This document shows, one piece after another, positions 1-64,000 of a stretch of 64,000 bases of DNA (its first letter is position 1; each line of letters starts with the position of its first letter). Origin of the DNA: Actinacidiphila oryziradicis (GTDB lineage Bacteria > Actinomycetota > Actinomycetes > Streptomycetales > Streptomycetaceae). The DNA is taken from NCBI RefSeq assembly GCF_005047355.1, contig NZ_SUMC01000007.1:186001-250000 (forward strand), in the 5' to 3' direction. Under the pieces are notes generated by a model, which saw only the letters and a program-made list of their open reading frames with translations, was not told where the DNA came from and made no database searches. The position numbers and the translations under genes are program-made.

Positions 1-234
1 AACGAGCCATACCTTTACCCGGGAAACGCTCCGTCCCGGGTACGGTTCGATATCGAGGTGCCGGAGGGGAGGTTGTGGGTGATGGGTGACCACCGTGACG
101 ATTCCCGGGACTCCCGCGACCACCTTGGCGACCCCGGCGGCGGTACTGTCCCGGTCGACGAGGTGATCGGCCGGGCGGAGCGGATCGTATGGCCGTTGAG
201 CCGTTGGCGGACCCTGGAGGGTGTTCGTGGGTAA
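1..234 (+). CDS. type I signal peptidase, C-terminal part (5' end outside window)
   Basis: Frame 1 is open from the first base to TAA at 232-234 and encodes the end of a type I signal peptidase. The conserved box E-like motif GRLWVMGDHRDDSRDSRDH is followed by GxVPVDEVIGRAERIVWP, as in the two downstream paralogues. The protein stops soon after this without the C-terminal hydrophobic segment seen in its neighbours, a feature described for SipY of S. lividans; that assignment is an inference. The stop overlaps the next GTG start at 221, so the genes are translationally coupled. The catalytic Ser and Lys lie upstream of the window. Confidence 0.9.
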   Translation, partial: NEPYLYPGNAPSRVRFDIEVPEGRLWVMGDHRDDSRDSRDHLGDPGGGTVPVDEVIGRAERIVWPLSRWRTLEGVRG

Positions 235-1327
235 CCGTGGCCGCGGCCGGCCGCAGGATGACGAGAACGAGAGCTGGCTGGACGACGGGGTCATCGTGTC
301 CGCCGTGCGTGAGCCCCGCAGGGGCGGCGGCAGGGCCGACCGGCGCAAGCTGGCACGCAAGGTCAAGCGGAAGCGACGGCGCGGGGCAGCGAAGGAAGTG
401 CCGATTCTCATCGTCGTGGCACTGCTGATCGCCCTGGTGCTCAAGACCTTCTTGTTGCAGGCCTTTGTCATCCCGTCCGGATCGATGGAGGCGACCATCC
501 AGGTCGGCGACCGCGTGCTGGTCGACAAGCTGACGCCCTGGTTCGGCTCGGAGCCGCACCGTGGCGATGTGGTGGTCTTCAAGGATCCCGGTGGCTGGCT
601 GGACGGCGAGGAGAAGCCGTCGACCAAGAACGACCCGGTCGTGATCAAACAGGTGAAGGAGTTCCTGACCTTCATCGGGCTGCTGCCGTCGGACAAGGAA
701 GGCGACCTGATCAAGCGGGTCATCGCGGTCGGCGGGGACACGGTGAAGTGCTGCGACACCCAGGGGCGGGTCACCGTCAACGGGACGCCGCTCACCGAGA
801 CCTCGTACATCCTTGCGGGGAATCCGCCGTCGCAGGAGAAGTTCACGGTGCAGGTGCCCAAGGGACGGCTGTGGGTGATGGGCGACCACCGCTCCAACTC
901 GGCCGATTCGCGCTTCCACATGGACCAGGCCGGCAATGGCACCATCCCGGAGGGCCTGGTGGTGGGCAGGGCCTTTGTGATTGCCTGGCCCATGGGCCAC
1001 ATGACGCAACTGAAGGAGCCCTCAACGTTCCAGTCGGTGGCCGCCGCGCGCGGCGAAGCGACAACGGCCCTGCAGACGGCCAATAATCAGCAAGGACTGG
1101 TCCAACTCCCGACCCCTGCGGAACTCCCGCTCGTTATGGGAGTGGTGGGCCTGCGCCGCATCTGGCGCAGGCGGCAGCACGGAGTAAGGAGTGGATGTGG
1201 GGGACCTGGTGGTCGGCGCACGGTCCGGGCGCGAAGAGCCCGAGGAGCAGGGCTCCTCGGAAGCCTCCGTCGACAAGGCGGTGGCCGGCGAGGCGATGGC
1301 CGACAACGCGGCAGGCCCTGGTCCTGA
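221..1327 (+). CDS. type I signal peptidase (Sip family)
   Basis: Membrane-bound serine protease that removes Sec/Tat signal peptides at the outer face of the membrane. From GTG 221 a basic N-terminal tail (about 1-60) precedes one membrane segment (about 60-84), then the nucleophile motif PSGSME with Ser88, the general-base Lys in DLIKRVIAVGGD, and a box E-like VMGDHRSNSADSRFH motif. The frame runs on for 368 aa and its last ~45 codons overlap the start of the next gene by about 137 bp. That Arg/Gly-rich tail is unusual and may come from a small frameshift near 1180, or the next gene may start later (ATG 1296). Part of the sip operon. Confidence 0.9.
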   Translation: MFVGNRGRGRPQDDENESWLDDGVIVSAVREPRRGGGRADRRKLARKVKRKRRRGAAKEVPILIVVALLIALVLKTFLLQAFVIPSGSMEATIQVGDRVLVDKLTPWFGSEPHRGDVVVFKDPGGWLDGEEKPSTKNDPVVIKQVKEFLTFIGLLPSDKEGDLIKRVIAVGGDTVKCCDTQGRVTVNGTPLTETSYILAGNPPSQEKFTVQVPKGRLWVMGDHRSNSADSRFHMDQAGNGTIPEGLVVGRAFVIAWPMGHMTQLKEPSTFQSVAAARGEATTALQTANNQQGLVQLPTPAELPLVMGVVGLRRIWRRRQHGVRSGCGGPGGRRTVRARRARGAGLLGSLRRQGGGRRGDGRQRGRPWS

Positions 1328-2150
1328 TGCGGAGTCAGCTGAGAGGGACGGCGGCAAGCACCAGAGGAAGCAGCGCTCCTTCTGGAAAGAACTGCCGATC
1401 CTGATCGGAATCGCGCTCGTTCTGGCGCTGCTGATCAAGACATTTTTGGTGCAGGCTTTCTCGATCCCCTCCGCCTCGATGGAGAACACCCTCCAGGAGG
1501 GCGACCGCGTTCTGGTCGACAAGCTCACCCCGTGGTTCGGCTCGGAGCCGGCGCGCGGCGAGGTCGTCGTCTTCCACGACCCCGGTGGCTGGCTGGGCGA
1601 GACGGTCCCGGCCAACTCCAACCCGGTGACCAGCACGATCCAGACGGCCCTGAGCTTTATCGGCCTGATGCCGTCCGCCGAGGAGAAGGACCTGATCAAG
1701 CGGGTCATCGCAGTCGGCGGGGACACGGTCGAGTGCAAGGGCACCGGTCCGGTCACGGTGAATGGCAAGGCGCTCAACGAGCCGTACATCTACCCCGGCA
1801 ACACCCCTTGCGGTGACAAGCCGTTCGGTCCGATCAAGGTGCCGAAGGGGCGGATCTGGGTGATGGGCGACCACCGCCAGGACTCGCTCGACTCCCGTTA
1901 CCACCAGGATCTGAAGGGCAATGGCACGGTCTCGGTCAATGAGGTCGTCGGGCGCGCCATTGTGGTCGCCTGGCCCGTCAACCGGTGGTCGACGCTGCCC
2001 GTCCCGAGCACCTTCGACCAGCCGGGCATCAACGCGGCCGGTGCCGAGCTGCCGGTGGTCGGCGGACTGGCGGGTGCGCTGCCGCTGGTGATGCTGCGCC
2101 GTCGGCGGCTGATCTACAAAGACGGGCGACTGATCAACAAGGTCCGGTAA
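1191..2150 (+). CDS. type I signal peptidase (Sip family)
   Basis: A third signal peptidase paralogue. An acidic cytoplasmic N-terminus leads into a membrane segment (ILIGIALVLALLIKTFLV), then the Ser motif IPSASMENT, the Lys motif DLIKRVIAVGGD, and VMGDHRQDSLDSRYHQ. A C-terminal hydrophobic stretch (LPVVGGLAGALPLVML) with a basic tail looks like the second membrane anchor known for some Streptomyces Sip proteins. GTG 1191 is the longest start and overlaps the upstream gene heavily; ATG 1296 is an alternative that keeps all catalytic elements. It is in series with the upstream sip genes. Confidence 0.88.
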   Translation: MDVGDLVVGARSGREEPEEQGSSEASVDKAVAGEAMADNAAGPGPDAESAERDGGKHQRKQRSFWKELPILIGIALVLALLIKTFLVQAFSIPSASMENTLQEGDRVLVDKLTPWFGSEPARGEVVVFHDPGGWLGETVPANSNPVTSTIQTALSFIGLMPSAEEKDLIKRVIAVGGDTVECKGTGPVTVNGKALNEPYIYPGNTPCGDKPFGPIKVPKGRIWVMGDHRQDSLDSRYHQDLKGNGTVSVNEVVGRAIVVAWPVNRWSTLPVPSTFDQPGINAAGAELPVVGGLAGALPLVMLRRRRLIYKDGRLINKVR

Positions 2151-2194
2151 AGGGACCTTACAGAGGTTCGGACCCGCAGGTAGGGTGCGGATCC

Positions 2195-2944
2195 ATGAGC
2201 TCCAAGAGCGCGACCGTGACCACCGCGCCCCGAAGCGCGACGCACCCGGCAGGCGGCCGGCTCGGACACAGGTTGTCCGGGCTGGCTGTCGCGTTCGGCT
2301 GTTTGCTGTTCCTCGGTGGATTCGGCTGGGGGTTGGTCGACTACCGGCCGTACACCGTGCCCACGGGGTCGATGACCCCCACGGTCGACGCGGGGGACAA
2401 GATCCTCGCCCAGCGGATCGGCGGCGCCGATGTGCGCCGAGGGGATGTCGTGGTCTTCACCGACTCCCTGTGGGGCAATGTGCCCATCGTCAAGCGGGTG
2501 ATCGGGGTGGGTGGTGACAAGATCGCCTGCTGTGACAAGCAGGGGCACCTGACGGTCAACGGCAAGTCCGTCTCTGAGCCCTATCTCAATGATCCGAAGG
2601 GGCCCGCCTCGCTGGTCGGCTTCCGAGTGACCGTCCCCAAGGGCAACCTCTTCATGCTGGGCGACAACCGGGCTACGTCCGAGGACTCCCGGGTCCACCT
2701 CACTGACGCGGACCGTGGCTCGGTGCCGCGGAGCGCGGTGAGCGCTCGGGTGGACGGCATCGTCTGGCCGATGGCCCGGGCGGGCTGGGTGGGCCGCCCC
2801 GCGGCCTTCGCGGCCCTGGCCGGCGGGGTGTCGCAACCGGGGCCCCTCAAGTGGCTGGCCGTCGCGATTGTGGCGGGCGTGGTTCTCATCCTCGGCGGCG
2901 CCGCCTACGGCCCGGTAGCCGGCCGGCTGGAGCGCAGGCGATGA
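2195..2944 (+). CDS. sipZ: type I signal peptidase, SipZ-like
   Basis: Fourth signal peptidase (249 aa) with its own 44-bp upstream gap. It has an N-terminal membrane segment, the Ser motif VPTGSMTPT, the Lys motif PIVKRVIGVGGD, MLGDNRATSEDSR, and a C-terminal membrane anchor (WLAVAIVAGVVLILGGAAYG). In S. lividans three sip genes form one operon and sipZ heads a second operon with unrelated genes. The arrangement here matches: sipZ overlaps the NUDIX gene by 4 bp (ATGA), and DUF2469 follows. Confidence 0.88.
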   Translation: MSSKSATVTTAPRSATHPAGGRLGHRLSGLAVAFGCLLFLGGFGWGLVDYRPYTVPTGSMTPTVDAGDKILAQRIGGADVRRGDVVVFTDSLWGNVPIVKRVIGVGGDKIACCDKQGHLTVNGKSVSEPYLNDPKGPASLVGFRVTVPKGNLFMLGDNRATSEDSRVHLTDADRGSVPRSAVSARVDGIVWPMARAGWVGRPAAFAALAGGVSQPGPLKWLAVAIVAGVVLILGGAAYGPVAGRLERRR

Positions 2945-3420
2945 GGCGGCGGGCGGCCCGGGTGGTGCTCCTGGATCCGGCCGACCGGATTCTTCTGCTG
3001 CACGGCTTCGAGCCCGCCGACCCGACGGCCACCTGGTGGTTCACTCCGGGCGGCGGTGTCGAGGAGGACGAGAGCCTGGAGGAGGCGGCGCGCCGGGAGG
3101 TCGCCGAGGAGACCGGGATCACCTCAGTGCGGCTGGGGCAGCTGTTGTGGGAGCGCACATGTTCCTTCGACTTCGACGGCCGCGCCTGGGACCAGGACGA
3201 GTGGTACTACCTGGGGCGTACCGATGTCACGGAACTGGACCCCAGCGGCCAGACGGCGCTGGAGCGGCGCAGCGTCGCAGAGCTGCGATGGTGGACGTGC
3301 GAGGAACTTCTCCGCTCGCGTGAGACCGTGTATCCGAGCAGGCTCGCCGGGCTGCTGCGCACGCTGCTCGACGAAGGGCCCCCGCTGTCGCCGATTCTCC
3401 TCGGGACCGAGCGTGACTGA
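2941..3420 (+). CDS. NUDIX hydrolase
   Basis: A 159-aa NUDIX-fold pyrophosphohydrolase starting at ATG 2941, overlapping the sipZ stop. The Nudix box is complete: G(x5)E(x7)REVxEExGI, read as GGGVEEDESL followed by AARREVAEETGI. These enzymes hydrolyse nucleoside diphosphates linked to another moiety; the substrate cannot be read from the sequence. It is the second gene of the sipZ operon. Confidence 0.93.
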   Translation: MRRRAARVVLLDPADRILLLHGFEPADPTATWWFTPGGGVEEDESLEEAARREVAEETGITSVRLGQLLWERTCSFDFDGRAWDQDEWYYLGRTDVTELDPSGQTALERRSVAELRWWTCEELLRSRETVYPSRLAGLLRTLLDEGPPLSPILLGTERD

Positions 3421-3459
3421 AGCACAATGGGGGCACGTACGGCTGAAGGGGAACATGCC

Positions 3460-3786
3460 ATGAGCGCCGAGGACCTCGAAAAGTACGAGACCGAGATGGA
3501 GCTGAAGCTCTACCGGGAGTACCGCGACGTTGTCGGCTTGTTCAAGTATGTGATCGAGACCGAACGGCGCTTCTACCTCACCAACGACTACGAAATGCAG
3601 GTGCACTCCGTCCAGGGTGAGGTGTTCTTCGAGGTCTCCATGGCCGATGCCTGGGTGTGGGACATGTACCGCCCGGCCCGCTTCGTGAAGCAGGTGCGGG
3701 TGCTCACGTTCAAGGATGTGAACATCGAGGAGCTGAACAAGGCTGACCTCGACCTGCCGTCGGACAACTCCGGCTTCAACGGCTGA
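3460..3786 (+). CDS. DUF2469 family protein
   Basis: A 108-aa protein, MSAEDLEKYETEMEL..., of the actinobacterial DUF2469 family, which is nearly invariant across the group and has no assigned function. The ATG at 3460 is preferred over the upstream in-frame GTG because it follows a purine-rich AAGGGGAAC and gives the canonical N-terminus. It lies 39 bp after the NUDIX stop, probably in the same transcript. Confidence 0.92.
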   Translation: MSAEDLEKYETEMELKLYREYRDVVGLFKYVIETERRFYLTNDYEMQVHSVQGEVFFEVSMADAWVWDMYRPARFVKQVRVLTFKDVNIEELNKADLDLPSDNSGFNG

Positions 3787-3828
3787 GGCGCGAGTTGCCC
3801 CCGTGGTCCACGGGCGGGCTGTCCGTAG

Positions 3829-3837
3829 TTATCCACA
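3829..3837 (+). promoter_or_regulatory. consensus DnaA box in the DUF2469-yraN gap
   Basis: TTATCCACA, identical to the classical DnaA 9-mer, stands alone in the 115-bp gap. The preferred Streptomyces box is TTGTCCACA. A single box is more likely a titration or regulatory site than an origin, and chance occurrence is possible. Confidence 0.35.
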
Positions 3838-3870
3838 GGGCGAGTCCATGATCATCTGATTTGCCGAACT

Positions 3871-3891
3871 TCCGTCACAGTGGGTGACGGA
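3871..3891 (+). promoter_or_regulatory. hairpin overlapping the yraN ribosome binding site
   Basis: TCCGTCAC (3871-3878) and GTGACGGA (3884-3891) form a perfect 8-bp stem with a 5-nt loop. The right arm runs into the GGAGG Shine-Dalgarno (3889-3893) of the YraN-family gene at ATG 3902, so folding could mask that ribosome site. A shorter palindrome, CCCGTGG/CCACGGG, lies at 3800-3814. Confidence 0.4.
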
Positions 3892-3901
3892 GGTGGTACG
3901 G

Positions 3902-4261
3902 ATGAACGCACGAGGAGCACTGGGCCGCTACGGGGAGGACCTGGCGGCCCGCCGGCTGGCCGAAGCCGGCCTGACCGTGGTGGAACGAAACTGGCGCTGC
4001 CGGAGCGGCGAGATCGACATCGTCGCCTCGGACGGTGACGCACTGGTCGTCTGCGAGGTCAAAACCCGTCGCGAGGGGGAATACGAACATCCCCTGGCCG
4101 CTGTCACCACGCGCAAGGCCGAACGCCTGCGTGCCCTCGCCGAGCACTGGCTCGCCGACCATGGCGGCCCGCCACCGGGCGGAGTGCGGATCGATGTCGT
4201 CGCGGTGCTGCTGCCCGAGCGCGGCGCCGCCCGCGTCGAGCATGTCCGGGGGGTGGCCTGA
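3902..4261 (+). CDS. YraN / UPF0102 family endonuclease-like protein
   Basis: A 119-aa protein with the UPF0102 signature: [41 protein letters not shown]. The E-I-D...E-V-K pattern is a PD-(D/E)xK nuclease core related to archaeal Holliday junction resolvases; its role in bacteria is uncertain. ATG 3902 has a good RBS (GGAGG, 8-nt spacing). The stop overlaps the yifB ATG (TGATG), the usual yraN-yifB coupling. Confidence 0.92.
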
Positions 4262-4527
4262 TGGGTTTCGCCCGCACGTGCTCGGTGGCCCTGGTCGGCG
4301 TCGAGGGCGTCGCCGTCGAGGTCCAGGCCGACCTCGAACCCGGCCTCGCGGCCTTCACGCTCGTCGGCCTTCCCGACAAGAGCCTCTTCGAGAGCCGCGA
4401 CCGGGTCCGTGCCGCCATCGTCAACAGCGGCGAGACCTGGCCCCAGAAGAAACTCACCGTCGGCCTCAGCCCGGCTTCCGTCCCCAAGGGCGGCAGCGGT
4501 TTCGATGTGTCAAGACTAGCTAAGTGA
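4261..4527 (+). pseudogene. yifB: yifB (ComM / Mg-chelatase-like ATPase), 5' fragment cut by element 1
   Basis: The first 82 codons of YifB are intact ([16 protein letters not shown]..., then VGLPDKSLFESRDRVRAAIVNSGE and GLSPASVPKGGSGFD), the start of the Lon-protease-like S5 domain. At 4507-4509 the frame leaves chromosomal sequence, reads a few foreign codons (VSRLAK) and stops at TGA 4525-4527. The rest of the reading frame resumes at 34078. YifB/ComM proteins are AAA+ ATPases linked to DNA uptake and recombination in gammaproteobacteria; the Streptomyces role is unknown. Confidence 0.95.
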
Positions 4528-4530
4528 CGT
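4492..4530. other. attL of element 1 (crossover at GTG 4507-4509)
   Basis: Chromosomal yifB ends at ...GGTTTCGAT (4498-4506), and element DNA follows (tcaagactagctaag from 4510). The trinucleotide GTG at 4507-4509 is shared with 34078-34080 at the right junction. Joining the two chromosomal flanks through GTG gives GGTTTCGAT-GTG-GCCGTCGCC, encoding GFD-V-AVA in the yifB frame, matching the conserved GFDLAVA of the family. A 2-3 bp shared core is normal for large serine integrases. Confidence 0.85.
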
Positions 4531-4553
4531 TTTTACCCCTTACGCTGTCGCAC

Positions 4554-6137
4554 ATGATGGACCCCACCCCCGGCCGCCGCATGGTCGTCTACCGCCGCAT
4601 CTCCGACGACCGCGAAGGCCGCCAGAACGGCGTAGACCGCCAGGACAAACAATGCCGCGCCCTCGCCGCCAAGAACGGTGACGAGATCGTCGCTGTCTTC
4701 ACCGACGACGACCGCAGCGCCTATTCCGGCAAGCCACGGCCGGACTACATCAAGATGCTCGCGTTCCTCCGCGACGGTCACGCCGACGGCGCCTACGCCC
4801 TCGCGCCCACCCGCTTCTACCGGCGCCTCGACGACGGACTCGACTTCTTCCGGCTGATCGCCGAGCGCGGGCTGGAAGTCCAGACGGTCAAGCAAGGCCG
4901 CTACGACCTGTCCACCGCCGACGGGCGGCGCGACGCACTGCGGGCCGCCATCGACTCTCAGCACGAGAGTGAGCAGATCAGCGAGCGCGTCCGCGACGCC
5001 AAGGCCGACAACCTCGCCGCCGGCGAATACCGCGGCGGCCCCCGCCCCTACGGATACGAAGCTGACGGCGTCACCCCCCGCTCATTGCTGTGCCCCAGCT
5101 GCGGCGCCACCGAGGGTTTCAATGCCGAACGGGAGTGCGCCTGTGGCACGGACGCGGTCAACACCCCCGGCTCCGAGGCATGGCACGCGGAGCAGGCAAC
5201 GGACGCCGTCATCGCAGGCGACTCCCTCCGCTCCATCTGCCGCCACCTGAAGATCCAGGGCGTCCGGACTGTGCCGCGCCGGTACAAGCAGGAAGACGGC
5301 ACCCGCGGCGAGCCCGAATCCCGGGACTGGCTGCCGGCGGAACTGCGGAAGATGCTCCTGCGGCCACGCAACGCCGGGCTCATCGAGCACTATGACGAGA
5401 TCGTCGGCCGGGCCAGCTGGGCGCCGCTGGTGTCCGAGGAGAAGTGGCGGGCGGCCAAGGCCGTCCTGGAGAACCCGGAGCGCCGCACCACCACCGGCAA
5501 CGGGCGCGTCTGGCTCGGCTCCAACCTGTACCGCTGCGGCACCCCCGAATGCACGGACACCGTCAGGTGCTCCACCTCCGGCAGGGGCAGCGGACACACC
5601 CACGTGCCCACCTACCGCTGCAGGACCAGCACCAAGCACGTCACCCGGGTAGCTGCGCCCCTCGACGCCTACATCGAGCACCTCGCCATGGTGCGCTTGT
5701 CCATGGCGGATGCAGTACAGCGCCTTCTGCCGCCCGCACCCAAGGGCGAGGTGCGCGAGGACCTGGCGGCGACCGCGAACACGCTACGCGGCAAGCTGGA
5801 CGGCTACACGCAGGACTACGACGCCGACCTCATCACCCGGCAGCAGATGCTCGACGGCACCGCGCTGACCCGCAAGCGGCTGGAGCGGGTGGAGGCGCAG
5901 ATGGCCGCGCAGGCGCAGCTGTCCGTACTCGCGTCCGTGCCGCTCGGCGACGCGGACAAGATCGATGAGGAGTGGCCCGGGTATCACCTGGACAAGAAGC
6001 GCGCGATCCTCGACGCCCTCATGACGGTCACGATTTTGCCCGCCCGGCGCGGCAGGCCGGCTGGCTTCAAGCCCGGCGTTGACAAGACGTACTTCAACCC
6101 GGAAACGATCCACGTCGAATGGAAACAGCCCGGCTGA
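4554..6137 (+). CDS. int: large serine recombinase / integrase
   Basis: A 527-aa serine integrase that should catalyse attP x attB recombination into yifB. The catalytic motif is VVYRRISDDREG with nucleophile Ser17 (numbered from ATG 4554), followed by the resolvase core (VDRQDKQCRALA, YALAPTRFYRR), the recombinase domain (RGGPRPYGYE), zinc-ribbon cysteines (CPSCG...CACG, then CGTPECTDTVRC) and a coiled-coil region. ATG 4554 or 4557 best fits family N-termini. An upstream in-frame GTG at 4524 overlaps the stop of the yifB fragment (GTGA) and would add ten residues including a TTA codon at 4533. It begins 45-50 bp from the crossover with no room for its own promoter in the integrated state. 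Confidence 0.95.
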   Translation: MMDPTPGRRMVVYRRISDDREGRQNGVDRQDKQCRALAAKNGDEIVAVFTDDDRSAYSGKPRPDYIKMLAFLRDGHADGAYALAPTRFYRRLDDGLDFFRLIAERGLEVQTVKQGRYDLSTADGRRDALRAAIDSQHESEQISERVRDAKADNLAAGEYRGGPRPYGYEADGVTPRSLLCPSCGATEGFNAERECACGTDAVNTPGSEAWHAEQATDAVIAGDSLRSICRHLKIQGVRTVPRRYKQEDGTRGEPESRDWLPAELRKMLLRPRNAGLIEHYDEIVGRASWAPLVSEEKWRAAKAVLENPERRTTTGNGRVWLGSNLYRCGTPECTDTVRCSTSGRGSGHTHVPTYRCRTSTKHVTRVAAPLDAYIEHLAMVRLSMADAVQRLLPPAPKGEVREDLAATANTLRGKLDGYTQDYDADLITRQQMLDGTALTRKRLERVEAQMAAQAQLSVLASVPLGDADKIDEEWPGYHLDKKRAILDALMTVTILPARRGRPAGFKPGVDKTYFNPETIHVEWKQPG

Positions 6138-6145
6138 CCGCTGGC

Positions 6146-7024
6146 CTATTCGTCTGCGGCGCCGGCGTCCTCGTCGGCGCCGCCTTCGTCTTCGGAGTCG
6201 CTCTGAGCGTCTGCGCTCGGCCGCCGGAGACGCTGCTCGGCATCGCGGCGGCGGCTCGCGTCCGGTACCGGGTCGGGTGCCGCAGCGCCCGTGATGCCGG
6301 GATGGACGACCGGCAGCCCCATTGGCCCGGCGAGGACCTCGTCCATCGGCGCCCATGAGTCGGGATCGCCGAACCGTTGCCATACCGGGCCAAGGACGTC
6401 GGAGGATGGCGGAGGCAGTTTCGCCTCGGCAGCACTTTCCCCTGACTCAGCGGCGGCGAGCAGGCCCCGTTCGCGGGCTAGGCGGATGTCTCGGGCAGCG
6501 GTGGCGCGGGAGTACCCCATTGCGGTGGCGACTTCCATGCCTGGCGACCGGCTGCCGCTGGCGAGGGCCTGCTTGTACACGTCGGCCGCCTGCTGAACTC
6601 GGTCAGCTGACGCTTCGTGCCCGCGGCCAGGCTTCGGAGGTGCCGGGCTCACCCAGGCTTGATGCTCGGGATCACCGCGCAGTTGGAACGCACCCTCGTG
6701 AATATCGGGGCGTCGCTTGACGCTCACCGACGCTCGGTCGAGGGCGACGCGCAGCAGGTAGTCGACCGGGATGCGGCGGAGCAGCGATGTGGAGATCGGC
6801 ACATCGCGTTCGCGGGGGGATACGGCGAACTCGCGGATGATCGCGCGGGCGCCGGCGTCGACCGTGATGACCATTTGGACCGCAACCGGGGGCTCGTCCA
6901 GGTGCAAAAGGGCCTGAATATTTGAAGGCACGGCCGTGTCGTCGCTGGTGCGCACCCAGGCCGCCCGCTCGCCCGGGGTGACGAAAGCCCCGGCGATCTT
7001 TACGTCTTTCGGCTGTCGTGCCAT
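6146..7024 (-). CDS. HTH-containing regulator of the left arm, function unknown
   Basis: A 292-aa minus-strand protein convergent with int. The N-terminal half (MARQPKDVKIAGAFVTPGER..., AVQMVITVDAGARAIIREF, VDYLLRVALDRA) resembles a family of actinomycete mobile-element proteins (possibly DUF6214). The middle (about 150-195: ADVYKQALASGSRSPGMEVA, TAMGYSRATAARDIRLARERG) looks like a helix-turn-helix. The tail is acidic and low-complexity. It is divergent from the small XRE gene at 7185, and the 160-bp gap between them carries a pair of inverted operator-like sequences. Confidence 0.7.
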   Translation of the reverse strand: MARQPKDVKIAGAFVTPGERAAWVRTSDDTAVPSNIQALLHLDEPPVAVQMVITVDAGARAIIREFAVSPRERDVPISTSLLRRIPVDYLLRVALDRASVSVKRRPDIHEGAFQLRGDPEHQAWVSPAPPKPGRGHEASADRVQQAADVYKQALASGSRSPGMEVATAMGYSRATAARDIRLARERGLLAAAESGESAAEAKLPPPSSDVLGPVWQRFGDPDSWAPMDEVLAGPMGLPVVHPGITGAAAPDPVPDASRRRDAEQRLRRPSADAQSDSEDEGGADEDAGAADE

Positions 7025-7062
7025 GTCACGAGCCTAGGCAACCGTCATTGCCGTGGCAAACG

Positions 7063-7154
7063 TGTCACCTCTATGTCATTTGATGGACCCGGTCACCGGA
7101 CTCTAACCCTTGTCCAGGTCAGGGCATTGGATGGACGTGACGACAGAGATGACA
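7063..7154. promoter_or_regulatory. paired operator-like repeats in the divergent control region
   Basis: TGTCACCTCTATGTCA at 7063-7078 and, inverted, TGACGACAGAGATGACA at 7138-7154 (reverse complement TGTCATCTCTGTCGTCA) are variants of one sequence placed 60 bp apart between the divergent genes 6146-7024 and 7185-7427. They are probably binding sites for one of the two flanking regulators. A further partial copy, TGTCCTTGTCA (7175-7185), touches the XRE start codon. Confidence 0.55.
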
Positions 7155-7184
7155 CGGCAAAGACTTTCAGGTACTGTCCTTGTC

Positions 7185-7427
7185 ATGAAGCGATTGTCAG
7201 TAACGGATCGCGTCGCCGAGGTCTGCGCCTGGATCGAGAGCGGCCGGGCCCGAGAGCTACGAATGAACTCCGGGATCACCCAGAGTGAGATGGCGCGGAC
7301 GTGCGAGGTCACGCAGGCCGCTGTCCTCAGGTGGGAGCGCAACGAGCGGCGGCCCCGTGGCCGCAACGCGCTCACCTACCACAAGGCACTGAGCCGCCTC
7401 GCTGCCCGCGAGCGTGAAGCCGCATGA
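7185..7427 (+). CDS. small XRE-type HTH DNA-binding protein
   Basis: An 80-aa helix-turn-helix protein (ELRMNSGITQSEMARTCEVTQAAVLRWERNERRPRGRNAL, written in full only up to key residues: TQSEMA...TQAAVLRWE). ATG 7185 is chosen because the conserved domain begins just after it and the operator-like repeats end at it. It probably controls the rightward operon that starts here, since the next gene overlaps its stop (ATGA at 7424). Confidence 0.8.
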   Translation: MKRLSVTDRVAEVCAWIESGRARELRMNSGITQSEMARTCEVTQAAVLRWERNERRPRGRNALTYHKALSRLAAREREAA

Positions 7428-7600
7428 ACGCCGAGGCGAAAGCCGCTGAGGCAGCAGCCCGGGGCGACAAGACCGGCGAGGCGTACTGGCTCCACGTCAA
7501 GAAGGTCGTGGACCAGGCGCCGCCGCTCAGCAACGAGCAGGTCAGCCGCCTCAGGGTCCTGATCTGGTCCGACGCCGAGCCCCGCGCCACGGCCGCCTAG
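7424..7600 (+). CDS. small protein of unknown function (58 aa)
   Basis: The ATG overlaps the XRE gene's stop by 4 bp and the frame ends at TAG 7598-7600. The product (MNAEAKAAEAAARGDKTGEAYWLHVKKVVDQAPPL...) is short, with codon use like its neighbours. Translational coupling is the main support; the family was not recognised. Confidence 0.6.
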   Translation: MNAEAKAAEAAARGDKTGEAYWLHVKKVVDQAPPLSNEQVSRLRVLIWSDAEPRATAA

Positions 7601-7711
7601 CGGCCCCGCACATGACTGTGGCCCCAGGTCACGACACCCGAGGCCACACCACCCATCCCGCGCCCAGCGGACCGACAAGCCATAAGGGCGCACGAGTGAA
7701 TCGAGTCCAGT

Positions 7712-8311
7712 ATGAACCATCCGATAGGCGCAGCGCACGCCCTCGCGGACGCTGACGCACGGATCTCCAGCCCGTTCCTCCGCTCCGAGGCTGCGGCTAC
7801 CACGGTCGCCGACCTCGAGGCGCAGCGTGACGTCACGGCCCGCCTGACCGGCGTCCCCGCCGCTTTCGCCGTCATCTCCATCTCGTGCGGCGAGCGGCAC
7901 CCCAGCGGTCGCCTGATCTGCAACAACCCCGCCGGGCACGAGCCCGACCACTGCGACGCCCTCGGTCGCACCTGGCCCCAGGACAAACCCGCCCCCAAGC
8001 CCGCCCCGGAGACGCGCGACGGACACGCGTCCTACTGCCGGCGCGGCGAGCACGGCACGTTCCCCTGCGCCAGCGAAGAGCTGAGCATCAACGTCGCCGG
8101 ACACGTTGGCGGCGAGCCGATCCTGCTCGCCCAGATCGTCATGGACGACGAGACCGGCCAGGCCGACATGCAACTCGACTTCGGCACCAGCGACTGGGTC
8201 GTGGCCACGCCCGCCCAGATGCGGCAGCGCATCGCCGCCGTCCGCGCGCACCTCGACCAGCTCGACAAGTTCGCCGACGAGTTCGAGGCCATTACCAAGG
8301 GGGACAGGTGA
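7712..8311 (+). CDS. conserved element protein, DUF6907-like
   Basis: A 199-aa soluble protein. The middle has Cys/His patterns (GRLICNNPAGHEPDHCDA) and SYCRRGEHGTFPC, and the C-terminal half (VAGHVGGEPILLAQIVMDDE, then LDFGTSDWVVATPAQMRQRIAAVRAHLDQLD) has the layout of actinobacterial DUF6907 proteins. This assignment is from memory of the family and is tentative. It is first in a run of five overlapping genes leading to the replication protein. Confidence 0.6.
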   Translation: MNHPIGAAHALADADARISSPFLRSEAAATTVADLEAQRDVTARLTGVPAAFAVISISCGERHPSGRLICNNPAGHEPDHCDALGRTWPQDKPAPKPAPETRDGHASYCRRGEHGTFPCASEELSINVAGHVGGEPILLAQIVMDDETGQADMQLDFGTSDWVVATPAQMRQRIAAVRAHLDQLDKFADEFEAITKGDR

Positions 8312-8601
8312 CCACCACACTCACCGCTGGGTCGACCCTCACGCCCGACCTGGACGCCCTCCTCGCCGAGCACAACGCCACCGTCGTGCCCCTCGCCGAC
8401 ATGCCGGAGTTCGCCGACGACGCCGCCCGCCCGGCCTTCTACGGCGCGGCTGACGACGAACTGGTCGACGGCATCCGCGTCCGTCGGATCGTGCTGCCCG
8501 ACGGCCTCGACGACACCCGGCGCGACCAGCTCCTCCGCTACATGGTCCAGATGTTCGACCGCGCGGAAGCCGGAGAGTTCGACAAGGCGGCCAGTGCATG
8601 A
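8308..8601 (+). CDS. small acidic protein of unknown function (97 aa)
   Basis: The GTG at 8308 overlaps the preceding TGA (GTGA). The protein (VTTTLTAGSTLTPDLDALLAEHNATV...) is acidic, soluble and ends 4 bp into the next gene (ATGA). It is not recognised. The strict ATGA/GTGA chain from 8308 to 10472 supports it as a genuine operon member. Confidence 0.65.
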   Translation: MTTTLTAGSTLTPDLDALLAEHNATVVPLADMPEFADDAARPAFYGAADDELVDGIRVRRIVLPDGLDDTRRDQLLRYMVQMFDRAEAGEFDKAASA

Positions 8602-8978
8602 CCGAGCCCATCAACCCGTCGGCGGCCGGGGACGACACCCCCGGCCGCCCGGCCCTGGACTGGGTCGAGCGCGCCAACTTCCTCGCCATCGCCAAGGAGA
8701 CGGACTTGGGGGAGGGCGATGAGATCGCCGCCGCCACCGTCGACTTGATGGTGGAGATGGAGACCCGCATCCCCGCGCCGTGGGCCGACACCGACCCGTT
8801 CGTCGCCGAGAGGTACCTCGCCGCCCGCGGTGCCAGCCCGGCCGCCGCAACCGCCAACGCTGCGGAGTTCGAGATCTCCATGCGGGCCCTCGTAGGGCTC
8901 GGCACCGGCAAGCCGGCTGAGACCTTCGACGACATCGCCCGATGGATCGAGACCCACGTCGATGGCGGTGAGCAGTGA
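8598..8978 (+). CDS. protein of unknown function (126 aa)
   Basis: Soluble, Ala/Asp/Glu-rich protein (...ALDWVERANFLAIAKETDLGEGDEIAAATVDLMVEME, key residues only) coupled to both neighbours by 4-bp overlaps. No motif recognised. Confidence 0.65.
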   Translation: MTEPINPSAAGDDTPGRPALDWVERANFLAIAKETDLGEGDEIAAATVDLMVEMETRIPAPWADTDPFVAERYLAARGASPAAATANAAEFEISMRALVGLGTGKPAETFDDIARWIETHVDGGEQ

Positions 8979-9490
8979 GCCTCGACGACTTCGACCTCAT
9001 TGCCCTCACCGGGCTCCATGCGTCCGACGACGGCGGCTTCGACGCCCTGTACCAGCAGGCACTGACAAAGCTGCTCCGTAGCCACCCGGACGGCTTCCCC
9101 GCCACCGCAGCCGGCCGCGCCGCATGGGACCAGCTCGACGGCGGCCAGCGCGAACGCGCCCTCAATGCGCTGTTCTACACCTGGTTCGTCGATGACCGCC
9201 GCGAGCAGGACGAAGCGCTCCACCACCAGGACATCACCGCCGAATCCAGCTACCTGCAGGGCGGCGACCTCGACCACCTGGCGCAGGCCGCCGTATCCGC
9301 ACGCGGAGCCGTAACGGTCGACTCCGCCGCCCTCTGGCGGGCGGTCAAGGAGCTGCGGCTCCTCACCCACCGCGTCGGGCTTCTGCGGGCCCTGCACACC
9401 ACCGAGCCCATGACCGACGAAGCCATGAACCGCCTCGAGGACGACCTGAAGCGCGACCTGTACGGAGACGAAGAGGAAGGCGGCCGATGA
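8975..9490 (+). CDS. protein of unknown function (171 aa)
   Basis: GTG start overlapping the previous stop. Largely helical and charged (LDDFDLIALTGLHASDDGGF..., C-terminal NRLEDDLKRDLYGDEEEGGR). It overlaps the next ATG by 4 bp. No family recognised; position before rep suggests an accessory role, which is inference. Confidence 0.65.
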   Translation: MSLDDFDLIALTGLHASDDGGFDALYQQALTKLLRSHPDGFPATAAGRAAWDQLDGGQRERALNALFYTWFVDDRREQDEALHHQDITAESSYLQGGDLDHLAQAAVSARGAVTVDSAALWRAVKELRLLTHRVGLLRALHTTEPMTDEAMNRLEDDLKRDLYGDEEEGGR

Positions 9491-10092
9491 TCACCGACCA
9501 CCCCGCCGTGGAAGGCGGGCCGGACTTCAATACCTGGCTCGCTGAACACCGCGCCGTCGGCGTCCACCTCAAAGACCGTGAGCGCGCCATCCACGACGCA
9601 CTTGCCGACTTCTGCGAGGAATACACCGTCTGGCCCCGCGCCGGCTTGGGAATCGTCGCCAGCCTGTGGGGCTTCGAGCCGGAGGTGTCCGTCTTCGCCG
9701 AAGACGCCAACGCCACGGGGCACTGGTTCCACCTCCCGGATTTGAGCGGCCCGACCGGGGTCGACTACGACCGGCTCGCGGACGAGTTTGACCGGGACCG
9801 GGCCGACGATTACAGCGACGTCGCCCTGATCACCTGGCCCGGAAACAACGGCCTCCGGATCGTCCGGCACACGTTCGCCATGCGGATCTTCTCTGGCGTC
9901 TCGCCGTGGGCGAAGGAGTTCTACCGGAACACCGAGGACCTGTTGCGCCTCGGGTTCCTGCACTCCGGTCTCGCCGACAGTCTCGGCCTCGCCGACGCGA
10001 TGCGTGAGGGAGGCGTGCCCTCCCTCGAAGTGGCCCGGCACCAGGCGTTCTCCGGCCCCCTCGGCGGCCTGGATAGCGAGACCCAGCTGTGA
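9487..10092 (+). CDS. protein of unknown function (201 aa)
   Basis: Soluble protein with conserved-looking aromatic motifs (GPDFNTWLAEHRAVGVHL, FAEDANATGHWFHLPDLSG, FAMRIFSGVSPWAKEFYRN). The length and composition are those of a real folded domain but the family is not recognised. It is translationally coupled to both neighbours. Confidence 0.65.
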   Translation: MITDHPAVEGGPDFNTWLAEHRAVGVHLKDRERAIHDALADFCEEYTVWPRAGLGIVASLWGFEPEVSVFAEDANATGHWFHLPDLSGPTGVDYDRLADEFDRDRADDYSDVALITWPGNNGLRIVRHTFAMRIFSGVSPWAKEFYRNTEDLLRLGFLHSGLADSLGLADAMREGGVPSLEVARHQAFSGPLGGLDSETQL

Positions 10093-10472
10093 CCGCGCAC
10101 CGCCCCGCCCAGGGCCTCCGCAGCCCGGCAGGCGGGGCGGTGCGCCTCGATCTCCACCGCACGACAGAACTGACCAGTCCGCGAGGGACGGCCGCTGGCC
10201 GTTACGCCCTCCCCTCGCCCTCGCGGCTAGGAACCACGTTGATCACGAGCGACATTCGCCCTCGAGACGAGGACGCCAGGGAAGCACACATGCTGCGCCT
10301 GCGTAGCGAGCAGGCACGCCGCGAGCTGACCCTCGGCGCGATCCGCGCACACCTCGAGGAGCAGCCCTCCCCCCACAGCATCCGGGCCTGCGCCCGCCGC
10401 TGGTGCACCGCCATAACCAACCTCGCCGACGACGTCGTCACGGCCACGAACAGCGCGGAGAGCAACGAGTGA
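10089..10472 (+). CDS. small helical protein upstream of rep
   Basis: The longest frame gives 127 aa. The first ~50 residues are low-complexity and may not be translated; the convincing part is the charged helical C-terminal half (DEDAREAHMLRLRSEQARRELTLGAIRAHL..., key residues). It overlaps the GTG of the replication protein at 10469. Function unknown. Confidence 0.55.
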   Translation: MTAHRPAQGLRSPAGGAVRLDLHRTTELTSPRGTAAGRYALPSPSRLGTTLITSDIRPRDEDAREAHMLRLRSEQARRELTLGAIRAHLEEQPSPHSIRACARRWCTAITNLADDVVTATNSAESNE

Positions 10473-12817
10473 GCACCGAGCAGCCGCCGCTGACCGCAGA
10501 CGCCGACGTCATGCGGACATGGCTGACACACCTGTACTCCGGGCTTCCCGGATGCATCAGTGTGTGCTCCGACGCCGACGGATGGGCTGGCCAACGCTTC
10601 GCCACCGACCCGGCCGGCATCGAGGCCGCCGTTCAGTACGCACTCGATCTCGACAAGCGTCGCCCGAAAGGCATCTACACCCAGGTCACTACCCTCCGCG
10701 AGAAGCCCACCACCGGGCGCGGTGGCGAAGACCTCGCGCACTGCGTTCCGTACTTCTGGGCTGACGGCGACTTCGGCACCATCGGCCACAAGCCCGGCCT
10801 CGATGACCTCCCCGCACCACCCGACGCTGACGCCGTCGCGCGGGTCGTCGCAGAATCCGGATTGCCGGATCCGACGGGCTGGAGTCTTTCGGGCGGCGGC
10901 TACAACCCTGGATGGGTGCTCCCCGAGGCCCACATCATCGGCGACGACGAAGACCGCGCCCGGGTCAAGGAACTGACGACCAACCTGCAGGCCATCCTCG
11001 GCGCGGCGGCCTACCGCAACGGCTGGTCCTGGGACGTCGAGGTCGGCAACCTCGACCGGCTGATGAAGCTGCCCGGCACCGTGAACCGCAAGGAAGGCCT
11101 CGAGCGCCCGACCGGCATCGGACCGGCTACCGGCGTCGCCTACGACCTCGGTGAGCTGTACGAGATCACGGACCGCCTCGCGCCCGACGCCCGCAAGCTG
11201 CTGGAGCAGGCCGACCGGGAGAAGCGCGAGCGGAAGATCAAGCGGCTCGGCGTAGCCATCCCGCCGCCCCGTGCGGACAAACCTCGTGTGGATCGTGCGG
11301 CCGGTACGGGTCCGTTCGATGCCCTGCAGGACACGGCATCGTGGGCGGACATCCTCGGGCCCGCCGGGTTCACCTATGAGGGCCAGCACAGTGACGGCCG
11401 TGAGAAGTGGCTGCGGCCGTCGGCGAACGGCGACCGCGCCAGCAGTGCCTACAGCCTGCTGTGCAATGACCACGTCGCCATCAACTGGTCCGAGCTGGCC
11501 GACCTCCCCGTCGGCGCCCTGGCGCACGGCCAGAAGCTCACCAAAGGCACTGTCTTCGCCTACCTCTACTACGCAGAAGACCGTGACGCCGCCGCCCGGG
11601 ACCTACTGCTGGCCGCCCATGGTCGCGGTGCTCTCGGCCAAGCAGGGCGTCTCCCGGCACCCGTCCTCGCCGAGATCCAGCGGCGTAGCGGTCCGTCTGC
11701 GCCCCAGCCCCCCAGCCCCTTCAGCCAGCCCGGACCTCTCCAGCAGGCCGCCCATGACGCGGCCGGCGAAGAGGAGTTCGTACACGACTGGCCGGAAGCC
11801 GACGAGCCCCCAGCCGAGGAGGACCCCATCGAGGCGCCCGAGGAAAAGCGCTCCCGGTTCACACTCGGCGGATCGTTCGTCCTCGACGTCCCCGATATCC
11901 CGCCCGCCGTCTGGGGCAGCGGGGGGGACGTCCTGTGGGCCGAAGGTGAAGCGCTCATGCTCTGCGCCCCTCAGGGCGTCGGGAAGACCACGCTCGCCCA
12001 CCAGGTAATCCGCGCCCGCATCGGCCTGCAGGACAGCGTCCTCGGGCTTCCGGTCGCCCGCGGTAAGCGGGTCCTGCTGCTCTCCATGGACCGCCCCGCC
12101 CAGGCCCGGCGCGCAGCCAACCGCATCTTCGGCAAGGACGACCGGAAGCTGCTCGACGACCGGCTCGTCGTCTGGGAAGGGCCGCCGCCTTACGACATGG
12201 CCAAGCACACCGACATCCTCACCGCCATGTGTGAGGCGGCCGAAGCGGACACCGTCGTCATCGACTCGCTCAAGGACGCCGCCATCGGCCTGTCCGAGGA
12301 CGAAGTCGGGGCGGGCTACAACCGGGCCCGACAGAAGGCCATCGCGGCAGGCGTACAGGTTCTCGAGCTGCACCACCTCACCAAGCGCGGGCCCAACGGC
12401 GCGGCGCCCAACGACCTTGCGGGCGTGTACGGATCCGTGTGGCTCACCTCCGGCACCGGCTCCGTGATCCTCCTGTGGGGCGAGGCCGGCGACCCCGTCG
12501 TGAACTTCCGTCACCTCAAGCAGCCCATGAACGAGCTCGGGCCGTTCAACGTCATCCACGACCACGCCTCGGGTGTCTCCTCCGTCCAGAACACCGCCGA
12601 CCTCATCGAGCTGGCCCGCTACGGCGGACCCGAAGGTCTCAGCGCAGCCCGCGCGGCAGAGGCCATCTTCGACACCAAGACACCCACCGCCGCCCAGAAG
12701 GAGAAGGCCCGCCGCCGGCTCGACAAGCTCGTCGGCTCCGGGCAGCTCGTCAAGCACGACGGCCCCACCAAGACCAGCCCGGCCACCTACTACCTCGGCC
12801 TTGCGAGGGCGTCGTGA
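10469..12817 (+). CDS. replication protein: primase-like domain plus RepA/DnaB-type helicase
   Basis: A 782-aa protein starting at GTG 10469. The N-terminal ~270 residues look like an archaeo-eukaryotic-type primase: an acidic YFWADGDFG motif near residue 96 and LMKLPGTVNRKEG near 200, typical of such primases in plasmids. A linker follows, then a RecA-fold ATPase with Walker A APQGVGKTT near 500, Walker B TVVIDSLKD near 597, and ELHHLTKRG. It should prime and unwind the excised circular form, as Prim-Pol Rep proteins do in some AICEs. Iteron-like repeats begin 12 bp after its stop. Confidence 0.88.
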   Translation: MSTEQPPLTADADVMRTWLTHLYSGLPGCISVCSDADGWAGQRFATDPAGIEAAVQYALDLDKRRPKGIYTQVTTLREKPTTGRGGEDLAHCVPYFWADGDFGTIGHKPGLDDLPAPPDADAVARVVAESGLPDPTGWSLSGGGYNPGWVLPEAHIIGDDEDRARVKELTTNLQAILGAAAYRNGWSWDVEVGNLDRLMKLPGTVNRKEGLERPTGIGPATGVAYDLGELYEITDRLAPDARKLLEQADREKRERKIKRLGVAIPPPRADKPRVDRAAGTGPFDALQDTASWADILGPAGFTYEGQHSDGREKWLRPSANGDRASSAYSLLCNDHVAINWSELADLPVGALAHGQKLTKGTVFAYLYYAEDRDAAARDLLLAAHGRGALGQAGRLPAPVLAEIQRRSGPSAPQPPSPFSQPGPLQQAAHDAAGEEEFVHDWPEADEPPAEEDPIEAPEEKRSRFTLGGSFVLDVPDIPPAVWGSGGDVLWAEGEALMLCAPQGVGKTTLAHQVIRARIGLQDSVLGLPVARGKRVLLLSMDRPAQARRAANRIFGKDDRKLLDDRLVVWEGPPPYDMAKHTDILTAMCEAAEADTVVIDSLKDAAIGLSEDEVGAGYNRARQKAIAAGVQVLELHHLTKRGPNGAAPNDLAGVYGSVWLTSGTGSVILLWGEAGDPVVNFRHLKQPMNELGPFNVIHDHASGVSSVQNTADLIELARYGGPEGLSAARAAEAIFDTKTPTAAQKEKARRRLDKLVGSGQLVKHDGPTKTSPATYYLGLARAS

Positions 12818-12828
12818 AGCCCTCGCAC

Positions 12829-12965
12829 AGCTTCACGAACAGCTTCACGCACCCGTTTTCACGTGCAGCTACACGCACTACACGACAGCTTCACGCACCG
12901 GGCATGACCGCAGGTCACAGCTTCACGCACCACTACACGCACTACACGGCGCCAGCTACACGTTC
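12829..12965 (+). repeat. iteron-like direct repeats downstream of rep (candidate replication origin)
   Basis: Six copies of AGCT(T/A)CACG, mostly extended to AGCTTCACGCAC or AGCTACACGCAC, begin at 12829, 12841, 12867, 12887, 12919 and 12954. Interleaved CACTACACG copies lie at about 12876-12884 and 12931-12948. They are in direct orientation in a non-coding gap immediately after the replication gene, the usual place for iterons bound by a Rep protein. The frames through the repeats do not encode a plausible domain. Confidence 0.65.
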
Positions 12966-12968
12966 CCA

Positions 12969-12988
12969 CACACCCCTATAAGGGTGTG
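12969..12988. promoter_or_regulatory. perfect inverted repeat at the end of the iteron block
   Basis: CACACCC (12969-12975), loop CTATAA, GGGTGTG (12982-12988). There is no T-run, and it lies 40 bp before the next gene, so an operator or origin stem fits better than a terminator. The AT-rich loop contains a TATAAG that could be a -10 element. Confidence 0.5.
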
Positions 12989-13028
12989 GGACGTGAAGTG
13001 GTCGACCTTTCGCCGAACGGAGACCCCG

Positions 13029-13274
13029 ATGCCCACCCAAGATCAGCGACTACTGACGTACATCCGCCGAGCCGGAAACAACGGCCGGACGCGGTCCGAA
13101 GTCCGAGACGCGCTGAAGGAAAAAGGCGCTCGGCGACCGTCCAAAGCGGACCTCGACACCCTGCTCGACCCGCTCATCGATGCCGGTCTCCTGCTGGCCA
13201 CCGAAAGGCCGACAGCCGGCAGGCACGTGACCGTCTACCTCGCCCCCGAGAACCTCCTCAAGGAGACCCCGTGA
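13029..13274 (+). CDS. small winged-helix-like protein (81 aa)
   Basis: MPTQDQRLLTYIRRAGNNGR, then TRSEVRDALKE...LDTLLDPLIDAGLLLATE and GRHVTVYLAP: a helix-helix-helix-wing pattern suggesting DNA binding. ATG 13029 is preceded by AACGGAGACCCCG. It directly follows the iteron block and overlaps the next GTG (GTGA), so it may act at the origin; this is inference. Confidence 0.65.
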   Translation: MPTQDQRLLTYIRRAGNNGRTRSEVRDALKEKGARRPSKADLDTLLDPLIDAGLLLATERPTAGRHVTVYLAPENLLKETP

Positions 13275-13918
13275 CCAAGCAGCTCACCGTTCACAACGCC
13301 ACGATCACCACGGCGGCCGTAGAGGTGAAGACCCTCACCATCAGCGGCAAGCAGGTCACCCTCGCCGTATTCCGGCAGCTCCAGGAAGAAACCATCCTCA
13401 ACCCCGTGAACGCCACGCTCACCGGCGAGCTTTGGGGAAGGGTCAACTACCACCCCGACAAGTGCGCGGACGCGGCCACCCATGTGCACGTGGTCTGGCA
13501 GAAGGACGGCGAGCTGCGACGCGCCCACGTCCGGGCCCCCGAGGAAGCCGCCCACAAGCACCTGCACGCAGGTCTGTACGCGGAAGCGGTCATCGCCGAT
13601 GGCCTGATCCGCAGTCATCTGGCGGCCCGCAGGCCCGACCGCCTCCAGGTCGCCGGCAGCCCGGCTTCTCAGGATCTTGGGTTCACCCGGTTCATCCACC
13701 GCGGAGTGCAGTTCCACGGCCCGGTGCGCAAAGAGTTCCTTGCGGCTTACGGCGATCACCCCGACCGCCTCGGCGGCGAGGAGCTCTGGGGCCGAGTCCG
13801 CCACGTAGCCGGCCCCGATGCCACCGTCGAAAGCATCGCCGAGCGGCTGCCCGCTCTCGCCTATCACCAGTCGTGGCGGCAGCTCGCCGAACTCCCGCAG
13901 CTGTTCATCGCCGTCTGA
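13271..13918 (+). CDS. protein of unknown function (215 aa)
   Basis: The GTG start overlaps the previous stop. A soluble protein with a beta-rich N-terminus (LTVHNATITTAAVEVKTLTI) and a helical C-terminus. The stretch TKQVTLAVFRQLQEETI resembles proteins sometimes found with plasmid replication genes, but no family is recognised with confidence. Confidence 0.6.
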   Translation: MTKQLTVHNATITTAAVEVKTLTISGKQVTLAVFRQLQEETILNPVNATLTGELWGRVNYHPDKCADAATHVHVVWQKDGELRRAHVRAPEEAAHKHLHAGLYAEAVIADGLIRSHLAARRPDRLQVAGSPASQDLGFTRFIHRGVQFHGPVRKEFLAAYGDHPDRLGGEELWGRVRHVAGPDATVESIAERLPALAYHQSWRQLAELPQLFIAV

Positions 13919-13976
13919 CAGCGCGCCTATCGGGGCCGGCTGCCAACCCAGCACACCACGAAGGAGAACCAGCAGC

Positions 13977-14354
13977 ATGACCGAACGCACCCTCACCCAC
14001 GGCGCGCCCACCGGAATCGACGACGACATCCGCGACCACGGATACGCCATCGTGCAGACCCGCGTGGAGCGCATTCCAAGGCTGATCAAGGGCCTCCGCT
14101 GCCAGGAGCCGGACGGCTGCACCAGGCCCGCGACTCTCGCGACCCTCGCCGTCGAGGAGACCGCCAACGAGGACGACGACGTGTTGGGCCTCTACCTGGT
14201 GAAGTCTCCGGACGGACTACCGCTTTGCATCGTGGTCTGCGACGAACACCGCTGCGAGGCCAGCCACGACCTGTACCGCCAGCTGACGGGCCGCATGCGA
14301 CCGGACGGCATCCGCGCGTTCGACATGCCCGGCCAGCACCTGAGTTGGCACTGA
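13977..14354 (+). CDS. protein of unknown function with Cys/His residues (125 aa)
   Basis: The ATG is preceded by AAGGAG (13960-13966). Cys pairs in RCQEPDGCTRPA and VVCDEHRCEASH suggest a metal site. The leader sequence (accacgaaggagaacc) is repeated before the next gene, so both carry the same ribosome-binding leader. Function unknown. Confidence 0.65.
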   Translation: MTERTLTHGAPTGIDDDIRDHGYAIVQTRVERIPRLIKGLRCQEPDGCTRPATLATLAVEETANEDDDVLGLYLVKSPDGLPLCIVVCDEHRCEASHDLYRQLTGRMRPDGIRAFDMPGQHLSWH

Positions 14355-14419
14355 CGACGACGGCCGGGCCCGCTCGTACCGGGCCCGACCACCCCAAGCA
14401 CACCACGAAGGAGAACCTG

Positions 14420-14743
14420 ATGACCACGAAGAAGGCCGAGACGGAGAAGCGGCGCATCAGCCGCGAACTCCGCCAGCTGTACAAGGAACGGAAGCCACTG
14501 CTGACCGGCCGCCACATAGTTGACGTCGGCTGGTGGGGTGTGCCCTTCCACATCCGTGCCTGCGGCGTCGAAGCGTGCGAAGGCTGCGGCACGCGCGAGT
14601 GGCTCCGCGAGATGGCCGAGCCGCTCACCCAGCGGATCGAGGAGCTGAAGCAGAACCTCCAGCAGTTCGACCCCAAGCCCGAGGCGACGAGGAAGGCCAC
14701 GGTCATCACCGGCCGCGGCGAGCAGCTCGTCATGTTCGTCTGA
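14420..14743 (+). CDS. small zinc-site protein (107 aa)
   Basis: ATG 14420 follows an AAGGAG leader. It has a basic N-terminus (MTTKKAETEKRRISREL), a CGVEACEGCG cysteine cluster in mid-protein and a charged helix after it. Not recognised as a named family. Confidence 0.65.
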   Translation: MTTKKAETEKRRISRELRQLYKERKPLLTGRHIVDVGWWGVPFHIRACGVEACEGCGTREWLREMAEPLTQRIEELKQNLQQFDPKPEATRKATVITGRGEQLVMFV

Positions 14744-14797
14744 CCACCCGCCCGGCCGTCCACCCGGCGGCCGGGCCCGTCCCCCCACAGGAATCCC

Positions 14798-15247
14798 ATG
14801 AACGTCGAAGACCTCGTACAGCAGCGCATCGCCGAAGCCGCCCGCCGCCGGGAAGCTTCCAAGGAGCGCCGCGCCGACCTGCAGGCCGCCCGTGACGCCG
14901 GGCTCGTGCAGCGGCACCGCGGCAAGCTCGCGCGCCTCAACGCGGCGGAAATAGCGTCCGCTCGCCCGACCGGCAGCTATGCCCTCAGCACCGCTGAGCC
15001 CGCCGCCGGATGCGCACCCGAAGGCCGCAGACTTCAGGCCCCCTCGACCCCCGGAGGAACCACCGTGCCACCGAACGCCCGCATGATCATCTGCCCCGCG
15101 TGCCGCGTCGAGCGGATGGCCCGGCGCGTCGCCGCTGTCGTCATCGCCGGCGCCCCGCACGACGCCGTGCGCTGCCTCGACCCCGCGTGCGAACTGCTCT
15201 GGCTCGTCCGCGCCGACCGCCCCCGCGTCGCGCCCGTCGCGGCCTGA
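14798..15247 (+). CDS. coiled-coil / zinc-ribbon-like protein (149 aa)
   Basis: The N-terminal charged helix (DLVQQRIAEAARRREASKER) is followed by a Pro/Ala-rich linker and a C-terminal Cys region (IICPACRVERMARR...VRCLDPACELLW) with CxxC-(x)n-C(x)4C spacing, probably binding zinc. RBS CAGGAATCCC upstream. Function unknown. Confidence 0.6.
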   Translation: MNVEDLVQQRIAEAARRREASKERRADLQAARDAGLVQRHRGKLARLNAAEIASARPTGSYALSTAEPAAGCAPEGRRLQAPSTPGGTTVPPNARMIICPACRVERMARRVAAVVIAGAPHDAVRCLDPACELLWLVRADRPRVAPVAA

Positions 15248-15298
15248 ACGACAAATCACCCCCGACCCCACCAACCACACGGAAAAACAGAGCCCCCC

Positions 15299-15508
15299 AT
15301 GAACCAGACCGACACGTACACGTCCCTCTCGACCGAGCTGCGCACCGTCCCCGGCGCCGACCTGGTCACCTCCGGCGGCCTGCAGGTCGTCGTCACCTGC
15401 CCCAACTGCGGCGCCCAGCACAGGCACCTCGGCCTCGGACTGCGCCGCTCCCCGTGCGGCACCTGGTACGCCGTCACCCGCACCGCCGGCCTGCGAAGCG
15501 AGGCGTGA
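15299..15508 (+). CDS. zinc-ribbon-like small protein (69 aa)
   Basis: MNQTDTYTSL...VVTCPNCGAQHRHLGLGLRRSPCGTWY carries a CxxC and a distal C, an incomplete zinc ribbon. It sits in the chain of small genes with a 1-bp gap to the next one. Confidence 0.6.
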   Translation: MNQTDTYTSLSTELRTVPGADLVTSGGLQVVVTCPNCGAQHRHLGLGLRRSPCGTWYAVTRTAGLRSEA

Positions 15509-15509
15509 C

Positions 15510-15761
15510 ATGCCCGCCGAGACCCTCACCGCGCGCGGGCTGCAGGCCGCCGTCGCGCTCACAACCGCCCGGAACGCAGGCTTGGAGATCCCGCAGGCGC
15601 AGCTGCTCGGCGACACGCCTGCGGAGGAGGCGCTGTTGGCGCTGACGGTCCTCGCGTCGTGCTTCCTGGACTTCGGTGCCCCATCGATCCCCGGGGCGGC
15701 CCTGCGGTCTGCGGGCCGTATTGCGGGGCGCCTGGAGGCCAGCGAGGTGGGCGACAAGTGA
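15510..15761 (+). CDS. small helical protein (83 aa)
   Basis: Ala/Leu-rich and mostly helical, with one moderately hydrophobic stretch (EEALLALTVLASCFLDFG). It overlaps the next GTG by 4 bp. Not recognised. Confidence 0.6.
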   Translation: MPAETLTARGLQAAVALTTARNAGLEIPQAQLLGDTPAEEALLALTVLASCFLDFGAPSIPGAALRSAGRIAGRLEASEVGDK

Positions 15762-16138
15762 CGACGCAAGAGCCGCCGGGCCGTCACCCGCGCATCGTGG
15801 TGGGCGTACAGAGCAAGCCGGGCCGGTACAAGGCCAAGGCGGACCCGCGCGCGGTGGCCGGCGCCGACGGGGCCCGTGTCCGGGTCGACGTCGGCCAGGG
15901 GCTGCGCCCGCAGGACATGGCGACGACCGCGACGTTCGCGCACAGCATCCGTAACGCGGCCGTCGTCGAGATCATCGGGCGCAGCCACCGGGCCGTGAAC
16001 CATGCCCGTGAGGTGTTCCTCGCCGTGTGGTCCGTGGACCTCCCTGAGGGCGCCCAAGGCGGCCCTGACGGCTCCGTTGCCCGATGGGCCGCCGTGATGC
16101 TGGCGCAGCCCCGCGAGAAGGGCCAGGGCACGGCCTGA
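15758..16138 (+). CDS. basic protein of unknown function (126 aa)
   Basis: VTTQEPPGRHPRIVVGVQSKPG...: a basic N-terminus, then a helical region (ATTATFAHSIRNAAVVEIIGRSHRAV, key part). The stop overlaps the following ATG (TGATG). Codon use fits the neighbours; no motif assigned. Confidence 0.55.
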   Translation: MTTQEPPGRHPRIVVGVQSKPGRYKAKADPRAVAGADGARVRVDVGQGLRPQDMATTATFAHSIRNAAVVEIIGRSHRAVNHAREVFLAVWSVDLPEGAQGGPDGSVARWAAVMLAQPREKGQGTA

Positions 16139-16710
16139 TGGACGCCATGGTTCCCGCGGAGCCGCCGCCGGACGACCGCCGGCCCGCACCCGTCCAGTTG
16201 TGGGACGGCATCGCGGTGCCCGGCGTGCTCTGCGAGGAACTGACGGCCGCCCTCGACCTGCTCGACGCCTACCTGCGCGGTACGCCCCCGCCGGCTTCCT
16301 TCCGCCGCCCTCGTCTGTCCTGGGCGGCTCAGGCGGTGCGTGTGACCGCCCGCGACGCGGCTGTGGAGTTCCGGCAGCAGCAGGAAGCCCGCCGGGCTTA
16401 CGCAGGCGCAAGCGCCCCGGTGGTCACACTTCTTACGCCTGCGAAAGCCCCGTCAGGATCGGATCGAAGGCAGTTCATGACGACCGAGCAGGCCGCCACG
16501 ATCGCCGGGGTATCCGAGGCCCGTGTCCGTCAACTTGCCGCAGCAGGCACGATCGACGGCCGGAAGACCAGCCGCAACGTGTGGCTGCTGGACCCCGAGA
16601 GCGTGCGCGCCTACCGCGCACGAAGGGGAACCAGGCATGGCAACGATGACGGCACCCAAGCTCAACGAGCGGCTGGAGCAGGCGCGAAAAGAGGCCAAGG
16701 GGCTGCGTGA
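16138..16710 (+). CDS. HTH protein, excisionase/MerR-like C-terminal domain
   Basis: 190 aa. The C-terminal part (about 117-170: MTTEQAATIAGVSEARVRQL, then AAAGTIDGRKTSRNVWLLDPESVRAYR) is a typical HTH_17-type winged helix as in excisionases. The N-terminal half is of unknown fold. A small DNA-bending protein is the expected partner of an integrase, but a recombination directionality factor for a serine integrase need not look like this, so its role is open. It overlaps the next gene by 74 bp. Confidence 0.65.
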   Translation: MDAMVPAEPPPDDRRPAPVQLWDGIAVPGVLCEELTAALDLLDAYLRGTPPPASFRRPRLSWAAQAVRVTARDAAVEFRQQQEARRAYAGASAPVVTLLTPAKAPSGSDRRQFMTTEQAATIAGVSEARVRQLAAAGTIDGRKTSRNVWLLDPESVRAYRARRGTRHGNDDGTQAQRAAGAGAKRGQGAA

Positions 16711-17221
16711 GCAGCTGGCCTTTGCCGAGTCCGACCTGGCGAAGGCGCTGGAGGACAGGGACTATGCGGCGGCCGAGGACCACAAGAAGGCCGCCGACGA
16801 ACTCCGGCAGCCGGTCCTGATCGCCGAGGCGCACGTTAAGGCGCTCATCGCCGGGGCGCAGGAGCTGGAGGCCCACCGGGCGGCCGAGCAGCGGGCCACG
16901 CAGGAACGCGAGCAGCGCGAGCAGGCAGGCCGCCAGTTCGAGGAGGCCACCGCCCGCGAGGCGCAGGCGATGGACGAGATGAACCAGCACCTCGCGCAGC
17001 TGCGTGAGGCCTACGTGGCGCTCAGGCAGATCGTGTCCGAGGCCATCGCGGCGCAGCAGAGGGCAGGTCAGGCCCGCCTGGATTCACACCACGCCGGGAT
17101 TGGCGCTGGCATCTGGGCGCAGGACATGCCGCAGCCGGCCTTGCCGAACCATGCATCTGTCTTGATCGACTACAGCCCGGTGCTGCTTCAGATCATGCAG
17201 AACCCGCAGCTTCCTTCCTGA
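16637..17221 (+). CDS. long coiled-coil protein (194 aa)
   Basis: Almost continuous heptad-like helix from residue 8 to about 150 (ERLEQARKEAKGLREQLAFA, AEQRATQEREQREQAGRQFE), ending in a hydrophobic tail (SVLIDYSPVLLQIMQNPQL). Such proteins occur before tape-measure genes in phages as scaffolds or chaperones, but that link is only positional here. ATG 16637 follows AAGGGGAACC. Confidence 0.65.
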   Translation: MATMTAPKLNERLEQARKEAKGLREQLAFAESDLAKALEDRDYAAAEDHKKAADELRQPVLIAEAHVKALIAGAQELEAHRAAEQRATQEREQREQAGRQFEEATAREAQAMDEMNQHLAQLREAYVALRQIVSEAIAAQQRAGQARLDSHHAGIGAGIWAQDMPQPALPNHASVLIDYSPVLLQIMQNPQLPS

Positions 17222-17403
17222 TGACCCGCCGCCTCGAGGCGTCAAGCTCACCGTCCGGCGCCCGTGGTGGCCCGGGTAGCGGACGTAAGGCCGAACAGCG
17301 GGCTTTGCCTCCTTTCTCCCGCGGTGACGCGGCCTGCGCCCCGAGGACCGGCTTCCTCCCCCCTCTTCTCTCCGCACGTGGCGACCTTGAGGAGTCGACG
17401 TGA
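17221..17403 (+). CDS. possible small basic protein (60 aa)
   Basis: The ATG at 17221 overlaps the previous stop (TGATGA) and the frame ends in a GTGA overlap with the next gene. The sequence (MTRRLEASSSPSGARGGPGSGRKAEQ...) is low-complexity. Coupling at both ends is the only support. Confidence 0.35.
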   Translation: MTRRLEASSSPSGARGGPGSGRKAEQRALPPFSRGDAACAPRTGFLPPLLSARGDLEEST

Positions 17404-17834
17404 CCGACCAGTATCCCCAGCCGCAGCCCGATCCTTGGGCGCAGTCGCGCCGGATAGCCGAGCAGTGGAAAGAGATGGGCCGCGGTGTCGACCGCCCGAC
17501 CCAGGTGGCCCGCATAAAGGCCGCTCGCCTCGCAAGGGCCAAGGTCGCCACAGAGGCCGAGGAGACGCGCCTGCGGGCTGTCGTCGACAGGGCTGTCGCT
17601 GCGGCCGTTGCTGAGGCGCTGAAGAACGTGCCGCAGGCCGCTGCTGCGCTGGCCGAGGCGGCCCCCGAGGTACCCGCGGCCCCGGCCGTGCCGGAGAAGG
17701 CGCTGCACGAGATGGGCCCGGAGGAGTGGCGGGATTACGCGCTCCAGTACGGGCCGCACCCGAGGCAGCGCCGCCGGCCGATGACGGTCAGCGAGCTCGT
17801 TGCCGGGCGGTACGAGGACGACGGCGAGGCCTGA
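17400..17834 (+). CDS. helical protein preceding the tape-measure gene (144 aa)
   Basis: VTDQYPQPQPDPWAQSRRIA..., a charged alanine-rich helix, then HEMGPEEWRDYALQYGPHPR and a C-terminal MTVSELVAGRYEDD. GTG 17400 follows TTGAGGAGTCGAC. It lies 6 bp before the long tape-measure-like gene, where phages place tail assembly chaperones, but no frameshift signal or chaperone motif is visible. Confidence 0.6.
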   Translation: MTDQYPQPQPDPWAQSRRIAEQWKEMGRGVDRPTQVARIKAARLARAKVATEAEETRLRAVVDRAVAAAVAEALKNVPQAAAALAEAAPEVPAAPAVPEKALHEMGPEEWRDYALQYGPHPRQRRRPMTVSELVAGRYEDDGEA

Positions 17835-17840
17835 TCCACC

Positions 17841-20800
17841 ATGGCCGACGTTGGTGACCTGTTCATTCGTCTCCGCGCGGAGACCGCCCCGTTCACGCGG
17901 GGCATGCGTGAGGCGTCGCGGACAGGCGAGTCGTTCACGCAACGCATGGGCGGCCTCAGCGGCATGCTGACGAAGGTCGGCAAGGCCACCACCATGGTCG
18001 GCATCGGCTTCGCCGCCTACGGCGTGAAGGCTGCGGGCGACTTCCAGCAGAAACTGAACCTGCTGGTCACCGCCTGCGGCGAGTCGACGTCCAACCTGAA
18101 GATGGTCTCCAACGGCATCCTGTCGCTGGCCCGCGAGACAGGCACGTCGACGGGCTCGCTCGCCGAGGGCATGTACCAGGTCGAGAAGGCCGGGTACCGG
18201 GGCGCCGACGGCCTCAAGGTGCTTCGCGCCGCATCGCAGGGTGCCCGCGAAGAGGGCGCCAACCTCAAGGACGTCACCAACGCCATGACCTCGGTCATGG
18301 CCTCGTACCACCTCAAGGCCAGCGACTCCGTCCGCGTCATGAACGGGATGAAGACCGCCGCCGGCGAGGGCAAGATGACGATGCAGGAGTTCGCGGGCTC
18401 CCTGTCCACGGTCCTGCCGATCGCATCCGCCAACAAGATCTCCTTCGGCGAGATCACCGGCGCGCTGGCAACCCTCACCCAGCACGGCACGTCGGCCCGC
18501 GAGGGCACTCAGGAACTCGCCGCGACGATCCGCTCCCTGGCCGCCCCGAACAACGTCGCCGTCCAGGAGATGCAGCGCTTCGGCCTGTCCGCCACGGACG
18601 TGTCCACGAATATCGGGAAGCGCGGTCTGACCGGAACCCTCGGCCTGCTCTCGCAGACGGTCCTGTCGAAGATGGGGCCGTCGGGCACGGTCCTGCTCAG
18701 TGCGTTCAACAAGACGAAGCAGGCCGCCCACGACGCGGACCTCATGGTCAAGAACATGCCGTCGAGCCTGCAGAAGCTCGCAGGCTCCTACGCCAAGGGC
18801 TCCATCAGCCTCGGTGACTGGCGCTCAGCCCTGAAAAAGCTGCCGCCCGACCAGGCCAACCTGCTGTCGCAGTACGCGACGCTGCAGAACAAGACCAACG
18901 GATTCAGCGCGGAGCTGAAGAAGGGCGGCCCGGCCGCCAAGACCTACACCGACGCGGTCAAGAAGATGACCGGCGGCGCGATCGGTCTCAACACCACACT
19001 GCAGCTCACCGGCGACAACATGGTCGGGTTCAAGGATCGCGTCGATAAGTCGAACAAGAGCTTCAATCACGCCTCCAAGAGCGTCGAGGGCTGGAAGATC
19101 ACGCAGGGCAGCTTCAACGTCCAGATGACCCGCATGAAGGAAGCCGTCAATACCGTGGCGATCACGGTCGGGCTCAAGCTGATCCCGGTCATCATGTCGG
19201 TGATCGGCTTCTTCGAGAAGCACACCACGGTGACGAAGGTGCTCGCCGCCGCCATCGGCGTCATCCTCGTCGGCTCGGTGGTGAAGTTCATCAGCGGCGC
19301 CCTCAAGCCGCTGATCAGCGGCATCGGCGGCATCGGTAAGGCCATCGGCAAGATCCCGTGGGGCCGGATTGCTTCGGGTGCGTCATCCGCGTTCAACTCG
19401 GCGCGACTGGGCGCCATGTACGCCTGGGACGGCATCAAGGCGGGGGCATCAGCGACCCGCGCCGCGGCGACCTCCGCATTCGACACGATGCGCCTGAAGG
19501 GCATGTACGCCTGGGACGGCGTGAAGTCCGGGGCACGCACTGCCGGTACGGCGGTGGCGGACTTCGGCCGGAAGATGGCCACGGCCACCGCCTCGGCCGG
19601 TCGTGCCGCGTGGACCGGACTGGTGTCTGGCGTCAAGGGCGTCGGCGCGGCGATGAAGACTGCATCGGCGGCGGCTCTGAACTTCACCAAGTCGATGGCG
19701 GCGAGCGCCCTGGGTGCGTTGCGTACCGCTGCGGCGTGGACGCTCCAGAAAGTCCAGCTGATAGCCACGACCATCGCCGAGAAGGCGGCGGCGGTCGCGC
19801 AGTGGGCACTGAACGTGGCGATGGACGCGAACCCCGTCGTACTGATCGTCATTGCGATCGCCGCCCTGGTCGCGGGACTCGTCTACGCCTACACGCACTT
19901 CGCGGCGTTCCGGAACGTGGTGAACGCGGCGTTCCATGCAATCACCACTGCCGTGACCTTCGTCATCAACTTCGTCAAGGCTCACTGGCAGCTGATCCTC
20001 GCGCTCATCACAGGCCCGATCGGGCTCGCCGTCCTCGGCATCATCAAGTACTGGGACCAGATCAAGAGCGCAGTCGGGGCGGCCGTCAACTTCGTCATCG
20101 ACTTCGTCAAAAGCCACTGGAAGCTCATCCTCGGCCTGCTGACCGGTCCGATCGGCCTCGCCGTCTACGCGATCAACAAGTACTGGAAGCAGATCAGCGC
20201 CGGGTTCTCCGACGCCTACCACGCTGTCGTCGGCGTCGGAGCGAGCATCGTCCGCTGGGTCTCCGCACTCCCCGGCCGCATCGGCGGCGCACTCGCCTCC
20301 CTCGGCGGGAAGCTGTACGACCTCGCCCGGTCGGCATTCACGTCCTTCTACCGCGCCCAGGTCTCCGTGGCCACAACGGCAATCAACTGGGTCCGCGGCC
20401 TGCCCGGCAAGGCGAAGTCCGCACTCGGCAACCTGGGGCACCTGCTCTACAGCGCAGGTGCGGACATGCTGCGCGGCCTCCTCAACGGCATCAAGTCGAT
20501 CAACGTGTCCAGCGTCCTGTCCGGCATCGCCCACGGCGCCGTGTCGTCCTTCAAGTCCGCCCTCGGCATCAGCAGCCCCTCGAAGGTTTTCCGCAGCCTC
20601 GGAATCTATGTCAACGAGGGCCTGGTCGACGGCCTGACCTCGTCCACGGCGAAGGTCAAGGCCGCGACCCGGCGCATCGAAACCCTGCTGATCCAGACCC
20701 GCAACAAGGTCTCGGACCTGATGACCAGCGGCAAAACCAGCAAAGACCGGTCACTGAACTCGTGGGTCAAGGCCCACGAGGGGACCATTGACCGGCTGGA

Positions 20801-21710
20801 GAAGTACGTCAAGCGCGAGGACAACGCCCTGCGGTCCCTGGCGGCCAAGCGCGACTCGGTGGCCACGAAGCTGAAGTCCGCACAGAAGGCACTCGCCGCG
20901 GTCCAGAAGCAGTGGACGACTGAGAAGAACTCTGTCGCCTCCGGCATCATGCAGTCCGCATCCGTCATCACCACCGCCCCGCAAGACGGCTTTGGGTTGA
21001 CCGGCCAAGACGTCGTCAACAACATGCGCGACCAGGTTCAGAAGGCGACCGCCTTCGCCACCCAGCTGCAGGCCCTCAAGAAGAAGGGCCTCAGCTCCGA
21101 CCTCATCGCACAGATCGCAGCGGCCGGAGTGGACCAGGGCGGGGCCACGGCGGCGGCGCTGGCCGGAGCGAACAAGTCGACGATCGACCAGCTCAACTCC
21201 CTCCAGGGCAACATGAAAACCGCCGCCAACGCCACCGGCACAGCCGTCGCCGACTCCATGTACGGCGCGGGCATCAAGAGCGCCCAAGGCCTCGTCAAGG
21301 GCTTGCAGTCGCAGGAAAAAGCGATCGAGAAGCAAATGATGAAGATCGCCAAGGCCATGGAGGCGGCGATCAAGAAAGCTCTCGGGATCAAGTCCCCGTC
21401 CACGGTCATGGCGGAGCTCGGCGATAACACGGCCAAGGGTGTGGCCGTCGGCATCGACCGCAGCACCAAGCACGCCGTCATCGCCGCCCAGGGTCTCGCT
21501 ATGTCGGTCCGGCAGGGCGCCGCCATGCGCAACCCGGGCATGGGGCTCGCCGGAGGCGGTGGCGGAGGCGGTGGCGGGTCGGTCGTCAATATCACGGTCA
21601 ACGTCGCAGGCAGCGTGCGGTCGGAGCGGGATCTCCGCGACGCCATCGAGCAGGGGATGCTGCGCCTCGGCATGCGGAACTCGAAGACCTACGCGGCCTA
21701 CAAGCGGTGA
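17841..21710 (+). CDS. tail tape-measure-like protein (TP901 type)
   Basis: 1289 aa, the largest gene of element 1. The N-terminal ~350 residues match the TP901/PhageMin_Tail tape-measure domain (LRAETAPFTRGMREASRTGE, GMYQVEKAGYRGADGLKVLR, LKDVTNAMTSVMASYHL). Several hydrophobic segments follow (VVLIVIAIAALVAGLVYAYT), plus a tandem repeat of the type FVxxHWxLILxLxTGPIGLA. Coiled coil and Gly-rich tail come last. Tape measures set tail length and thread through the tail tube. No other tail, head or packaging gene is recognisable nearby. Confidence 0.82.
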   Translation: MADVGDLFIRLRAETAPFTRGMREASRTGESFTQRMGGLSGMLTKVGKATTMVGIGFAAYGVKAAGDFQQKLNLLVTACGESTSNLKMVSNGILSLARETGTSTGSLAEGMYQVEKAGYRGADGLKVLRAASQGAREEGANLKDVTNAMTSVMASYHLKASDSVRVMNGMKTAAGEGKMTMQEFAGSLSTVLPIASANKISFGEITGALATLTQHGTSAREGTQELAATIRSLAAPNNVAVQEMQRFGLSATDVSTNIGKRGLTGTLGLLSQTVLSKMGPSGTVLLSAFNKTKQAAHDADLMVKNMPSSLQKLAGSYAKGSISLGDWRSALKKLPPDQANLLSQYATLQNKTNGFSAELKKGGPAAKTYTDAVKKMTGGAIGLNTTLQLTGDNMVGFKDRVDKSNKSFNHASKSVEGWKITQGSFNVQMTRMKEAVNTVAITVGLKLIPVIMSVIGFFEKHTTVTKVLAAAIGVILVGSVVKFISGALKPLISGIGGIGKAIGKIPWGRIASGASSAFNSARLGAMYAWDGIKAGASATRAAATSAFDTMRLKGMYAWDGVKSGARTAGTAVADFGRKMATATASAGRAAWTGLVSGVKGVGAAMKTASAAALNFTKSMAASALGALRTAAAWTLQKVQLIATTIAEKAAAVAQWALNVAMDANPVVLIVIAIAALVAGLVYAYTHFAAFRNVVNAAFHAITTAVTFVINFVKAHWQLILALITGPIGLAVLGIIKYWDQIKSAVGAAVNFVIDFVKSHWKLILGLLTGPIGLAVYAINKYWKQISAGFSDAYHAVVGVGASIVRWVSALPGRIGGALASLGGKLYDLARSAFTSFYRAQVSVATTAINWVRGLPGKAKSALGNLGHLLYSAGADMLRGLLNGIKSINVSSVLSGIAHGAVSSFKSALGISSPSKVFRSLGIYVNEGLVDGLTSSTAKVKAATRRIETLLIQTRNKVSDLMTSGKTSKDRSLNSWVKAHEGTIDRLEKYVKREDNALRSLAAKRDSVATKLKSAQKALAAVQKQWTTEKNSVASGIMQSASVITTAPQDGFGLTGQDVVNNMRDQVQKATAFATQLQALKKKGLSSDLIAQIAAAGVDQGGATAAALAGANKSTIDQLNSLQGNMKTAANATGTAVADSMYGAGIKSAQGLVKGLQSQEKAIEKQMMKIAKAMEAAIKKALGIKSPSTVMAELGDNTAKGVAVGIDRSTKHAVIAAQGLAMSVRQGAAMRNPGMGLAGGGGGGGGGSVVNITVNVAGSVRSERDLRDAIEQGMLRLGMRNSKTYAAYKR

Positions 21711-22000
21711 GGGGACAGACCGTGCCAGAGACGGCAGCACAGGGCAGTACGACGCTCGCATGCGGCTACTGCGACGTGGACTTCACGCCGTCCGGCCGGG
21801 GACCGGTGCCGCGGTTCTGTAGTCGGCGGTGCCGGGGCGCATGGCGTCGGCTGAAGGAGAAGCGGCGCGTCGAGGCCGACCGGATCGCCAAGGCACTGCC
21901 GCAGATGACCGGTGCGCAGCGCCGCCACTTCGAGCAGTACGAGCAGCTGCTCCGCATGTCCCTGGCCATCCGGGGCGCGCGGCGAAAGGGAGATGCCTGA
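21707..22000 (+). CDS. treble-clef-like zinc-finger protein (97 aa)
   Basis: CGYCDVDFTPSGRGPVPRFC followed by SRRCRGAWRR gives CxxC...CxxxC, a small zinc finger with a basic tail, probably nucleic-acid binding. The GTG at 21707 overlaps the stop of the tape-measure gene; GTG 21722 is an alternative start. It is coupled to the next gene (TGATG). Confidence 0.65.
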   Translation: MRGQTVPETAAQGSTTLACGYCDVDFTPSGRGPVPRFCSRRCRGAWRRLKEKRRVEADRIAKALPQMTGAQRRHFEQYEQLLRMSLAIRGARRKGDA

Positions 22001-22332
22001 TGCCGGCCGAGATACGGATGCCCCGTACCCCGCCGCCGGAGCTCGGGGTGATGCTGGGCGCAGCCCGGATGCGTGCCGGCTACCGGCTGCGCGAGGCCGC
22101 ACGGCTCGCGGGCATCGGCCATGAGTACCTGCTGCGCCTGGAGACTGGGCAGCGGACTCCGTCCCGTTCGGTCGCCACGGTGCTCGCCGATGTGCTCGAG
22201 CTGGACGACGCCGAGCGGGCCGAGCTGCTCGCCCTGGCGCTCGCCGACGCCGGACGGGACCACCCCGACAGGCGCGTTCCGGGCTCCCCGATCGGCAATC
22301 GCGCTGGTGTCCATAGACACCACCCTGATTAG
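22000..22332 (+). CDS. XRE-family HTH regulator (110 aa)
   Basis: ELGVMLGAARMRAGYRLREA, then ARLAGIGHEYLLRLETGQRTPSR is a clear Cro/CI-type HTH with a conserved leucine-rich extension (LADVLELDDAERAELLALAL). It probably regulates the adjacent tyrosine recombinase: a perfect inverted repeat (22316-22331) lies in its 3' end, 19 bp before that gene. Confidence 0.75.
   Translation: MPAEIRMPRTPPPELGVMLGAARMRAGYRLREAARLAGIGHEYLLRLETGQRTPSRSVATVLADVLELDDAERAELLALALADAGRDHPDRRVPGSPIGNRAGVHRHHPD
22316..22331. promoter_or_regulatory. inverted repeat before the tyrosine recombinase gene
   Basis: GGTGTC-CATA-GACACC is perfectly palindromic, followed by gattagagataacat, whose TAACAT could be a -10 box. 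The gene at 22350 lacks a clear Shine-Dalgarno sequence, so a near-leaderless transcript starting here is plausible, with the palindrome as operator. Confidence 0.5.
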
Positions 22333-22349
22333 AGATAACATGGCTTCTC

Positions 22350-23408
22350 ATGAACCAGGAACTGGAGTTGAGCGGCCGTCACCACGACGCCGTCGCCACC
22401 GTCGAACCCGCACGTCTGTCCGAAGCCGCACGGGCCGCACTCGCCGCTGGCACTGCCGACTCCACCCGACGCGCTTACGCCTCGGACTGGCAGCAGTTCA
22501 CCGACTGGTGCGCCACCACCGGGAGCAGCCCGCTGCCGGCCGCACCCGAGACGGTCATCGAGTACGTCACGCATCTGAAGACCGCCGTGCGGCCGAAGAC
22601 CGGACGCCCCTTCTCCCCGAGCTCCATCGAGCGGGCCATCGCCGCTATCCGCACCGCCCACCGCGCCGTGAACGTCCAGCCGCCGGAGACAAAGGGCGCG
22701 CGCATGGTGCTGGCCGGTCACCGCGACGAGCTCGCCCGTGCCAAGGATCCCGCCGCCCGTGCCCGCAAGGCGCAGCCCGCCGTCCCGGCCCGCCTGCGCG
22801 AGATGCTCGCCACCCTCGACCGCGACACCCTGATCGGCAAGCGCGACGCCGCGCTGCTGCTCCTCGGCTTCGCCTCGGCGGCCCGTGTCTCCGAGTTGGT
22901 GGCCCTCGACCTGGCGGACCTGGTCGAGACCGAGCAGGGCATCGAGGCGGCCGTGTATCGGTTGAAGGTCAAGGCGTTCACCGACACCGCCGTGCCCTAC
23001 GGCTCCAAACTCGCCACGTGCCCCGTGCGGACGCTCAGGGCGCTACGTGAGGCCATGGCCGAGGCGGGGCGCACCGACGGCCCGATGTTCGTGCGGATCG
23101 ACCGACACGGCCGTGTGGCCCCGCCGCTGTACCGCCACGGCGTGGCAATCGGCGACCCGTCCGGCCGGCTCACCGCCCAGGCCGCCGCGCTGATCGTCGA
23201 GCGGGCCGCCGACGCCGCCGGGCTGAAGGGCCAGTGGACCGGGCACTCGCTGCGCCGCGGCTTCGCCACCGCTGCCCGCAAGGCCGGCCACGACATCGTC
23301 ACCATCGGCCGGCACGGCGGATGGGCCGACGGATCGAAAGCATTGCTTGGCTACTTTGAGGACGTCGACAAGTGGGAGGACAACCCGGTCACCGGAACGG
23401 GCCTGTGA
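22350..23408 (+). CDS. tyrosine recombinase / site-specific integrase
   Basis: 352 aa with an N-terminal SAM-like core-binding domain (DSTRRAYASDWQQFTDWCA) and a complete catalytic domain: Arg in SAARVSELVAL (about 177), HSLRRGFA (about 300), His in GRHGGWADGS (about 319) and Tyr in LLGYFEDVDK (about 334). Element 1 already has a serine integrase for its att sites. This second enzyme may resolve multimers or belong to a nested acquisition with the two small genes before it. Confidence 0.88.
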   Translation: MNQELELSGRHHDAVATVEPARLSEAARAALAAGTADSTRRAYASDWQQFTDWCATTGSSPLPAAPETVIEYVTHLKTAVRPKTGRPFSPSSIERAIAAIRTAHRAVNVQPPETKGARMVLAGHRDELARAKDPAARARKAQPAVPARLREMLATLDRDTLIGKRDAALLLLGFASAARVSELVALDLADLVETEQGIEAAVYRLKVKAFTDTAVPYGSKLATCPVRTLRALREAMAEAGRTDGPMFVRIDRHGRVAPPLYRHGVAIGDPSGRLTAQAAALIVERAADAAGLKGQWTGHSLRRGFATAARKAGHDIVTIGRHGGWADGSKALLGYFEDVDKWEDNPVTGTGL

Positions 23409-23415
23409 CCATCGC

Positions 23416-23841
23416 TCAGTAGTCGCCGCTGGCGCGCAGCTCGTCCAGTAGCTGGCTGCGGTACTTCGGGCAGTACGCGGTGACTCCCATGACGAGGACC
23501 TTGTAGGCGTCGGCCTTCGCTGTCCCCCAGTCCTGGCCGATGGGGTACAGGTTGCCCTGGTGCATGTCGAACAGGTAGGCGGCGCTGTGCCCTGCAGCCA
23601 GCCCGGCGCACCACTGCTCCGGGTACGTGAGGAGCTCGGCGTCGGACGGCCCTGCTGTCGTCCAGCTGTCGATGGGGACGTCGTGGACGGCTTTGAGGAA
23701 CTGCTGCTCCGGGTCGGGGCTGGCCTTCGCGGCGGCGGCCTTGGTGGCGGCGGGTGCGTTCGGGCTGGGGCTAATGCCGCATCCTGCGAGGAGCAGAACG
23801 GCGGCTGCCGCAGATGGCGCGGCGATACGGACGTGGCGCAT
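23416..23841 (-). CDS. putative lipoprotein, DUF732-like
   Basis: 141 aa with a lipoprotein signal peptide: a basic start, a hydrophobic run (AAAAVLLL) and lipobox LAGC with Cys21. The mature part (EQQFLKAVHDVPIDSW...YCPKYRSQLLDEL) resembles the small secreted DUF732 domain of actinobacteria with two conserved Cys. It converges with the tyrosine recombinase (7-bp gap). Surface lipoproteins in such elements can act in exclusion or mating; that is inference. Confidence 0.7.
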   Translation of the reverse strand: MRHVRIAAPSAAAAVLLLAGCGISPSPNAPAATKAAAAKASPDPEQQFLKAVHDVPIDSWTTAGPSDAELLTYPEQWCAGLAAGHSAAYLFDMHQGNLYPIGQDWGTAKADAYKVLVMGVTAYCPKYRSQLLDELRASGDY

Positions 23842-24061
23842 TGGTCCCCCCTGGTGTGTGGTGCCCCATCTGACCGGATCGGCCGGGAGGCCGGGGGAGG
23901 AGTTGCCGTTTCGTGACGCTGCGGTTTCGGCGCGTCATGCGGCCGGGCTTTTCCGGCGACCACCGAAGAAGGGTGCGGCAGATCGCCGTACCCTTCCGGC
24001 TGCTTACGCGATCCCGTAAGCCCAACCTCATCAGTAATGAGGCTCCTCCCCGGGCATGGGC

Positions 24062-24096
24062 GAGCCCCGACCGCGAGTGCTCAGCGGTCGGGGCTC
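24062..24096. terminator. strong terminator-like hairpin
   Basis: GAGCCCCGACCGC (24062-24074), loop of 9 nt, GCGGTCGGGGCTC (24084-24096): a perfect 13-bp stem. It lies 48 bp beyond the 3' end of the minus-strand operon 24145-25056 and is the likely terminator for it. The remaining 23842-24144 gap holds only a short CTCAT/ATGAG hairpin. Confidence 0.8.
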
Positions 24097-24144
24097 TCGC
24101 CGCCCCCTACGGGGGATGCCGTGTCGGCGGCAGGGAGCGGCGGT

Positions 24145-24345
24145 CTATCGGCGCTTCGGCCCCGGGTAGAACTGGGGCCGCCCGTCGCCGACGTGCTTCC
24201 AGTCGACCATCGGGACGATGCGGCGGCGGTCCCGGCAGGCTGGGCAGGCGTAGGTGGTGCCGCTCGGCCCCGTTCCCCGCTCAACGATGCCGACCGCGAC
24301 CGGGGCACGGGTGCTCTCTCGGCACCAGTTGCAGACGGCGCTCAT
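24145..24345 (-). CDS. small zinc-ribbon protein (66 aa)
   Basis: MSAVCNWCRESTRAPVAVGI...TYACPACRDRRRIVPMVDWK: two CxxC pairs forming a zinc ribbon. The start ATG overlaps the stop of the upstream gene (TCATAG region, 4-bp ATGA overlap). Last of four overlapping minus-strand genes; function unknown. Confidence 0.68.
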   Translation of the reverse strand: MSAVCNWCRESTRAPVAVGIVERGTGPSGTTYACPACRDRRRIVPMVDWKHVGDGRPQFYPGPKRR

Positions 24346-24584
24346 AGCGAAGCCCCTTCCGCTGGCAGCGCCCGCCACGGCCGGGTGATGGCCTCGCGGT
24401 ACGCGTCGTGGCGGGTACGCCCGGCGTGCTTCAGGGCCCACAACTGCGCCGGCTCGACGTCCTCGAACGACAGGGACTTCTCCCCGCACGCCGCGCACTG
24501 CATGGCGTGCGTGATCGGCTCGGCGTCCGGGGCCTGGTGGGGCGCGATCGTCCACGCCACGAACCGCAACACCGCTTTCTTCAC
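24342..24584 (-). CDS. small CxxC protein (80 aa)
   Basis: GTG start overlapping the upstream stop. VKKAVLRFVAWTIAPHQAPD, then MQCAACGEKSLSFED...WALKHAGRTRHDAYRE: the MQCxxC and a C-terminal H(x)nH motif are common in small Streptomyces phage and plasmid proteins of unknown function. Confidence 0.68.
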   Translation of the reverse strand: MKKAVLRFVAWTIAPHQAPDAEPITHAMQCAACGEKSLSFEDVEPAQLWALKHAGRTRHDAYREAITRPWRALPAEGASL

Positions 24585-24835
24585 TGGCCACCCACCCGCA
24601 GCTGCATAGCCGTGTTCCGTACCGACATCCGTGCGCTCAGCTCTTCCCGGGCGGTGAGGGCACGGATGTCCTTCGGCTTGGCGTCCCATTCGGTGCCGCC
24701 CTTGACGGGGCGCAGTTGGACGTAGGTGCCGATGGCGGCCATCACGACGGCGTCGCAGTTCTTCCTGGTGTCCCGCACCAGTGCCCCGACCGGTGGTACG
24801 CCCTCGGGCCACCCGGTCCCCTCCGCGGCGCTCAC
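24581..24835 (-). CDS. small protein of unknown function (84 aa)
   Basis: Starts at GTG overlapping the upstream stop (VSAAEGTGWPEGVPPVGALV...). The middle (RKNCDAVVMAAIGTYVQLRPVKGGTEWDA, key residues) looks like a small beta-barrel fold. It is coupled to both neighbours in the four-gene operon. Confidence 0.65.
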   Translation of the reverse strand: MSAAEGTGWPEGVPPVGALVRDTRKNCDAVVMAAIGTYVQLRPVKGGTEWDAKPKDIRALTAREELSARMSVRNTAMQLRVGGQ

Positions 24836-25056
24836 CGGACTGCGGAGGTGGAGGCCTGGCGGTCGCCGACGAGGAGACGGGACAGCCCGGCGTACATCTG
24901 CTCGGCCTCGACGCGGGACAGCACCAGCTCTAAGTGCCCCTTGAGCTGGTCGAGATCGAACAGGGCAAGCGGGATGCGGATCTCTCCGGTGTCGTCCTGC
25001 CGGGACGCAGGTACGGCGCGGCGGGGTGAGGCGTGCCATTTGCACACGTCAGGCAT
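24832..25056 (-). CDS. small protein of unknown function, first gene of operon (74 aa)
   Basis: MPDVCKWHASPRRAVPASRQ..., with IPLALFDLDQLKGHLELVLS and RVEAEQMYAGLSRLLVGD. Clear ATG at 25056-25054 with GGGGACACC upstream. It heads the four-gene minus-strand operon behind an operator-rich promoter region. Confidence 0.68.
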   Translation of the reverse strand: MPDVCKWHASPRRAVPASRQDDTGEIRIPLALFDLDQLKGHLELVLSRVEAEQMYAGLSRLLVGDRQASTSAVR

Positions 25057-25068
25057 GGTGTCCCCGTT

Positions 25069-25156
25069 CGGTAGCGGTCACTGTGGGGTCGCTACCGTAA
25101 GCGCTGCGCAACGGGTGGAGGGGGACAGTCTGTCCCCCGTACACACCCTGTCCCCC
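25069..25156 (-). promoter_or_regulatory. operator-rich promoter region of the 24145-25056 operon
   Basis: CGGTAGCG (25069-25076) and CGCTACCG (25090-25097) form an 8-bp inverted repeat. GGGGGACA (25120-25127) and TGTCCCCC (25131-25138) form a second, with an extra TGTCCCCC at 25149-25156. These sites lie between the upstream regulator's stop and the operon's first ATG, so that regulator (25157-26389) is the obvious candidate to bind them. Confidence 0.6.
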
Positions 25157-26389
25157 TTACGCGGACGCCGTGACTCCGACCGCTTCCGCCAGCTGGGTTG
25201 CCTCGCCGCGCAGTGCTCGCGGGGCTTTGCGCCAGAGATCGGCCGCCGCCGTCCGCGCTGACGGGGTATAGGTCACGGTCTCGGGGCCGATGTCGTGCGC
25301 CATCTTCATCACGTGCAGCGCCGCCGTGGCGTCCCCGCGCTGGAGGTGCCCGCGGGCGACCTCGACCCATAGGCGGGCCCGGCGTTCGGTGGACGGCATC
25401 GTGTCGGGGTCGATGTCGTCGGCGAGCGAGAGCGCCTTACGGGCCGCGCGCAGGTCGGTGGCCACCGACACGGCGTGGAAGTCGACGTTCGCCCGGCCGA
25501 AGACCGTGCTCGGGTGAACGTAGGCGGCGGGCAGGGACTTGGCGACCTGGTCCCCGGCGTCCCAGTAACGCCAGGCGTCGCCCTCGCGGCCCTCACGGGC
25601 AGCGGTGACGGCCGCGTGCAGCTGCAGCGCCCCGTAGACGCCGCGCCAGTCCTGCGGGGCGCCGTCGAGGTGCGGGCGGATCAGGTCTGCCGCCTCGGTG
25701 ACGACGCGGAGCGCCTCGTCCGGATAGGCGGTCTCGCGGAGGATGTTGCCGAGGTTCCATGCGGCGGCGGCGATAGCCGCGGGGTCGTCGGCCTGCTGCG
25801 CGGCGGTCAGGGCGCGGTCGGCGACGACCCACGCCAGCTCGGCCGGCGCAATGTAGGCGGTGGCCTGGCCAACGAGGCGGTAGGTGTCGGACAGGGCGAC
25901 CAGGGCGGTACGGCGTGCCGGGCCGTCGAGGGTGCGGGCGGCGGTCTCGGCGTCGGCGATCAGGCTGGGAAGCAGGGCGCCAACTTCGGTGCGGTTGTTC
26001 TTGGACGTGTGCCAGAGGTGCCACGTCTGCTCGACCCGGCCGCGCAGTCCGTCGGCGTCGACCTCGCGTGCCGGCGCGGCGGTGAGCGGACGGGTCATGA
26101 CTGCGGCCCAGATGGCGGGCATGGCGGGGTGGCCGAGGCGTCCGAGCGGTACGGGCTGCGCGACGTCGGACGGGCCGCCGGTGATGATGGACAGGTCGGC
26201 GATCTGGAGGGCAGCGGCGAGGCGCAGAAGCAGCGTGTGTGAGCGGAGTTCGCGTTCGCCGGATTCGATTTTCTTGAGCCAGTCGGGGCTTCGCCCGCAC
26301 AGGCCGGCGAGGGTGGGCCGGGACATGCCGCGTGATTCGCGGAGGAGTCGGATGCGTTCGCCGATGCTGAGGTCTTCGGGAAGGTCCAT
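25157..26389 (-). CDS. XRE-type regulator with C-terminal TPR-like domain
   Basis: 410 aa from MDLPEDLSIGER. The HTH spans residues 5-60 (RIRLLRESRGMSRPTLAGLC, GRSPDWLKKIESGE). The long helical C-terminal part (VADRALTAAQQADDPAAIAA, NLGNILRETAYPDEALRVV) has TPR-like helical pairs, a build known in Streptomyces transcription regulators that sense peptides or other ligands. An upstream in-frame ATG at 26437 would add 16 residues. It is divergent from the DUF6233 gene. Confidence 0.82.
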   Translation of the reverse strand: MDLPEDLSIGERIRLLRESRGMSRPTLAGLCGRSPDWLKKIESGERELRSHTLLLRLAAALQIADLSIITGGPSDVAQPVPLGRLGHPAMPAIWAAVMTRPLTAAPAREVDADGLRGRVEQTWHLWHTSKNNRTEVGALLPSLIADAETAARTLDGPARRTALVALSDTYRLVGQATAYIAPAELAWVVADRALTAAQQADDPAAIAAAAWNLGNILRETAYPDEALRVVTEAADLIRPHLDGAPQDWRGVYGALQLHAAVTAAREGREGDAWRYWDAGDQVAKSLPAAYVHPSTVFGRANVDFHAVSVATDLRAARKALSLADDIDPDTMPSTERRARLWVEVARGHLQRGDATAALHVMKMAHDIGPETVTYTPSARTAAADLWRKAPRALRGEATQLAEAVGVTASA

Positions 26390-26504
26390 GGCGGGCCCCT
26401 CGTGTGGCGTGGGTGGCGTATCCGCCAGAGTACGCACGCGGATGCCGTCGAGGGGAGAGCGCCTGGGGGTGCGCCCGCCGGTCCGCGTGGCTACGCTCGA
26501 ATGT

Positions 26505-26825
26505 ATGTACGAGTTGCCGCCGGATCTGGAGCGCCTCCGGGTGATCCGCGTCTACCTGCAGATGCAGCTCGCCGCGGTCGACGCGAAGATTCAGCAGATC
26601 GAGAAGGCCGCCGCCCCGCCACCTGAGCCACGTACCGAGCTGGCGTGGCGGCTGCAGCACGTACCCAACCCCGACGGCGACACCGGCCACGGCGTGGTGC
26701 ACCGTGACAGCTGCCGTATCAAGGGCGGCGGCCGGCTCGACCGGAAGGCGCTGGATCTGGCGCTCACCATGCCCGACGTCACGACGTGCAGCATCTGCCA
26801 ACCGAAACGCGGCCTCGACCCCTGA
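26505..26825 (+). CDS. DUF6233 family protein (106 aa)
   Basis: MYELPPDLERLRVIRVYLQM followed by AAVDAKIQQIEKAA and a C-terminal VVHRDSCRIKGG...TTCSICQPKRGL with paired Cys matches the DUF6233 family common in Streptomyces. Function unknown. TACGCT just upstream could be a -10 for a leaderless message. It is the only plus-strand gene in the right half of element 1. Confidence 0.75.
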   Translation: MYELPPDLERLRVIRVYLQMQLAAVDAKIQQIEKAAAPPPEPRTELAWRLQHVPNPDGDTGHGVVHRDSCRIKGGGRLDRKALDLALTMPDVTTCSICQPKRGLDP

Positions 26826-26839
26826 CGGGCCCCGGACAC

Positions 26840-26878
26840 ACGAAGCCCCCGCCCGGTACGCCGGCGCGGGGGCTTCGT
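26840..26878. terminator. bidirectional terminator between convergent genes
   Basis: ACGAAGCCCCCGC (26840-26852) and GCGGGGGCTTCGT (26866-26878): perfect 13-bp stem with a 13-nt loop. It separates the plus-strand DUF6233 gene from the minus-strand transfer operon and can serve both. Confidence 0.85.
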
Positions 26879-26886
26879 CGTGCGGG

Positions 26887-27216
26887 TCAGGCTGCGATTG
26901 CTTCGCCGGAGCAGGGCCAGCAACAGCCGAGCGACCGGGGGATGACGTATCCGGCGTCGCGTCTGCAGTCGGGGCAGGTGCGGCGGGCGAGCATGGCGGC
27001 GGCCAGGGCGCGGGCCCGGCCGGGGGTCATGGGGCGGACCGGGGCAGCGGTGGCGACGTCGTACAGGTAGGCGGTCCGCCGGCCGCGGCGCCATCGGATC
27101 TCGCCGACGGGGTCATGTCCTCCGGGTCGAAGGCCGATGGCCCTGAGTTGGCGGCGGGTCATCAGCCCGGCCGGGGCCAGGCGGTAGCGGTAGGTCGGGA
27201 GGGTGAGCGCACGCAT
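26887..27216 (-). CDS. RRQRL-type zinc-binding protein
   Basis: 109 aa from MRALTLPTYRYRLAPAGLMT. RRQLRAIGLRPGGHDP, then YLYDVATAAPVRPMTPGRAR and a C-terminal RRTCPDCRRDAGY...CCWPC match the RRQRL-motif zinc-binding proteins found beside FtsK-like transfer genes in Streptomyces mobile elements. An upstream in-frame ATG (27288) would add a Pro/Gly-rich leader lying in the repeat region, so the inner start is preferred. Last gene of the transfer operon. Confidence 0.75.
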   Translation of the reverse strand: MRALTLPTYRYRLAPAGLMTRRQLRAIGLRPGGHDPVGEIRWRRGRRTAYLYDVATAAPVRPMTPGRARALAAAMLARRTCPDCRRDAGYVIPRSLGCCWPCSGEAIAA

Positions 27217-27291
27217 CTCTGTTCCCGTCGGAGTAGTTGGGCTCTGCCCATCGGGGGCCTGAGTGGGGTTGCCACGGGGGGCGTACACCCC

Positions 27292-27444
27292 CCTCTACCG
27301 GCCCTACCTCGCAGGTCAGGGGCCTCTACCACCCCCATTACCGGGGTAGAGGGCCCCCGCTACCCGGGGGCCCTGCAGAAACCAGCTGAGGGCGCCCCGG
27401 GCGGGGCCGGTTTGTGGGGGTTGGTAGAGGGACCCCCCTCTACC
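27292..27444. repeat. cluster of 8-bp GGTAGAGG repeats beside the translocase gene (candidate clt / TRS)
   Basis: GGTAGAGG occurs at 27345-27352 and 27423-27430, and inverted (CCTCTACC) at 27292-27299, 27323-27330 and 27437-27444: five copies in 153 bp, the last overlapping the 3' end of the FtsK-like gene. In Streptomyces plasmids TraB recognises 8-bp TRS repeats in the clt transfer locus, often near the tra gene. The position and unit length match that pattern, although the unit sequence differs from known TRSs. Confidence 0.65.
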
Positions 27445-29578
27445 CCCGGAGCAGGATCTCGGCGGGGACGGCGCCCTCGATGTCGCGGCGCTGATACCCG
27501 GCGGCGTTCGCACCGCCGATCTTCACCTGCTTGCTCGTGCGCTTGACGCCGGCCGTCTCCAGCTCACCGGCGAGCCGCTCGGCGTTCCAGTCGCCGTAGG
27601 TGTCCTCGTCGAGGTTGACGAGACCGGCGATCAGGTCGGTGGTGAACATCCGCACCGAGTGCCGCATGACCTCGAGCACGTCGGAGACGACGGCCGGGAC
27701 GGTGATGCCGGCTGCGTCGGCGGCTGCGGTGACGTCGCCGGCCGCGTCGCCGGTGAGCTGTCCGGCAGCGTGCCGCAGGGTGCGGCCCTTCTGGCAGAGC
27801 GTGGCGAAGCCGGGGCCGTCGAGGTAGTCGGCCCGCACGGTCACGTAGGACGCGGGCCCGGTGACCAGCACACCAACGCCCTTGTGCTCCTCGGACAGTA
27901 CAGACGCGTCCGCGCCCTGGGCTGCCTTGCCCTTGCCGAGCACCATGTCGGACGACGCGCGGTCGACGACCTGGGTGGAGTACCGCAGGGTGATGATCTC
28001 CCGCAGCTTGGTCGGTACCGAGTCCGCGTCGGGCCGCTGGCTGGCGAAGTTGCTGATGAACCCGGCGGCCGGGCCGCGCCGGGCGATCCGGCACAGGTTG
28101 TTGATGACCTCGTCTCGGTCCTCCCGCTCCATCGCGGTGAAGTACTCCTGAAGCTCATCAATCGTCACGAAGATGACGGGCAGGTTGTACTTCGCGACTA
28201 TGGCGGGCGTCAGTTTCCCCTCGGGGCAGACGGACGTCGGCAGCTCCCTGAGCAGCGCGAACCGGCGCTCCATCTCCACCAGCAGCTCCTGCAGCATGGC
28301 CTTCAGCGCCTCGACCGCGTCGTCCTCGGCACCCATGACCAGGCGGTGGGCGACGGCCTTCATCGGCATCCAGTCCGCTCCGCCCTTGCCGTCGGCGACG
28401 TAGTGCCGAACGTGGGTGTCGAGCAGCCCGGCGGCGGTGAGCAGCCGCTGGGTGAAGGTCTTGCCGCGGCGCGGGAGTCCGCCGAAGAAGAGGGACTGCC
28501 ACATCACGGGGACGGAGATGCGGTTGCCGCGGGCGTCCTGCCCGAACGGGATCGGCTCCCAGATGCTGAAGCTGTCCAGCTTCTCCAGCGGGCTCGGGTT
28601 CGGCGTACCGAGGTACGGGTCATCGTCGGCGACCCACATCGACACCCGGCCGGCGTTGCCGCCCTTGGCCGCGCGCACCCGGGACATGATGACCTGGATC
28701 TCATCCACGCCGAGCTCCTGCGCGATGACCTCCCGCTTGGCGAGCACGTCAGAGGCGGTCTTGCCGCCACCGCGCGGCAGGTCGAAGATCACTGCCCAGC
28801 CGCGCCCGTCACGGACCGGGCCCATCGTGCAAGAGACCTTCGGGCCTTCCTCGTCGCCCTTGCCGACCTTGAGCAGGCTGGCGGCGCGCAGGGCGTCGTT
28901 GAGCTGCTGCGCGGACATGTCCACCCGCAGCGGCGGCGTGCCCTGGTCGAGCAGGTGAGTCTCCTTGCCGCGTCCGAGGTAGGACAGCGGGGTCACGATG
29001 GCCGCGGCCATGGTGGTCTGCAGCAGCGGGTCGGCCAGGGCGAAGCCGAGGGCGGCGGCGGCGACACCGACGGCCGCGGCACCGAACCGCCAACGGCGCG
29101 TCTCGGTACGGGCGGCGTGCGCGGCCTGCAGTCGCGCGGCCAGCTCGACATCCTCGGGCTTCACCTTGACCTGCGCGCGCAGGGCCCGGACGGCTGCGCT
29201 GTGGTCGTGCGCGGACAGGGTGGGCCACAGTCCCACGGTGGCCCGGAAGAATCCGCGAGCGGCGAGCAGCACGGTCTTCACCAGGTACTTCGGCACCCGG
29301 AAGGCGTGGAAGCGGGCGTGCCACCAGGTGAGCCGAGCGAGCGCCTGGGCGTTGGCGACGACCGAGGCGCGGGAGCGGGCCCACGCGGGGAGCAGCGGCG
29401 CGTCGGGGACACTGAGCCAGTCCGCGAGGGGGTTGTCCGGGCGGTCGACGGCTTCGACGCCGGCGGGGAGGACCACGTCCTCGAGCGGCTGCTTGATGAG
29501 CTGTACCGGGGTGGCGCGGTGGTCGTTGAGGCTGTGAACGGTGCCCACCGGGGGTGCCTCCGTGATCGTGTCGGTCAT
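27440..29578 (-). CDS. FtsK/SpoIIIE-type DNA translocase (TraB/TraSA-like conjugative transfer protein)
   Basis: 712 aa from MTDTITEAPPVG with RBS GCAGGAGACCCC. Two membrane segments lie in the N-terminal ~240 residues (VAAAALGFALADPLLQTTMA region). The motor has Walker A GGLPRRGKTF near residue 365, Walker B VIFVTIDELQEYF near 470, and the FtsK-type RIARRGPAAGFISNFASQRP, RYSTQVVDRASSDMVLGKG. The C-terminus (ERLAGELETAGVKRTSKQVK) resembles the winged-helix gamma domain that reads 8-bp DNA signals. It would pump double-stranded DNA between hyphae. Confidence 0.9.
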   Translation of the reverse strand: MTDTITEAPPVGTVHSLNDHRATPVQLIKQPLEDVVLPAGVEAVDRPDNPLADWLSVPDAPLLPAWARSRASVVANAQALARLTWWHARFHAFRVPKYLVKTVLLAARGFFRATVGLWPTLSAHDHSAAVRALRAQVKVKPEDVELAARLQAAHAARTETRRWRFGAAAVGVAAAALGFALADPLLQTTMAAAIVTPLSYLGRGKETHLLDQGTPPLRVDMSAQQLNDALRAASLLKVGKGDEEGPKVSCTMGPVRDGRGWAVIFDLPRGGGKTASDVLAKREVIAQELGVDEIQVIMSRVRAAKGGNAGRVSMWVADDDPYLGTPNPSPLEKLDSFSIWEPIPFGQDARGNRISVPVMWQSLFFGGLPRRGKTFTQRLLTAAGLLDTHVRHYVADGKGGADWMPMKAVAHRLVMGAEDDAVEALKAMLQELLVEMERRFALLRELPTSVCPEGKLTPAIVAKYNLPVIFVTIDELQEYFTAMEREDRDEVINNLCRIARRGPAAGFISNFASQRPDADSVPTKLREIITLRYSTQVVDRASSDMVLGKGKAAQGADASVLSEEHKGVGVLVTGPASYVTVRADYLDGPGFATLCQKGRTLRHAAGQLTGDAAGDVTAAADAAGITVPAVVSDVLEVMRHSVRMFTTDLIAGLVNLDEDTYGDWNAERLAGELETAGVKRTSKQVKIGGANAAGYQRRDIEGAVPAEILLRG

Positions 29579-29660
29579 GATGGGGTCTCCTGCTTCTCTG
29601 CTGAGTGGCGGGTGACCCGGGGCGGCTGACTGCTTGGCGGCGAGTGGCCGCCCCGGGGCG

Positions 29661-29843
29661 TTACTTCTTCTTGGCTGCCTGCTCTGCCCGCTTCCGGGCG
29701 CCTTCCTTGATCCGGTCGATACGGCGCACCAGGTCGGCCTGGTGCACGTCGGGACCGGCAACGGATCGCTTGCACATGCGCGCCACCAGCACCGTGATGC
29801 GGGCCTTTTCGGCGGCGGTGTACTGCGGTTCGACAGCGGCCAT
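29661..29843 (-). CDS. small basic protein of the transfer operon (60 aa)
   Basis: MAAVEPQYTAAEKARITVLV...RIDRIKEGARKRAEQAAKKK: a charged helix with a Lys-rich tail. It overlaps the next upstream gene by 1 bp (TAATG-type junction) and precedes the translocase. Function unknown. Confidence 0.65.
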   Translation of the reverse strand: MAAVEPQYTAAEKARITVLVARMCKRSVAGPDVHQADLVRRIDRIKEGARKRAEQAAKKK

Positions 29844-30049
29844 CAGTGGGTCACGTCCTCGGTAGCGGGGCGGGCGGCGAGGGCGGCGACCTGCGCGAGC
29901 TGCGCCCAGACTCCGGCGGCTGCGATGAGCTGGGGGGCGGGGCGGCTGTCGGTGCGGGTGAGCATGGGCTCGGCCTGCCGGAGCAGGTGGGCCGCCTTGT
30001 TGCTGTATTCGGTGACCTTGTCGACGGGCTCGGATGCTGAGGTCGTCAT
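29843..30049 (-). CDS. small helical protein of the transfer operon (68 aa)
   Basis: MTTSASEPVDKVTEYSNKAA, then HLLRQAEPMLTRTDSRPAPQ and a moderately hydrophobic AAAGVWAQLAQVAALAAR helix. Probably a small Spd-type accessory protein by position; not recognised by sequence. Confidence 0.6.
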   Translation of the reverse strand: MTTSASEPVDKVTEYSNKAAHLLRQAEPMLTRTDSRPAPQLIAAAGVWAQLAQVAALAARPATEDVTH

Positions 30050-30068
30050 GGCTGGGTGTCCTCTCGGG

Positions 30069-30506
30069 TCAGGCGCTGGTGTTGGAGCGGCCGAACCACT
30101 TGTTGTGGTTGTGGACGGTGGTCGTGTTGGTGGTACTGCCGCGGCTGCCGCCGGTGACCTTGGCGGCGACGATGGCGATGGCGAGCCACATCAGGGCGCC
30201 GCTGCCGACCGCGGCCAGCGACGACAGGACTTGCGCGACGCCCCACCCGGTGCCGGCCGCGAAGATGCCGCTCGCCGCGATGACCTGAGCCCGCGGGTCG
30301 ATGACCGGGCGCGGGGTGAGGTCGCGGGGCTGGTACATGACCGGCTCGGGGTGCGCCTCGATGATGGGCACGAGCATCCCGGCGTACTCCCGGTAGCCGA
30401 CGACGCGCGTCCCCTCGGTGGGGATCGGCGCCAGGTCGGCGGCCGGGTAGACGGCGGTGGGCTCGTAGGCGGTGGCCACCTTGCGGCGGCTGTGGTCGGT
30501 GCTCAT
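30069..30506 (-). CDS. membrane protein of the transfer operon (145 aa)
   Basis: A soluble N-terminal half (YREYAGMLVPIIEAHPEPVM) is followed by two membrane segments (VIAASGIFAAGTGWGVAQVL and LMWLAIAIVAAKVTGG) and a polar Asn/Thr/His tail. Small membrane proteins clustered with the translocase are typical of Spd plasmid-spreading functions in Streptomyces; the assignment is positional. Confidence 0.7.
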   Translation of the reverse strand: MSTDHSRRKVATAYEPTAVYPAADLAPIPTEGTRVVGYREYAGMLVPIIEAHPEPVMYQPRDLTPRPVIDPRAQVIAASGIFAAGTGWGVAQVLSSLAAVGSGALMWLAIAIVAAKVTGGSRGSTTNTTTVHNHNKWFGRSNTSA

Positions 30507-31597
30507 GACCGTCCTCCTTCGAGGATTTCGCGGCGCAGGGTGCCCGCGTCACGGCGGGACAGGCCGAGCTCGGAGCGGAGCGCTTCGATGGTCACTTGGC
30601 GGCCGGTCTCGGCTACCGTCTGGGCGTTGAGCTTGCGGGCCTGTTTGCGCAGCTCTGCCGGTGTCTTGACGACCACGGCGGTGACCGTCTGACGGGCCGT
30701 TTCGGAGGCTGCGGCGGTGGTCACCCTGTCCCGTGCTTCGGTGGTCACCTCGGAGGCCGGAGGCGGCCACTGAATGGCCTTGAGGCCGAGGTCGGCGAGC
30801 GCCATGTAGCCCAGGCCGTGGGTGGTTGCGGAGGTGGTCATGCCGAGGACGGGCAGCGGGTCGAAGTCGACCACCTCGGCTACCAGCTCGGTGACCGGCT
30901 CCGGCTCCTCGGCCGGGGGCAGCTCCAGTGACTCCGGTGCGGCACCGACACCGAACATCCCGGCCAAGGCCGCGTCGGCTCCCTCGCGCAGCCGCTCCCG
31001 CTGCACCCGCACGAGGCTGGCGCCCAGCTCGGCATCCCCCACGCCGACCTTCCGGGCCAGCCGCCACGACCTGAGCTCGCTGCGGCGGCGAGCCCCTTCG
31101 TTCGGGTGGTTCGCTGCGCGGGCCCGGTGGTAGGCGAGCTGCTGCACCGTGGCCGCATGACGGCGCTGGGCTTCCATGTCGACGCCAGTGCGGTACACGA
31201 CGATGCGCCGGGCGATCAGGCTGATCCCCTCGGCGGATGCGCACATGGCCATGGGGGTCAGGGCGTAGACGACCGACTCGGTGAGGTTGCTTGCGACGGA
31301 CACGCCGATCAGGGATGCGGCGAGCGGGGCGCACCACAGGCCGACGCGGACCGGCGCCGGGGCCGATTGGCCCAGCATCGTCAGGCCGACCATGACCAAC
31401 GCGAGGACGAGGGTGACGCCTTCGCCGGCTGCGACGACGCCGAGGGCGGTCGCGGCGCGGCCGAACTTGGTGACGATGTTGGTGTAGGTGCCCCATCCGC
31501 CGAGGGCGCCGGTTGCGATCATCGGCAGTGTGGCGGTGGCGAGGATCCAGGCTTGCCCGCGTGTCAGCTGGGCGTCGGTGCGGTTCACGGGGTCCAC
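30503..31597 (-). CDS. polytopic membrane protein, Spd-like (364 aa)
   Basis: Four hydrophobic segments lie in the first ~150 residues (ILATATLPMIATGALGGW, GVTLVLALVMVGLTMLGQ, VGLWCAPLAASLIGVSVA and VYALTPMAMCASAEGISL), followed by a long charged cytoplasmic part with a C-terminal HTH-like EALRSELGLSRRDAGTLRRE. A similar layout (membrane anchor plus DNA-binding-like tail) is seen in AICE transfer regions. Probably part of the intermycelial spreading apparatus. Confidence 0.68.
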   Translation of the reverse strand: MDPVNRTDAQLTRGQAWILATATLPMIATGALGGWGTYTNIVTKFGRAATALGVVAAGEGVTLVLALVMVGLTMLGQSAPAPVRVGLWCAPLAASLIGVSVASNLTESVVYALTPMAMCASAEGISLIARRIVVYRTGVDMEAQRRHAATVQQLAYHRARAANHPNEGARRRSELRSWRLARKVGVGDAELGASLVRVQRERLREGADAALAGMFGVGAAPESLELPPAEEPEPVTELVAEVVDFDPLPVLGMTTSATTHGLGYMALADLGLKAIQWPPPASEVTTEARDRVTTAAASETARQTVTAVVVKTPAELRKQARKLNAQTVAETGRQVTIEALRSELGLSRRDAGTLRREILEGGRS

Positions 31598-31776
31598 CTC
31601 TGTACGCGGGCGGTGATGCGCGGCCGAAGGATCAGGCCGGCGACGAAGCCGAGGACGACGGGCTGCGCGGCGGCGGTCACGGCGAGGGTGCCGACCACGG
31701 CGAGCAGCGCGGCGGCGAGGGCGGGATAGAGGACCAGGACGGCGAGCAGGGCGCCGATGGCGAGCCAGAGCTTCAC
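31585..31776 (-). CDS. small two-helix membrane protein (63 aa)
   Basis: VKLWLAIGALLAVLVLYPAL, then AVVGTLAVTAAAQPVVLGFV and a basic end (LILRPRITARVQRW). GTG 31776-31774 has RBS GAAGGGAA. Typical of Spd proteins in size and topology. It overlaps the start of the next membrane protein. Confidence 0.7.
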   Translation of the reverse strand: MKLWLAIGALLAVLVLYPALAAALLAVVGTLAVTAAAQPVVLGFVAGLILRPRITARVQRWTP

Positions 31777-31832
31777 GGGGTTCCCTTCACGGGATAGGGG
31801 CCCCGCCCGGTGAGGGGCGGGGCCGATGGGTG

Positions 31833-32027
31833 TCAGCGGAGCGGGCCGCCGGCGGCGCGGACGATGGCGAGCCCGAAGCGCTGCAGGCCGTTGCGGTCGT
31901 GCAGGGCGTAGGCGGTGACGAGGCGGTCGAACAGCACATCGACGGGCGGCAGCGGCGGGATGGTGCGGGCCGCGGCCGTGACAGCGGCGTCCTCGGTCGG
32001 GCGCGGGATCGGGAAGCGGGCGCTCAT
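31833..32027 (-). CDS. small protein of unknown function (64 aa)
   Basis: MSARFPIPRPTEDAAVTAAA...VDVLFDRLVTAYALHDRNGL. The ATG overlaps the upstream stop. Soluble; not recognised. Confidence 0.62.
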   Translation of the reverse strand: MSARFPIPRPTEDAAVTAAARTIPPLPPVDVLFDRLVTAYALHDRNGLQRFGLAIVRAAGGPLR

Positions 32028-32158
32028 CGCTGCGCCCCCAAGCCGCGGCAGGAGCCGCACGAGTGCCAGGACTGGCGGATCGTCTTGCCGTCGCTGGTCG
32101 TCTCGGTACGGCCGCCTGCACCGCCGCAGGACTGGCAGGGACGGGGCTGGTTGCTCAT
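32024..32158 (-). CDS. DnaJ-type zinc-finger microprotein (44 aa)
   Basis: MSNQPRPCQSCGGAGGRTET...WHSCGSCRGLGAQR contains two CxxCxGxG-like motifs, the DnaJ central zinc-finger signature, in isolation. It is coupled on both sides by 4-bp overlaps. Such microproteins are frequent in Streptomyces mobile elements. Confidence 0.7.
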   Translation of the reverse strand: MSNQPRPCQSCGGAGGRTETTSDGKTIRQSWHSCGSCRGLGAQR

Positions 32159-32532
32159 GACCGCCCCCCGTTCTCGACGTCGAGCCGGAGGGCGGCGAGG
32201 CGGGGGGCGAAGGTCCGCACGTAGCGGGCGGCTTCCTCGAGCGCGGTGGCGGTCTCCTCGAGCTGCTCGAGGCTGTCGGGGTACATGACGAGGTCGACCT
32301 CGACGCTCAGGTACGGGCGGGTGTAGTCGGCGTCGCCGAACTCGTACTTGCCGACGCTGGTGGTGACGTGGGCGTCGCCGATCGACGTGGGCACCCTGTA
32401 CCGCTGGTCCTCGCCGCTGTGGGCGATGTCCGCGGTAGCGGTGTCGTCGGTGTGCTCGATGGTGCACCAGGTCGGGTCGGTGAACGTCATGTCGCCGACG
32501 TCGGTGCGGATGGTGATGCGGCGGGCGGTCAC
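32155..32532 (-). CDS. DUF6907 family protein (125 aa)
   Basis: DPTWCTIEHTDDTATADIAH, HSGEDQRYRVP and LSVEVDLVMYPDSLEQLEET match the DUF6907 pattern (WC..EH...HSGE). Function unknown. It is coupled to its neighbours by overlaps in the long minus-strand operon that starts near 33971. Confidence 0.72.
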   Translation of the reverse strand: MTARRITIRTDVGDMTFTDPTWCTIEHTDDTATADIAHSGEDQRYRVPTSIGDAHVTTSVGKYEFGDADYTRPYLSVEVDLVMYPDSLEQLEETATALEEAARYVRTFAPRLAALRLDVENGGRS

Positions 32533-32852
32533 TGGGGCTCACCGCCCTCGGCCTGCTCGGGCCAGAGCATGGCGGTCAGGGCCTGCTCGAACGCGTCGAG
32601 ACGCTGGAGACTGCCACGCGCCGCGTGAATCTCCGTTCGGGCGGCACGGGCCAGGCTGAGGAACTGCTCGTCATGCTCCGCGGCGAGCCGCACGGGCCGC
32701 GGCTGGCCCTCGACGACGGTGAGCAGCTGCTCGACAACGCCGCGCAGCTTGCGGACGTCGGCGACGGCTTCGAGGGCGTTCATGTACGGCACGCCCTCGG
32801 TCACGTCCAGCGCGCGGCGGGCGGCCTCGATAGCCGCGAGACGGGTGCTCAT
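32529..32852 (-). CDS. helical protein of unknown function (107 aa)
   Basis: MSTRLAAIEAARRALDVTEG..., mostly amphipathic helix (VRKLRGVVEQLLTVVEGQ, TEIHAARGSLQRLDAFEQAL). 4-bp overlaps with both neighbours support it. Not recognised. Confidence 0.65.
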   Translation of the reverse strand: MSTRLAAIEAARRALDVTEGVPYMNALEAVADVRKLRGVVEQLLTVVEGQPRPVRLAAEHDEQFLSLARAARTEIHAARGSLQRLDAFEQALTAMLWPEQAEGGEPQ

Positions 32853-33130
32853 GCCTGGCCCCCGTCCTGGCCGTCGGACTGCCCGGGGACCCAGACGGTG
32901 TAGGTGACGGGCGATTCGCTGGTCCACCGCGCCAGGTGGGCGGCGGAGTCGGCGATGTCGTGGCCCTTGTCGAGGACGCCGTCGAGGATGATGCAGGCGC
33001 GGCCGGCCCGGTCGGTCAAGAGCTTGTGGTGGGCTGCCTCGTCCTTGTCGTCCCAGTGCGACAGCGGCAGGTCGAGGGCCTCGACGACGGCGGCGAGCAG
33101 GGCGATCACGTCGGGGGTGAGGTCGCTCAT
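32849..33130 (-). CDS. protein of unknown function (93 aa)
   Basis: MSDLTPDVIALLAAVVEALD, then LPLSHWDDKDEAAHHKLLTD and RAGRACIILDGVLDKGHDIA. Soluble; the start overlaps the upstream stop. Similar small proteins accompany AICE operons, but no function is known. Confidence 0.65.
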   Translation of the reverse strand: MSDLTPDVIALLAAVVEALDLPLSHWDDKDEAAHHKLLTDRAGRACIILDGVLDKGHDIADSAAHLARWTSESPVTYTVWVPGQSDGQDGGQA

Positions 33131-33519
33131 CGGCCACCGCCGAGGCGGGCGGTACGGAAGCCGGTGGCGGCCGGGGTGTAGTAGCCGCCGGCGGTCTCCA
33201 GGTCGCGGTTGGCGTACTGCCAGTCGCCGGTGTCGGCGGGGATCTCGCGGGTGTTGCTGGCCTTGCGGTAGTGGTCGGCCACGGTGCGGCGGGCGATGGT
33301 CGCCATCCAGCTGAACAGCCGGCCGTCGGTGGTGGCGTTGCACTTGTGGAGGGACAGCCACACCTGGACGAACGTCTCGGCGGTGAGGTCGTCGGCGAGG
33401 TCGCGGTCGCCGTTGAAGACCCGGCTGCGGACCACTTCGGCGATGCGGGCCTGGTGGGTGGCGTAGATGCTGGCGAAGCGCTCGTTCAGCGCCTGCGCCG
33501 GGGTGGGGAGGTTGCGCAT
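33127..33519 (-). CDS. sigma-70 region-2-only protein (ECF-like, no region 4)
   Basis: 130 aa. FASIYATHQARIAEVVRSRV, DRDLADDLTAETFVQVWLSL and LFSWMATIARRTVADHYRKA reproduce ECF sigma region 2 (core binding and -10 recognition). The protein ends about 25 residues later, with no region 4 for -35 binding. It could be a truncated sigma factor, an anti-sigma-like decoy or a -10-only regulator. It overlaps both neighbours. Confidence 0.75.
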   Translation of the reverse strand: MRNLPTPAQALNERFASIYATHQARIAEVVRSRVFNGDRDLADDLTAETFVQVWLSLHKCNATTDGRLFSWMATIARRTVADHYRKASNTREIPADTGDWQYANRDLETAGGYYTPAATGFRTARLGGGR

Positions 33520-33971
33520 CAGGCCACCTCCGCCAGGACCAGGGCCTCGACGCGCTCGACCTTGAGGGACGGGCTGCAGGGGCGCATCGGGACCTTGCCG
33601 AGGCCATTCGCCTTGAAGATGCGGGTGATCTCCGCGAGATCCGGGGTGCTCCGCGACGACGGGGTACGGAAGACCTTCCAGCCGCCGTAGACGCCGGCGG
33701 GCAGCTTGTCGAGGACCTTCTTCGCGGCACGCTTGCCGCGGTCTGCCCGGCGGGCCTGGTCGGCGGACCGCTCGAGCTCAGCCGCGGCGGCGGCGATGGT
33801 CTCGACGGCCGGCATGTCGTCGGCGGCGTAGACGTCCGTCGGGTCCGGGGCGGTGGCGGGCGCCTGCTCACGGACCAGGGCGGCCGGGGCGACGACCGAG
33901 CGGACCGCGCCGGAGACGGCGGAGAAGAGGCGGGATGGACGGCGAGGCGCCAGAAAGGCGAGAATCGGCAC
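33519..33971 (-). CDS. protein of unknown function, first gene of the right-arm operon (150 aa)
   Basis: GTG 33971-33969 is chosen because AAGAAGGAG stands 7 nt upstream. The frame is open further (to 34145) but the longer version would cross attR into yifB. The product (VPILAFLAPRRPSRLFSAVS..., C-terminal DLAEITRIFKANGLGKVPMR) is basic with a helical middle. It is last before the right end, so its promoter must lie at about 33985-34070, next to attR. Confidence 0.65.
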   Translation of the reverse strand: MPILAFLAPRRPSRLFSAVSGAVRSVVAPAALVREQAPATAPDPTDVYAADDMPAVETIAAAAAELERSADQARRADRGKRAAKKVLDKLPAGVYGGWKVFRTPSSRSTPDLAEITRIFKANGLGKVPMRPCSPSLKVERVEALVLAEVA

Positions 33972-34059
33972 AGCCGGACTCCTTCTTATACAAGGACTTC
34001 GGTCAGGCCCTGCCTTGGTGATGGAGTCACCTCGGTGGGGCCGCTTGCATGAGAAGCGT

Positions 34060-34100
34060 CTCAGCTCAAGGACTGCCGTGGCCGTCGCCTGCGCGGTCCT
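34060..34100. other. attR of element 1 (crossover at GTG 34078-34080)
   Basis: Element sequence (...agctcaaggactgcc) gives way at GTG 34078-34080 to chromosomal yifB (gccgtcgcctgcgcggtcct, encoding AVACAVL). The reconstructed attP, left arm from here and right arm from 4510 onward, shows imperfect dyad symmetry about the GT of the core, as expected for a serine-integrase attP. The exact cut could be any dinucleotide within GTG. Confidence 0.85.
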
Positions 34101-34881
34101 CGCCGCCAACGAGCGCATCGCGCCCAAGGACATCGCCGACATCATGATGATCGGCGAACTCGGTCTCGACGGCCGCGTCCGCCCCGTCCGCGGAGTCCTG
34201 CCGGCCGTCCTGGCCGCCGCCGACGCCGGCTACCGGCAGGTCGTCGTCCCCGAACGGACCGCCGCCGAGGCCGCTCTCGTCCCGGGTGTCTCCGTCCTCG
34301 GCGTCCGCACCCTGCGCCAGCTCGTCGCCCTGCTCAACGACGAGCTGACCCCCGAGGAGGAAGCCGATCCGGACGACGGAAGGCCCGACTCGATGCGCTC
34401 CGGCCTGACCTTCCCCGGTCCCGGTCTCGGCGTCGGCTTCGCCGGTAGCCAAGGCACCGTCCCCGACATGGCGGACGTCGCCGGGCAGGCCTACGCACGG
34501 CTTGCCCTGGAAGTCGCGGCTGCAGGCGGACATCACCTCTTCCTCAAAGGTCCCCCCGGCGCGGGCAAGACCATGCTCGCCGAGCGGCTGCCCGGTCTGC
34601 TGCCGCCGCTCACCCAGCAGGAAGCACTGGAGGTCACCGCTGTGCACTCGGTCGCGGGAATGCTGCCACACGGCAAACCCATGGTGGACACCCCGCCCTA
34701 TTGCGCGCCACACCACTCGGCGACAATGCCCTCCCTCGTCGGGGGCGGCAGCGGTCTTCCCCGGCCCGGCGCGGTCTCCCTCGCCCACCGAGGGGTGCTC
34801 TTCCTCGATTTAATCGACCTGCAACCAGTGTGTGTGGAACGTGCGTGGGAGCCCGTGTCTGAGGGTCTGCTGCTTCGTTAA
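34078..34881 (+). pseudogene. yifB: yifB middle fragment between the two insertions
   Basis: The yifB frame resumes at 34078 (VAVACAVLAANERIAPKDIA), covering the rest of the Lon-like domain (GELGLDGRVRPVRGVLPAVL), the linker and the AAA+ Walker A region (FLKGPPGAGKTMLAERLPGL, HHSATMPSLVGGGS). It breaks at about 34812 in the Walker B codons: HRGVLFLD should continue EAPEF but reads foreign codons (LIDLQPV...) to TAA at 34879-34881. The remaining ~270 codons are not in the window. The open frame extends upstream into element 1 (to 33853) but has no yifB start of its own. Confidence 0.93.
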
Positions 34882-34898
34882 CCGCTCTGAGTGCCGAT

Positions 34899-36098
34899 GT
34901 GCGGCACGTGAGCGAGGGGGTCTCGGTGCAGCTGGGGTTGGTTCTCGGGGATATCCGCGTGCAGGAGGTGGTTCGTGGTGACGGCCGGGTCGAGTACACC
35001 GTCCTGCAACCGGGCGGGGAGGTCTTCGAGGCTGCGGATGGCTATCTCAGGTCGTTGACGGCTGGGACCAGCAGGACCTACGCCTACTTGCTGGTCGATT
35101 ACCTTCGTTGGCTGGTGATGGAGTGCCTCGACTTCTCGACCGCTACGATCGCTGATCTTGAGCGGTACATGGGGGCGGTCGGTGCGGAGTACCCAGGCCC
35201 GTTTGGACAGCCGTGGCGCCAGGACAAGGAGCCCTACGGCCAGAGCACCCTGGAGGTGGCGGCGGCCTGCCTGAAGGGCTTCTACCTCTTCCTGGCGAAG
35301 CGCGGGGTGGGTATCGAGCTTGCGGAAGCTCTGGACCAGAAGAGGTTGCCGACGACGGTTGATCGGCGGCGGGCCTTCCTGGGACACACCTTGCAGTCGA
35401 TGCCGGCCAATCCGCTCTCGCCGACCAAGAAGGTTCGTCGCCGCCATCCCAAGATGCTGCCGGACGGCGCGAAGCAGGGCCTGCCGACGACGCTCCGCTG
35501 GGCGCGTGACCGGATGATCGTCAGTTGGTTGAGCGACGGGGGCTTCCGGATCGGCGAGCTCTTAGGTCTGCACATGGTTGACCTGCATCTTCGTAAGAAC
35601 GCCGAGTGCGGGGAGTGCAGGGAGCATCACGTGCACATCTGCCATCGTGAAGGGAACGTGAACCGCTGCCGGGTCAAGGTCAAGGACGCCTGGGAGCTGA
35701 AGAACGGCGTCATGCGTGGTGGGACCGTTCGCCGTGTCAGTCCCGGGATGGTCCACACCTACTTCGACTACATGACTACCGAGTACCCGAGCCAGGCCCG
35801 TCACGGCATGCTGCTGGTCCAGCTCCAGGGCCCGCGGGCCGGTGAACCGCTCGCCACTGCGGCCGCCCGCGGCATGTTGAGGCGAGCGGGTGTCCGCCTG
35901 GACCTGGACAAGGTGCTGCCGAAGGAATTCAGGCACTCCTTCACCTCCGAGGTCCTGGACGCCGCCGACGGCAACGCGATGATCGCCAAAGAGGCAGGCG
36001 GCTGGAGGTCTGCGGCGATGGTCGACGAGGTCTACGGCCACGTCGACGTCCACGACCCGATGTTCGTCGCTGCGTTGAAAAGGACGTGGAACCTGTGA
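34899..36098 (+). CDS. tnpA: tyrosine recombinase, Tn554 TnpA-like
   Basis: 399 aa. N-terminal core-binding domain (TAGTSRTYAYLLVDYLRWLV) and catalytic domain with Arg in GGFRIGELLGLH (about 217), KEFRHSFTSEVLD (about 343), and GGWRSAAMVDEVYGHVD with Tyr near 377. It has a TTA leucine codon at 35562-35564, in the catalytic Arg motif, so translation should need bldA tRNA. GTG 36095 of tnpB overlaps its stop. The start codon at 34899 lies 87 bp from the yifB junction. Confidence 0.88.
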   Translation: MRHVSEGVSVQLGLVLGDIRVQEVVRGDGRVEYTVLQPGGEVFEAADGYLRSLTAGTSRTYAYLLVDYLRWLVMECLDFSTATIADLERYMGAVGAEYPGPFGQPWRQDKEPYGQSTLEVAAACLKGFYLFLAKRGVGIELAEALDQKRLPTTVDRRRAFLGHTLQSMPANPLSPTKKVRRRHPKMLPDGAKQGLPTTLRWARDRMIVSWLSDGGFRIGELLGLHMVDLHLRKNAECGECREHHVHICHREGNVNRCRVKVKDAWELKNGVMRGGTVRRVSPGMVHTYFDYMTTEYPSQARHGMLLVQLQGPRAGEPLATAAARGMLRRAGVRLDLDKVLPKEFRHSFTSEVLDAADGNAMIAKEAGGWRSAAMVDEVYGHVDVHDPMFVAALKRTWNL

Positions 36099-38710
36099 CG
36101 AGCGCCCGGTCCCGCCCCGCGCGCGAGCGCCGCAAGCCAGCCAAGCCACGTCTGAAGTTGCTCAGCCACGACATTCCCGCCCGCGAGTGGCGCGACCGGC
36201 TCGAGCTGCTTGGAGCGCTGATCAGTGCACCGAACTTCGATCCCGTTCTGCGGGGTAAAGTTCTGCAGATCCCACGGGACCATCCCCACCTCGGCTGGGG
36301 CTGCCAGGTTCCCAAATGCGAGCGCACGCGGAATGAGAGCAGCCTACTCTGCAACCAGCACTACCAGGGCTGGCAGAAGGCGCAGGCGGTCGGCATCGGA
36401 AAGCCGGAGTTCCTTCGTGAGGCGGTTCCGATTGCTGCCGCGATGAGGCAGCAGCGGCAGCGGTGTCTGATCTGTCCCGACCGCGGCACCGTTAGGCAGG
36501 AGCCGCCCCTTTGCGGAGCGCACTACTACAGATGGGTGGAAGCGGACAGGCCTCCGCTGGAGAGCTGGTGCAGCACGCAGCACCCCGGGGTGAGTTACGG
36601 ACCCTGCGTGGTGGAGATCTGCGATGAGCCCGCGGCCACGCCCTTGAGCCTGTGCCACAGGCACCACACCCGCTACAGGTACCACCAGCGGCCGGGCGGG
36701 GCTCGCCTGCCGAGAGACTGGGCGAGAGTTTACGCGTGCACTGGTCGGACGCCGGCGGTGCAGTTCGACGACGAGGGCGAGTTCCGGCAGTGGTGCAAGA
36801 GGACGGGGCCCCTCGTCACAGGCCAGATCAGCCTGGAGGGGCTCCCCGAGCTCGTCGCCGCCGAACTCAGGTGGGGAATCTTCGACCACTACCAGCAGGC
36901 CCAGCCCAGCCGCTGGACCGCTGCCTCCGTACAGCGTGCTGTCCGGTCCTGCATGAACCTCGACATCAAATCCCTTGCTGACGTGGAGCACCCGGAGGTG
37001 GCCAGCCTGCCATCGAGCCAACGGATGGTCATCCGGGGAACCCGTCGGAGCCTTCGGAAGATCTACTTCACTCAGGAGGACACGAAGGACGCCGGCTTCA
37101 TCGAGACGGAGCACTTCGGACGCCGCTTCGATAACACATCCAGCTACATCGACCTCACGCCCATTCCGCAGCGATGGCTGCGGGACCTGCTCTGGGATTA
37201 CATGGCCGCCCAGCTCAGATCGCCGAAGTGCCCGCGCACGCGGGGACCGTTCGACGGGGCACGCCGCTCAGCCTTCCAACTCGGCACCTACTTGGCCGCC
37301 GACGCCCCGCAAGCCGAGCAGAGTCCCGAGCACCTGACCCAGAGGCACACCGAGGCGTTCGTGGCAGACATGCACCACCGTGAACGCGAAGGCCTACCCA
37401 CGCTGGGTCTGTTCCGCGCCACGGGAGAGCCGACCATCGTGACCAGCACCCAGCGCCGGCTCACGTTGACCAGCCTCCACAAGATGCTCTACTGGGCCCT
37501 GGAGTCCGGGTATTCGGAGGCCATCGGGCTGCCTCGGGTCTTCATCACCGCCATGCCCACTGGCGGAAAAGACCCCAAGATCTCCCGGAACCCGTTCACC
37601 GATGACGTCGCCCGAGCTTTGGCCGACGAGCACAACCTTCAGCAGTTCGTAGCCCTGTTCGATGCCGCCGACTACGGTCTTCGCGACATCTGGGAGACCC
37701 TTGTCGTCACTGGTCGCCGCTGCAAGGAGGTCATCAATCTCCGCCTGGACTGCATCGGCCGCTACGGCGGCTTTCCGTTTCTCTGGCACGATCAGACCAA
37801 AGTCGGGAATCTCAACGACGGGGTCCGCATCCCGGACTACCTCTTCGAACGGCTGGAACAGAGAAAGACCAAGACACTCAAGCGGTTCGAGGAGATCCAC
37901 GGGCGCGTGCCGACCCGTGACGAGCGTCCCAAGCTCGCTCTGTTCCCCTCGCCGCTCTGCAACGCCAACCGCAGGAAGGCGCTGTCCTACGGACACTTCC
38001 AGATGTCCTTCTCCGCCTGGGTCGACATCCTCGACCTCGGGGCTGTCGTTGCCCACCAGGCCCGGCACACGATGGCCACCAAACTCCTTCGCCACGGCGC
38101 TTCACTCGCCCACATCCGGCGCTACCTCGGCCAGGTTTCCGACCGCATGGCCGAGCACTACGCGAAGGTCGCCAACTCGGACCTGGAAGACGTCCTCCAG
38201 GCAGTCTGGGTGGCCGGCCCAGGCTCGGCGTCCCCAGGCGAGCTGCTGTCCGGCAACCGGCCCCTCACCCAACACGATGCGATGGCCCTGGCGCTTGACC
38301 TCAGCCGCCGCAGCACCCCGGCAGAAGGCGGTCTCTGCACCTTCCAGCCCGTCGTCGAAGGCGGCGTCTGCCCCTGGAACCTGGACTGCGAGAACTGCGA
38401 CAAGTTCGTCCTGTCCGGGGCCGACCTCGTCTACTGGCGCCGCAAGCAGCAGCAGTGGCGGTCCATCGCCGAGCGGGCACCCGACGACGCCACCGCGGAC
38501 TACTTGCACAAGGTCTTCGAGCCGACCGCCCGCGCGATCGACGGCCTGGAGCGAGCACTTGCCGGCATGGGCCTGCTGGAGGAGGCACTCACGCTCGACC
38601 TGCGACGTCCTCAGGACTACTTCGAACGAGTCTGGAGCACGGCCTTCCGCGCTGCCGACCTGGCCAGACTCGCCGACGAGCCGGTTGACGACCTGACTGG
38701 AGCATCGTGA
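36095..38710 (+). CDS. tnpB: large tyrosine recombinase, Tn554 TnpB-like
   Basis: 871 aa. The N-terminal third carries three Cys/His clusters (CQVPKCERTRNESSLLCNQH, CLICPDRGTV...LCGAHYYRW, CVVEICDEP...LCHRHH), probably zinc-binding. The catalytic domain has Arg in VVTGRRCKEVINLRLD (about 538), HQARHTMATKLLRH (about 654) and Tyr in DRMAEHYAKV (about 689). The C-terminal CPWNLDCENCDKF cluster adds another metal site. It is coupled to tnpA and tnpC by GTGA overlaps. Longer than Tn554 TnpB (about 630 aa), as in actinobacterial relatives. Confidence 0.88.
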   Translation: MTSARSRPARERRKPAKPRLKLLSHDIPAREWRDRLELLGALISAPNFDPVLRGKVLQIPRDHPHLGWGCQVPKCERTRNESSLLCNQHYQGWQKAQAVGIGKPEFLREAVPIAAAMRQQRQRCLICPDRGTVRQEPPLCGAHYYRWVEADRPPLESWCSTQHPGVSYGPCVVEICDEPAATPLSLCHRHHTRYRYHQRPGGARLPRDWARVYACTGRTPAVQFDDEGEFRQWCKRTGPLVTGQISLEGLPELVAAELRWGIFDHYQQAQPSRWTAASVQRAVRSCMNLDIKSLADVEHPEVASLPSSQRMVIRGTRRSLRKIYFTQEDTKDAGFIETEHFGRRFDNTSSYIDLTPIPQRWLRDLLWDYMAAQLRSPKCPRTRGPFDGARRSAFQLGTYLAADAPQAEQSPEHLTQRHTEAFVADMHHREREGLPTLGLFRATGEPTIVTSTQRRLTLTSLHKMLYWALESGYSEAIGLPRVFITAMPTGGKDPKISRNPFTDDVARALADEHNLQQFVALFDAADYGLRDIWETLVVTGRRCKEVINLRLDCIGRYGGFPFLWHDQTKVGNLNDGVRIPDYLFERLEQRKTKTLKRFEEIHGRVPTRDERPKLALFPSPLCNANRRKALSYGHFQMSFSAWVDILDLGAVVAHQARHTMATKLLRHGASLAHIRRYLGQVSDRMAEHYAKVANSDLEDVLQAVWVAGPGSASPGELLSGNRPLTQHDAMALALDLSRRSTPAEGGLCTFQPVVEGGVCPWNLDCENCDKFVLSGADLVYWRRKQQQWRSIAERAPDDATADYLHKVFEPTARAIDGLERALAGMGLLEEALTLDLRRPQDYFERVWSTAFRAADLARLADEPVDDLTGAS

Positions 38711-39294
38711 CCACGGCGCCCGGCCAGACCACCGCGGCGATCGCCGCCCGCCGCCGAGCCGCCGAGCTCATGACCGGCCGAGTCCGCGAAGTGCTCACGC
38801 GAATGCGGCGCGAACGTGCGAGGATCACCTTCGCCGCAGTCTCACGCCGGGCGGATGTCTCTCGCACGTTCCTCTACCAGAACGAGGGCGCCAGGCGACT
38901 CGTCGAGGAGGCTGCCGCCGAGGCCGCAGGGCAGTTCACCGCGGATCAGTCGGCCAGGGCCGCTCAGCTCGAACTATCCTGGCGTGAACGCGCTCTCAAC
39001 GCAGAGGATTTGGCGAAGTCCGCAGGTGAGGAGATTCGCGCGCAGCGTCGCCAGATTGCCACGTTGCTAGGGCGTGTTCGTGACCTGGAGGGCAACCTCC
39101 CTGCCGACGCCGTTCAAAGACTCGTCAGCGAAAACACCACCCTGAAAGTCCAACTGCGTCAGCAGACACAGGACAACCGAGCCCTCGAAGACCGTCTCAA
39201 GGGGGCGCGAGACAACAACCGCTTCCTCGACAAGCGGATCACCGACCTCGAAGTCGAGATCCTCCGATTCCGCCAGGACGAGGGCGAACGATGA
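38707..39294 (+). CDS. tnpC: TnpC-like accessory protein (DUF6262)
   Basis: 195 aa, GTG start overlapping the tnpB stop. It has an HTH-like N-terminal region (ARITFAAVSRRADVSRTFLY, QNEGARRLVEEAA) and a long coiled coil (QRLVSENTTLKVQLRQQTQD, LEDRLKGARDNNRFLDKRIT). This matches the DUF6262/TnpC proteins that follow paired tyrosine recombinases in Tn554-like elements and help orient or stimulate transposition. Confidence 0.82.
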   Translation: MTTAPGQTTAAIAARRRAAELMTGRVREVLTRMRRERARITFAAVSRRADVSRTFLYQNEGARRLVEEAAAEAAGQFTADQSARAAQLELSWRERALNAEDLAKSAGEEIRAQRRQIATLLGRVRDLEGNLPADAVQRLVSENTTLKVQLRQQTQDNRALEDRLKGARDNNRFLDKRITDLEVEILRFRQDEGER

Positions 39295-40036
39295 TCGTCT
39301 GAAGACTCTTGAGTCCTGCTGATGTGTTCGACGCCTTTGTTCCCTTCACTGAATGCCGGGCCAATGCACCCACATCAGCCAGCCAACGCATTCAGAGTCC
39401 ATGTCGCGGCAATGCCCTGCGGCCACTATGCAGAACGTCGTACCAAAGCCGGTAGGCGGCCGGGACGCGCCCGGGTAACGTTGTGGCGTCATGCCGCAAC
39501 GGCACGACTACAGGCCCCCGGCTTCCGACACGCAGTCGTGCCTGGATTACTCGCTCGCAGGGGGCCCCGCCCGCGGCCCGACTCGGGCAAGCGCTGTTTT
39601 GGCTGTGCTCCCCGACCTCGGTGGTCCTCAGGCCACCGGCATGGCTGCATCCTCGCTCTTGGGCTGGCGTGTGCACTCGGAGATCATGCGGGACGCCTGC
39701 GGGCCTAAGCCCGCTCCATCCCGGACGCGGTCGTCGTCGACGACGCGGCCAGGCTCGGTCCCGTCGCTAGGCCCCGGACTGTTGCTGCACGAGGTTAACC
39801 ACGACTGTCGCCGGATCACGCTGTCGCACGCTGCCCACACCTCGCCCATGCCGCCCTGGCCGAGCCTGACCGGGTCGCAACCCTGGACATCGACGACACC
39901 GCCTACCTCGTGGGTCTGCGTCAGCGGGTGCGGAAGGCCCTGGCGGCGTCCCCTCACGCCGAGGAACTGGGCACCATCGTTGGGGAACTCCTGGACCAGT
40001 AGGTACGTGCCGTTAGCATCGTAGCGTGCGGGACCA
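39295..40036. other. 742-bp stretch without an intact gene
   Basis: Frames here are short and low-complexity. Two remnants can be read: a kinase glycine-loop fragment on the minus strand (listed separately), and on the plus strand a coding-like tail ending at TAG 40000-40002 (DIDDTAYLVGLRQRVRKALA, then ASPHAEELGTIVGELLDQ) without a matching start. No terminator or promoter stands out. Confidence 0.5.
39768..39868 (-). pseudogene. inverted fragment of the Ser/Thr kinase glycine-loop region
   Basis: Read on the minus strand: VRLGQGGMGEVWAACDSVIRRQ, matching RLLGRGGMGEVWAAHDTVIRRQ of the intact kinase 200 bp away. Beyond it the homology continues after a one-base slip (VVVNLVQQQS against VAIKLLQRQS). 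It is too short and frameshifted to be functional, a relic of an inverted duplication. Confidence 0.7.
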
Positions 40037-41794
<1,758 letters not shown>

Positions 41795-41800
41795 TTCGGA

Positions 41801-41893
41801 AACTCAGTCCCCCAGTCCCTGTCTCTGACGGAGACTGCTTACTGACCTGCAGTTTTGTTCAGGGAGTGAAGGGGTGCAGCTTTAGTCCCTGCT
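41801..41893 (+). repeat. dispersed structured repeat, copy 1
   Basis: Order of motifs: CTCAGTCCCCCAGTCCCTG, CTGACCTGCAG, then CAGGGAGTGA, a 12-nt loop and TTAGTCCCTG (imperfect 10-bp stem). The same motif order recurs at 54341-54417 and inverted at 54661-54758. This copy lies in the ~290 bp of non-kinase DNA that separates the kinase from its stray blade fragment. The rest of 41795-42672 has no gene. Confidence 0.65.
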
Positions 41894-42025
41894 TGGCTGC
41901 GGTGGCGGGCTGCTGGCGTCTTTCGCTTCGCCGCGCTCGCTTGGGTGCTGCCGCTCCATCGTTAGTAGAGGTGTGCTGCTGCTAGAGCCCCTGATAGCCA
42001 GCCCCTCCGGGGCAGGGGTGTCCGG

Positions 42026-42070
42026 CGACGGGATCGAGTCCTCGCCCGCGGTGGCCGACGGCACCGTCTG
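42026..42070 (+). pseudogene. orphan propeller-blade fragment
   Basis: ggcgacgggatcgagtcctc followed by gcccgcggtggccgacggca translates GDGIESSPAVADGTV, the start of another blade of the upstream kinase. It is out of context, about 290 bp after the truncated seventh blade, showing that intervening DNA was inserted into or recombined with the repeat array. Confidence 0.75.
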
Positions 42071-42152
42071 CTCTGGAGAGCGACGAGACCCACAGGGTGG
42101 TTAGTGGCCCATTCGGCTCCACCGACCGCCCTGCTGGCGGGTGCAGCAAAAG

Positions 42153-42177
42153 ACCCCCGCATCAAAGATGCGGGGGT
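42153..42177. terminator. terminator-like hairpin in the gap after the kinase
   Basis: ACCCCCGCATC (42153-42163), loop AAA, GATGCGGGGGT (42167-42177): perfect 11-bp stem. It probably terminates kinase transcription. Confidence 0.7.
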
Positions 42178-42414
42178 GGGGCCTCGAACCATTGCTGGTT
42201 GGGCCCGGACGGGCAAGCCCGTCGGGATGGCACTTGCATGCACAACCGCTCCACACTTTACGGCACGCCTCTGCAGCACCTGGACTCGGCCGATGCCGCA
42301 TCCCAGGATGCGGCCAACCGGCACCAGCGGAGTAGACGACCGGGATCCGCATGCCTCGGCCCCTCCGCTCCATCGTGGTGGTGCCGATCCGCCACGATCA
42401 TGAGCTGCGGTGAC

Positions 42415-43478
42415 TCCGGTAGGCAAAGGAACTCTTCTTGGCATCAGCCGTAGCGTCGCAACCCGCCGCTCAACTTGCACCTCGCTGAGAATGGAGAGGA
42501 ACGAACTGCTGTGCGGCGCCTGAGGGTAGAGCGAGCTAGAGACTGGAGGGACTGACCTGCAGATCTGCCGAGTCCCATGCCCCCTCGCCAGGACGGAGCC
42601 TCGCTCTGACAGGATCGGTCGCATTCTCACAGACAGGGCCTGGTAGCCCTCCTAACCCCTCGGGAGACCTTCATGGCCAAGACCCTGGTCGGCGCCCCGG
42701 AGCCGCAGGAGCCCCGGCGCCCACAGTCCAGTGATCCTCACGCGGAACGCACAGCCCTGGGCGCCATGCTCATGCATCCAGCGGTCTCGGCGCACTTCGC
42801 CACCATCCTGGAGGCCGGCGACTTCGCCGAGCCCGCCCACCAGGACCTCTTCTCCGCCGTCGTCGCCCTCCGCGACCGCGGGCAACGCACCGCCCCGGCC
42901 ACCGCGATGGAGGAACTACACCGCCGGCACAGCCCGCTCGGCGCCGAGACGGTCCACGCGATTACCTCTCACGCGCCCGTGGAAGCCGTTGCCCTCTACT
43001 ATGCAGCGATCGTTCGCGACCTGGCCGCCCTGCGCCGCAAGCCCAGCAGCGCCACCCCGGAGGGCATGGCGCCCATGCCGCTGCGCGGATTCCTCGTCGA
43101 CGAGGATGACTGACCCGGCGCCTCCACCCCGGCGCTGAGCGCCTCGGTTCCCCCTGCCCTGACGGATACGCGAACTGGGGCAACACCTGCGGGGCACCGC
43201 TGGTCCCTCCGTGGGCACCGCCCAGCCGGCGATGCCCGGCCATCCCGCCTCGGTTCCCCCTGGCTGACACGACGCACCGGCTGGTCGAGTACGACCGGCG
43301 GCACCGCCGGATGAGGGCGGGGTCCGCAAACAGGCGTGCGCATCGGAGGCTCGGCGGCTCAGCGGGACTTCCTGTCCCTCACACCCCGGTGTACAGCTGC
43401 CGCCAGCGGGCACGTGGCTGACAGTGATGAGTCTCCGGGGTCCATCGGGACAACGCGTAGACCTCACCTGCGGAGCCC
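42415..43478 (+). repeat. 1.06-kb direct repeat, copy A
   Basis: Aligns with 61297-62356 in the same orientation. The first ~550 bp (leader and 5' half of the DnaB-N gene) differ at many sites, whereas about 42966-43410 is identical by eye and the last 70 bp differ at six positions. The two copies bracket 17.8 kb of cargo. Confidence 0.88.
42673..43113 (+). CDS. stand-alone DnaB N-terminal-domain protein, copy A (146 aa)
   Basis: DPHAERTALGAMLMHPAVSA, then HFATILEAGDFAEPAHQDLF and SAVVALRDRGQR match the DnaB helicase N-terminal domain, which normally mediates helicase ring assembly and primase contact. The RecA-like motor is absent; the protein ends RGFLVDEDD. RBS CGGGAGACC before ATG 42673. 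A paralogue lies at 61552. It could interfere with a helicase or serve as a docking module; that is inference. Confidence 0.78.
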   Translation: MAKTLVGAPEPQEPRRPQSSDPHAERTALGAMLMHPAVSAHFATILEAGDFAEPAHQDLFSAVVALRDRGQRTAPATAMEELHRRHSPLGAETVHAITSHAPVEAVALYYAAIVRDLAALRRKPSSATPEGMAPMPLRGFLVDEDD

Positions 43479-43502
43479 CTGACTGACGGCACGCATCTGC
43501 GG

Positions 43503-43802
43503 TTAGATACCGAGACCGCCCACGACGTGCGTCTCCTGACGGGTGAACTCACCCGTCAGCAGCGGCATGACCTTGCCGATGGCAGCCTTCGCTTCGGGCA
43601 ACTGCAACGATGCATCGTGATGCTCCTTGCTCTCCCACACCTCGCTCACCCACACGGTGTCCTCGTCGGTGGCCGATTCGGTCACGACATAGAGATCACA
43701 TCCCGCATTGCGTAGACCGTCCGCGCCGGCGACCAGTACTGCGACCACCTCCGTTCGGTGACCGGGTTTGACTTTCATCGAACCGATGTAGCCGTAGCGC
43801 AT
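43503..43802 (-). CDS. antibiotic biosynthesis monooxygenase-like (ABM) protein (99 aa)
   Basis: MRYGYIGSMKVKPGHRTEVV...VYVVTESATDEDTVWVSEVWES (key parts) has the ABM dimeric alpha-beta barrel pattern: MKVKPG strand, LYVVTES strand and VWVSEVWESKEHHDAS. Such proteins oxidise small aromatic compounds or detoxify reactive quinones. ATG 43802-43800 follows AGGAG on the minus strand. The gap 43114-43502 is the non-coding tail of repeat copy A. Confidence 0.85.
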   Translation of the reverse strand: MRYGYIGSMKVKPGHRTEVVAVLVAGADGLRNAGCDLYVVTESATDEDTVWVSEVWESKEHHDASLQLPEAKAAIGKVMPLLTGEFTRQETHVVGGLGI

Positions 43803-43894
43803 GACACTCCTCTTGATCACGAACGAGATCCGCACGCGAGCCTAGTGCTGTGGCCGCGAACGTTTGCCGGGTTGTGCGGCCTGCGGACGCTTGT

Positions 43895-44035
43895 CCTCAA
43901 TCGCCGGACGGGCTCATTTTCTGAGCGCCCCCGGCTACGGCTGGGTGGGTGTCCCCCTGCCGAAGGCGGGGGCTTGCCCCCAGTCGGCGGTTGTGGGGGG
44001 GCACCTCCCAGCGGTAGCCGGGGAAGGGACCGGCA
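43895..44035. repeat. common Streptomyces intergenic repeat segments
   Basis: gtcctcaatcgccggacggg at about 43890-43910 and, at 43950-44030, the G/C-run block with ggcgggggcttgcccccagt and gcacctcccagcggtagccg are short repeats that I recall as frequent between Streptomyces genes, often as terminator-like stems. They occupy the gap before the hemerythrin gene. Confidence 0.5.
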
Positions 44036-44114
44036 CCGGACGGACCCGGTGAACCCATGTGGTCACAGCACCAGGTGACGCCCAACAGACCCTGAAACGA
44101 GGAGGGATGTCGTG

Positions 44115-44702
44115 ATGAGTACAGCCGACGCCGAACGCAGGCAGGCAGCGCAGTTGCCGGAAGGCGACGTGGTCGGGATCCTGCTGGAGCAGCACGCCCG
44201 GATCCAGGACCTCTTCAGCGACGTGAAGAGCGCGAAGTCCGAGCACAAGCAGCAGGCGTTCGACGAGTTGAGGGCCCTGCTCGCGGTGCACGAGACGGCG
44301 GAGGAGATGATCGTGCGCCCGGTCGCTCAGGACACCGTCGGGAAGGAGGAGGCCGAGGCCCGCAATCGTGAGGAGAAAGAAGCGAACAAGGTGCTCGCCA
44401 AGCTGGAGAAGATGAATGCCGGCAGCGCCGAGTTCGACACTCTCTTGGCGGAGTTCGAGCCGGCCGTTCTCGACCACGCCCGGCATGAGGAGCAGGAGGA
44501 GTTTCCTTCCGTGCACGCAGGGCGGAGCGAGCAGGAGCTCAAGCGCATGGGCACGATGCTGCGGATGGCCGAGAAGATCGCCCCCACGCATCCGCACCCG
44601 GCAGTGGCGGGCTCGCCGATGGCCCAGTGGAGCGTGGGACCCTTCGCGTCCCTGGTGGACCGGACACGGGACACGATCAACGCCGCCATGCGCAGCAGGT
44701 GA
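44115..44702 (+). CDS. hemerythrin HHE-domain protein
   Basis: 195 aa, four-helix bundle with the expected ligands: LLEQHARIQDLF, LLAVHETAEEMIVRP, LDHARHEEQEEFPSV. The carboxylate-bridged di-iron site would bind oxygen or sense redox or NO. RBS GAGGAGGG; either GTG 44112 or ATG 44115 fits. A chromosome-like gene within the cargo, near other stress-type genes. Confidence 0.9.
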   Translation: MSTADAERRQAAQLPEGDVVGILLEQHARIQDLFSDVKSAKSEHKQQAFDELRALLAVHETAEEMIVRPVAQDTVGKEEAEARNREEKEANKVLAKLEKMNAGSAEFDTLLAEFEPAVLDHARHEEQEEFPSVHAGRSEQELKRMGTMLRMAEKIAPTHPHPAVAGSPMAQWSVGPFASLVDRTRDTINAAMRSR

Positions 44703-44735
44703 TCGGGGAGCTGATCGCGGGCGCTCAGGTCTGCA

Positions 44736-45565
44736 TCAGGTCTGCGTACCGGCCTCGGAGAAGCGCAGCAGCACACCCAGCCCGTCCTGCATCTCCAGCC
44801 GCTCCGTGGGTACGACAATCAGCTCGGCACCCGTGCCCGCGGCCGCGCGGATCAGCGCGGCATCGACGGGCTCCGCCCATGAGTCCTCGACGCCGAAGGA
44901 TTGCAGCTCCGCAGCCGAGAAGCCGATCTGCTGGGGCGCGGCGCCGACCCACAACTGCACGGGAAGGTCGACCGGGGGGTTGACCAGTAGTGCCTGCGCT
45001 TGACCGCGTCCCAGTGCGGCAACCACCGCGATCATGCCTTCCACACTGCTCCTGTCGCTGGCCCGCTGCTTCAGGAACCTGTCCAGGCGGACCTGGTCGC
45101 GGGCGGCCAGGCGCCCGCGGAACAGTTCTTCGAGTCCGTCCTCCAGCAGAGCCCGCTCTGCCCCGGGCTCCCGGGCGTCGGCTTCGACGCCGATGACCCG
45201 CTCCCGCAGCCGCTTGGGCAACGCATGAACGAGGACGCCACGGGCCCAGATGTCGCCGGTGAGCACCACGACGTCCGCGCCGCCGTGATCGGCGAGTCTC
45301 GCCAGTTTGTCGGCGAGCTGGACTGCGCCCTTACTCCAGCTGTCGGTGGGTTCGCTCCACCGTGCGCGCTCGTCCGCTGCCACCTTGCTGATGGGCCATC
45401 GTCCGATCTGGAGGTCCAGCTCCAGGCCCTCCGCGACAGCGCCGTCCGCGCCGTCCTGCGCAGGCTCGACACGGCGCACGGCCACGGCCGCGTAGGGGAT
45501 GTCAGGCGCGTGCTGCATAGCGAGCGGCATCGCGTCGGGCAGGATGGCGATGGCGTCCGGCAGCC
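44736..45565 (-). pseudogene. Rv2629/baeRF (Vms1-like release factor) family protein, N-terminally truncated
   Basis: The open frame gives 264 aa from ATG 45530, with readable homology to about 45565 (ILPDAMPLAMQHAPDIPYAA). It covers the middle and C-terminal eRF1-like domains (ADVVVLTGDIWARGVLVHAL, KRLRERVIGVEADAREPG, CTERF-like VVPTERLEMQDGLGVLLRF). Full-length family members have about 100 more N-terminal residues, here replaced by the end of another truncated gene. An internal start might still be used. Confidence 0.7.
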
Positions 45566-45566
45566 G

Positions 45567-45940
45567 TTAAGTCACTGGCATTTCGCCTAGCCAGGGGATG
45601 CGGCTGCGGTCGCTGAACCAGCATGAACGGATCCCGTAAGCGGCCATCCGTTCCGTACGGGCGGTGATGTCGTAGGCGGTGAGGGCCGCTAACTGCGCCT
45701 CCAGGGCGACGTGGAGGCCGTCCGTGCGTGCGGAGGCGAGGACGTCGGCCCGCCAGGCGCCGCCCGGGCCGCTCACCTCCAGCTCGGCCGTCCACCCCGC
45801 CTCACGGGCCGCCGCAGCGAGCTCCAGTTTTCCGAACGGCGGCGCGTCCAGAAGGACGGTGACGAGCCACTTTGCGTCGCGGACGTCTGCGCGACGTCGT
45901 GTTTGGCCCCGGTGCTGGCCCCCTCGGCGAGGTCCTGTGT
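45567..45940 (-). pseudogene. CoiA-like (competence nuclease) C-terminal fragment
   Basis: The minus frame reads GKLELAAAAREAGWTAELEV, SGPGGAWRADVLASARTDGL, ALEAQLAALTAYDITARTER and IRSCWFSDRSRIPWLGEMPV before TAA. This is the PD-(D/E)xK-type core (ADVL...E.Q) of actinobacterial CoiA-like proteins. The N-terminal zinc part is missing, and the sequence stops where the truncated baeRF-like gene begins, so a deletion appears to have joined two genes. Confidence 0.65.
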
Positions 45941-46073
45941 AGGTCCGGGCCTAGAGTGTCCGCCGCCACTCACTCTGATCGCTGGGATCCAAGATGACGC
46001 AGGTCGATGCCCCCGCCCTCGACACGATATTCACTGACGGTGCCACCATCGAGACGGGAGCGGGGTCTTCCGC

Positions 46074-46598
46074 ATGGCAGTGGAGGACCTCGGCAAGCTC
46101 GATCTGCCGAGCGGACATCTGTATGCCTGCGATCCGTTCGTAGCCCTCGACCGAGAGAGCGCGGCCGCCTACTCCGCGAGCGTGCCAGCGGGCAGCTATC
46201 CGGTCCAGGTCGCGCGGGTCCGGCAGGAGGGGGCGTCGGGCTCGCGGGTGGTAGCCGTGAAGCTGGTGATCTGGGATGAGCCAGCATTCACCTGGGAGGT
46301 CGATGACGATCAGCCCGGCTATGGGGTAGATGCCGGTGCAGGCTGCTTCATTGACCTGGAGTCAGTGCCGGTCTTCGAACGGCTTCACCAGGCTGGAGCC
46401 GACAGCCCGGTCCGGGCGGCATTCCGTCGGACCGACGACGAGGCAGTCGCCACGATCCTGGCTGACGCCGCCAGCGGACACGCGATGGCGATCTTCAGTT
46501 CCGGCGTGGGAGACGGCTACTACCCGACCTGGATCGGCCGCGCCGTCTCTGGACACGTCGTGTGCTTCGTCACCCAATTTATGAACCCCGAGGCCTAA
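46074..46598 (+). CDS. DUF4241 domain protein
   Basis: 174 aa. DLGKLDLPSGHLYACDPFVA, SVPAGSYPVQVARVRQ and GAGCFIDLESVPVFERL, IFSSGVGDGYYPTWIGR match DUF4241, found in bacterial toxin-immunity type loci. A possible N-terminal piece (LDTIFTDGATIETG) sits in the +1 frame from ATG 45994, so either the gene starts at ATG 46074 or a frameshift near 46065 has shortened it. Confidence 0.75.
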   Translation: MAVEDLGKLDLPSGHLYACDPFVALDRESAAAYSASVPAGSYPVQVARVRQEGASGSRVVAVKLVIWDEPAFTWEVDDDQPGYGVDAGAGCFIDLESVPVFERLHQAGADSPVRAAFRRTDDEAVATILADAASGHAMAIFSSGVGDGYYPTWIGRAVSGHVVCFVTQFMNPEA

Positions 46599-47300
46599 CG
46601 CAATACCTCACCACCCCTGCTCGGACACTGGGCGGAGTGCGAGGATCTGCGTCTCGAGGTCGAGCACGAGAGAGGAGACCCAGAGTGCAGATCGCCGGCT
46701 GCGACCTATATCTCAATCACGGGATCTTGGGCGTAGGGTCCACGGATTGGCTTCCCCGAACTCTCGATCTCGGAAGGGTGCGTATCCTTGATTTTTCCGA
46801 CCGCATGAGTCTCGGGAGAGGCTGTGACCTGGGATTGAACATAGCGAACATGTTCAGGATGTTGGGTCTCAGACTCGCCGGATCACCCGATCGTGCATCC
46901 GGATGGCGCGCCTGCACCTCCACTACGAGCGCCACCAGCCCGCGGGAGGGGGCGGCCCCTACCCGGCGGTGCCGTCCCCACCTCCATCCACTCAGGCGCC
47001 CGACGGGCGCACATGTGGCTTGAGGGCACGATGAGGATCTCAGGGGCCCACGCGAACACCGACTCTGCGTCGTGCGCCCGCGGTCCGCTCGACGCCCCAC
47101 GGTGTAGCTGCCAGGAGCTGGGGACGTCACCGGCTCGACAGCCGCCCGCGACAGATAGGCGTCGCCGCAGGCCCCTGGGCTTGAGCGACTGCCTTCGAGC
47201 GGCCGGGCGCTAAAGCGGCCCGTCCTGGGTGCTGCTCCGTCTCGATGCGAGGTGGCAGGATTCTCGGCGACGGGGTGCGGGTATGTGGGAGGGCTAATCG
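46599..47300. other. 702-bp stretch with gene remnants only
   Basis: No intact gene. It includes a 95-bp truncated copy of the 48.6-kb nuclease gene (46994-47088). A short open frame from GTG 46685 (VQIAGCDLYLNHGILGVGST...) has no recognisable family. Confidence 0.5.
46994..47088 (+). pseudogene. truncated duplicate of the PD-(D/E)xK-like nuclease N-terminus
   Basis: Encodes GARRAHMWLEGTMRISGAHA NTDSASCAR (in two parts), nearly identical to GARRAKMWLEGTMRISGAYA NTDSASCAR at 48567-48657, then diverges into unrelated sequence. The DNA match is about 95 bp with five or six differences. It is the scar of a duplication spanning the ADP-ribosylglycohydrolase gene. Confidence 0.85.
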
Positions 47301-48449
47301 ATGACGAGCAGATCCTGGGAAGACCGAGCGTTCCTGGCATTCCAGCGGTCTCGAATACGGGGCTGCATGCTTGGTGGAGCGCTGGGGGACGGGATGGGAA
47401 ACCCCGAGGGGTGGTTCCAGTCCTTTCGGGCGGGTGTCACGGAGCCGGATGCCGATGCGGAAGGCGTGGTCGCCCAGGTCACCGATGCCACTCAGATGAC
47501 GCTGTTCACCGCCGAAGGACTGATCCGGGCCCGAGTCCGCGCCATCGTCAAGGAGGTCGACGCCGGTCAGGAGACCTTCTTCATCCACGATGCGTACCTG
47601 CGGTGGCTTGAGACGCAGGAGTACAGCGGCCCGCCGTCCGCTCGGGGGTCCTCCGACATGGACACAGCGCAGCACGATCGGGTTCGGTCCGGATGGCTGA
47701 GGCAGCAGACATGGCTGTACGCCCGACGCTCCCCTGGAAAGGCCTCCCTGTCCGGACTGAGGCACGACTTCATCCCTCATCCCGACACTGAGCTTGACGG
47801 CAGCCCGGGCCGCGTGAACCCAGAGTCGAAGGGCTGCGGCACCGTGATGCGCTCAGCCCCGTTCGGGCTGACCGGCTTTGACCCGGAGCGGACCTTCAGA
47901 GTGGCGGCGAATAGCGCCAAGATCACGCACGGCCACCCCACCGGTTACTACGCCGCCGGCACGTTCGCAACCATCATCGCCTACATCCTGGAAGGCTGCC
48001 CCATTGAACGTGCGACCCACCATGCGATGTGGCACCTCGCCCAGCACCGCGGACACGAAGAGACGACCACAGCGCTACGAGCGGCCGTCGACCTAGCCGC
48101 CGAAGGCCGCCCGACCATTGAGAAGGTGGAATCCCTCGGCGCCGGCTGGGTGGCAGAGGAAGCCCTCGCCATCGCGTTGTACTGCGCTCTCGCAGGGGGT
48201 TCAGTCAGAGAGGCGCTGCAGCTCGCGGCCAACCATTCTGGCAACGGCGACTCCACCGGAGCGGTGTGCGGCAACCTTCTCGGCGCGTACCACGGCGATG
48301 TGGGTCTGCCCACCGACTGGCTCGCCGTAGTCGAGGGCCGGGGCGTCATCAGCGAACTCGCGGACGACTTCGACACGCGCTTCCACTCGGACGAGGACAC
48401 TCGCCGCCTGTGGATGGGGCCGTCTCTGCAACGCTACGAGGTGCCGTAG
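47301..48449 (+). CDS. ADP-ribosylglycohydrolase (DraG/ARH) family protein with altered metal ligands
   Basis: 382 aa, full-length: GCMLGGALGDGMG near the start, ESKGCGTVMRSAPFGL, SAKITHGHPTGYYAAG, GWVAEEALAIALYCAL. Family members remove ADP-ribose using two metal ions held by TDDT and (G)DSDSTG motifs. Here these read TDATQM (Asp to Ala at residue 63) and NHSGNGDSTG (Asp to Asn at residue 315), so two ligands are lost. It may bind ADP-ribosylated ligands without cleaving them. It lies 44 bp upstream of the nuclease operon. Confidence 0.88.
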   Translation: MTSRSWEDRAFLAFQRSRIRGCMLGGALGDGMGNPEGWFQSFRAGVTEPDADAEGVVAQVTDATQMTLFTAEGLIRARVRAIVKEVDAGQETFFIHDAYLRWLETQEYSGPPSARGSSDMDTAQHDRVRSGWLRQQTWLYARRSPGKASLSGLRHDFIPHPDTELDGSPGRVNPESKGCGTVMRSAPFGLTGFDPERTFRVAANSAKITHGHPTGYYAAGTFATIIAYILEGCPIERATHHAMWHLAQHRGHEETTTALRAAVDLAAEGRPTIEKVESLGAGWVAEEALAIALYCALAGGSVREALQLAANHSGNGDSTGAVCGNLLGAYHGDVGLPTDWLAVVEGRGVISELADDFDTRFHSDEDTRRLWMGPSLQRYEVP

Positions 48450-48492
48450 GCGCCAGTCTGTGTCTTCCGATCGAACCTGAATTTGACCGTGA

Positions 48493-49140
48493 ATGCTCGG
48501 ACGACCTGTGCCGCGCATTACGCTGGTCGCTGTGGCAGTGGGGGAGGATGCTCACCTCAAGGGGTTCTCAGGCGCCCGACGGGCGAAGATGTGGCTTGAG
48601 GGCACGATGAGGATCTCAGGGGCCTACGCGAACACCGACTCGGCGTCGTGCGCCCGCCGATTGACTTTGGCCTGGCCGCACGGCGGCCAGACGTTCTCCT
48701 TCGACCTGGGCGGCGCGATGCGAGGCGCGCCATACCGCGGGGACATGTTCTGCGCCGAGGTGAAGAACTACCAGCACGCCAGCGACCAGGGCACGCAGTT
48801 CGACGAGTTTGTCGCCAAGTGTTATATCGCTTGTCAGACGGGCCACCTTCTGAGTGACCACCTCATGTGGATCACTTGGGCCCCTTTCCGGGCTAACAGT
48901 TGGGCGCAGTTGGACTCTCCCAAGCACGTGGAGTCGGCGGTACTTCAGCACAGAGACCGCGTCTTCGGAACTGATGACATGGCTGTCGCCCGGTCCCGGA
49001 TGGCTCCTGAGGTTGTCGAGATGGTCGCCGACCGGCTGTGGCTGATCGTCTTGTCAGAGAAGCAGGAGACGCTTGTCCCCCTGAAGGACTGGGAAGCCAT
49101 CGTGGCTGCCGAGCTGATCCGCAAGGGAGAGCAGTGGTGA
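48493..49140 (+). CDS. putative PD-(D/E)xK-fold nuclease (215 aa)
   Basis: SFDLGGAMRGAPYRGDMFCA EVKNYQHASDQGTQFDEFVAKC (two parts) shows Asp71 or Asp84, then Glu89-Val-Lys91 in a hydrophobic strand: the D...ExK core of restriction-like nucleases. Later HLMWITWAPF and LSEKQETLVP suggest the remaining strands. Starts at GTG 48511 or 48529 are also possible. Its stop overlaps the GTG of the partner gene by 4 bp, so the two are co-translated. I do not recognise the family. Confidence 0.68.
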   Translation: MLGRPVPRITLVAVAVGEDAHLKGFSGARRAKMWLEGTMRISGAYANTDSASCARRLTLAWPHGGQTFSFDLGGAMRGAPYRGDMFCAEVKNYQHASDQGTQFDEFVAKCYIACQTGHLLSDHLMWITWAPFRANSWAQLDSPKHVESAVLQHRDRVFGTDDMAVARSRMAPEVVEMVADRLWLIVLSEKQETLVPLKDWEAIVAAELIRKGEQW

Positions 49141-50555
49141 ACCAGGCGTCGCAGGCGATCATGGCAGCGCTGGACGATCCGGACCCCCGGCGTCCCTTCA
49201 CACTGGTGAAGGACCTCATCGGGCGCCAGTTGCGGCGGATGGACCCCCGTGCCGAGGTCATTCCAACCGGCTTCTTCAACCACACCTATGCCCCCGACAT
49301 GGTGATCCGCTGGCCCCAGGTGGCCCGGACTCCGGACCGCTACGTCTACCTCAGGACGACGGCGAACCCGGCCGAGCTCCATGAGGACATCACCCGGCTC
49401 CAGTCCAAAGACCGCCCGATGATCCTCTCGCTGGGCGAGATCGAAGCCTCTGCCTCCGAACTCCAGCCCGCAGCCACCGAGCACCAAGCCCTGCTCTTGG
49501 ACACGCCGGCCTTCGGTGAGCTGCTCCCGACGCAGGACACCCCCAGCATCCCGCGGCTCATCTCCAGCTCGGTAATCGAGGGAGGACGCGGCGCGTTTGA
49601 CGGCCCCTCCACCGCACGGTTCACAAACACGGTGGCCACCGGCGTGGCAGCGGCCCGCGAGGGTTCCGCAGGGCTGACGCGCACCGCTCTGGACGCAGTC
49701 GCCGCACAGATGGTCCCCGAGGTCGCCGACCGCATGACGGCCTTCATGGCCGCCCTTTGGCAGGGCGGAGGCGCCACCCTGGCCTCCTTCCCCGGCACCC
49801 TGCGCGGTTCCGGCCAGCTGGACGAGTCCACCCTCGCCTACCTCCTCAGCGCCGAAGAGATCCCCGACACCAACTTCTGGGACAGGCTCCTGCGCCTGAT
49901 CAGCCTGCCGCTTCTCCTACGTACGCCGGTCCGCGACCCCGACAACCTGCAGCACCTGATGCGTCCCGCCGTGCGGCACTGGCAAAGCCACGCATGCAAG
50001 ATCGTCCCTGGAGCACCTCCCCACGCACCAATCGGACCGTGGCGCTGGGCCGTGGATTCGGGCCACCTGGTCCTGCAGACACCGCGCTTCCGCACCTACG
50101 TAGCCCAGACCCGCAAGGACCTCGAGGCGGCCGAGACCTACGACGAACCCGGCCTCGATGACGTACGCAACCGGGCTGACCGCTTCTCCACACCCCTGAC
50201 ATCGATCAGGATGCTCGTCACCAACCGCCGCATCGGCTACGACGGCCGCGGCGACAACGTTGTACACGACGCGCAACTCGACGGGATCAGCGAGGCACTC
50301 GGCCAAGCGGAGACTGTCATCGAAGTCGACGCGCCAACCCGCTCGGGCGCCGTCCTCCGTTGCAGCTTCACTCATCACCTCGCTAGCGCCCGCGGCGCCC
50401 GCAGCCAGGTGCCGCTCGATGAGCTCATCGGTACCGCCGCTCGGCTTCTCTACGACCTCACCGACCACGAAGCCGACCAACTCGCTGGGCTGCTCGGTCC
50501 ACAAGGGCAACCAGTAAGCGCGCCCTGGAACCAGCCTCCGCTGTTCGAACCCTAG
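49137..50555 (+). CDS. partner protein of the putative nuclease, unknown family (472 aa)
   Basis: GTG 49137 overlaps the nuclease stop. The N-terminal part (LVKDLIGRQLRRMDPRAEVI, FNHTYAPDMVIRWP...RYVYLRT) has a D...x-R pattern like a degenerate nuclease fold without the catalytic E-x-K. The middle is helical (TRTALDAVAAQMVPEVADRM) and the C-terminus carries LDGISEALGQAETVIEVDAP and LYDLTDHEADQLAGLL. No membrane segment or ATP motif. It may be the specificity or regulatory subunit of a two-gene system. Confidence 0.6.
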   Translation: MNQASQAIMAALDDPDPRRPFTLVKDLIGRQLRRMDPRAEVIPTGFFNHTYAPDMVIRWPQVARTPDRYVYLRTTANPAELHEDITRLQSKDRPMILSLGEIEASASELQPAATEHQALLLDTPAFGELLPTQDTPSIPRLISSSVIEGGRGAFDGPSTARFTNTVATGVAAAREGSAGLTRTALDAVAAQMVPEVADRMTAFMAALWQGGGATLASFPGTLRGSGQLDESTLAYLLSAEEIPDTNFWDRLLRLISLPLLLRTPVRDPDNLQHLMRPAVRHWQSHACKIVPGAPPHAPIGPWRWAVDSGHLVLQTPRFRTYVAQTRKDLEAAETYDEPGLDDVRNRADRFSTPLTSIRMLVTNRRIGYDGRGDNVVHDAQLDGISEALGQAETVIEVDAPTRSGAVLRCSFTHHLASARGARSQVPLDELIGTAARLLYDLTDHEADQLAGLLGPQGQPVSAPWNQPPLFEP

Positions 50556-50609
50556 AACTGTGGCCGGGGAAGGCGCGCCGGGGTGGCTGGAGGCTGCCAA
50601 TCCCCCTGT

Positions 50610-50740
50610 ACGAGGCGCCGGAATCCCAGCTCCGACCCAGGGGACAACTGACCGACCGGTAGATGGGGCGATCGGACATGACGCCCCGACCGTCGTACGC
50701 CAACCTGCGGGAACGAACTCGGGCCTGGGGCGCGCCCTGG
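50610..50740 (+). repeat. left inverted repeat flanking the STAND-TPR gene
   Basis: Contains ggggacaactgaccgaccgg, then cgatcggacatgacgccccg and accgtcgtacgcc. The reverse complement of this block matches 53955-54075 over roughly 125 bp at about 80 percent by eye. It lies between the nuclease-partner operon and the STAND gene start. Confidence 0.8.
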
Positions 50741-50893
50741 TTTCGTGGTGCAGTCGCCGGTGTTTCGCATGCGCTCGGTGAGCTCACCGGCCCAGGCGCC
50801 AATGACGTCTGCCGCGCCCTGAACCACCGTCATACTGCTGGTGGGTGTGGCGTCGAATGCGCCGCGGCGGCAGGACGGGCAGAAGGTGGAGGC

Positions 50894-53878
50894 ATGTCAG
50901 GGTCGGGTCGTGAGCGTCTGTCGCGCGGCGAGCTGATACGGCAGCGTGCGCGGGCGCAGTTCGTGGGCAGGCGGGCGCAGTTGTCGCTGTTCGCGGAGAA
51001 CCTGGCGAGGGATCCGCTGTCGGAGGGGGATCCGGCGGAGTTCCTGTTCCATGTGCGCGGGGTGGGCGGGGTGGGGAAATCCACGTTGCTGAGGCAGTGG
51101 CGGGAGGCGGCCCAGCGGGCGGGTGCGGTGTCCGCGGTGGTGGATGAGAACGATGTCCACGGCGTACCACAGGCTCTGTCGGAGCTGGCCCGGCAGCTAG
51201 CTGAGGAGGCGGGCCCGCTCAAGGGGTTCGACCGGGCAGCCGAGCAGTTCCGCCGGGAGCAGGAGGTGGCCGCCGAGCCGGTACCGGCGGACGGCGCCGG
51301 TGCGGCCGAGGGCGGTGCGTCGTTGTCGAGCCGGTTGGTGACGCAGGCCACGCTGGGGGCGGTGTCGCTGATTCCCGGGGCCGGGGTGGTGACCGCGATG
51401 GCGAACCCGGAGGCCGCGGCGCAGGGGCTGGACCGGCTGCGGGCCGGTGCCGGGGCCCGGGGGCGCCGGGGGCGCGGAGGTGACGCGGCCGGGGTGAGCC
51501 GGGCGTTCGTCGCTGAGCTGGACCGATTGTGCGGGCAGTACCGGTGGGTGGTGCTGTTCTTGGACACCTGGGAGCACACCGGCCGCTATCTGGACGGGTG
51601 GTTGCGGGATCTGCTGCAGGACACGTTCGGGCCGCTGCCGGCCAACGTGATGGTGGTGCTGGCCGGACGTGACGAGCTCGCGGAGCGGGAATGGGCACCG
51701 CTGCGGGCCCTGGTGGCGGACGTACCTCTGGAGGTGTTCACCGAGGCCGAGACGCGGGCGCTGCTGGCCGCACGCGGGGTGACCGAGCCGGGGGCGGTGG
51801 AGGCGGTACTGCAGCTGTCAATGGGGCTGCCACTGCTCGTGGAACTCTGCGCGCTGGCCCGGCCCACGACCGCCGGGGACGTGGACCAGGGCGGGGACGC
51901 CGTGGACGCGGCGGTCGAGCGTTTCGTGCAGTGGATCACCGACCCGCGGCAGCGGGAAACGGTGCTGGCGTGCGCGCTGGCGCCGCAGCTGAACGAAGAC
52001 GTGTTCACCGCCGCCGCACCACAGGAGGCACAGGGCTTGTGGGGATGGCTGTGCGGGCAGCCGTTCGTCAGCGGCCACGGCGACTTCAAGCAGTATCACG
52101 CAGTGGTGCGCGCAAGCATGGTGCGCCGCCAGCGCACCCATTCGCCCCAGCGCTGGACCACGGCGCACCTCCGGCTCGCCGACGCCCACGCCGCCTGGCG
52201 AACCGACGCCGAGCAGGGCCTTCCCGAAGCGAAGCAGTGGGGCGATCCCCTGTGGCGCCGGCACCGCCTGACCGAGACCTACCACCGGCTGTGCGCACAC
52301 CCCGCAGCCAGCCTTGAAGCAGCACTGGAGCAGACCGCTCATGCCGCCGGACGGGACACGGCGGTCCTGCGGCAATGGACCGACACCTTAGAACAAGCAG
52401 CCCGCGACACCGCCGACCTCACTCTCCTCCCCTGGGCCGACCGCCTCCAGAACGCCGCCGCCGACAGCGATCCAGCCCTCGCATCCCTCACCGCCCTGCT
52501 GACCCACGGCCATCTGACCCCCGCCACCCGGGCCTGGGTCCACACCTACCGCGGCCGGCGCCTCTTCCTCGCCGACCGCGACGAGGAAGCCCTCGCCGAA
52601 CTTGACCGCGCCATCGCCGCCGACCCTCACAACCACCGCGCCTGGGCCTACCGCGGCGACGTCCACTGCTGGAACGGCCGCACCGATCAGGCAGTTACCG
52701 ACCTGACCGCCGCCCTCGCCCTCGACCCCACGTACGCCTGGGCCCTCGGCTCCCGGGGGGATGCTCACCGGCAGGCGGGCCGCTACGACGACGCCATCAC
52801 CGACCTGACCGCCGCCCTCGACCTCGACCCCACGTACGCCTGGGCCCTCGGCTACCGAGGGGATGCTCACTCGCAGGCGGGCCGCTACGACGACGCCATC
52901 ACCGACCTGACCGCCGCCCTCGACCTCGACCCCACCCTCGCCTGGGCCCTCGGCCGCCGAGGGGATGCTCACCGGCAGGCGGGCCGCTACGACGACGCCA
53001 TCACCGACCTGACCGCCGCCCTCGACTTCGACCCCACCCTCGCTTGGGCCCTCGGCTCCCGGGGGGAGGCTCACTCGCAGGCGGGCCGCTACGACGACGC
53101 CATCACCGACCTGACCGCCGCCCTCGACCTCGACCCCACGTACGCCTGGGCCCTCGGCTCCCGGGGGGAGGCTCACCGGCAGGCGGGCCGCTACGACGAC
53201 GCCATCACCGACTTCACCGCCGCCCTCGACCTCGACCCCACGTACGCCTGGGTCCTCGGCTCCCGGGGGGAGGCTCACCGGCAGGCGGGCCGCTACGACG
53301 ACGCCATCACCGACTTCACCGCCGCCCTCGACCTCGACCCCACGTACGCCTGGGCCCTCGGCTCCCGGGGGGAGGCTCACCGGCAGGCGGGCCGCTACGA
53401 CGACGCCATCACCGACTTCACCGCCGCCCTCAACCTCGACCCCACCCTCGCCTGGGTCCTCCGCTCCCGAGGGGTCGCCCACCGGGAGGGCGGCCGCTAC
53501 CTACTTGCGCGGGAGGACTTTGAGCGGGCTTCCGCATTAAAACCTGGGGATCCTGGCCTGCCGTTCGAGAAGTTGCTGCTGGACACGGTGACGTCGGGGC
53601 CCGCGGCATGCGTGGAGCAGTGGACCGAGCTGCTCATTTCCCCGGTGGAAACACCGAATGGGGATGCGACCAGGTTCTTCGGCCTGTTCCGGGTGCTGCT
53701 CCTCGAACCTGAAAACAACGTGGCGGAGGCAACCGAGGTGTTCCTCTCAGCAGGCCCGAACCGCGACGCTGTCACCGACCTGCGCCACTACCTGGCTGAG
53801 CTCTCCACTGTGGGTGGCGAACTGGCGGACCGCGCGCGGCAGTGCCAGCAGCTCATCGCGGAGCATGCCCCAGAATGA
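50894..53878 (+). CDS. STAND-type P-loop ATPase with near-identical TPR array
   Basis: 994 aa from ATG 50894 (RBS AAGGTGGAGG). Walker A GVGGVGKSTLLRQW near residue 56, Walker B VVLFLDTWEHTGR near 220, and GLPLLVELCALA (GLPL motif) define a STAND/NACHT-like NTPase. Residues ~570-875 hold nine TPRs, seven almost identical (GRYDDAITDLTAALDLDPTY). The C-terminus is helical. The effector domain is not obvious; a ~50-residue N-terminus precedes the P-loop. It has two TTA codons (52388, 53537), making expression bldA-dependent. STAND-TPR proteins act in defence or signalling. Confidence 0.85.
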   Translation: MSGSGRERLSRGELIRQRARAQFVGRRAQLSLFAENLARDPLSEGDPAEFLFHVRGVGGVGKSTLLRQWREAAQRAGAVSAVVDENDVHGVPQALSELARQLAEEAGPLKGFDRAAEQFRREQEVAAEPVPADGAGAAEGGASLSSRLVTQATLGAVSLIPGAGVVTAMANPEAAAQGLDRLRAGAGARGRRGRGGDAAGVSRAFVAELDRLCGQYRWVVLFLDTWEHTGRYLDGWLRDLLQDTFGPLPANVMVVLAGRDELAEREWAPLRALVADVPLEVFTEAETRALLAARGVTEPGAVEAVLQLSMGLPLLVELCALARPTTAGDVDQGGDAVDAAVERFVQWITDPRQRETVLACALAPQLNEDVFTAAAPQEAQGLWGWLCGQPFVSGHGDFKQYHAVVRASMVRRQRTHSPQRWTTAHLRLADAHAAWRTDAEQGLPEAKQWGDPLWRRHRLTETYHRLCAHPAASLEAALEQTAHAAGRDTAVLRQWTDTLEQAARDTADLTLLPWADRLQNAAADSDPALASLTALLTHGHLTPATRAWVHTYRGRRLFLADRDEEALAELDRAIAADPHNHRAWAYRGDVHCWNGRTDQAVTDLTAALALDPTYAWALGSRGDAHRQAGRYDDAITDLTAALDLDPTYAWALGYRGDAHSQAGRYDDAITDLTAALDLDPTLAWALGRRGDAHRQAGRYDDAITDLTAALDFDPTLAWALGSRGEAHSQAGRYDDAITDLTAALDLDPTYAWALGSRGEAHRQAGRYDDAITDFTAALDLDPTYAWVLGSRGEAHRQAGRYDDAITDFTAALDLDPTYAWALGSRGEAHRQAGRYDDAITDFTAALNLDPTLAWVLRSRGVAHREGGRYLLAREDFERASALKPGDPGLPFEKLLLDTVTSGPAACVEQWTELLISPVETPNGDATRFFGLFRVLLLEPENNVAEATEVFLSAGPNRDAVTDLRHYLAELSTVGGELADRARQCQQLIAEHAPE
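52722..53440 (+). repeat. tandem 102-bp near-identical TPR-coding repeats
   Basis: Seven units with the invariant cgggccgctacgacgacgcc and gccgccctcgacctcgaccc. Changes fall at recurring positions: Thr-Tyr or Thr-Leu, Ser/Tyr/Arg after Leu-Gly, Asp/Glu, Arg/Ser before Gln, and Leu/Phe in TDLTAAL. These are helix surface positions of a TPR groove. Confidence 0.92.
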
Positions 53879-53954
53879 GCGGCCTGGGTGTGCTGCTTCC
53901 GTTGCAGAGCGCCGCGCAATACGGGGTGTCCTTACGAGTCGGTCCGGGGATCCC

Positions 53955-54075
53955 CGGACCCCAGAGCTCGTTTCCACAGGTCGGCGTACGACGGTCGGGG
54001 CCTCACGTCCGATCGCCCTACCTACCGGTCAGTCAGTTGTCCCCTGGTGTCCGAGCTGCGATTCCGGGGCCTATC
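53955..54075 (-). repeat. right inverted repeat flanking the STAND-TPR gene
   Basis: Inverted match to 50610-50740: ggcgtacgacggtcggggcc, then gtccgatcgccctacctacc and ggtcagtcagttgtcccctg on the plus strand. It begins 77 bp after the STAND stop. With the left copy it encloses a 3.4-kb unit. Confidence 0.8.
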
Positions 54076-54340
54076 CGTCAGTGTCCTTGCTCGCCTCATC
54101 GAGTTGCCAAGTGTCCAGATAAGCGTTGACCGTGGTGCGCGAACGGCCACAATCGGGCGACCGCCTCATCTCGGACCTCGGAGCCCTCGACCTTCGTGTC
54201 GCGCGAGGCGGATTACCGCCGCCGGGCCAAGCTCCACCAAGCAGGGCGGCCGCGTCGCCTACCCGTTAACTGTTTCTCCTTCTCAGGCTCCCAGTCCGCG
54301 AGGAGTTCCGGGAGAGATTGGGACGTAATTCTCCATTTCG

Positions 54341-54417
54341 GTCCCTCCAGTCCCTCCAGTCCCTTCTCGCTCAGCTGGGTGCGCCCTGACCTGCGGAAAC
54401 GTTCAGGGACTGAAGTG
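54341..54417 (+). repeat. dispersed structured repeat, copy 2 (partial)
   Basis: GTCCCTCCAGTCCCTCCAGT, then CCTGACCTGCGGAAACG and TTCAGGGACTGAAG follow the motif order of copy 1, but the right arm of the 10-bp stem is missing. Confidence 0.6.
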
Positions 54418-54660
54418 TCCGTTCGCAGGTGTTCGATAGTTGAGCGAACCGCGCTGAGCTGCGCTGATCAGGTCCACGGAGAATCGCGGCCCTGACGAAG
54501 CCCAATTGATCTGCAATCTCTCGTGCTGCTCGCCGTGGCGATGATGCTCCCGGTGCCGGTGAGCACGACATCACCGCAGCTCAACGCTTCTTCCTACTCA
54601 GATCCGCCGAGAACGGCGAGGTCGAGATGCAGGATCACGTACGGCTTCCGGGTCGGGTTG

Positions 54661-54758
54661 GGGCAGGGACTGAGGCTGCGCCGCTTCAGTCCCTGACGAA
54701 ACCGCAGGTCAAAGCTGAGTGCCCTGCAATGGCAGGGACTGGAGGGACTGAGTCCTAA
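54661..54758 (-). repeat. dispersed structured repeat, copy 3 (inverted)
   Basis: CAGGGACTGA (54664-54673), 12-nt loop, TCAGTCCCTG (54686-54695): perfect 10-bp stem. It is followed by ACCGCAGGTCA and GCAGGGACTGGAGGGACTGA, the inverse order of copy 1. Confidence 0.65.
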
Positions 54759-55285
54759 CATTTGGGCGGAAAACCACCGAGTTGCGGCTGGACGCACCTC
54801 GGGGCTCCGCGCGGGGGGCCTCTCTGGAGCAGGTCGCCAAGCGAGCCGGAGTGGCCATTGGCAGTCCTCTACCGGCCTTCTCCACCTACCTGGGCCTGGT
54901 CCAGGCCCTCGCCAACCATCCGCGCCCACGCCGAAGATCACGCCCACGTCGGCTGATCTCGAGGCGAGTGGTGATTGGACGAGTACTTCAACGGTTTCGT
55001 CCTGGCTGCTGTGAGGCCAGCAGCAGCCCCAATGTGACCAGCAGCGGCACGAATCCTGCGCTGATGACAAGGACCTGTTAGTGCGGGTTGGCGATTGCCC
55101 CGCACCACCTGGGAGGCAAGGTACGCCGACATCAGAAGCGTCCCGTACCCCCACAATCAGGGTTCGTTGTAGCGCAGTTACATACTCAGGGCGGCGCTCA
55201 GCATCTGAGCCGTAGCTCTACCCGGCATGAACCCTTCAGCTCTGATGGCTAGTTCAAAGGGCGATCGACTACATAAGATCACCGG

Positions 55286-58200
55286 ATGATTCGTCAGTAC
55301 CACTCCCAGAGCTGTGGTGACGACTATCAGGTGGGGGCACCTATGGCACGGGCAGCAAATTGGCTCGCCGACTCCGTGGCCGTGTTCGGTGCGGCTTGCG
55401 GGGCAAAACTCGCTGGCCCAGGCGAGCGGGAGGCCGCTATCCGTGCCCCGTTGGAAGTTCTGCTCAGCACGGCTGGCGCGCGGTTGGGCGTACCTGCCGT
55501 CTTCCACGACGAGGTTCGCGATACCGAACGGGGGGTACGCCCGGACTACGGCGTCAGCGTTGGTGGGACGATCACCGGCTATGTGGAGGTCAAGGCCCCC
55601 AGCAAGACTGTCGACCCGGCTGTGCTGCGTGGGCACGACAAGGTGCAGTGGGAGCGCCAGCGGGATCTGCCAAACCTGCTCTACACCAACGGTACTGAGT
55701 GGCGCCTCTACCAGAACGGTGATCTGCGCCTGGTCGTGCGTTTCACCGGCGACCTCAACGACGGTAAGGTCGCCGCTCCTGCGGAGTTCGAAAAGCTCCT
55801 GGTGGACTTTCTGGTCTGGAAGCCTGAGCCGATCACCACCATCGGGGCGCTCGTCAAGGCGGTGGCCAGGCTGACGCGCTTGCTGCGTGGTGAGGTACTG
55901 GATCAGCTCGCAGCCGAGCATGCGGCCGTACGCGGCGGCGCCGACGAAGGAGAGCAGCCGTTTCTCGGGCTGGCCGCCGAGTGGCGGCAGATGCTGTTCC
56001 CCCAGGCCGGTGAGGCCACTTTCGCCGACGGGTACGCACAGACCGTCACGTTTGCGTTGCTGCTGGCCCGGACCGAAGGGATCACCGTCACGGGCGAGTC
56101 GCTGCACACCATCGGAGAGAAGCTGGGCGCGGACCACTCGCTGATGGGCCGGGCGCTGCAGCTGCTCACCGACTACGTGGCCCGCGACTTCAGGATCACC
56201 CTCGACCTGCTGGCCCGCACCGTCGATGCCGTCAACTGGCCTCGAATACGCCGGGGACGCCGGGACACCTACCTGCACCTGTACGAACACTTCCTTGACG
56301 AGTACGACCCTGACCTTCGCAAGCGCTCCGGCTCGTACTACACCCCGGTCGAGGTCGTCGAGCAGATGGTCCGGCTCACCGACGACATCCTGGTCACCCG
56401 GCTGGACAAGCCGCGCGGCTTCGCCGACCCCGGCGTCTTCACCATCGATCCCGCGATGGGCACTGGCACCTACCTACACGCCGTGCTGGAACGGATCGCC
56501 GCTAACGCCGCGGCCCACGACGGGCCGGGGGCGGTCAGTGGGGCGCTCACCCGCGCTGCGGGCCGTGTCGCCGGGTTCGAGCTCCAGATGGGGCCGTACG
56601 CAGTGGCGGAACTGCGAACCGCCGAACAACTGAACCGCTACCAGGCTGCCCCGCCGAATGGCGGCATAAAACTATACGTCACCGACACCCTCGACGACCC
56701 CTACGTGGCGGCCACCCAGTTCAGGCCCGCACTTCGGCTGATCGCTGCCGCCCGCCGCAAGGCCAACGAAATCAAGGCCCGCTCCAACGTCACCGTCGTC
56801 ATCGGCAACCCCCCGTACGCCGAACTCGCCAACGGCGCCGGCGGCTGGGTAGAGAACGGCGGCGCCGACATGAAGGGCAAGCGCGGCGCCAAAGCCATCC
56901 TCGACGACTGGTACACCCCCGGCGCCGCAAAATTCAAGGCCAAGCTCAAAAACCTGTACGTCTTCTTCTGGCGCTGGGCCACCTGGAAGGTGTGGGAGTC
57001 CACCCCCAACAACGAGGGCGGCAACGCCGGCGTCATCTGCTTCATCACCACCTCCGGCTACCTCACTGGCCCGGCGTTCACCGGCATGCGCGAGTATCTG
57101 CGCCGCTACGCATCCGAGGGCTGGATCATCGACTGCACCCCCGAAGGTCAGACTCCGGACGTTCCTACGCGCATATTCCCGGGCGTGCGCCAGCCGCTGG
57201 CGATCGGCGTCTTCGTCCGCCATGCCGACGCTGACACAGACACGCCGGCCCGCATCCGCCACCGCACGTTGACCGGCCGGCAGGCCGACAAGTTCGCCGC
57301 GCTGGCCGCCGTCGAGTTGGACGACGACGGTTGGCGCGACTGCCGCACGGTCTGGACCGCCCCGCTGACCCCGGCGAGCACTAGCCAGTGGGACACCTAT
57401 CCCGCGCTCGACGCGCTGATGCCCTGGTACTCGCCCGGCGTGTTCCCCACCCGCACATGGGTCTACGCCCCCAACCGCGACATCCTCCACAGCAGGTGGT
57501 CGGCGCTCATCGGTGAAAGTGACCGCGGACGGAAGGCGCAGCTCTTCAAGGAGGGCCGCGACGCCAATCTCGACAAGGCCAAACCGCCCCTGCCCGGCGA
57601 CGACACCTGCCCCGCTCCGTCAACGCCGATCGTCCGGGAGACCAACAGCCAGCCCGCCCTCGTCCGAGTCGGATACCGGGCCTTCGACCGGCAGTGGATC
57701 GTCGCCGACCCACGCGTGATGGACATGCCTCGCCGCGACCTGTGGGCCGCCCGAATACCGGGGCAGGTGTTCATCATCGAGCAGCACCGCAAGCCGATCC
57801 AGTCAGGTCCGGGCGTGATCTTCTCGGCTCTGATCCCCGACTTCGACCACTTCAAGGGCTCCGAAGGCGGCAGGACCCTGCCGTTCCTGCACCCCGACGG
57901 GAAGCCCAACCTCGCCCCCGGCCTCAGAGCCGCGCTCACCAGCCGACTCGGCACCGAAGTCACGGACCCGGACATCCTCGCCTACATCGCCGGTGTGACG
58001 GCACACCCGGCCTTCACCGCGACCTTCGCCGATGAACTGACCACCCCGGGGATCCGGGTGCCGGTCACCACAGACCCGGTGCTGTGGCACAAAGCCGTGC
58101 AGCTGGGCCGGCAAGTCCTCTGGCTGCACACCTACGGGAAGTGCTTCATCGGCCCGGAGCGGCCCGAGGAAAACGTCCGTCTCCCGCAGAGCGACCCGCG

Positions 58201-58657
58201 CCGCCCGCTGAGCCTGGCACCGATCACCTCCATGCCCGAGACCATCAACTACGACGGGGACCGCCAGGTCGTCACAGTCGGGGACGGCGAGTTCGGACCG
58301 GTCACCCCGCAGGTCTGGGAGTATGCCGTCGGCGGACGCAATGTCGTCAAGGGCTGGTTCGGCAACCGCAAGAAGGAGCCTGGCGGCCGACGCGGCTCGC
58401 CGCTCGATGACCTGCACGTCACAGCGTGGGACCCGGACTGGACCAGCGAGTTCATCAACCTTCTCACGGTACTGACCCGCCTGGCCGATCTTGAACCCGA
58501 ACAGGATCAAACCCTGGCGTCCATCCTCACCACCGATGTTCTCACCTACGACGACCTCGCCCCCGCCGGCGTGCGCTGGCCACACACCCCAGCAGACCGC
58601 AAGCCACGCTTCTCCCTGGCGTCTGTACGCTCCGGTAACGACGACACCTTGATCTAG
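55286..58657 (+). CDS. type ISP-like restriction-modification enzyme (N6-adenine methylase plus nuclease)
   Basis: 1123 aa. The N-terminal nuclease core has RPDYGVSVGGTITGYVEVKA (PD...E-V-K, about 86-104). The middle is a helical spacer, then a SAM-dependent N6-adenine methylase with YYTPVEVVEQMV, motif I DPAMGTGTYLHA (about 388) and motif IV NPPY (about 508). The C-terminal ~500 residues should recognise the target, as in type ISP enzymes. No SNF2/DEAD helicase domain is seen, unlike LlaBIII. ATG 55343 (MARAANWLADS) is an alternative start. Single-polypeptide systems of this kind defend against phage. Confidence 0.85.
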   Translation: MIRQYHSQSCGDDYQVGAPMARAANWLADSVAVFGAACGAKLAGPGEREAAIRAPLEVLLSTAGARLGVPAVFHDEVRDTERGVRPDYGVSVGGTITGYVEVKAPSKTVDPAVLRGHDKVQWERQRDLPNLLYTNGTEWRLYQNGDLRLVVRFTGDLNDGKVAAPAEFEKLLVDFLVWKPEPITTIGALVKAVARLTRLLRGEVLDQLAAEHAAVRGGADEGEQPFLGLAAEWRQMLFPQAGEATFADGYAQTVTFALLLARTEGITVTGESLHTIGEKLGADHSLMGRALQLLTDYVARDFRITLDLLARTVDAVNWPRIRRGRRDTYLHLYEHFLDEYDPDLRKRSGSYYTPVEVVEQMVRLTDDILVTRLDKPRGFADPGVFTIDPAMGTGTYLHAVLERIAANAAAHDGPGAVSGALTRAAGRVAGFELQMGPYAVAELRTAEQLNRYQAAPPNGGIKLYVTDTLDDPYVAATQFRPALRLIAAARRKANEIKARSNVTVVIGNPPYAELANGAGGWVENGGADMKGKRGAKAILDDWYTPGAAKFKAKLKNLYVFFWRWATWKVWESTPNNEGGNAGVICFITTSGYLTGPAFTGMREYLRRYASEGWIIDCTPEGQTPDVPTRIFPGVRQPLAIGVFVRHADADTDTPARIRHRTLTGRQADKFAALAAVELDDDGWRDCRTVWTAPLTPASTSQWDTYPALDALMPWYSPGVFPTRTWVYAPNRDILHSRWSALIGESDRGRKAQLFKEGRDANLDKAKPPLPGDDTCPAPSTPIVRETNSQPALVRVGYRAFDRQWIVADPRVMDMPRRDLWAARIPGQVFIIEQHRKPIQSGPGVIFSALIPDFDHFKGSEGGRTLPFLHPDGKPNLAPGLRAALTSRLGTEVTDPDILAYIAGVTAHPAFTATFADELTTPGIRVPVTTDPVLWHKAVQLGRQVLWLHTYGKCFIGPERPEENVRLPQSDPRRPLSLAPITSMPETINYDGDRQVVTVGDGEFGPVTPQVWEYAVGGRNVVKGWFGNRKKEPGGRRGSPLDDLHVTAWDPDWTSEFINLLTVLTRLADLEPEQDQTLASILTTDVLTYDDLAPAGVRWPHTPADRKPRFSLASVRSGNDDTLI

Positions 58658-58749
58658 CGGAGTACCGGCAATCGTCACATGAACCGGGAGGAATGGGCAG
58701 ACGGGAAGGGCACGCAGCGGGCACGCCTGCCCAGTGATATCTATCGCTG

Positions 58750-58985
58750 TGTGCTCCTTTGACGACATCAGGCTGTTTTTCCGCGAGGCCCGCACGGCTG
58801 GCGGCCTGAATCACCCCGGCGTGGTCACCGTCTACGACCTCGGACAGGGTCTCTACCTGGTCATGGAACTGCTCGCCGGACGCGACCTGTCCGCCGTCCT
58901 GCGCTTCGACGGCCCACCCACCGTCACTGACGCCGTCGACTGGGCCGCGCAGGCCGCCGACGCTCTGGCCGCCTCCCACGCTGTG
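58750..58985 (+). pseudogene. truncated Ser/Thr kinase fragment
   Basis: DDIRLFFREARTAGGLNHPG, VVTVYDLGQGLYLVMELLAG and PPTVTDAVDWAAQAADALAA are nearly identical to residues ~56-135 of the kinase at 40037. Both the glycine loop and everything after the AASHA helix are missing. DNA identity is high, so the duplication is recent. The gap 58658-59123 holds nothing else recognisable. Confidence 0.88.
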
Positions 58986-59123
58986 ATCTCACCAGCGCAG
59001 GCGGCGGCCCCACCGAGGCGGAACGCGTCACTGCGAAAGGGGAGGCCGAAGGCGGCGGGCATGGAGGTCCTTCGCGGTGTGCCGCGGGCCGCGGATGACG
59101 TCCTTGCGGGCGGGGCTGCGTGG

Positions 59124-59897
59124 TCAGTTGCCAGCAGGGAGAAGTTCGACGGTCGTAGTGTTAATCATCCACTGAACGTCCTGCTTTGCGTCGCCGGAAC
59201 CGATAGTTGTCTCCGGGGGCGGGGCGAAGGGGTCGGACTGCCCGTTGGTGCCACCGGCCGGAATCGTCGGCACATTAACCCTGCGGGTCACGTCCTTTTG
59301 GCCCCCTGGCAAGTCCGTGGCGGTGAACACGACCGTGATCCTGTAGGCATGCGGTGCAGTATCGGTATTGCGCAGCGAGGTGAAGCGGCAGGTGAAGTTG
59401 CCGCCGAACTCCCACTGGTTCTGATGCGGCTTGCCGCAGTTGATCTCTGGTGACGGTCCTTGATCGACCAGGTCGCTCCCGTCGTACGGCGGTGGGGTGA
59501 AGACCGGGGCCGCCGCCGCGTTCGCCGTCTTGGCCTCCAGCGCGTCACTACAACCGGCCGACCAGGCGAGGGCCTGGTCGTTGTCCGCCGTGGCAGAGGC
59601 ACCCACGTCGGGGTTCGACGTCCCGCTGCTGCACTCGCTCTTAGCGGTGGCGTCCATCCCTTCTGGCACGCTGGCATACCCGAGGGAGAGCAGGTTCCCA
59701 CCCATGCGGTATCCGTCGGCGTAGGCCGCAAGGGCACGGGCCTGGAGCGCGTCCGGAGTCGGGGCGGTGGCGGCTGCGGGGCTTTCGGCGGCGGACTGCG
59801 CGGAGTTTTGCTGGGGGGAGGTGGGTGCGTGGGAGCCGCACCCGGCGAGCACCGGCAGCAGCGCGGCTATGAGCAGAGGAAATCTGTGTCTCGGCAT
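59124..59897 (-). CDS. putative lipoprotein of unknown function (257 aa)
   Basis: Signal peptide MPRHRFPLLIAALLPVLAGC with lipobox VLAGC (Cys20). An Ala/Pro/Ser/Thr linker is followed by a helical part with Cys pairs (LLSLGYASVPEGMDATAKSE; CSDALEAKT) and a C-terminal beta-rich domain (NCGKPHQNQWEFGGNFTCRF, YRITVVFTATDLPGGQKDVT). Secreted and anchored to the outer face of the membrane. It is not recognised as a named family. Confidence 0.78.
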   Translation of the reverse strand: MPRHRFPLLIAALLPVLAGCGSHAPTSPQQNSAQSAAESPAAATAPTPDALQARALAAYADGYRMGGNLLSLGYASVPEGMDATAKSECSSGTSNPDVGASATADNDQALAWSAGCSDALEAKTANAAAAPVFTPPPYDGSDLVDQGPSPEINCGKPHQNQWEFGGNFTCRFTSLRNTDTAPHAYRITVVFTATDLPGGQKDVTRRVNVPTIPAGGTNGQSDPFAPPPETTIGSGDAKQDVQWMINTTTVELLPAGN

Positions 59898-60089
59898 GAG
59901 AATGTCCTATTTGCTTGATCGTTGTCGGGGGAGCGTATCGGACGTCTTTTTCCGACTTTGTACGCACCCCCGACGTCCGCCGCTGCACCACCGCCGTTAC
60001 GTGCGCTGCAGAGCGCGACTTCACCCTCAGTTCGCTCCCCGGACGCGCGCGATAGCGCTCAGCTGGCCGGTGGACCCGATCGGGCCGCT

Positions 60090-60327
60090 GTCGCCGGCAA
60101 CTTGCGTTCAACGGCACCGGCGCCATGAAGTCGCTGTCATTGAGCTCGGACTCACCGCTGCCCGTCTGAAGGCGGTCGTACACCAAATAGGCGTATGGCC
60201 TCGCCTTCCCGCTCGTTGCAGCGGTCGCTCTGTCGTTACCCTCGTTGAAATACCTGCGGACCCAGCGTTCCGCCGTGTCCAAACCGACGGTGAATGCCCC
60301 TATGCGCACCCTGCCCCGCTCCACCAC
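60090..60327 (-). pseudogene. fragment of a conserved Streptomyces protein (DUF6308-like)
   Basis: VRIGAFTVGLDTAERWVRRY FNEGND, then PYAYLVYDRLQTGSGESELN and DSDFMAPVPLNA read like the N-terminal ~75 residues of a DUF6308-type protein. After that the frame turns Arg-rich and runs into the start of the lipoprotein gene. The family name is from memory and tentative. The rest of 59898-60420 has no gene. Confidence 0.4.
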
Positions 60328-60420
60328 AACACTCGGACCAGCCCAGGGACACTGGTCCCTAACATGATCCGAGGGAATAGGTCACGTGAGACGGACGCAG
60401 GAAGCGACCGAGAAGGGGCG

Positions 60421-61041
60421 TCAGCGGAGTCGGGCCCAGAACAGCGCATGCCCGCTGTCACCTTCGGGCACGAACTCTTCCTGCTCGACGGTCAGTCCGG
60501 CTTGAGTGATCCAGGCCCGGTTCGTAGCGGCGTCCGTGTGGCTCCACCACATAGCGGTCCCGTCGCCAAGCCAGTCCTCATCGACGCCGGTCCAGGCCCG
60601 ACGGCCGGTGGTCCCCAGGAACCAACCGCCAGGTCGCAGCCATCGGGCGACCTTCTCCAGCAGCGGAAGCTGTTCCTCGAGTGGGATATGGATCAGTGCA
60701 TAGAACGAAACGACCGCGTCGAAGGAGCCCGGTGCGAAGTCCACGGCCGTAGCATCGGCGCAGATGAACTCGGCCTGCGGCACGAGCTCCCGGGCCCTGC
60801 GGATCTGCACCTCACTGATATCGACGCCGGTGACACGGTGACCTGCGTTCGCCAGGTCGCGGGCGACGGGAACCCCGCTTCCGCACCCCAGGTCCAGCAC
60901 CCTGCCTCCAGCCGGGATTCGACCGCACAGTTCGCTGATCCACGGCTGATACTTCGTCTCGGCGGCATACGCCTGGTCATAGCGCAGTGAGAGCGCGTCG
61001 TACCCACGCCGGACCAGGTCTTTGGGATCTTCAATGTCCAC
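60421..61041 (-). CDS. class I SAM-dependent methyltransferase
   Basis: 206 aa with the Rossmann-type signature: motif I VLDLGCGSGVPVARDLANAG, acidic VTGVDISEVQI, FICADATAVDF, SFDAVVSFYALIHIPLEEQL and PGGWFLGTTGRRAWTG. The first 40 residues (RRGYDALSLRYDQAYAAETK) are typical of small-molecule methyltransferases. Substrate unknown. It is a monocistronic minus-strand gene. Confidence 0.9.
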   Translation of the reverse strand: MDIEDPKDLVRRGYDALSLRYDQAYAAETKYQPWISELCGRIPAGGRVLDLGCGSGVPVARDLANAGHRVTGVDISEVQIRRARELVPQAEFICADATAVDFAPGSFDAVVSFYALIHIPLEEQLPLLEKVARWLRPGGWFLGTTGRRAWTGVDEDWLGDGTAMWWSHTDAATNRAWITQAGLTVEQEEFVPEGDSGHALFWARLR

Positions 61042-61296
61042 GTCAGTGCACGTTAGCCACCCGCGGTGACAGGCCGCGAACGGATATCGCTCGATCCTCG
61101 GGCACGCCCCCTGCCGGGGTGATGTGGGGGCTGCTGCCAGGGTGGGCGGCTGTCAGGGCGTGCATGCAGGCGGGGCAGGCCGCGGCGGCGGGGCCACCGC
61201 CCGCGAGTTGGGCCACTTCGCCCGCCTCCGTGCCGACGCCGTCCGGCGCAAGGCGGAGAAGGCCCGCCCCCGCCCGCCTCGCCGCCTGCCGGTGAG

Positions 61297-62356
61297 TCCG
61301 GTAGGCGAAGGGACTCATCTGCGCATCAGCCGCAGCGTCGCGACCCACCCCTCAGCTTGCACCCTCGCTGAGATGGAGACGAACGAGCTGCTGCGCGGCA
61401 CCGAGGGTAGTGCGAGCTGGGGACTGAAGGGGCTGACCTGCAGATCTGCCGAGTCCCATACCCCCTCGCCAGGACGGAGCCTGGCTCTGACAGGATCGGT
61501 CGCATTCCCACAGACAGGGCCGGCAGCCCCCTAACCCCTCGGGAGACCTTCATGGCCAAGACCCTGGTCGGCGCCCCGGAGCCGCAGGAGCCCCGGCGCC
61601 CACAGCCCACCGATCCTCACGCGGAACGCACCGTGCTGGGCGCCATACTCACGCATCCAGCGGTCTCGGCACACTTCGCCACCATCCTGGCGGTCGGCGA
61701 CTTCGCCGAGTCGGCCCACCAGGACCTGTTCTCCGCCGCCGTCGCGGTCCGCGACCGCGGGCAACGCACCGCCCCAGACGCCGTGATTGAGGAACTATGC
61801 CGTCGGGACAGCCCGCTCGGCGCCGAGACGGTCCACTCGGTCACCTCTCACGCGCCCGTGGAAGCCGTTGCCCTCTACTATGCAGCGATCGTTCGCGACC
61901 TGGCCGCCCTGCGCCGCAAGCCCAGCAGCGCCACCCCGGAGGGCATGGCGCCCATGCCGCTGCGCGGATTCCTCGTCGACGAGGATGACTGACCCGGCGC
62001 CTCCACCCCGGCGCTGAGCGCCTCGGTTCCCCCTGCCCTGACGGATACGCGAACTGGGGCAACACCTGCGGGGCACCGCTGGTCCCTCCGTGGGCACCGC
62101 CCAGCCGGCGATGCCCGGCCATCCCGCCTCGGTTCCCCCTGGCTGACACGACGCACCGGCTGGTCGAGTACGACCGGCGGCACCGCCGGATGAGGGCGGG
62201 GTCCGCAAACAGGCGTGCGCATCGGAGGCTCGGCGGCTCAGCGGGACTTCCTGTCCCTCACACCCCGGTGTACAGCTGCCGCCAGCGGGCAGGTAGCTGA
62301 CAGTGATGAGTCTCCGGGGTCCGTCGGGACAATGCGTAGACCTCCCCTACGGAAAC
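61297..62356 (+). repeat. 1.06-kb direct repeat, copy B
   Basis: Second copy of 42415-43478, same orientation, containing DnaB-N copy B and the conserved non-coding tail. The tail holds two internal repeats of cgcctcggttccccctg followed by SCTGAC. Within the 61042-61551 gap upstream of the gene nothing else is recognised. Confidence 0.88.
61552..61992 (+). CDS. stand-alone DnaB N-terminal-domain protein, copy B (146 aa)
   Basis: Same length as copy A. Differences lie in the first 100 residues (for example HAERTVLGAILTHPAVSA, VIEELCRRDSPLGAETVHSV). From SHAPVEAVALYY to RGFLVDEDD the two are identical. RBS and spacing match copy A. Maintained open frames in both copies argue for function. Confidence 0.78.
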   Translation: MAKTLVGAPEPQEPRRPQPTDPHAERTVLGAILTHPAVSAHFATILAVGDFAESAHQDLFSAAVAVRDRGQRTAPDAVIEELCRRDSPLGAETVHSVTSHAPVEAVALYYAAIVRDLAALRRKPSSATPEGMAPMPLRGFLVDEDD

Positions 62357-62533
62357 GCGGACATCGCCGTACTGGCGGCGCCCGCCACAGCGGCAAGTGC
62401 GCGGTCCACGACAGCGACCCAGGGCTGACCAGCGAAGAGCTACGCATAAGAGTTCTCTGCTCCTGCTCGTCTTTACCCTAATTTGCCATCTTTGTGGGTT
62501 TGCGCGTGGCACACTTCCCCCGAACTAGCTATG

Positions 62534-62550
62534 CGATCAACAGTTGATCG
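62534..62550. promoter_or_regulatory. 17-bp palindrome upstream of the TIG/RCC1 gene
   Basis: CGATCAAC-A-GTTGATCG is perfectly symmetrical and lies 22 bp before the ATG at 62572, in the likely promoter. It is probably an operator. Confidence 0.5.
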
Positions 62551-62571
62551 TCCTTTCATGGGAGAATGTGA

Positions 62572-64000
62572 ATGCCTGTCAGACGAAGATGCGCAGTTTG
62601 GGGCATCTCCCTGGCTGTTGTGTTCGGCGCCGCCCAACTCGGAACCGCACCGTCTGCCTTCGCAGCATCCGCGCCTTCGGTGTCGGCGGTATCGCCGACG
62701 TCGGGCGCCACAGCGGGCCGCACGCGCGTGACCGTACGCGGGACCGGCTTCACGCACGTCAAGCGGATCCTGTTCGGCTCAGCCGCGGGTTCCTCGATCC
62801 AGGTGAAGTCCTCGACCCAGCTACTGGTCACCGCGCCGGCACATGCCGCCGGACGTGTGGACGTTCGCGTACAGACCAGCGCGGGAACCTCCGCGCAGCG
62901 AACCGCCGACCACTACACCTACGTGTCACCACCCAGAATTACCGCGATAACGCCCACTTCCGGAACCACCGGCGGCGGAACCCGAGTCACCGTCACCGGA
63001 GCCAACTTCAGCCACGTCACCGCAGTAACCTTCGCAGGGAAAATCGGTACGGCACTGTCGGTCACCTCCGCAACGAAACTGCTCGTAACCGCCCCAGCCC
63101 ATAGCGCCGGACTGGTCGCCATACAGGTCAAAACGGCGTACGGGGCATCCGCCGCAGTAACAGCGGACCGCTACACTTACGTCGCGCCGCCCCGGATTAC
63201 CGCGATTGCGCCCTCTTCCGGAACCACCGGCGGCGGAACCCGAGTCACGGTCACCGGAACCGACTTCAGCCACGTCACCGCAGTGACCTTCGCAGGGAAA
63301 GCCGGTACGGCCCTGTCGGTCACCTCCGCAACGAAACTGCTCGTGACCGCTCCAGCCCATAGCGCCGGACTGGCGGCCATACAGGTCAAAACGGCGTACG
63401 GGGCCTCCGCCGCAGTGACGGCGGACGGCTACACCTACGTTGCGCCCCCCGGGAAGGTCACCGCCGCCGCGGTCACGGCGACGACGACGTCTCTGAAACT
63501 GGAGTGGACGAACCCCACCGGGAGTGATTTCTCGGGTGTGATGATCCGACGCAGCCCCGGCACCGTACCGCCTTCCTCACGGTCCGCCGGCACGCTGGTG
63601 ACCACAACGAGCAAGACAACGACCGTCTACTCCGACACCGGCCTCACACCGGGCAAAAGTTACGCGTACGCCCTGTTCGCCCACAGCACGGCCGATGCCT
63701 ACGCGGCAGCCGACACGGTCGTGGGCACCACAAAGCCATCGGGCGGAGGTAACCCAGACACAGCCACCGCCCTCACCGCGGGCTGGCTCGACACCTGCGC
63801 GGTGCTGACCGGCGGCACCGTCGACTGCTGGGGAATCAACGGCTACGGGCAGCTGGGCGACGGCACCACCACCAACCGGACCACCCCGACACCAGTGACC
63901 GGACTGACCGGCGTCACCGCCGTCACAGCAGGCATGGCCCACACCTGCGCGGTGCTCACCGCCGGCACCGTCGACTGCTGGGGAGACAACGAATACGGGC
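62572..64000 (+). CDS. secreted IPT/TIG-domain and RCC1-repeat protein (3' end outside window)
   Basis: The frame is open from ATG 62572 to the window end (at least 476 aa). A signal peptide ([32 protein letters not shown]) is followed by three IPT/TIG domains ([20 protein letters not shown]), the second and third nearly identical. A fibronectin-III-like domain ([20 protein letters not shown]) and RCC1-type repeats ([25 protein letters not shown]) come last. Probably a cell-surface or secreted adhesive or binding protein. Confidence 0.88.

Follow-up and report, generated by a model that had tools for sequence, protein, structure and literature searches.

A coupled pair of genes for a predicted PD-(D/E)xK nuclease and its partner in Actinacidiphila oryziradicis as a candidate undescribed defence system

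Between an ADP-ribosylglycohydrolase (ARH) homologue and a STAND protein, Actinacidiphila oryziradicis carries two overlapping genes, and the question raised by this locus is whether they form a defence system of their own and which of their neighbours belong to it. A first-pass annotation of the window (the whole 64,000-nt stretch analysed; Table 1) had proposed an undescribed two-gene nuclease system in a neighbourhood typical of phage defence. The pair is probably an undescribed system that destroys invading DNA, since its genes are always inherited together, have antiviral genes as neighbours, travel on mobile DNA and belong to no catalogued family.

Table 1. Features of the locus. Coordinates are those of the 64,000-nt stretch of A. 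oryziradicis (NZ_SUMC01000007.1, 186,001-250,000, forward strand); residues are numbered within each protein.
Feature	Position	Strand	Details	Basis
Remnant, second copy of nuclease 5' end	46991..47081	+		91-bp direct repeat with 48567-48657, 96%
ARH homologue, neighbour	47301..48449	+		PF03747, E 1.2e-59
Catalytic subunit, predicted PD-(D/E)xK nuclease	48532..49140	+	202 aa, GTG start	start from homologues, invariants, AF2 model
Predicted active site		+	E5, D58 (48703-48705), E76 (48757-48759), K78 (48763-48765), Q86	conservation
Stop of nuclease gene overlapping start of partner gene (translational coupling)	49137..49140	+	GTGA, 4 nt	sequence; conserved
Partner subunit	49137..50555	+	472 aa, three domains	AF2 model, conservation
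Partner N-terminal domain, predicted degenerate PD-(D/E)xK	residues about 1-150		PD54, [YF]-L-R73	AF2 model, fold matches
Partner helical middle	residues about 155-282		GGxG152 just before	AF2 model
Partner C-terminal alpha/beta domain	residues about 283-440			AF2 model
STAND/AAA_16-TPR protein, defence-type neighbour	50663..53878	+		family match; inverted repeat around gene
Type ISP restriction-modification enzyme, neighbour	55286..58657	+		PF18135, E 1.4e-77; PADLOC REase_MTase_IIG, E 8.9e-286

The longest reading of the first gene is an ORF of 215 aa (48493-49140), in which the motif picked out by the first-pass annotation is present as E89-x-K91. As homologues begin at codon 14 of this ORF, translation probably starts at the GTG at 48532, and the motif becomes E76-x-K78. 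The catalytic site is intact: E5, D58, E76 and K78 were invariant in an alignment of 20 homologues with identity down to 24%, which excludes a motif arising by chance, and D58, E76 and K78 make up the D...(D/E)-x-K signature of the PD-(D/E)xK superfamily. Structure prediction, proposed at the outset as a check that could go against the idea, returned a nuclease fold, the AF2 model (pLDDT 82.5, pTM 0.80) containing the alpha-beta-beta-beta-alpha-beta core of restriction endonucleases. (Three rows from plasmid records were left out of the alignments used for structure prediction.) Nearly all top fold matches of the model were PD-(D/E)xK nucleases, with LmuA of Lamassu first, and matches also included AF1548, XisH, NucS/EndoMS, FokI, Cap4, Card1/Can2 and Avs nuclease domains. 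The 202-aa protein is thus predicted, from its model and conserved residues, to be a PD-(D/E)xK nuclease.

The partner had been described as belonging to no recognizable family. This holds for the family libraries (Pfam, NCBIfam, PADLOC and PHROGs), in which neither protein of the pair had a family match, and fails for the N-terminal third, for which modelling suggests a degenerate PD-(D/E)xK domain. In the AF2 model (pLDDT 87.2, pTM 0.83), endonucleases were the majority of top fold matches to this domain; residues 1-150 matched the cleavage domains of BspD6I, FokI and NucC most closely, at Z scores of 8.5 to 8.9 (all below 9) and a best Foldseek E value of only 0.17. PD54 was invariant in the partner sequences, while an aromatic-L/V-R/K triplet (residues 71-73) stood in place of (D/E)-x-K in all 22 of them, so that the second acid, and with it a complete catalytic motif, is lost. 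With PD54 kept and (D/E)-x-K lost, the pair looks like one active and one degenerate nuclease subunit. An hhalign comparison of the nuclease and partner alignments gave nothing, and shared ancestry of the two proteins was therefore dropped as a conclusion from sequence. No ATPase, P-loop, SMC, helicase or known DNA-binding domain was matched in the partner in family libraries, so the partner does not explain how a target is sensed. Its C-terminus weakly resembles RdgC (Z 5.1), and viral matches were weak too; the RdgC likeness was taken as a lead and nothing more.

Translational coupling of the two genes, suggested from the GTGA overlap in the window, is conserved. Among 23 loci the reading frames overlapped in 21 (by 4 nt in 16 and by 1 nt in five), and a gap of 3 to 5 nt was found in the other two. 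Pairing is obligate. A check of co-occurrence, which had been named as a possible refutation, found the genes together essentially without exception: of 395 Streptomycetaceae genomes, 19 had both, one the nuclease only (a fragment), three the partner only (fragments or doubtful matches) and 372 neither, and intact copies were adjacent in every case. The divergence of the two proteins was correlated (Mantel r 0.92, reached by none of 10000 permutations), with the partner diverging faster (mean identity 30%, vs 45% for the nuclease). Distribution of the pair is narrow, as a phylum-wide sample of 396 genomes gave one match besides the window.

Defence genes recur beside the pair elsewhere. The gene for SduA (Shedu) adjoins it at loci L036 and L043, and a type I R gene lies about 5 kb away at L036. 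AbiEi/AbiEii are near the pair at L047 and L080, the latter also having HsdMSR 22 bp upstream, so that the pair follows HsdR. TmtA is beside it at L039, a C5 methyltransferase and AIPR at L049 and type I R-M genes at L098, while on Arthrobacter plasmid pA40H2 (L033) a type ISP homologue comes directly after the pair, at about 90 bp. In a PADLOC scan, 126 neighbours of the pair matched 255 models, compared with five matched by 121 control proteins taken from about 80 kb away (best E 2.7e-26). Counted by locus, defence matches at E < 1e-30 were present at 5 of 17 pair loci and at none of 16 controls (p 0.026, one-sided Fisher test), a modest enrichment. The pair was also carried by plasmids, by integrative-conjugative-like elements (with FtsK and GntR/UTRA genes) and by one prophage, in which it sits between dnaB-type helicase and terminase genes. 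Comparison with control regions thus bears out the defence-type neighbourhood originally described, along with the mobile-element context.

A methyltransferase (PF00145, PF02384 or PF01555) was found within about 12 kb of the pair in only four of 15 genomes (G004, G031, G278 and G225). Since the other 11 lack one nearby, the pair is not classical restriction-modification, and a type II R-M system was rejected on this ground. The same absence is expected of modification-dependent (type IV-like) restriction, in which the partner would recognize modified phage DNA and the nuclease would cut it, and MspJI and AspBHI are among the fold matches of the nuclease. However, no SRA, YTH, EVE or other known modification-reader domain was matched in the partner in family libraries, and copies at L049, L080 and L033 adjoin DNA methyltransferases, a dangerous position if the host mark triggers cleavage; such a system is unlikely, though it retains some weight. 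Proximity to HsdR at L080, to the type ISP gene at L033 and to type I genes at L098 and L036 would suit a pair that does not act alone but serves a neighbouring R-M system (type I or type ISP) as an accessory restriction or anti-escape subunit. Against this stand the 11 genomes without a methyltransferase and the occurrence of type ISP at just two loci, which leave this role a low probability.

Overlapping genes, obligate pairing and mobile carriage are also features of a toxin-antitoxin module, with the nuclease as toxin and a partner that neutralizes it, and the predicted degenerate nuclease fold of the partner could block the active nuclease. A three-domain protein of 472 aa would be unusually large for an antitoxin, however, and genome G361 has, at both chromosome ends, an intact nuclease with the partner cut to 255 aa, so that the probability of this arrangement is lower still. 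Least probable among the alternatives is that the pair processes DNA for mobile elements, in recombination, replication or transfer, and is not concerned with defence. Its frequent presence on plasmids, integrative elements and a prophage would fit such a role, as would the weak RdgC-like and viral matches of the partner, but copies are also found at chromosomal sites that have Shedu, AbiE and R-M genes and no such elements. Furthermore, scans of viral contigs gave no carrier with the nuclease and one prophage with the partner (and scans with the proteins of that prophage returned only the prophage itself), while neither protein had a tblastn match among 50,697 phage records. With one carrier among viral contigs and none among phage records, the pair is not a core mobile-element gene.

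We favour, with a probability of about 0.58, a heteromeric DNA-targeting defence nuclease, carried as cargo of mobile elements and in defence islands. In such a nuclease the 202-aa subunit would be the catalytic PD-(D/E)xK endonuclease, and the partner would form a complex with it, either by way of its degenerate N-terminal domain or alongside that domain. Faster-evolving regions of the partner may recognize or grip target DNA, and incoming DNA of phages, plasmids or conjugative elements would be cut by the complex. Inferred here are a physical complex acting on DNA, its trigger and its protective effect against phages. As most copies are without a methyltransferase, no mechanism for telling self from non-self is evident. 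It is possible, though we put it at somewhat less than even, that the pair is a restriction-type complex of active and catalytically dead PD-(D/E)xK subunits, lacking ATPase and cognate methyltransferase, which separates foreign from own DNA by a novel feature. If so, self/non-self discrimination by ATP-independent nucleases would become directly testable. The two genes clearly form a unit; its active site is open to test, and its association with defence genes and mobile elements is strong. Actinobacteria have contributed few of the catalogued defence systems, being source or test host for only 3 of 131 systems detectable by DefenseFinder (PMC10482375); for gp29-gp30, a system of an actinobacterial prophage, the same paper gives a predicted (p)ppGpp synthetase.

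That the system is undescribed, as first suggested, agrees with the searches. Neither protein matched PADLOC-DB 2.0.0 at E ≤ 1, the Pfam near-matches zf-DNL and ATP-grasp were rejected as far under the cut-off, and sequence-profile searches of the PDB gave no relatives. No description of the pair was found in the literature covered, which did not extend to preprints and most subscription journals. LmuA, itself a small PD-(D/E)xK effector encoded in a defence operon, is the solved structure whose fold comes closest to that of the catalytic subunit (Z 10.5 over 153 residues, rmsd 5.1). It shares 8% identity with it, however, and Lamassu has an SMC-like ATPase, LmuB, of a kind not detected in the partner or its relatives. 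In CBASS, too, the effector Cap4/DUF4297 is an endonuclease of the PD-(D/E)xK type (Foldseek E 3.5e-3, Z 7.0), but its C-terminal SAVED domain is unmatched in the stand-alone, single-domain 202-aa nuclease and no cyclic-nucleotide synthase was seen beside the pair. R.BspD6I, a heterodimeric restriction enzyme, has a PD-(D/E)xK domain in each of its two subunits, whereas the partner here is without the (D/E)-x-K half and a cognate methyltransferase is absent at most pair loci. Hachiman HamAB also combines a nuclease effector with a larger partner in two genes (PMC12278908; HamA chains Z 5.7 to 6.3), but HamB is a helicase and no helicase family was matched in the partner. Shedu SduA is a PD-(D/E)xK defence nuclease, although neither protein matches PF14082 (DUF4263) or the PADLOC SduA models.

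The neighbours in the window are as first annotated, with STAND and type ISP genes downstream, and are outside the system. The ARH gene is real and adjoins the pair, with two metal ligands lost as noted earlier: it reads TDATQM and NHSGNGDSTG where a paralogue in the same genome (L003) reads TDDTQM and NHSGDSDSTG, and so lacks two metal-binding Asp residues and the complete set expected of an active ARH. As a component it was rejected, because no relative was found at the 25 other pair loci scanned; the STAND protein was rejected on the same evidence. Type ISP recurs at L033 alone besides the window, and was rejected as an obligate partner. The duplication scars that had been reported were confirmed, comprising the direct repeat that leaves a remnant of the nuclease 5' end upstream of the ARH gene and, on both sides of the STAND gene, an inverted repeat of 112 bp (88%; 50613-50723 and 53961-54072).

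The nuclease and partner genes form an obligate pair. Among 395 Streptomycetaceae genomes, the nuclease was found in 20, the partner in 22 and both together in 19; of the four genomes with a hit to one gene only, G352 has a nuclease fragment of 61 residues, G021 and G183 have partner fragments and G260 gave a doubtful partner match. This agrees with the two-gene system proposed in the first-pass annotation. All intact copies are adjacent and on the same strand; the two frames share 4 nt at 16 loci and 1 nt at five, and two loci have a gap of 3 to 5 nt. Distances within the two families are correlated over 20 loci (Mantel r 0.92; 0/10000 permutations). In the window's source genome (11.5 Mb, Streptomycetaceae), a 215-aa nuclease ORF had been described; the ORF is present, but its start lies 13 codons too far upstream compared with homologues.

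Coordinates of the gene pair and associated features (window positions unless a genome or locus is named)
Feature	Position	Size	Remark
DUF4241 protein	46074-46598		PF14025, E 1.6e-30; just upstream of ARH
Direct repeat	46991-47081	91 bp	remnant of nuclease 5' end, upstream of ARH
ARH homologue	47301-48449		
Nuclease	48532-49140	202 aa	GTG start, as used by homologues
Partner	49137-50555	472 aa	start overlaps nuclease stop
Inverted repeat	50613-50723, 53961-54072	112 bp	88%; flanks STAND-TPR gene
STAND-TPR gene	50663-53878		
Type ISP enzyme	55286-58657		after STAND gene
Third, partial copy of inverted repeat	G000:C357:272895-272950	about 56 bp	83%; about 33 kb further on
Second ARH gene, C-terminal piece (L002)	G000:C330:46920-47133	72 aa aligned	89% identical
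Nuclease 5'-end fragment	G361, C1:6920145-6920231		isolated
PIN-domain-like proteins	L040:6574-7803, L044:7474-8751, L048:13258-14673	about 409-471 aa	few kb from pair

Searches of Pfam, NCBIfam, PADLOC and PHROGs, with each protein singly and with its relatives where these were scanned, yielded no above-threshold family for either one. Across 20 nuclease homologues, which are 24 to 88% identical to the window protein, no substitution was seen at E5, D58, E76 or K78, and Q86 is almost always kept. The AlphaFold2 model (pLDDT 82.5, pTM 0.80) has a restriction-endonuclease core, as the first-pass annotation had expected, and nearly all its Foldseek and VIA-align matches (LmuA, AF1548, XisH, NucS/EndoMS, Card1/Can2, Cap4, FokI, BspD6I) are PD-(D/E)xK proteins. 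As the best Foldseek E was only 2.3e-3, it is the agreement among the matches, together with the motif, that supports this fold.

The partner had been assigned to no recognised family, which holds for library searches but not wholly for its structure model (pLDDT 87.2, pTM 0.83), where residues 1-150 resemble BspD6I, FokI and NucC (Z 8.5-8.9). Its invariant residues (T44, N48, H49, P53, D54, W59, R68) are concentrated there, and [YF]71-L72-R73 occupies the (D/E)-x-K position. On the model, the favoured reading of this region is a putative nuclease domain that has degenerated; less likely, D84, which 21 of 22 sequences have, may serve in a rearranged active site. After it come a helical middle part and, at the C terminus, an alpha/beta domain weakly similar to RdgC; this C-terminal domain is the most variable folded part (mean pairwise identity 28% versus 42% for residues 41-100).

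A heteromeric DNA-cutting complex is suggested, in which a nuclease predicted to be active binds a larger pseudo-nuclease partner that evolves faster. A classical type II restriction-modification system was rejected, as 11 of 15 genomes checked had no methyltransferase of three families (PF00145, PF02384, PF01555) within about 12 kb. A simple toxin-antitoxin pair is disfavoured, since G361 retains an intact nuclease while its partner is cut to 255 aa.

Decayed copies are frequent (G262, G352, G361 and K. papulosa, where the partner is split). Isolated nuclease 5'-end fragments in the window, G352 (adjoining a transposase-like gene in L081) and G361 indicate that breakage after this end recurs. 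The pair is seldom met outside Streptomycetaceae: apart from the window, 396 genomes sampled across the phylum gave one match, and further copies lie on Arthrobacter plasmids and in one prophage, between dnaB-type helicase and terminase genes (names read from translations). Some copies are plasmid-borne; others lie on integrative-conjugative-like elements, which in L043, L045 and L050 carry both FtsK-type and GntR/UTRA genes; L044 is counted by its FtsK gene.

Comparison with a same-genome paralogue confirmed that the window ARH has lost two metal ligands; other pair loci have no ARH counterpart. The L002 piece has lost the metal motif further (NHSGNSASTG), indicating decay of this subfamily in the genome. 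The duplication scars noted earlier are real, and both repeats show local rearrangement, common for accessory genes of this kind; the 112-bp inverted repeat around the STAND-TPR gene and its third, partial copy suggest a mobile cassette.

Genes adjoining the pair elsewhere encode SduA (L036; L043, 13 bp downstream), AbiEi/AbiEii (L047, L080), TmtA (L039), a cytosine methyltransferase and AIPR/MzaE protein (L049), type ISP (L033) and type I proteins (L098); in L080 a complete HsdMSR operon lies upstream and ends 22 bp from the pair. At 17 loci, 126 neighbours within 4.5 kb matched 255 PADLOC models (many redundant per protein), compared with five (best E 2.7e-26) for 121 proteins in 16 control regions of the same genomes, mostly about 80 kb away; counts are approximate because genes were called by a simple frame-composition script. 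Matches at E<1e-30 occurred at 5/17 pair loci and 0/16 controls (one-sided Fisher p 0.026). Three neighbours matched PIN_12. The PIN-domain-like genes, convergent with the pair in two of three loci, are possible further defence genes. Next to the pair, in the downstream part of L040 and L041, a recurring cluster (DUF4062 protein, N6_Mtase-like protein and two unnamed genes) is possibly another undescribed defence operon.
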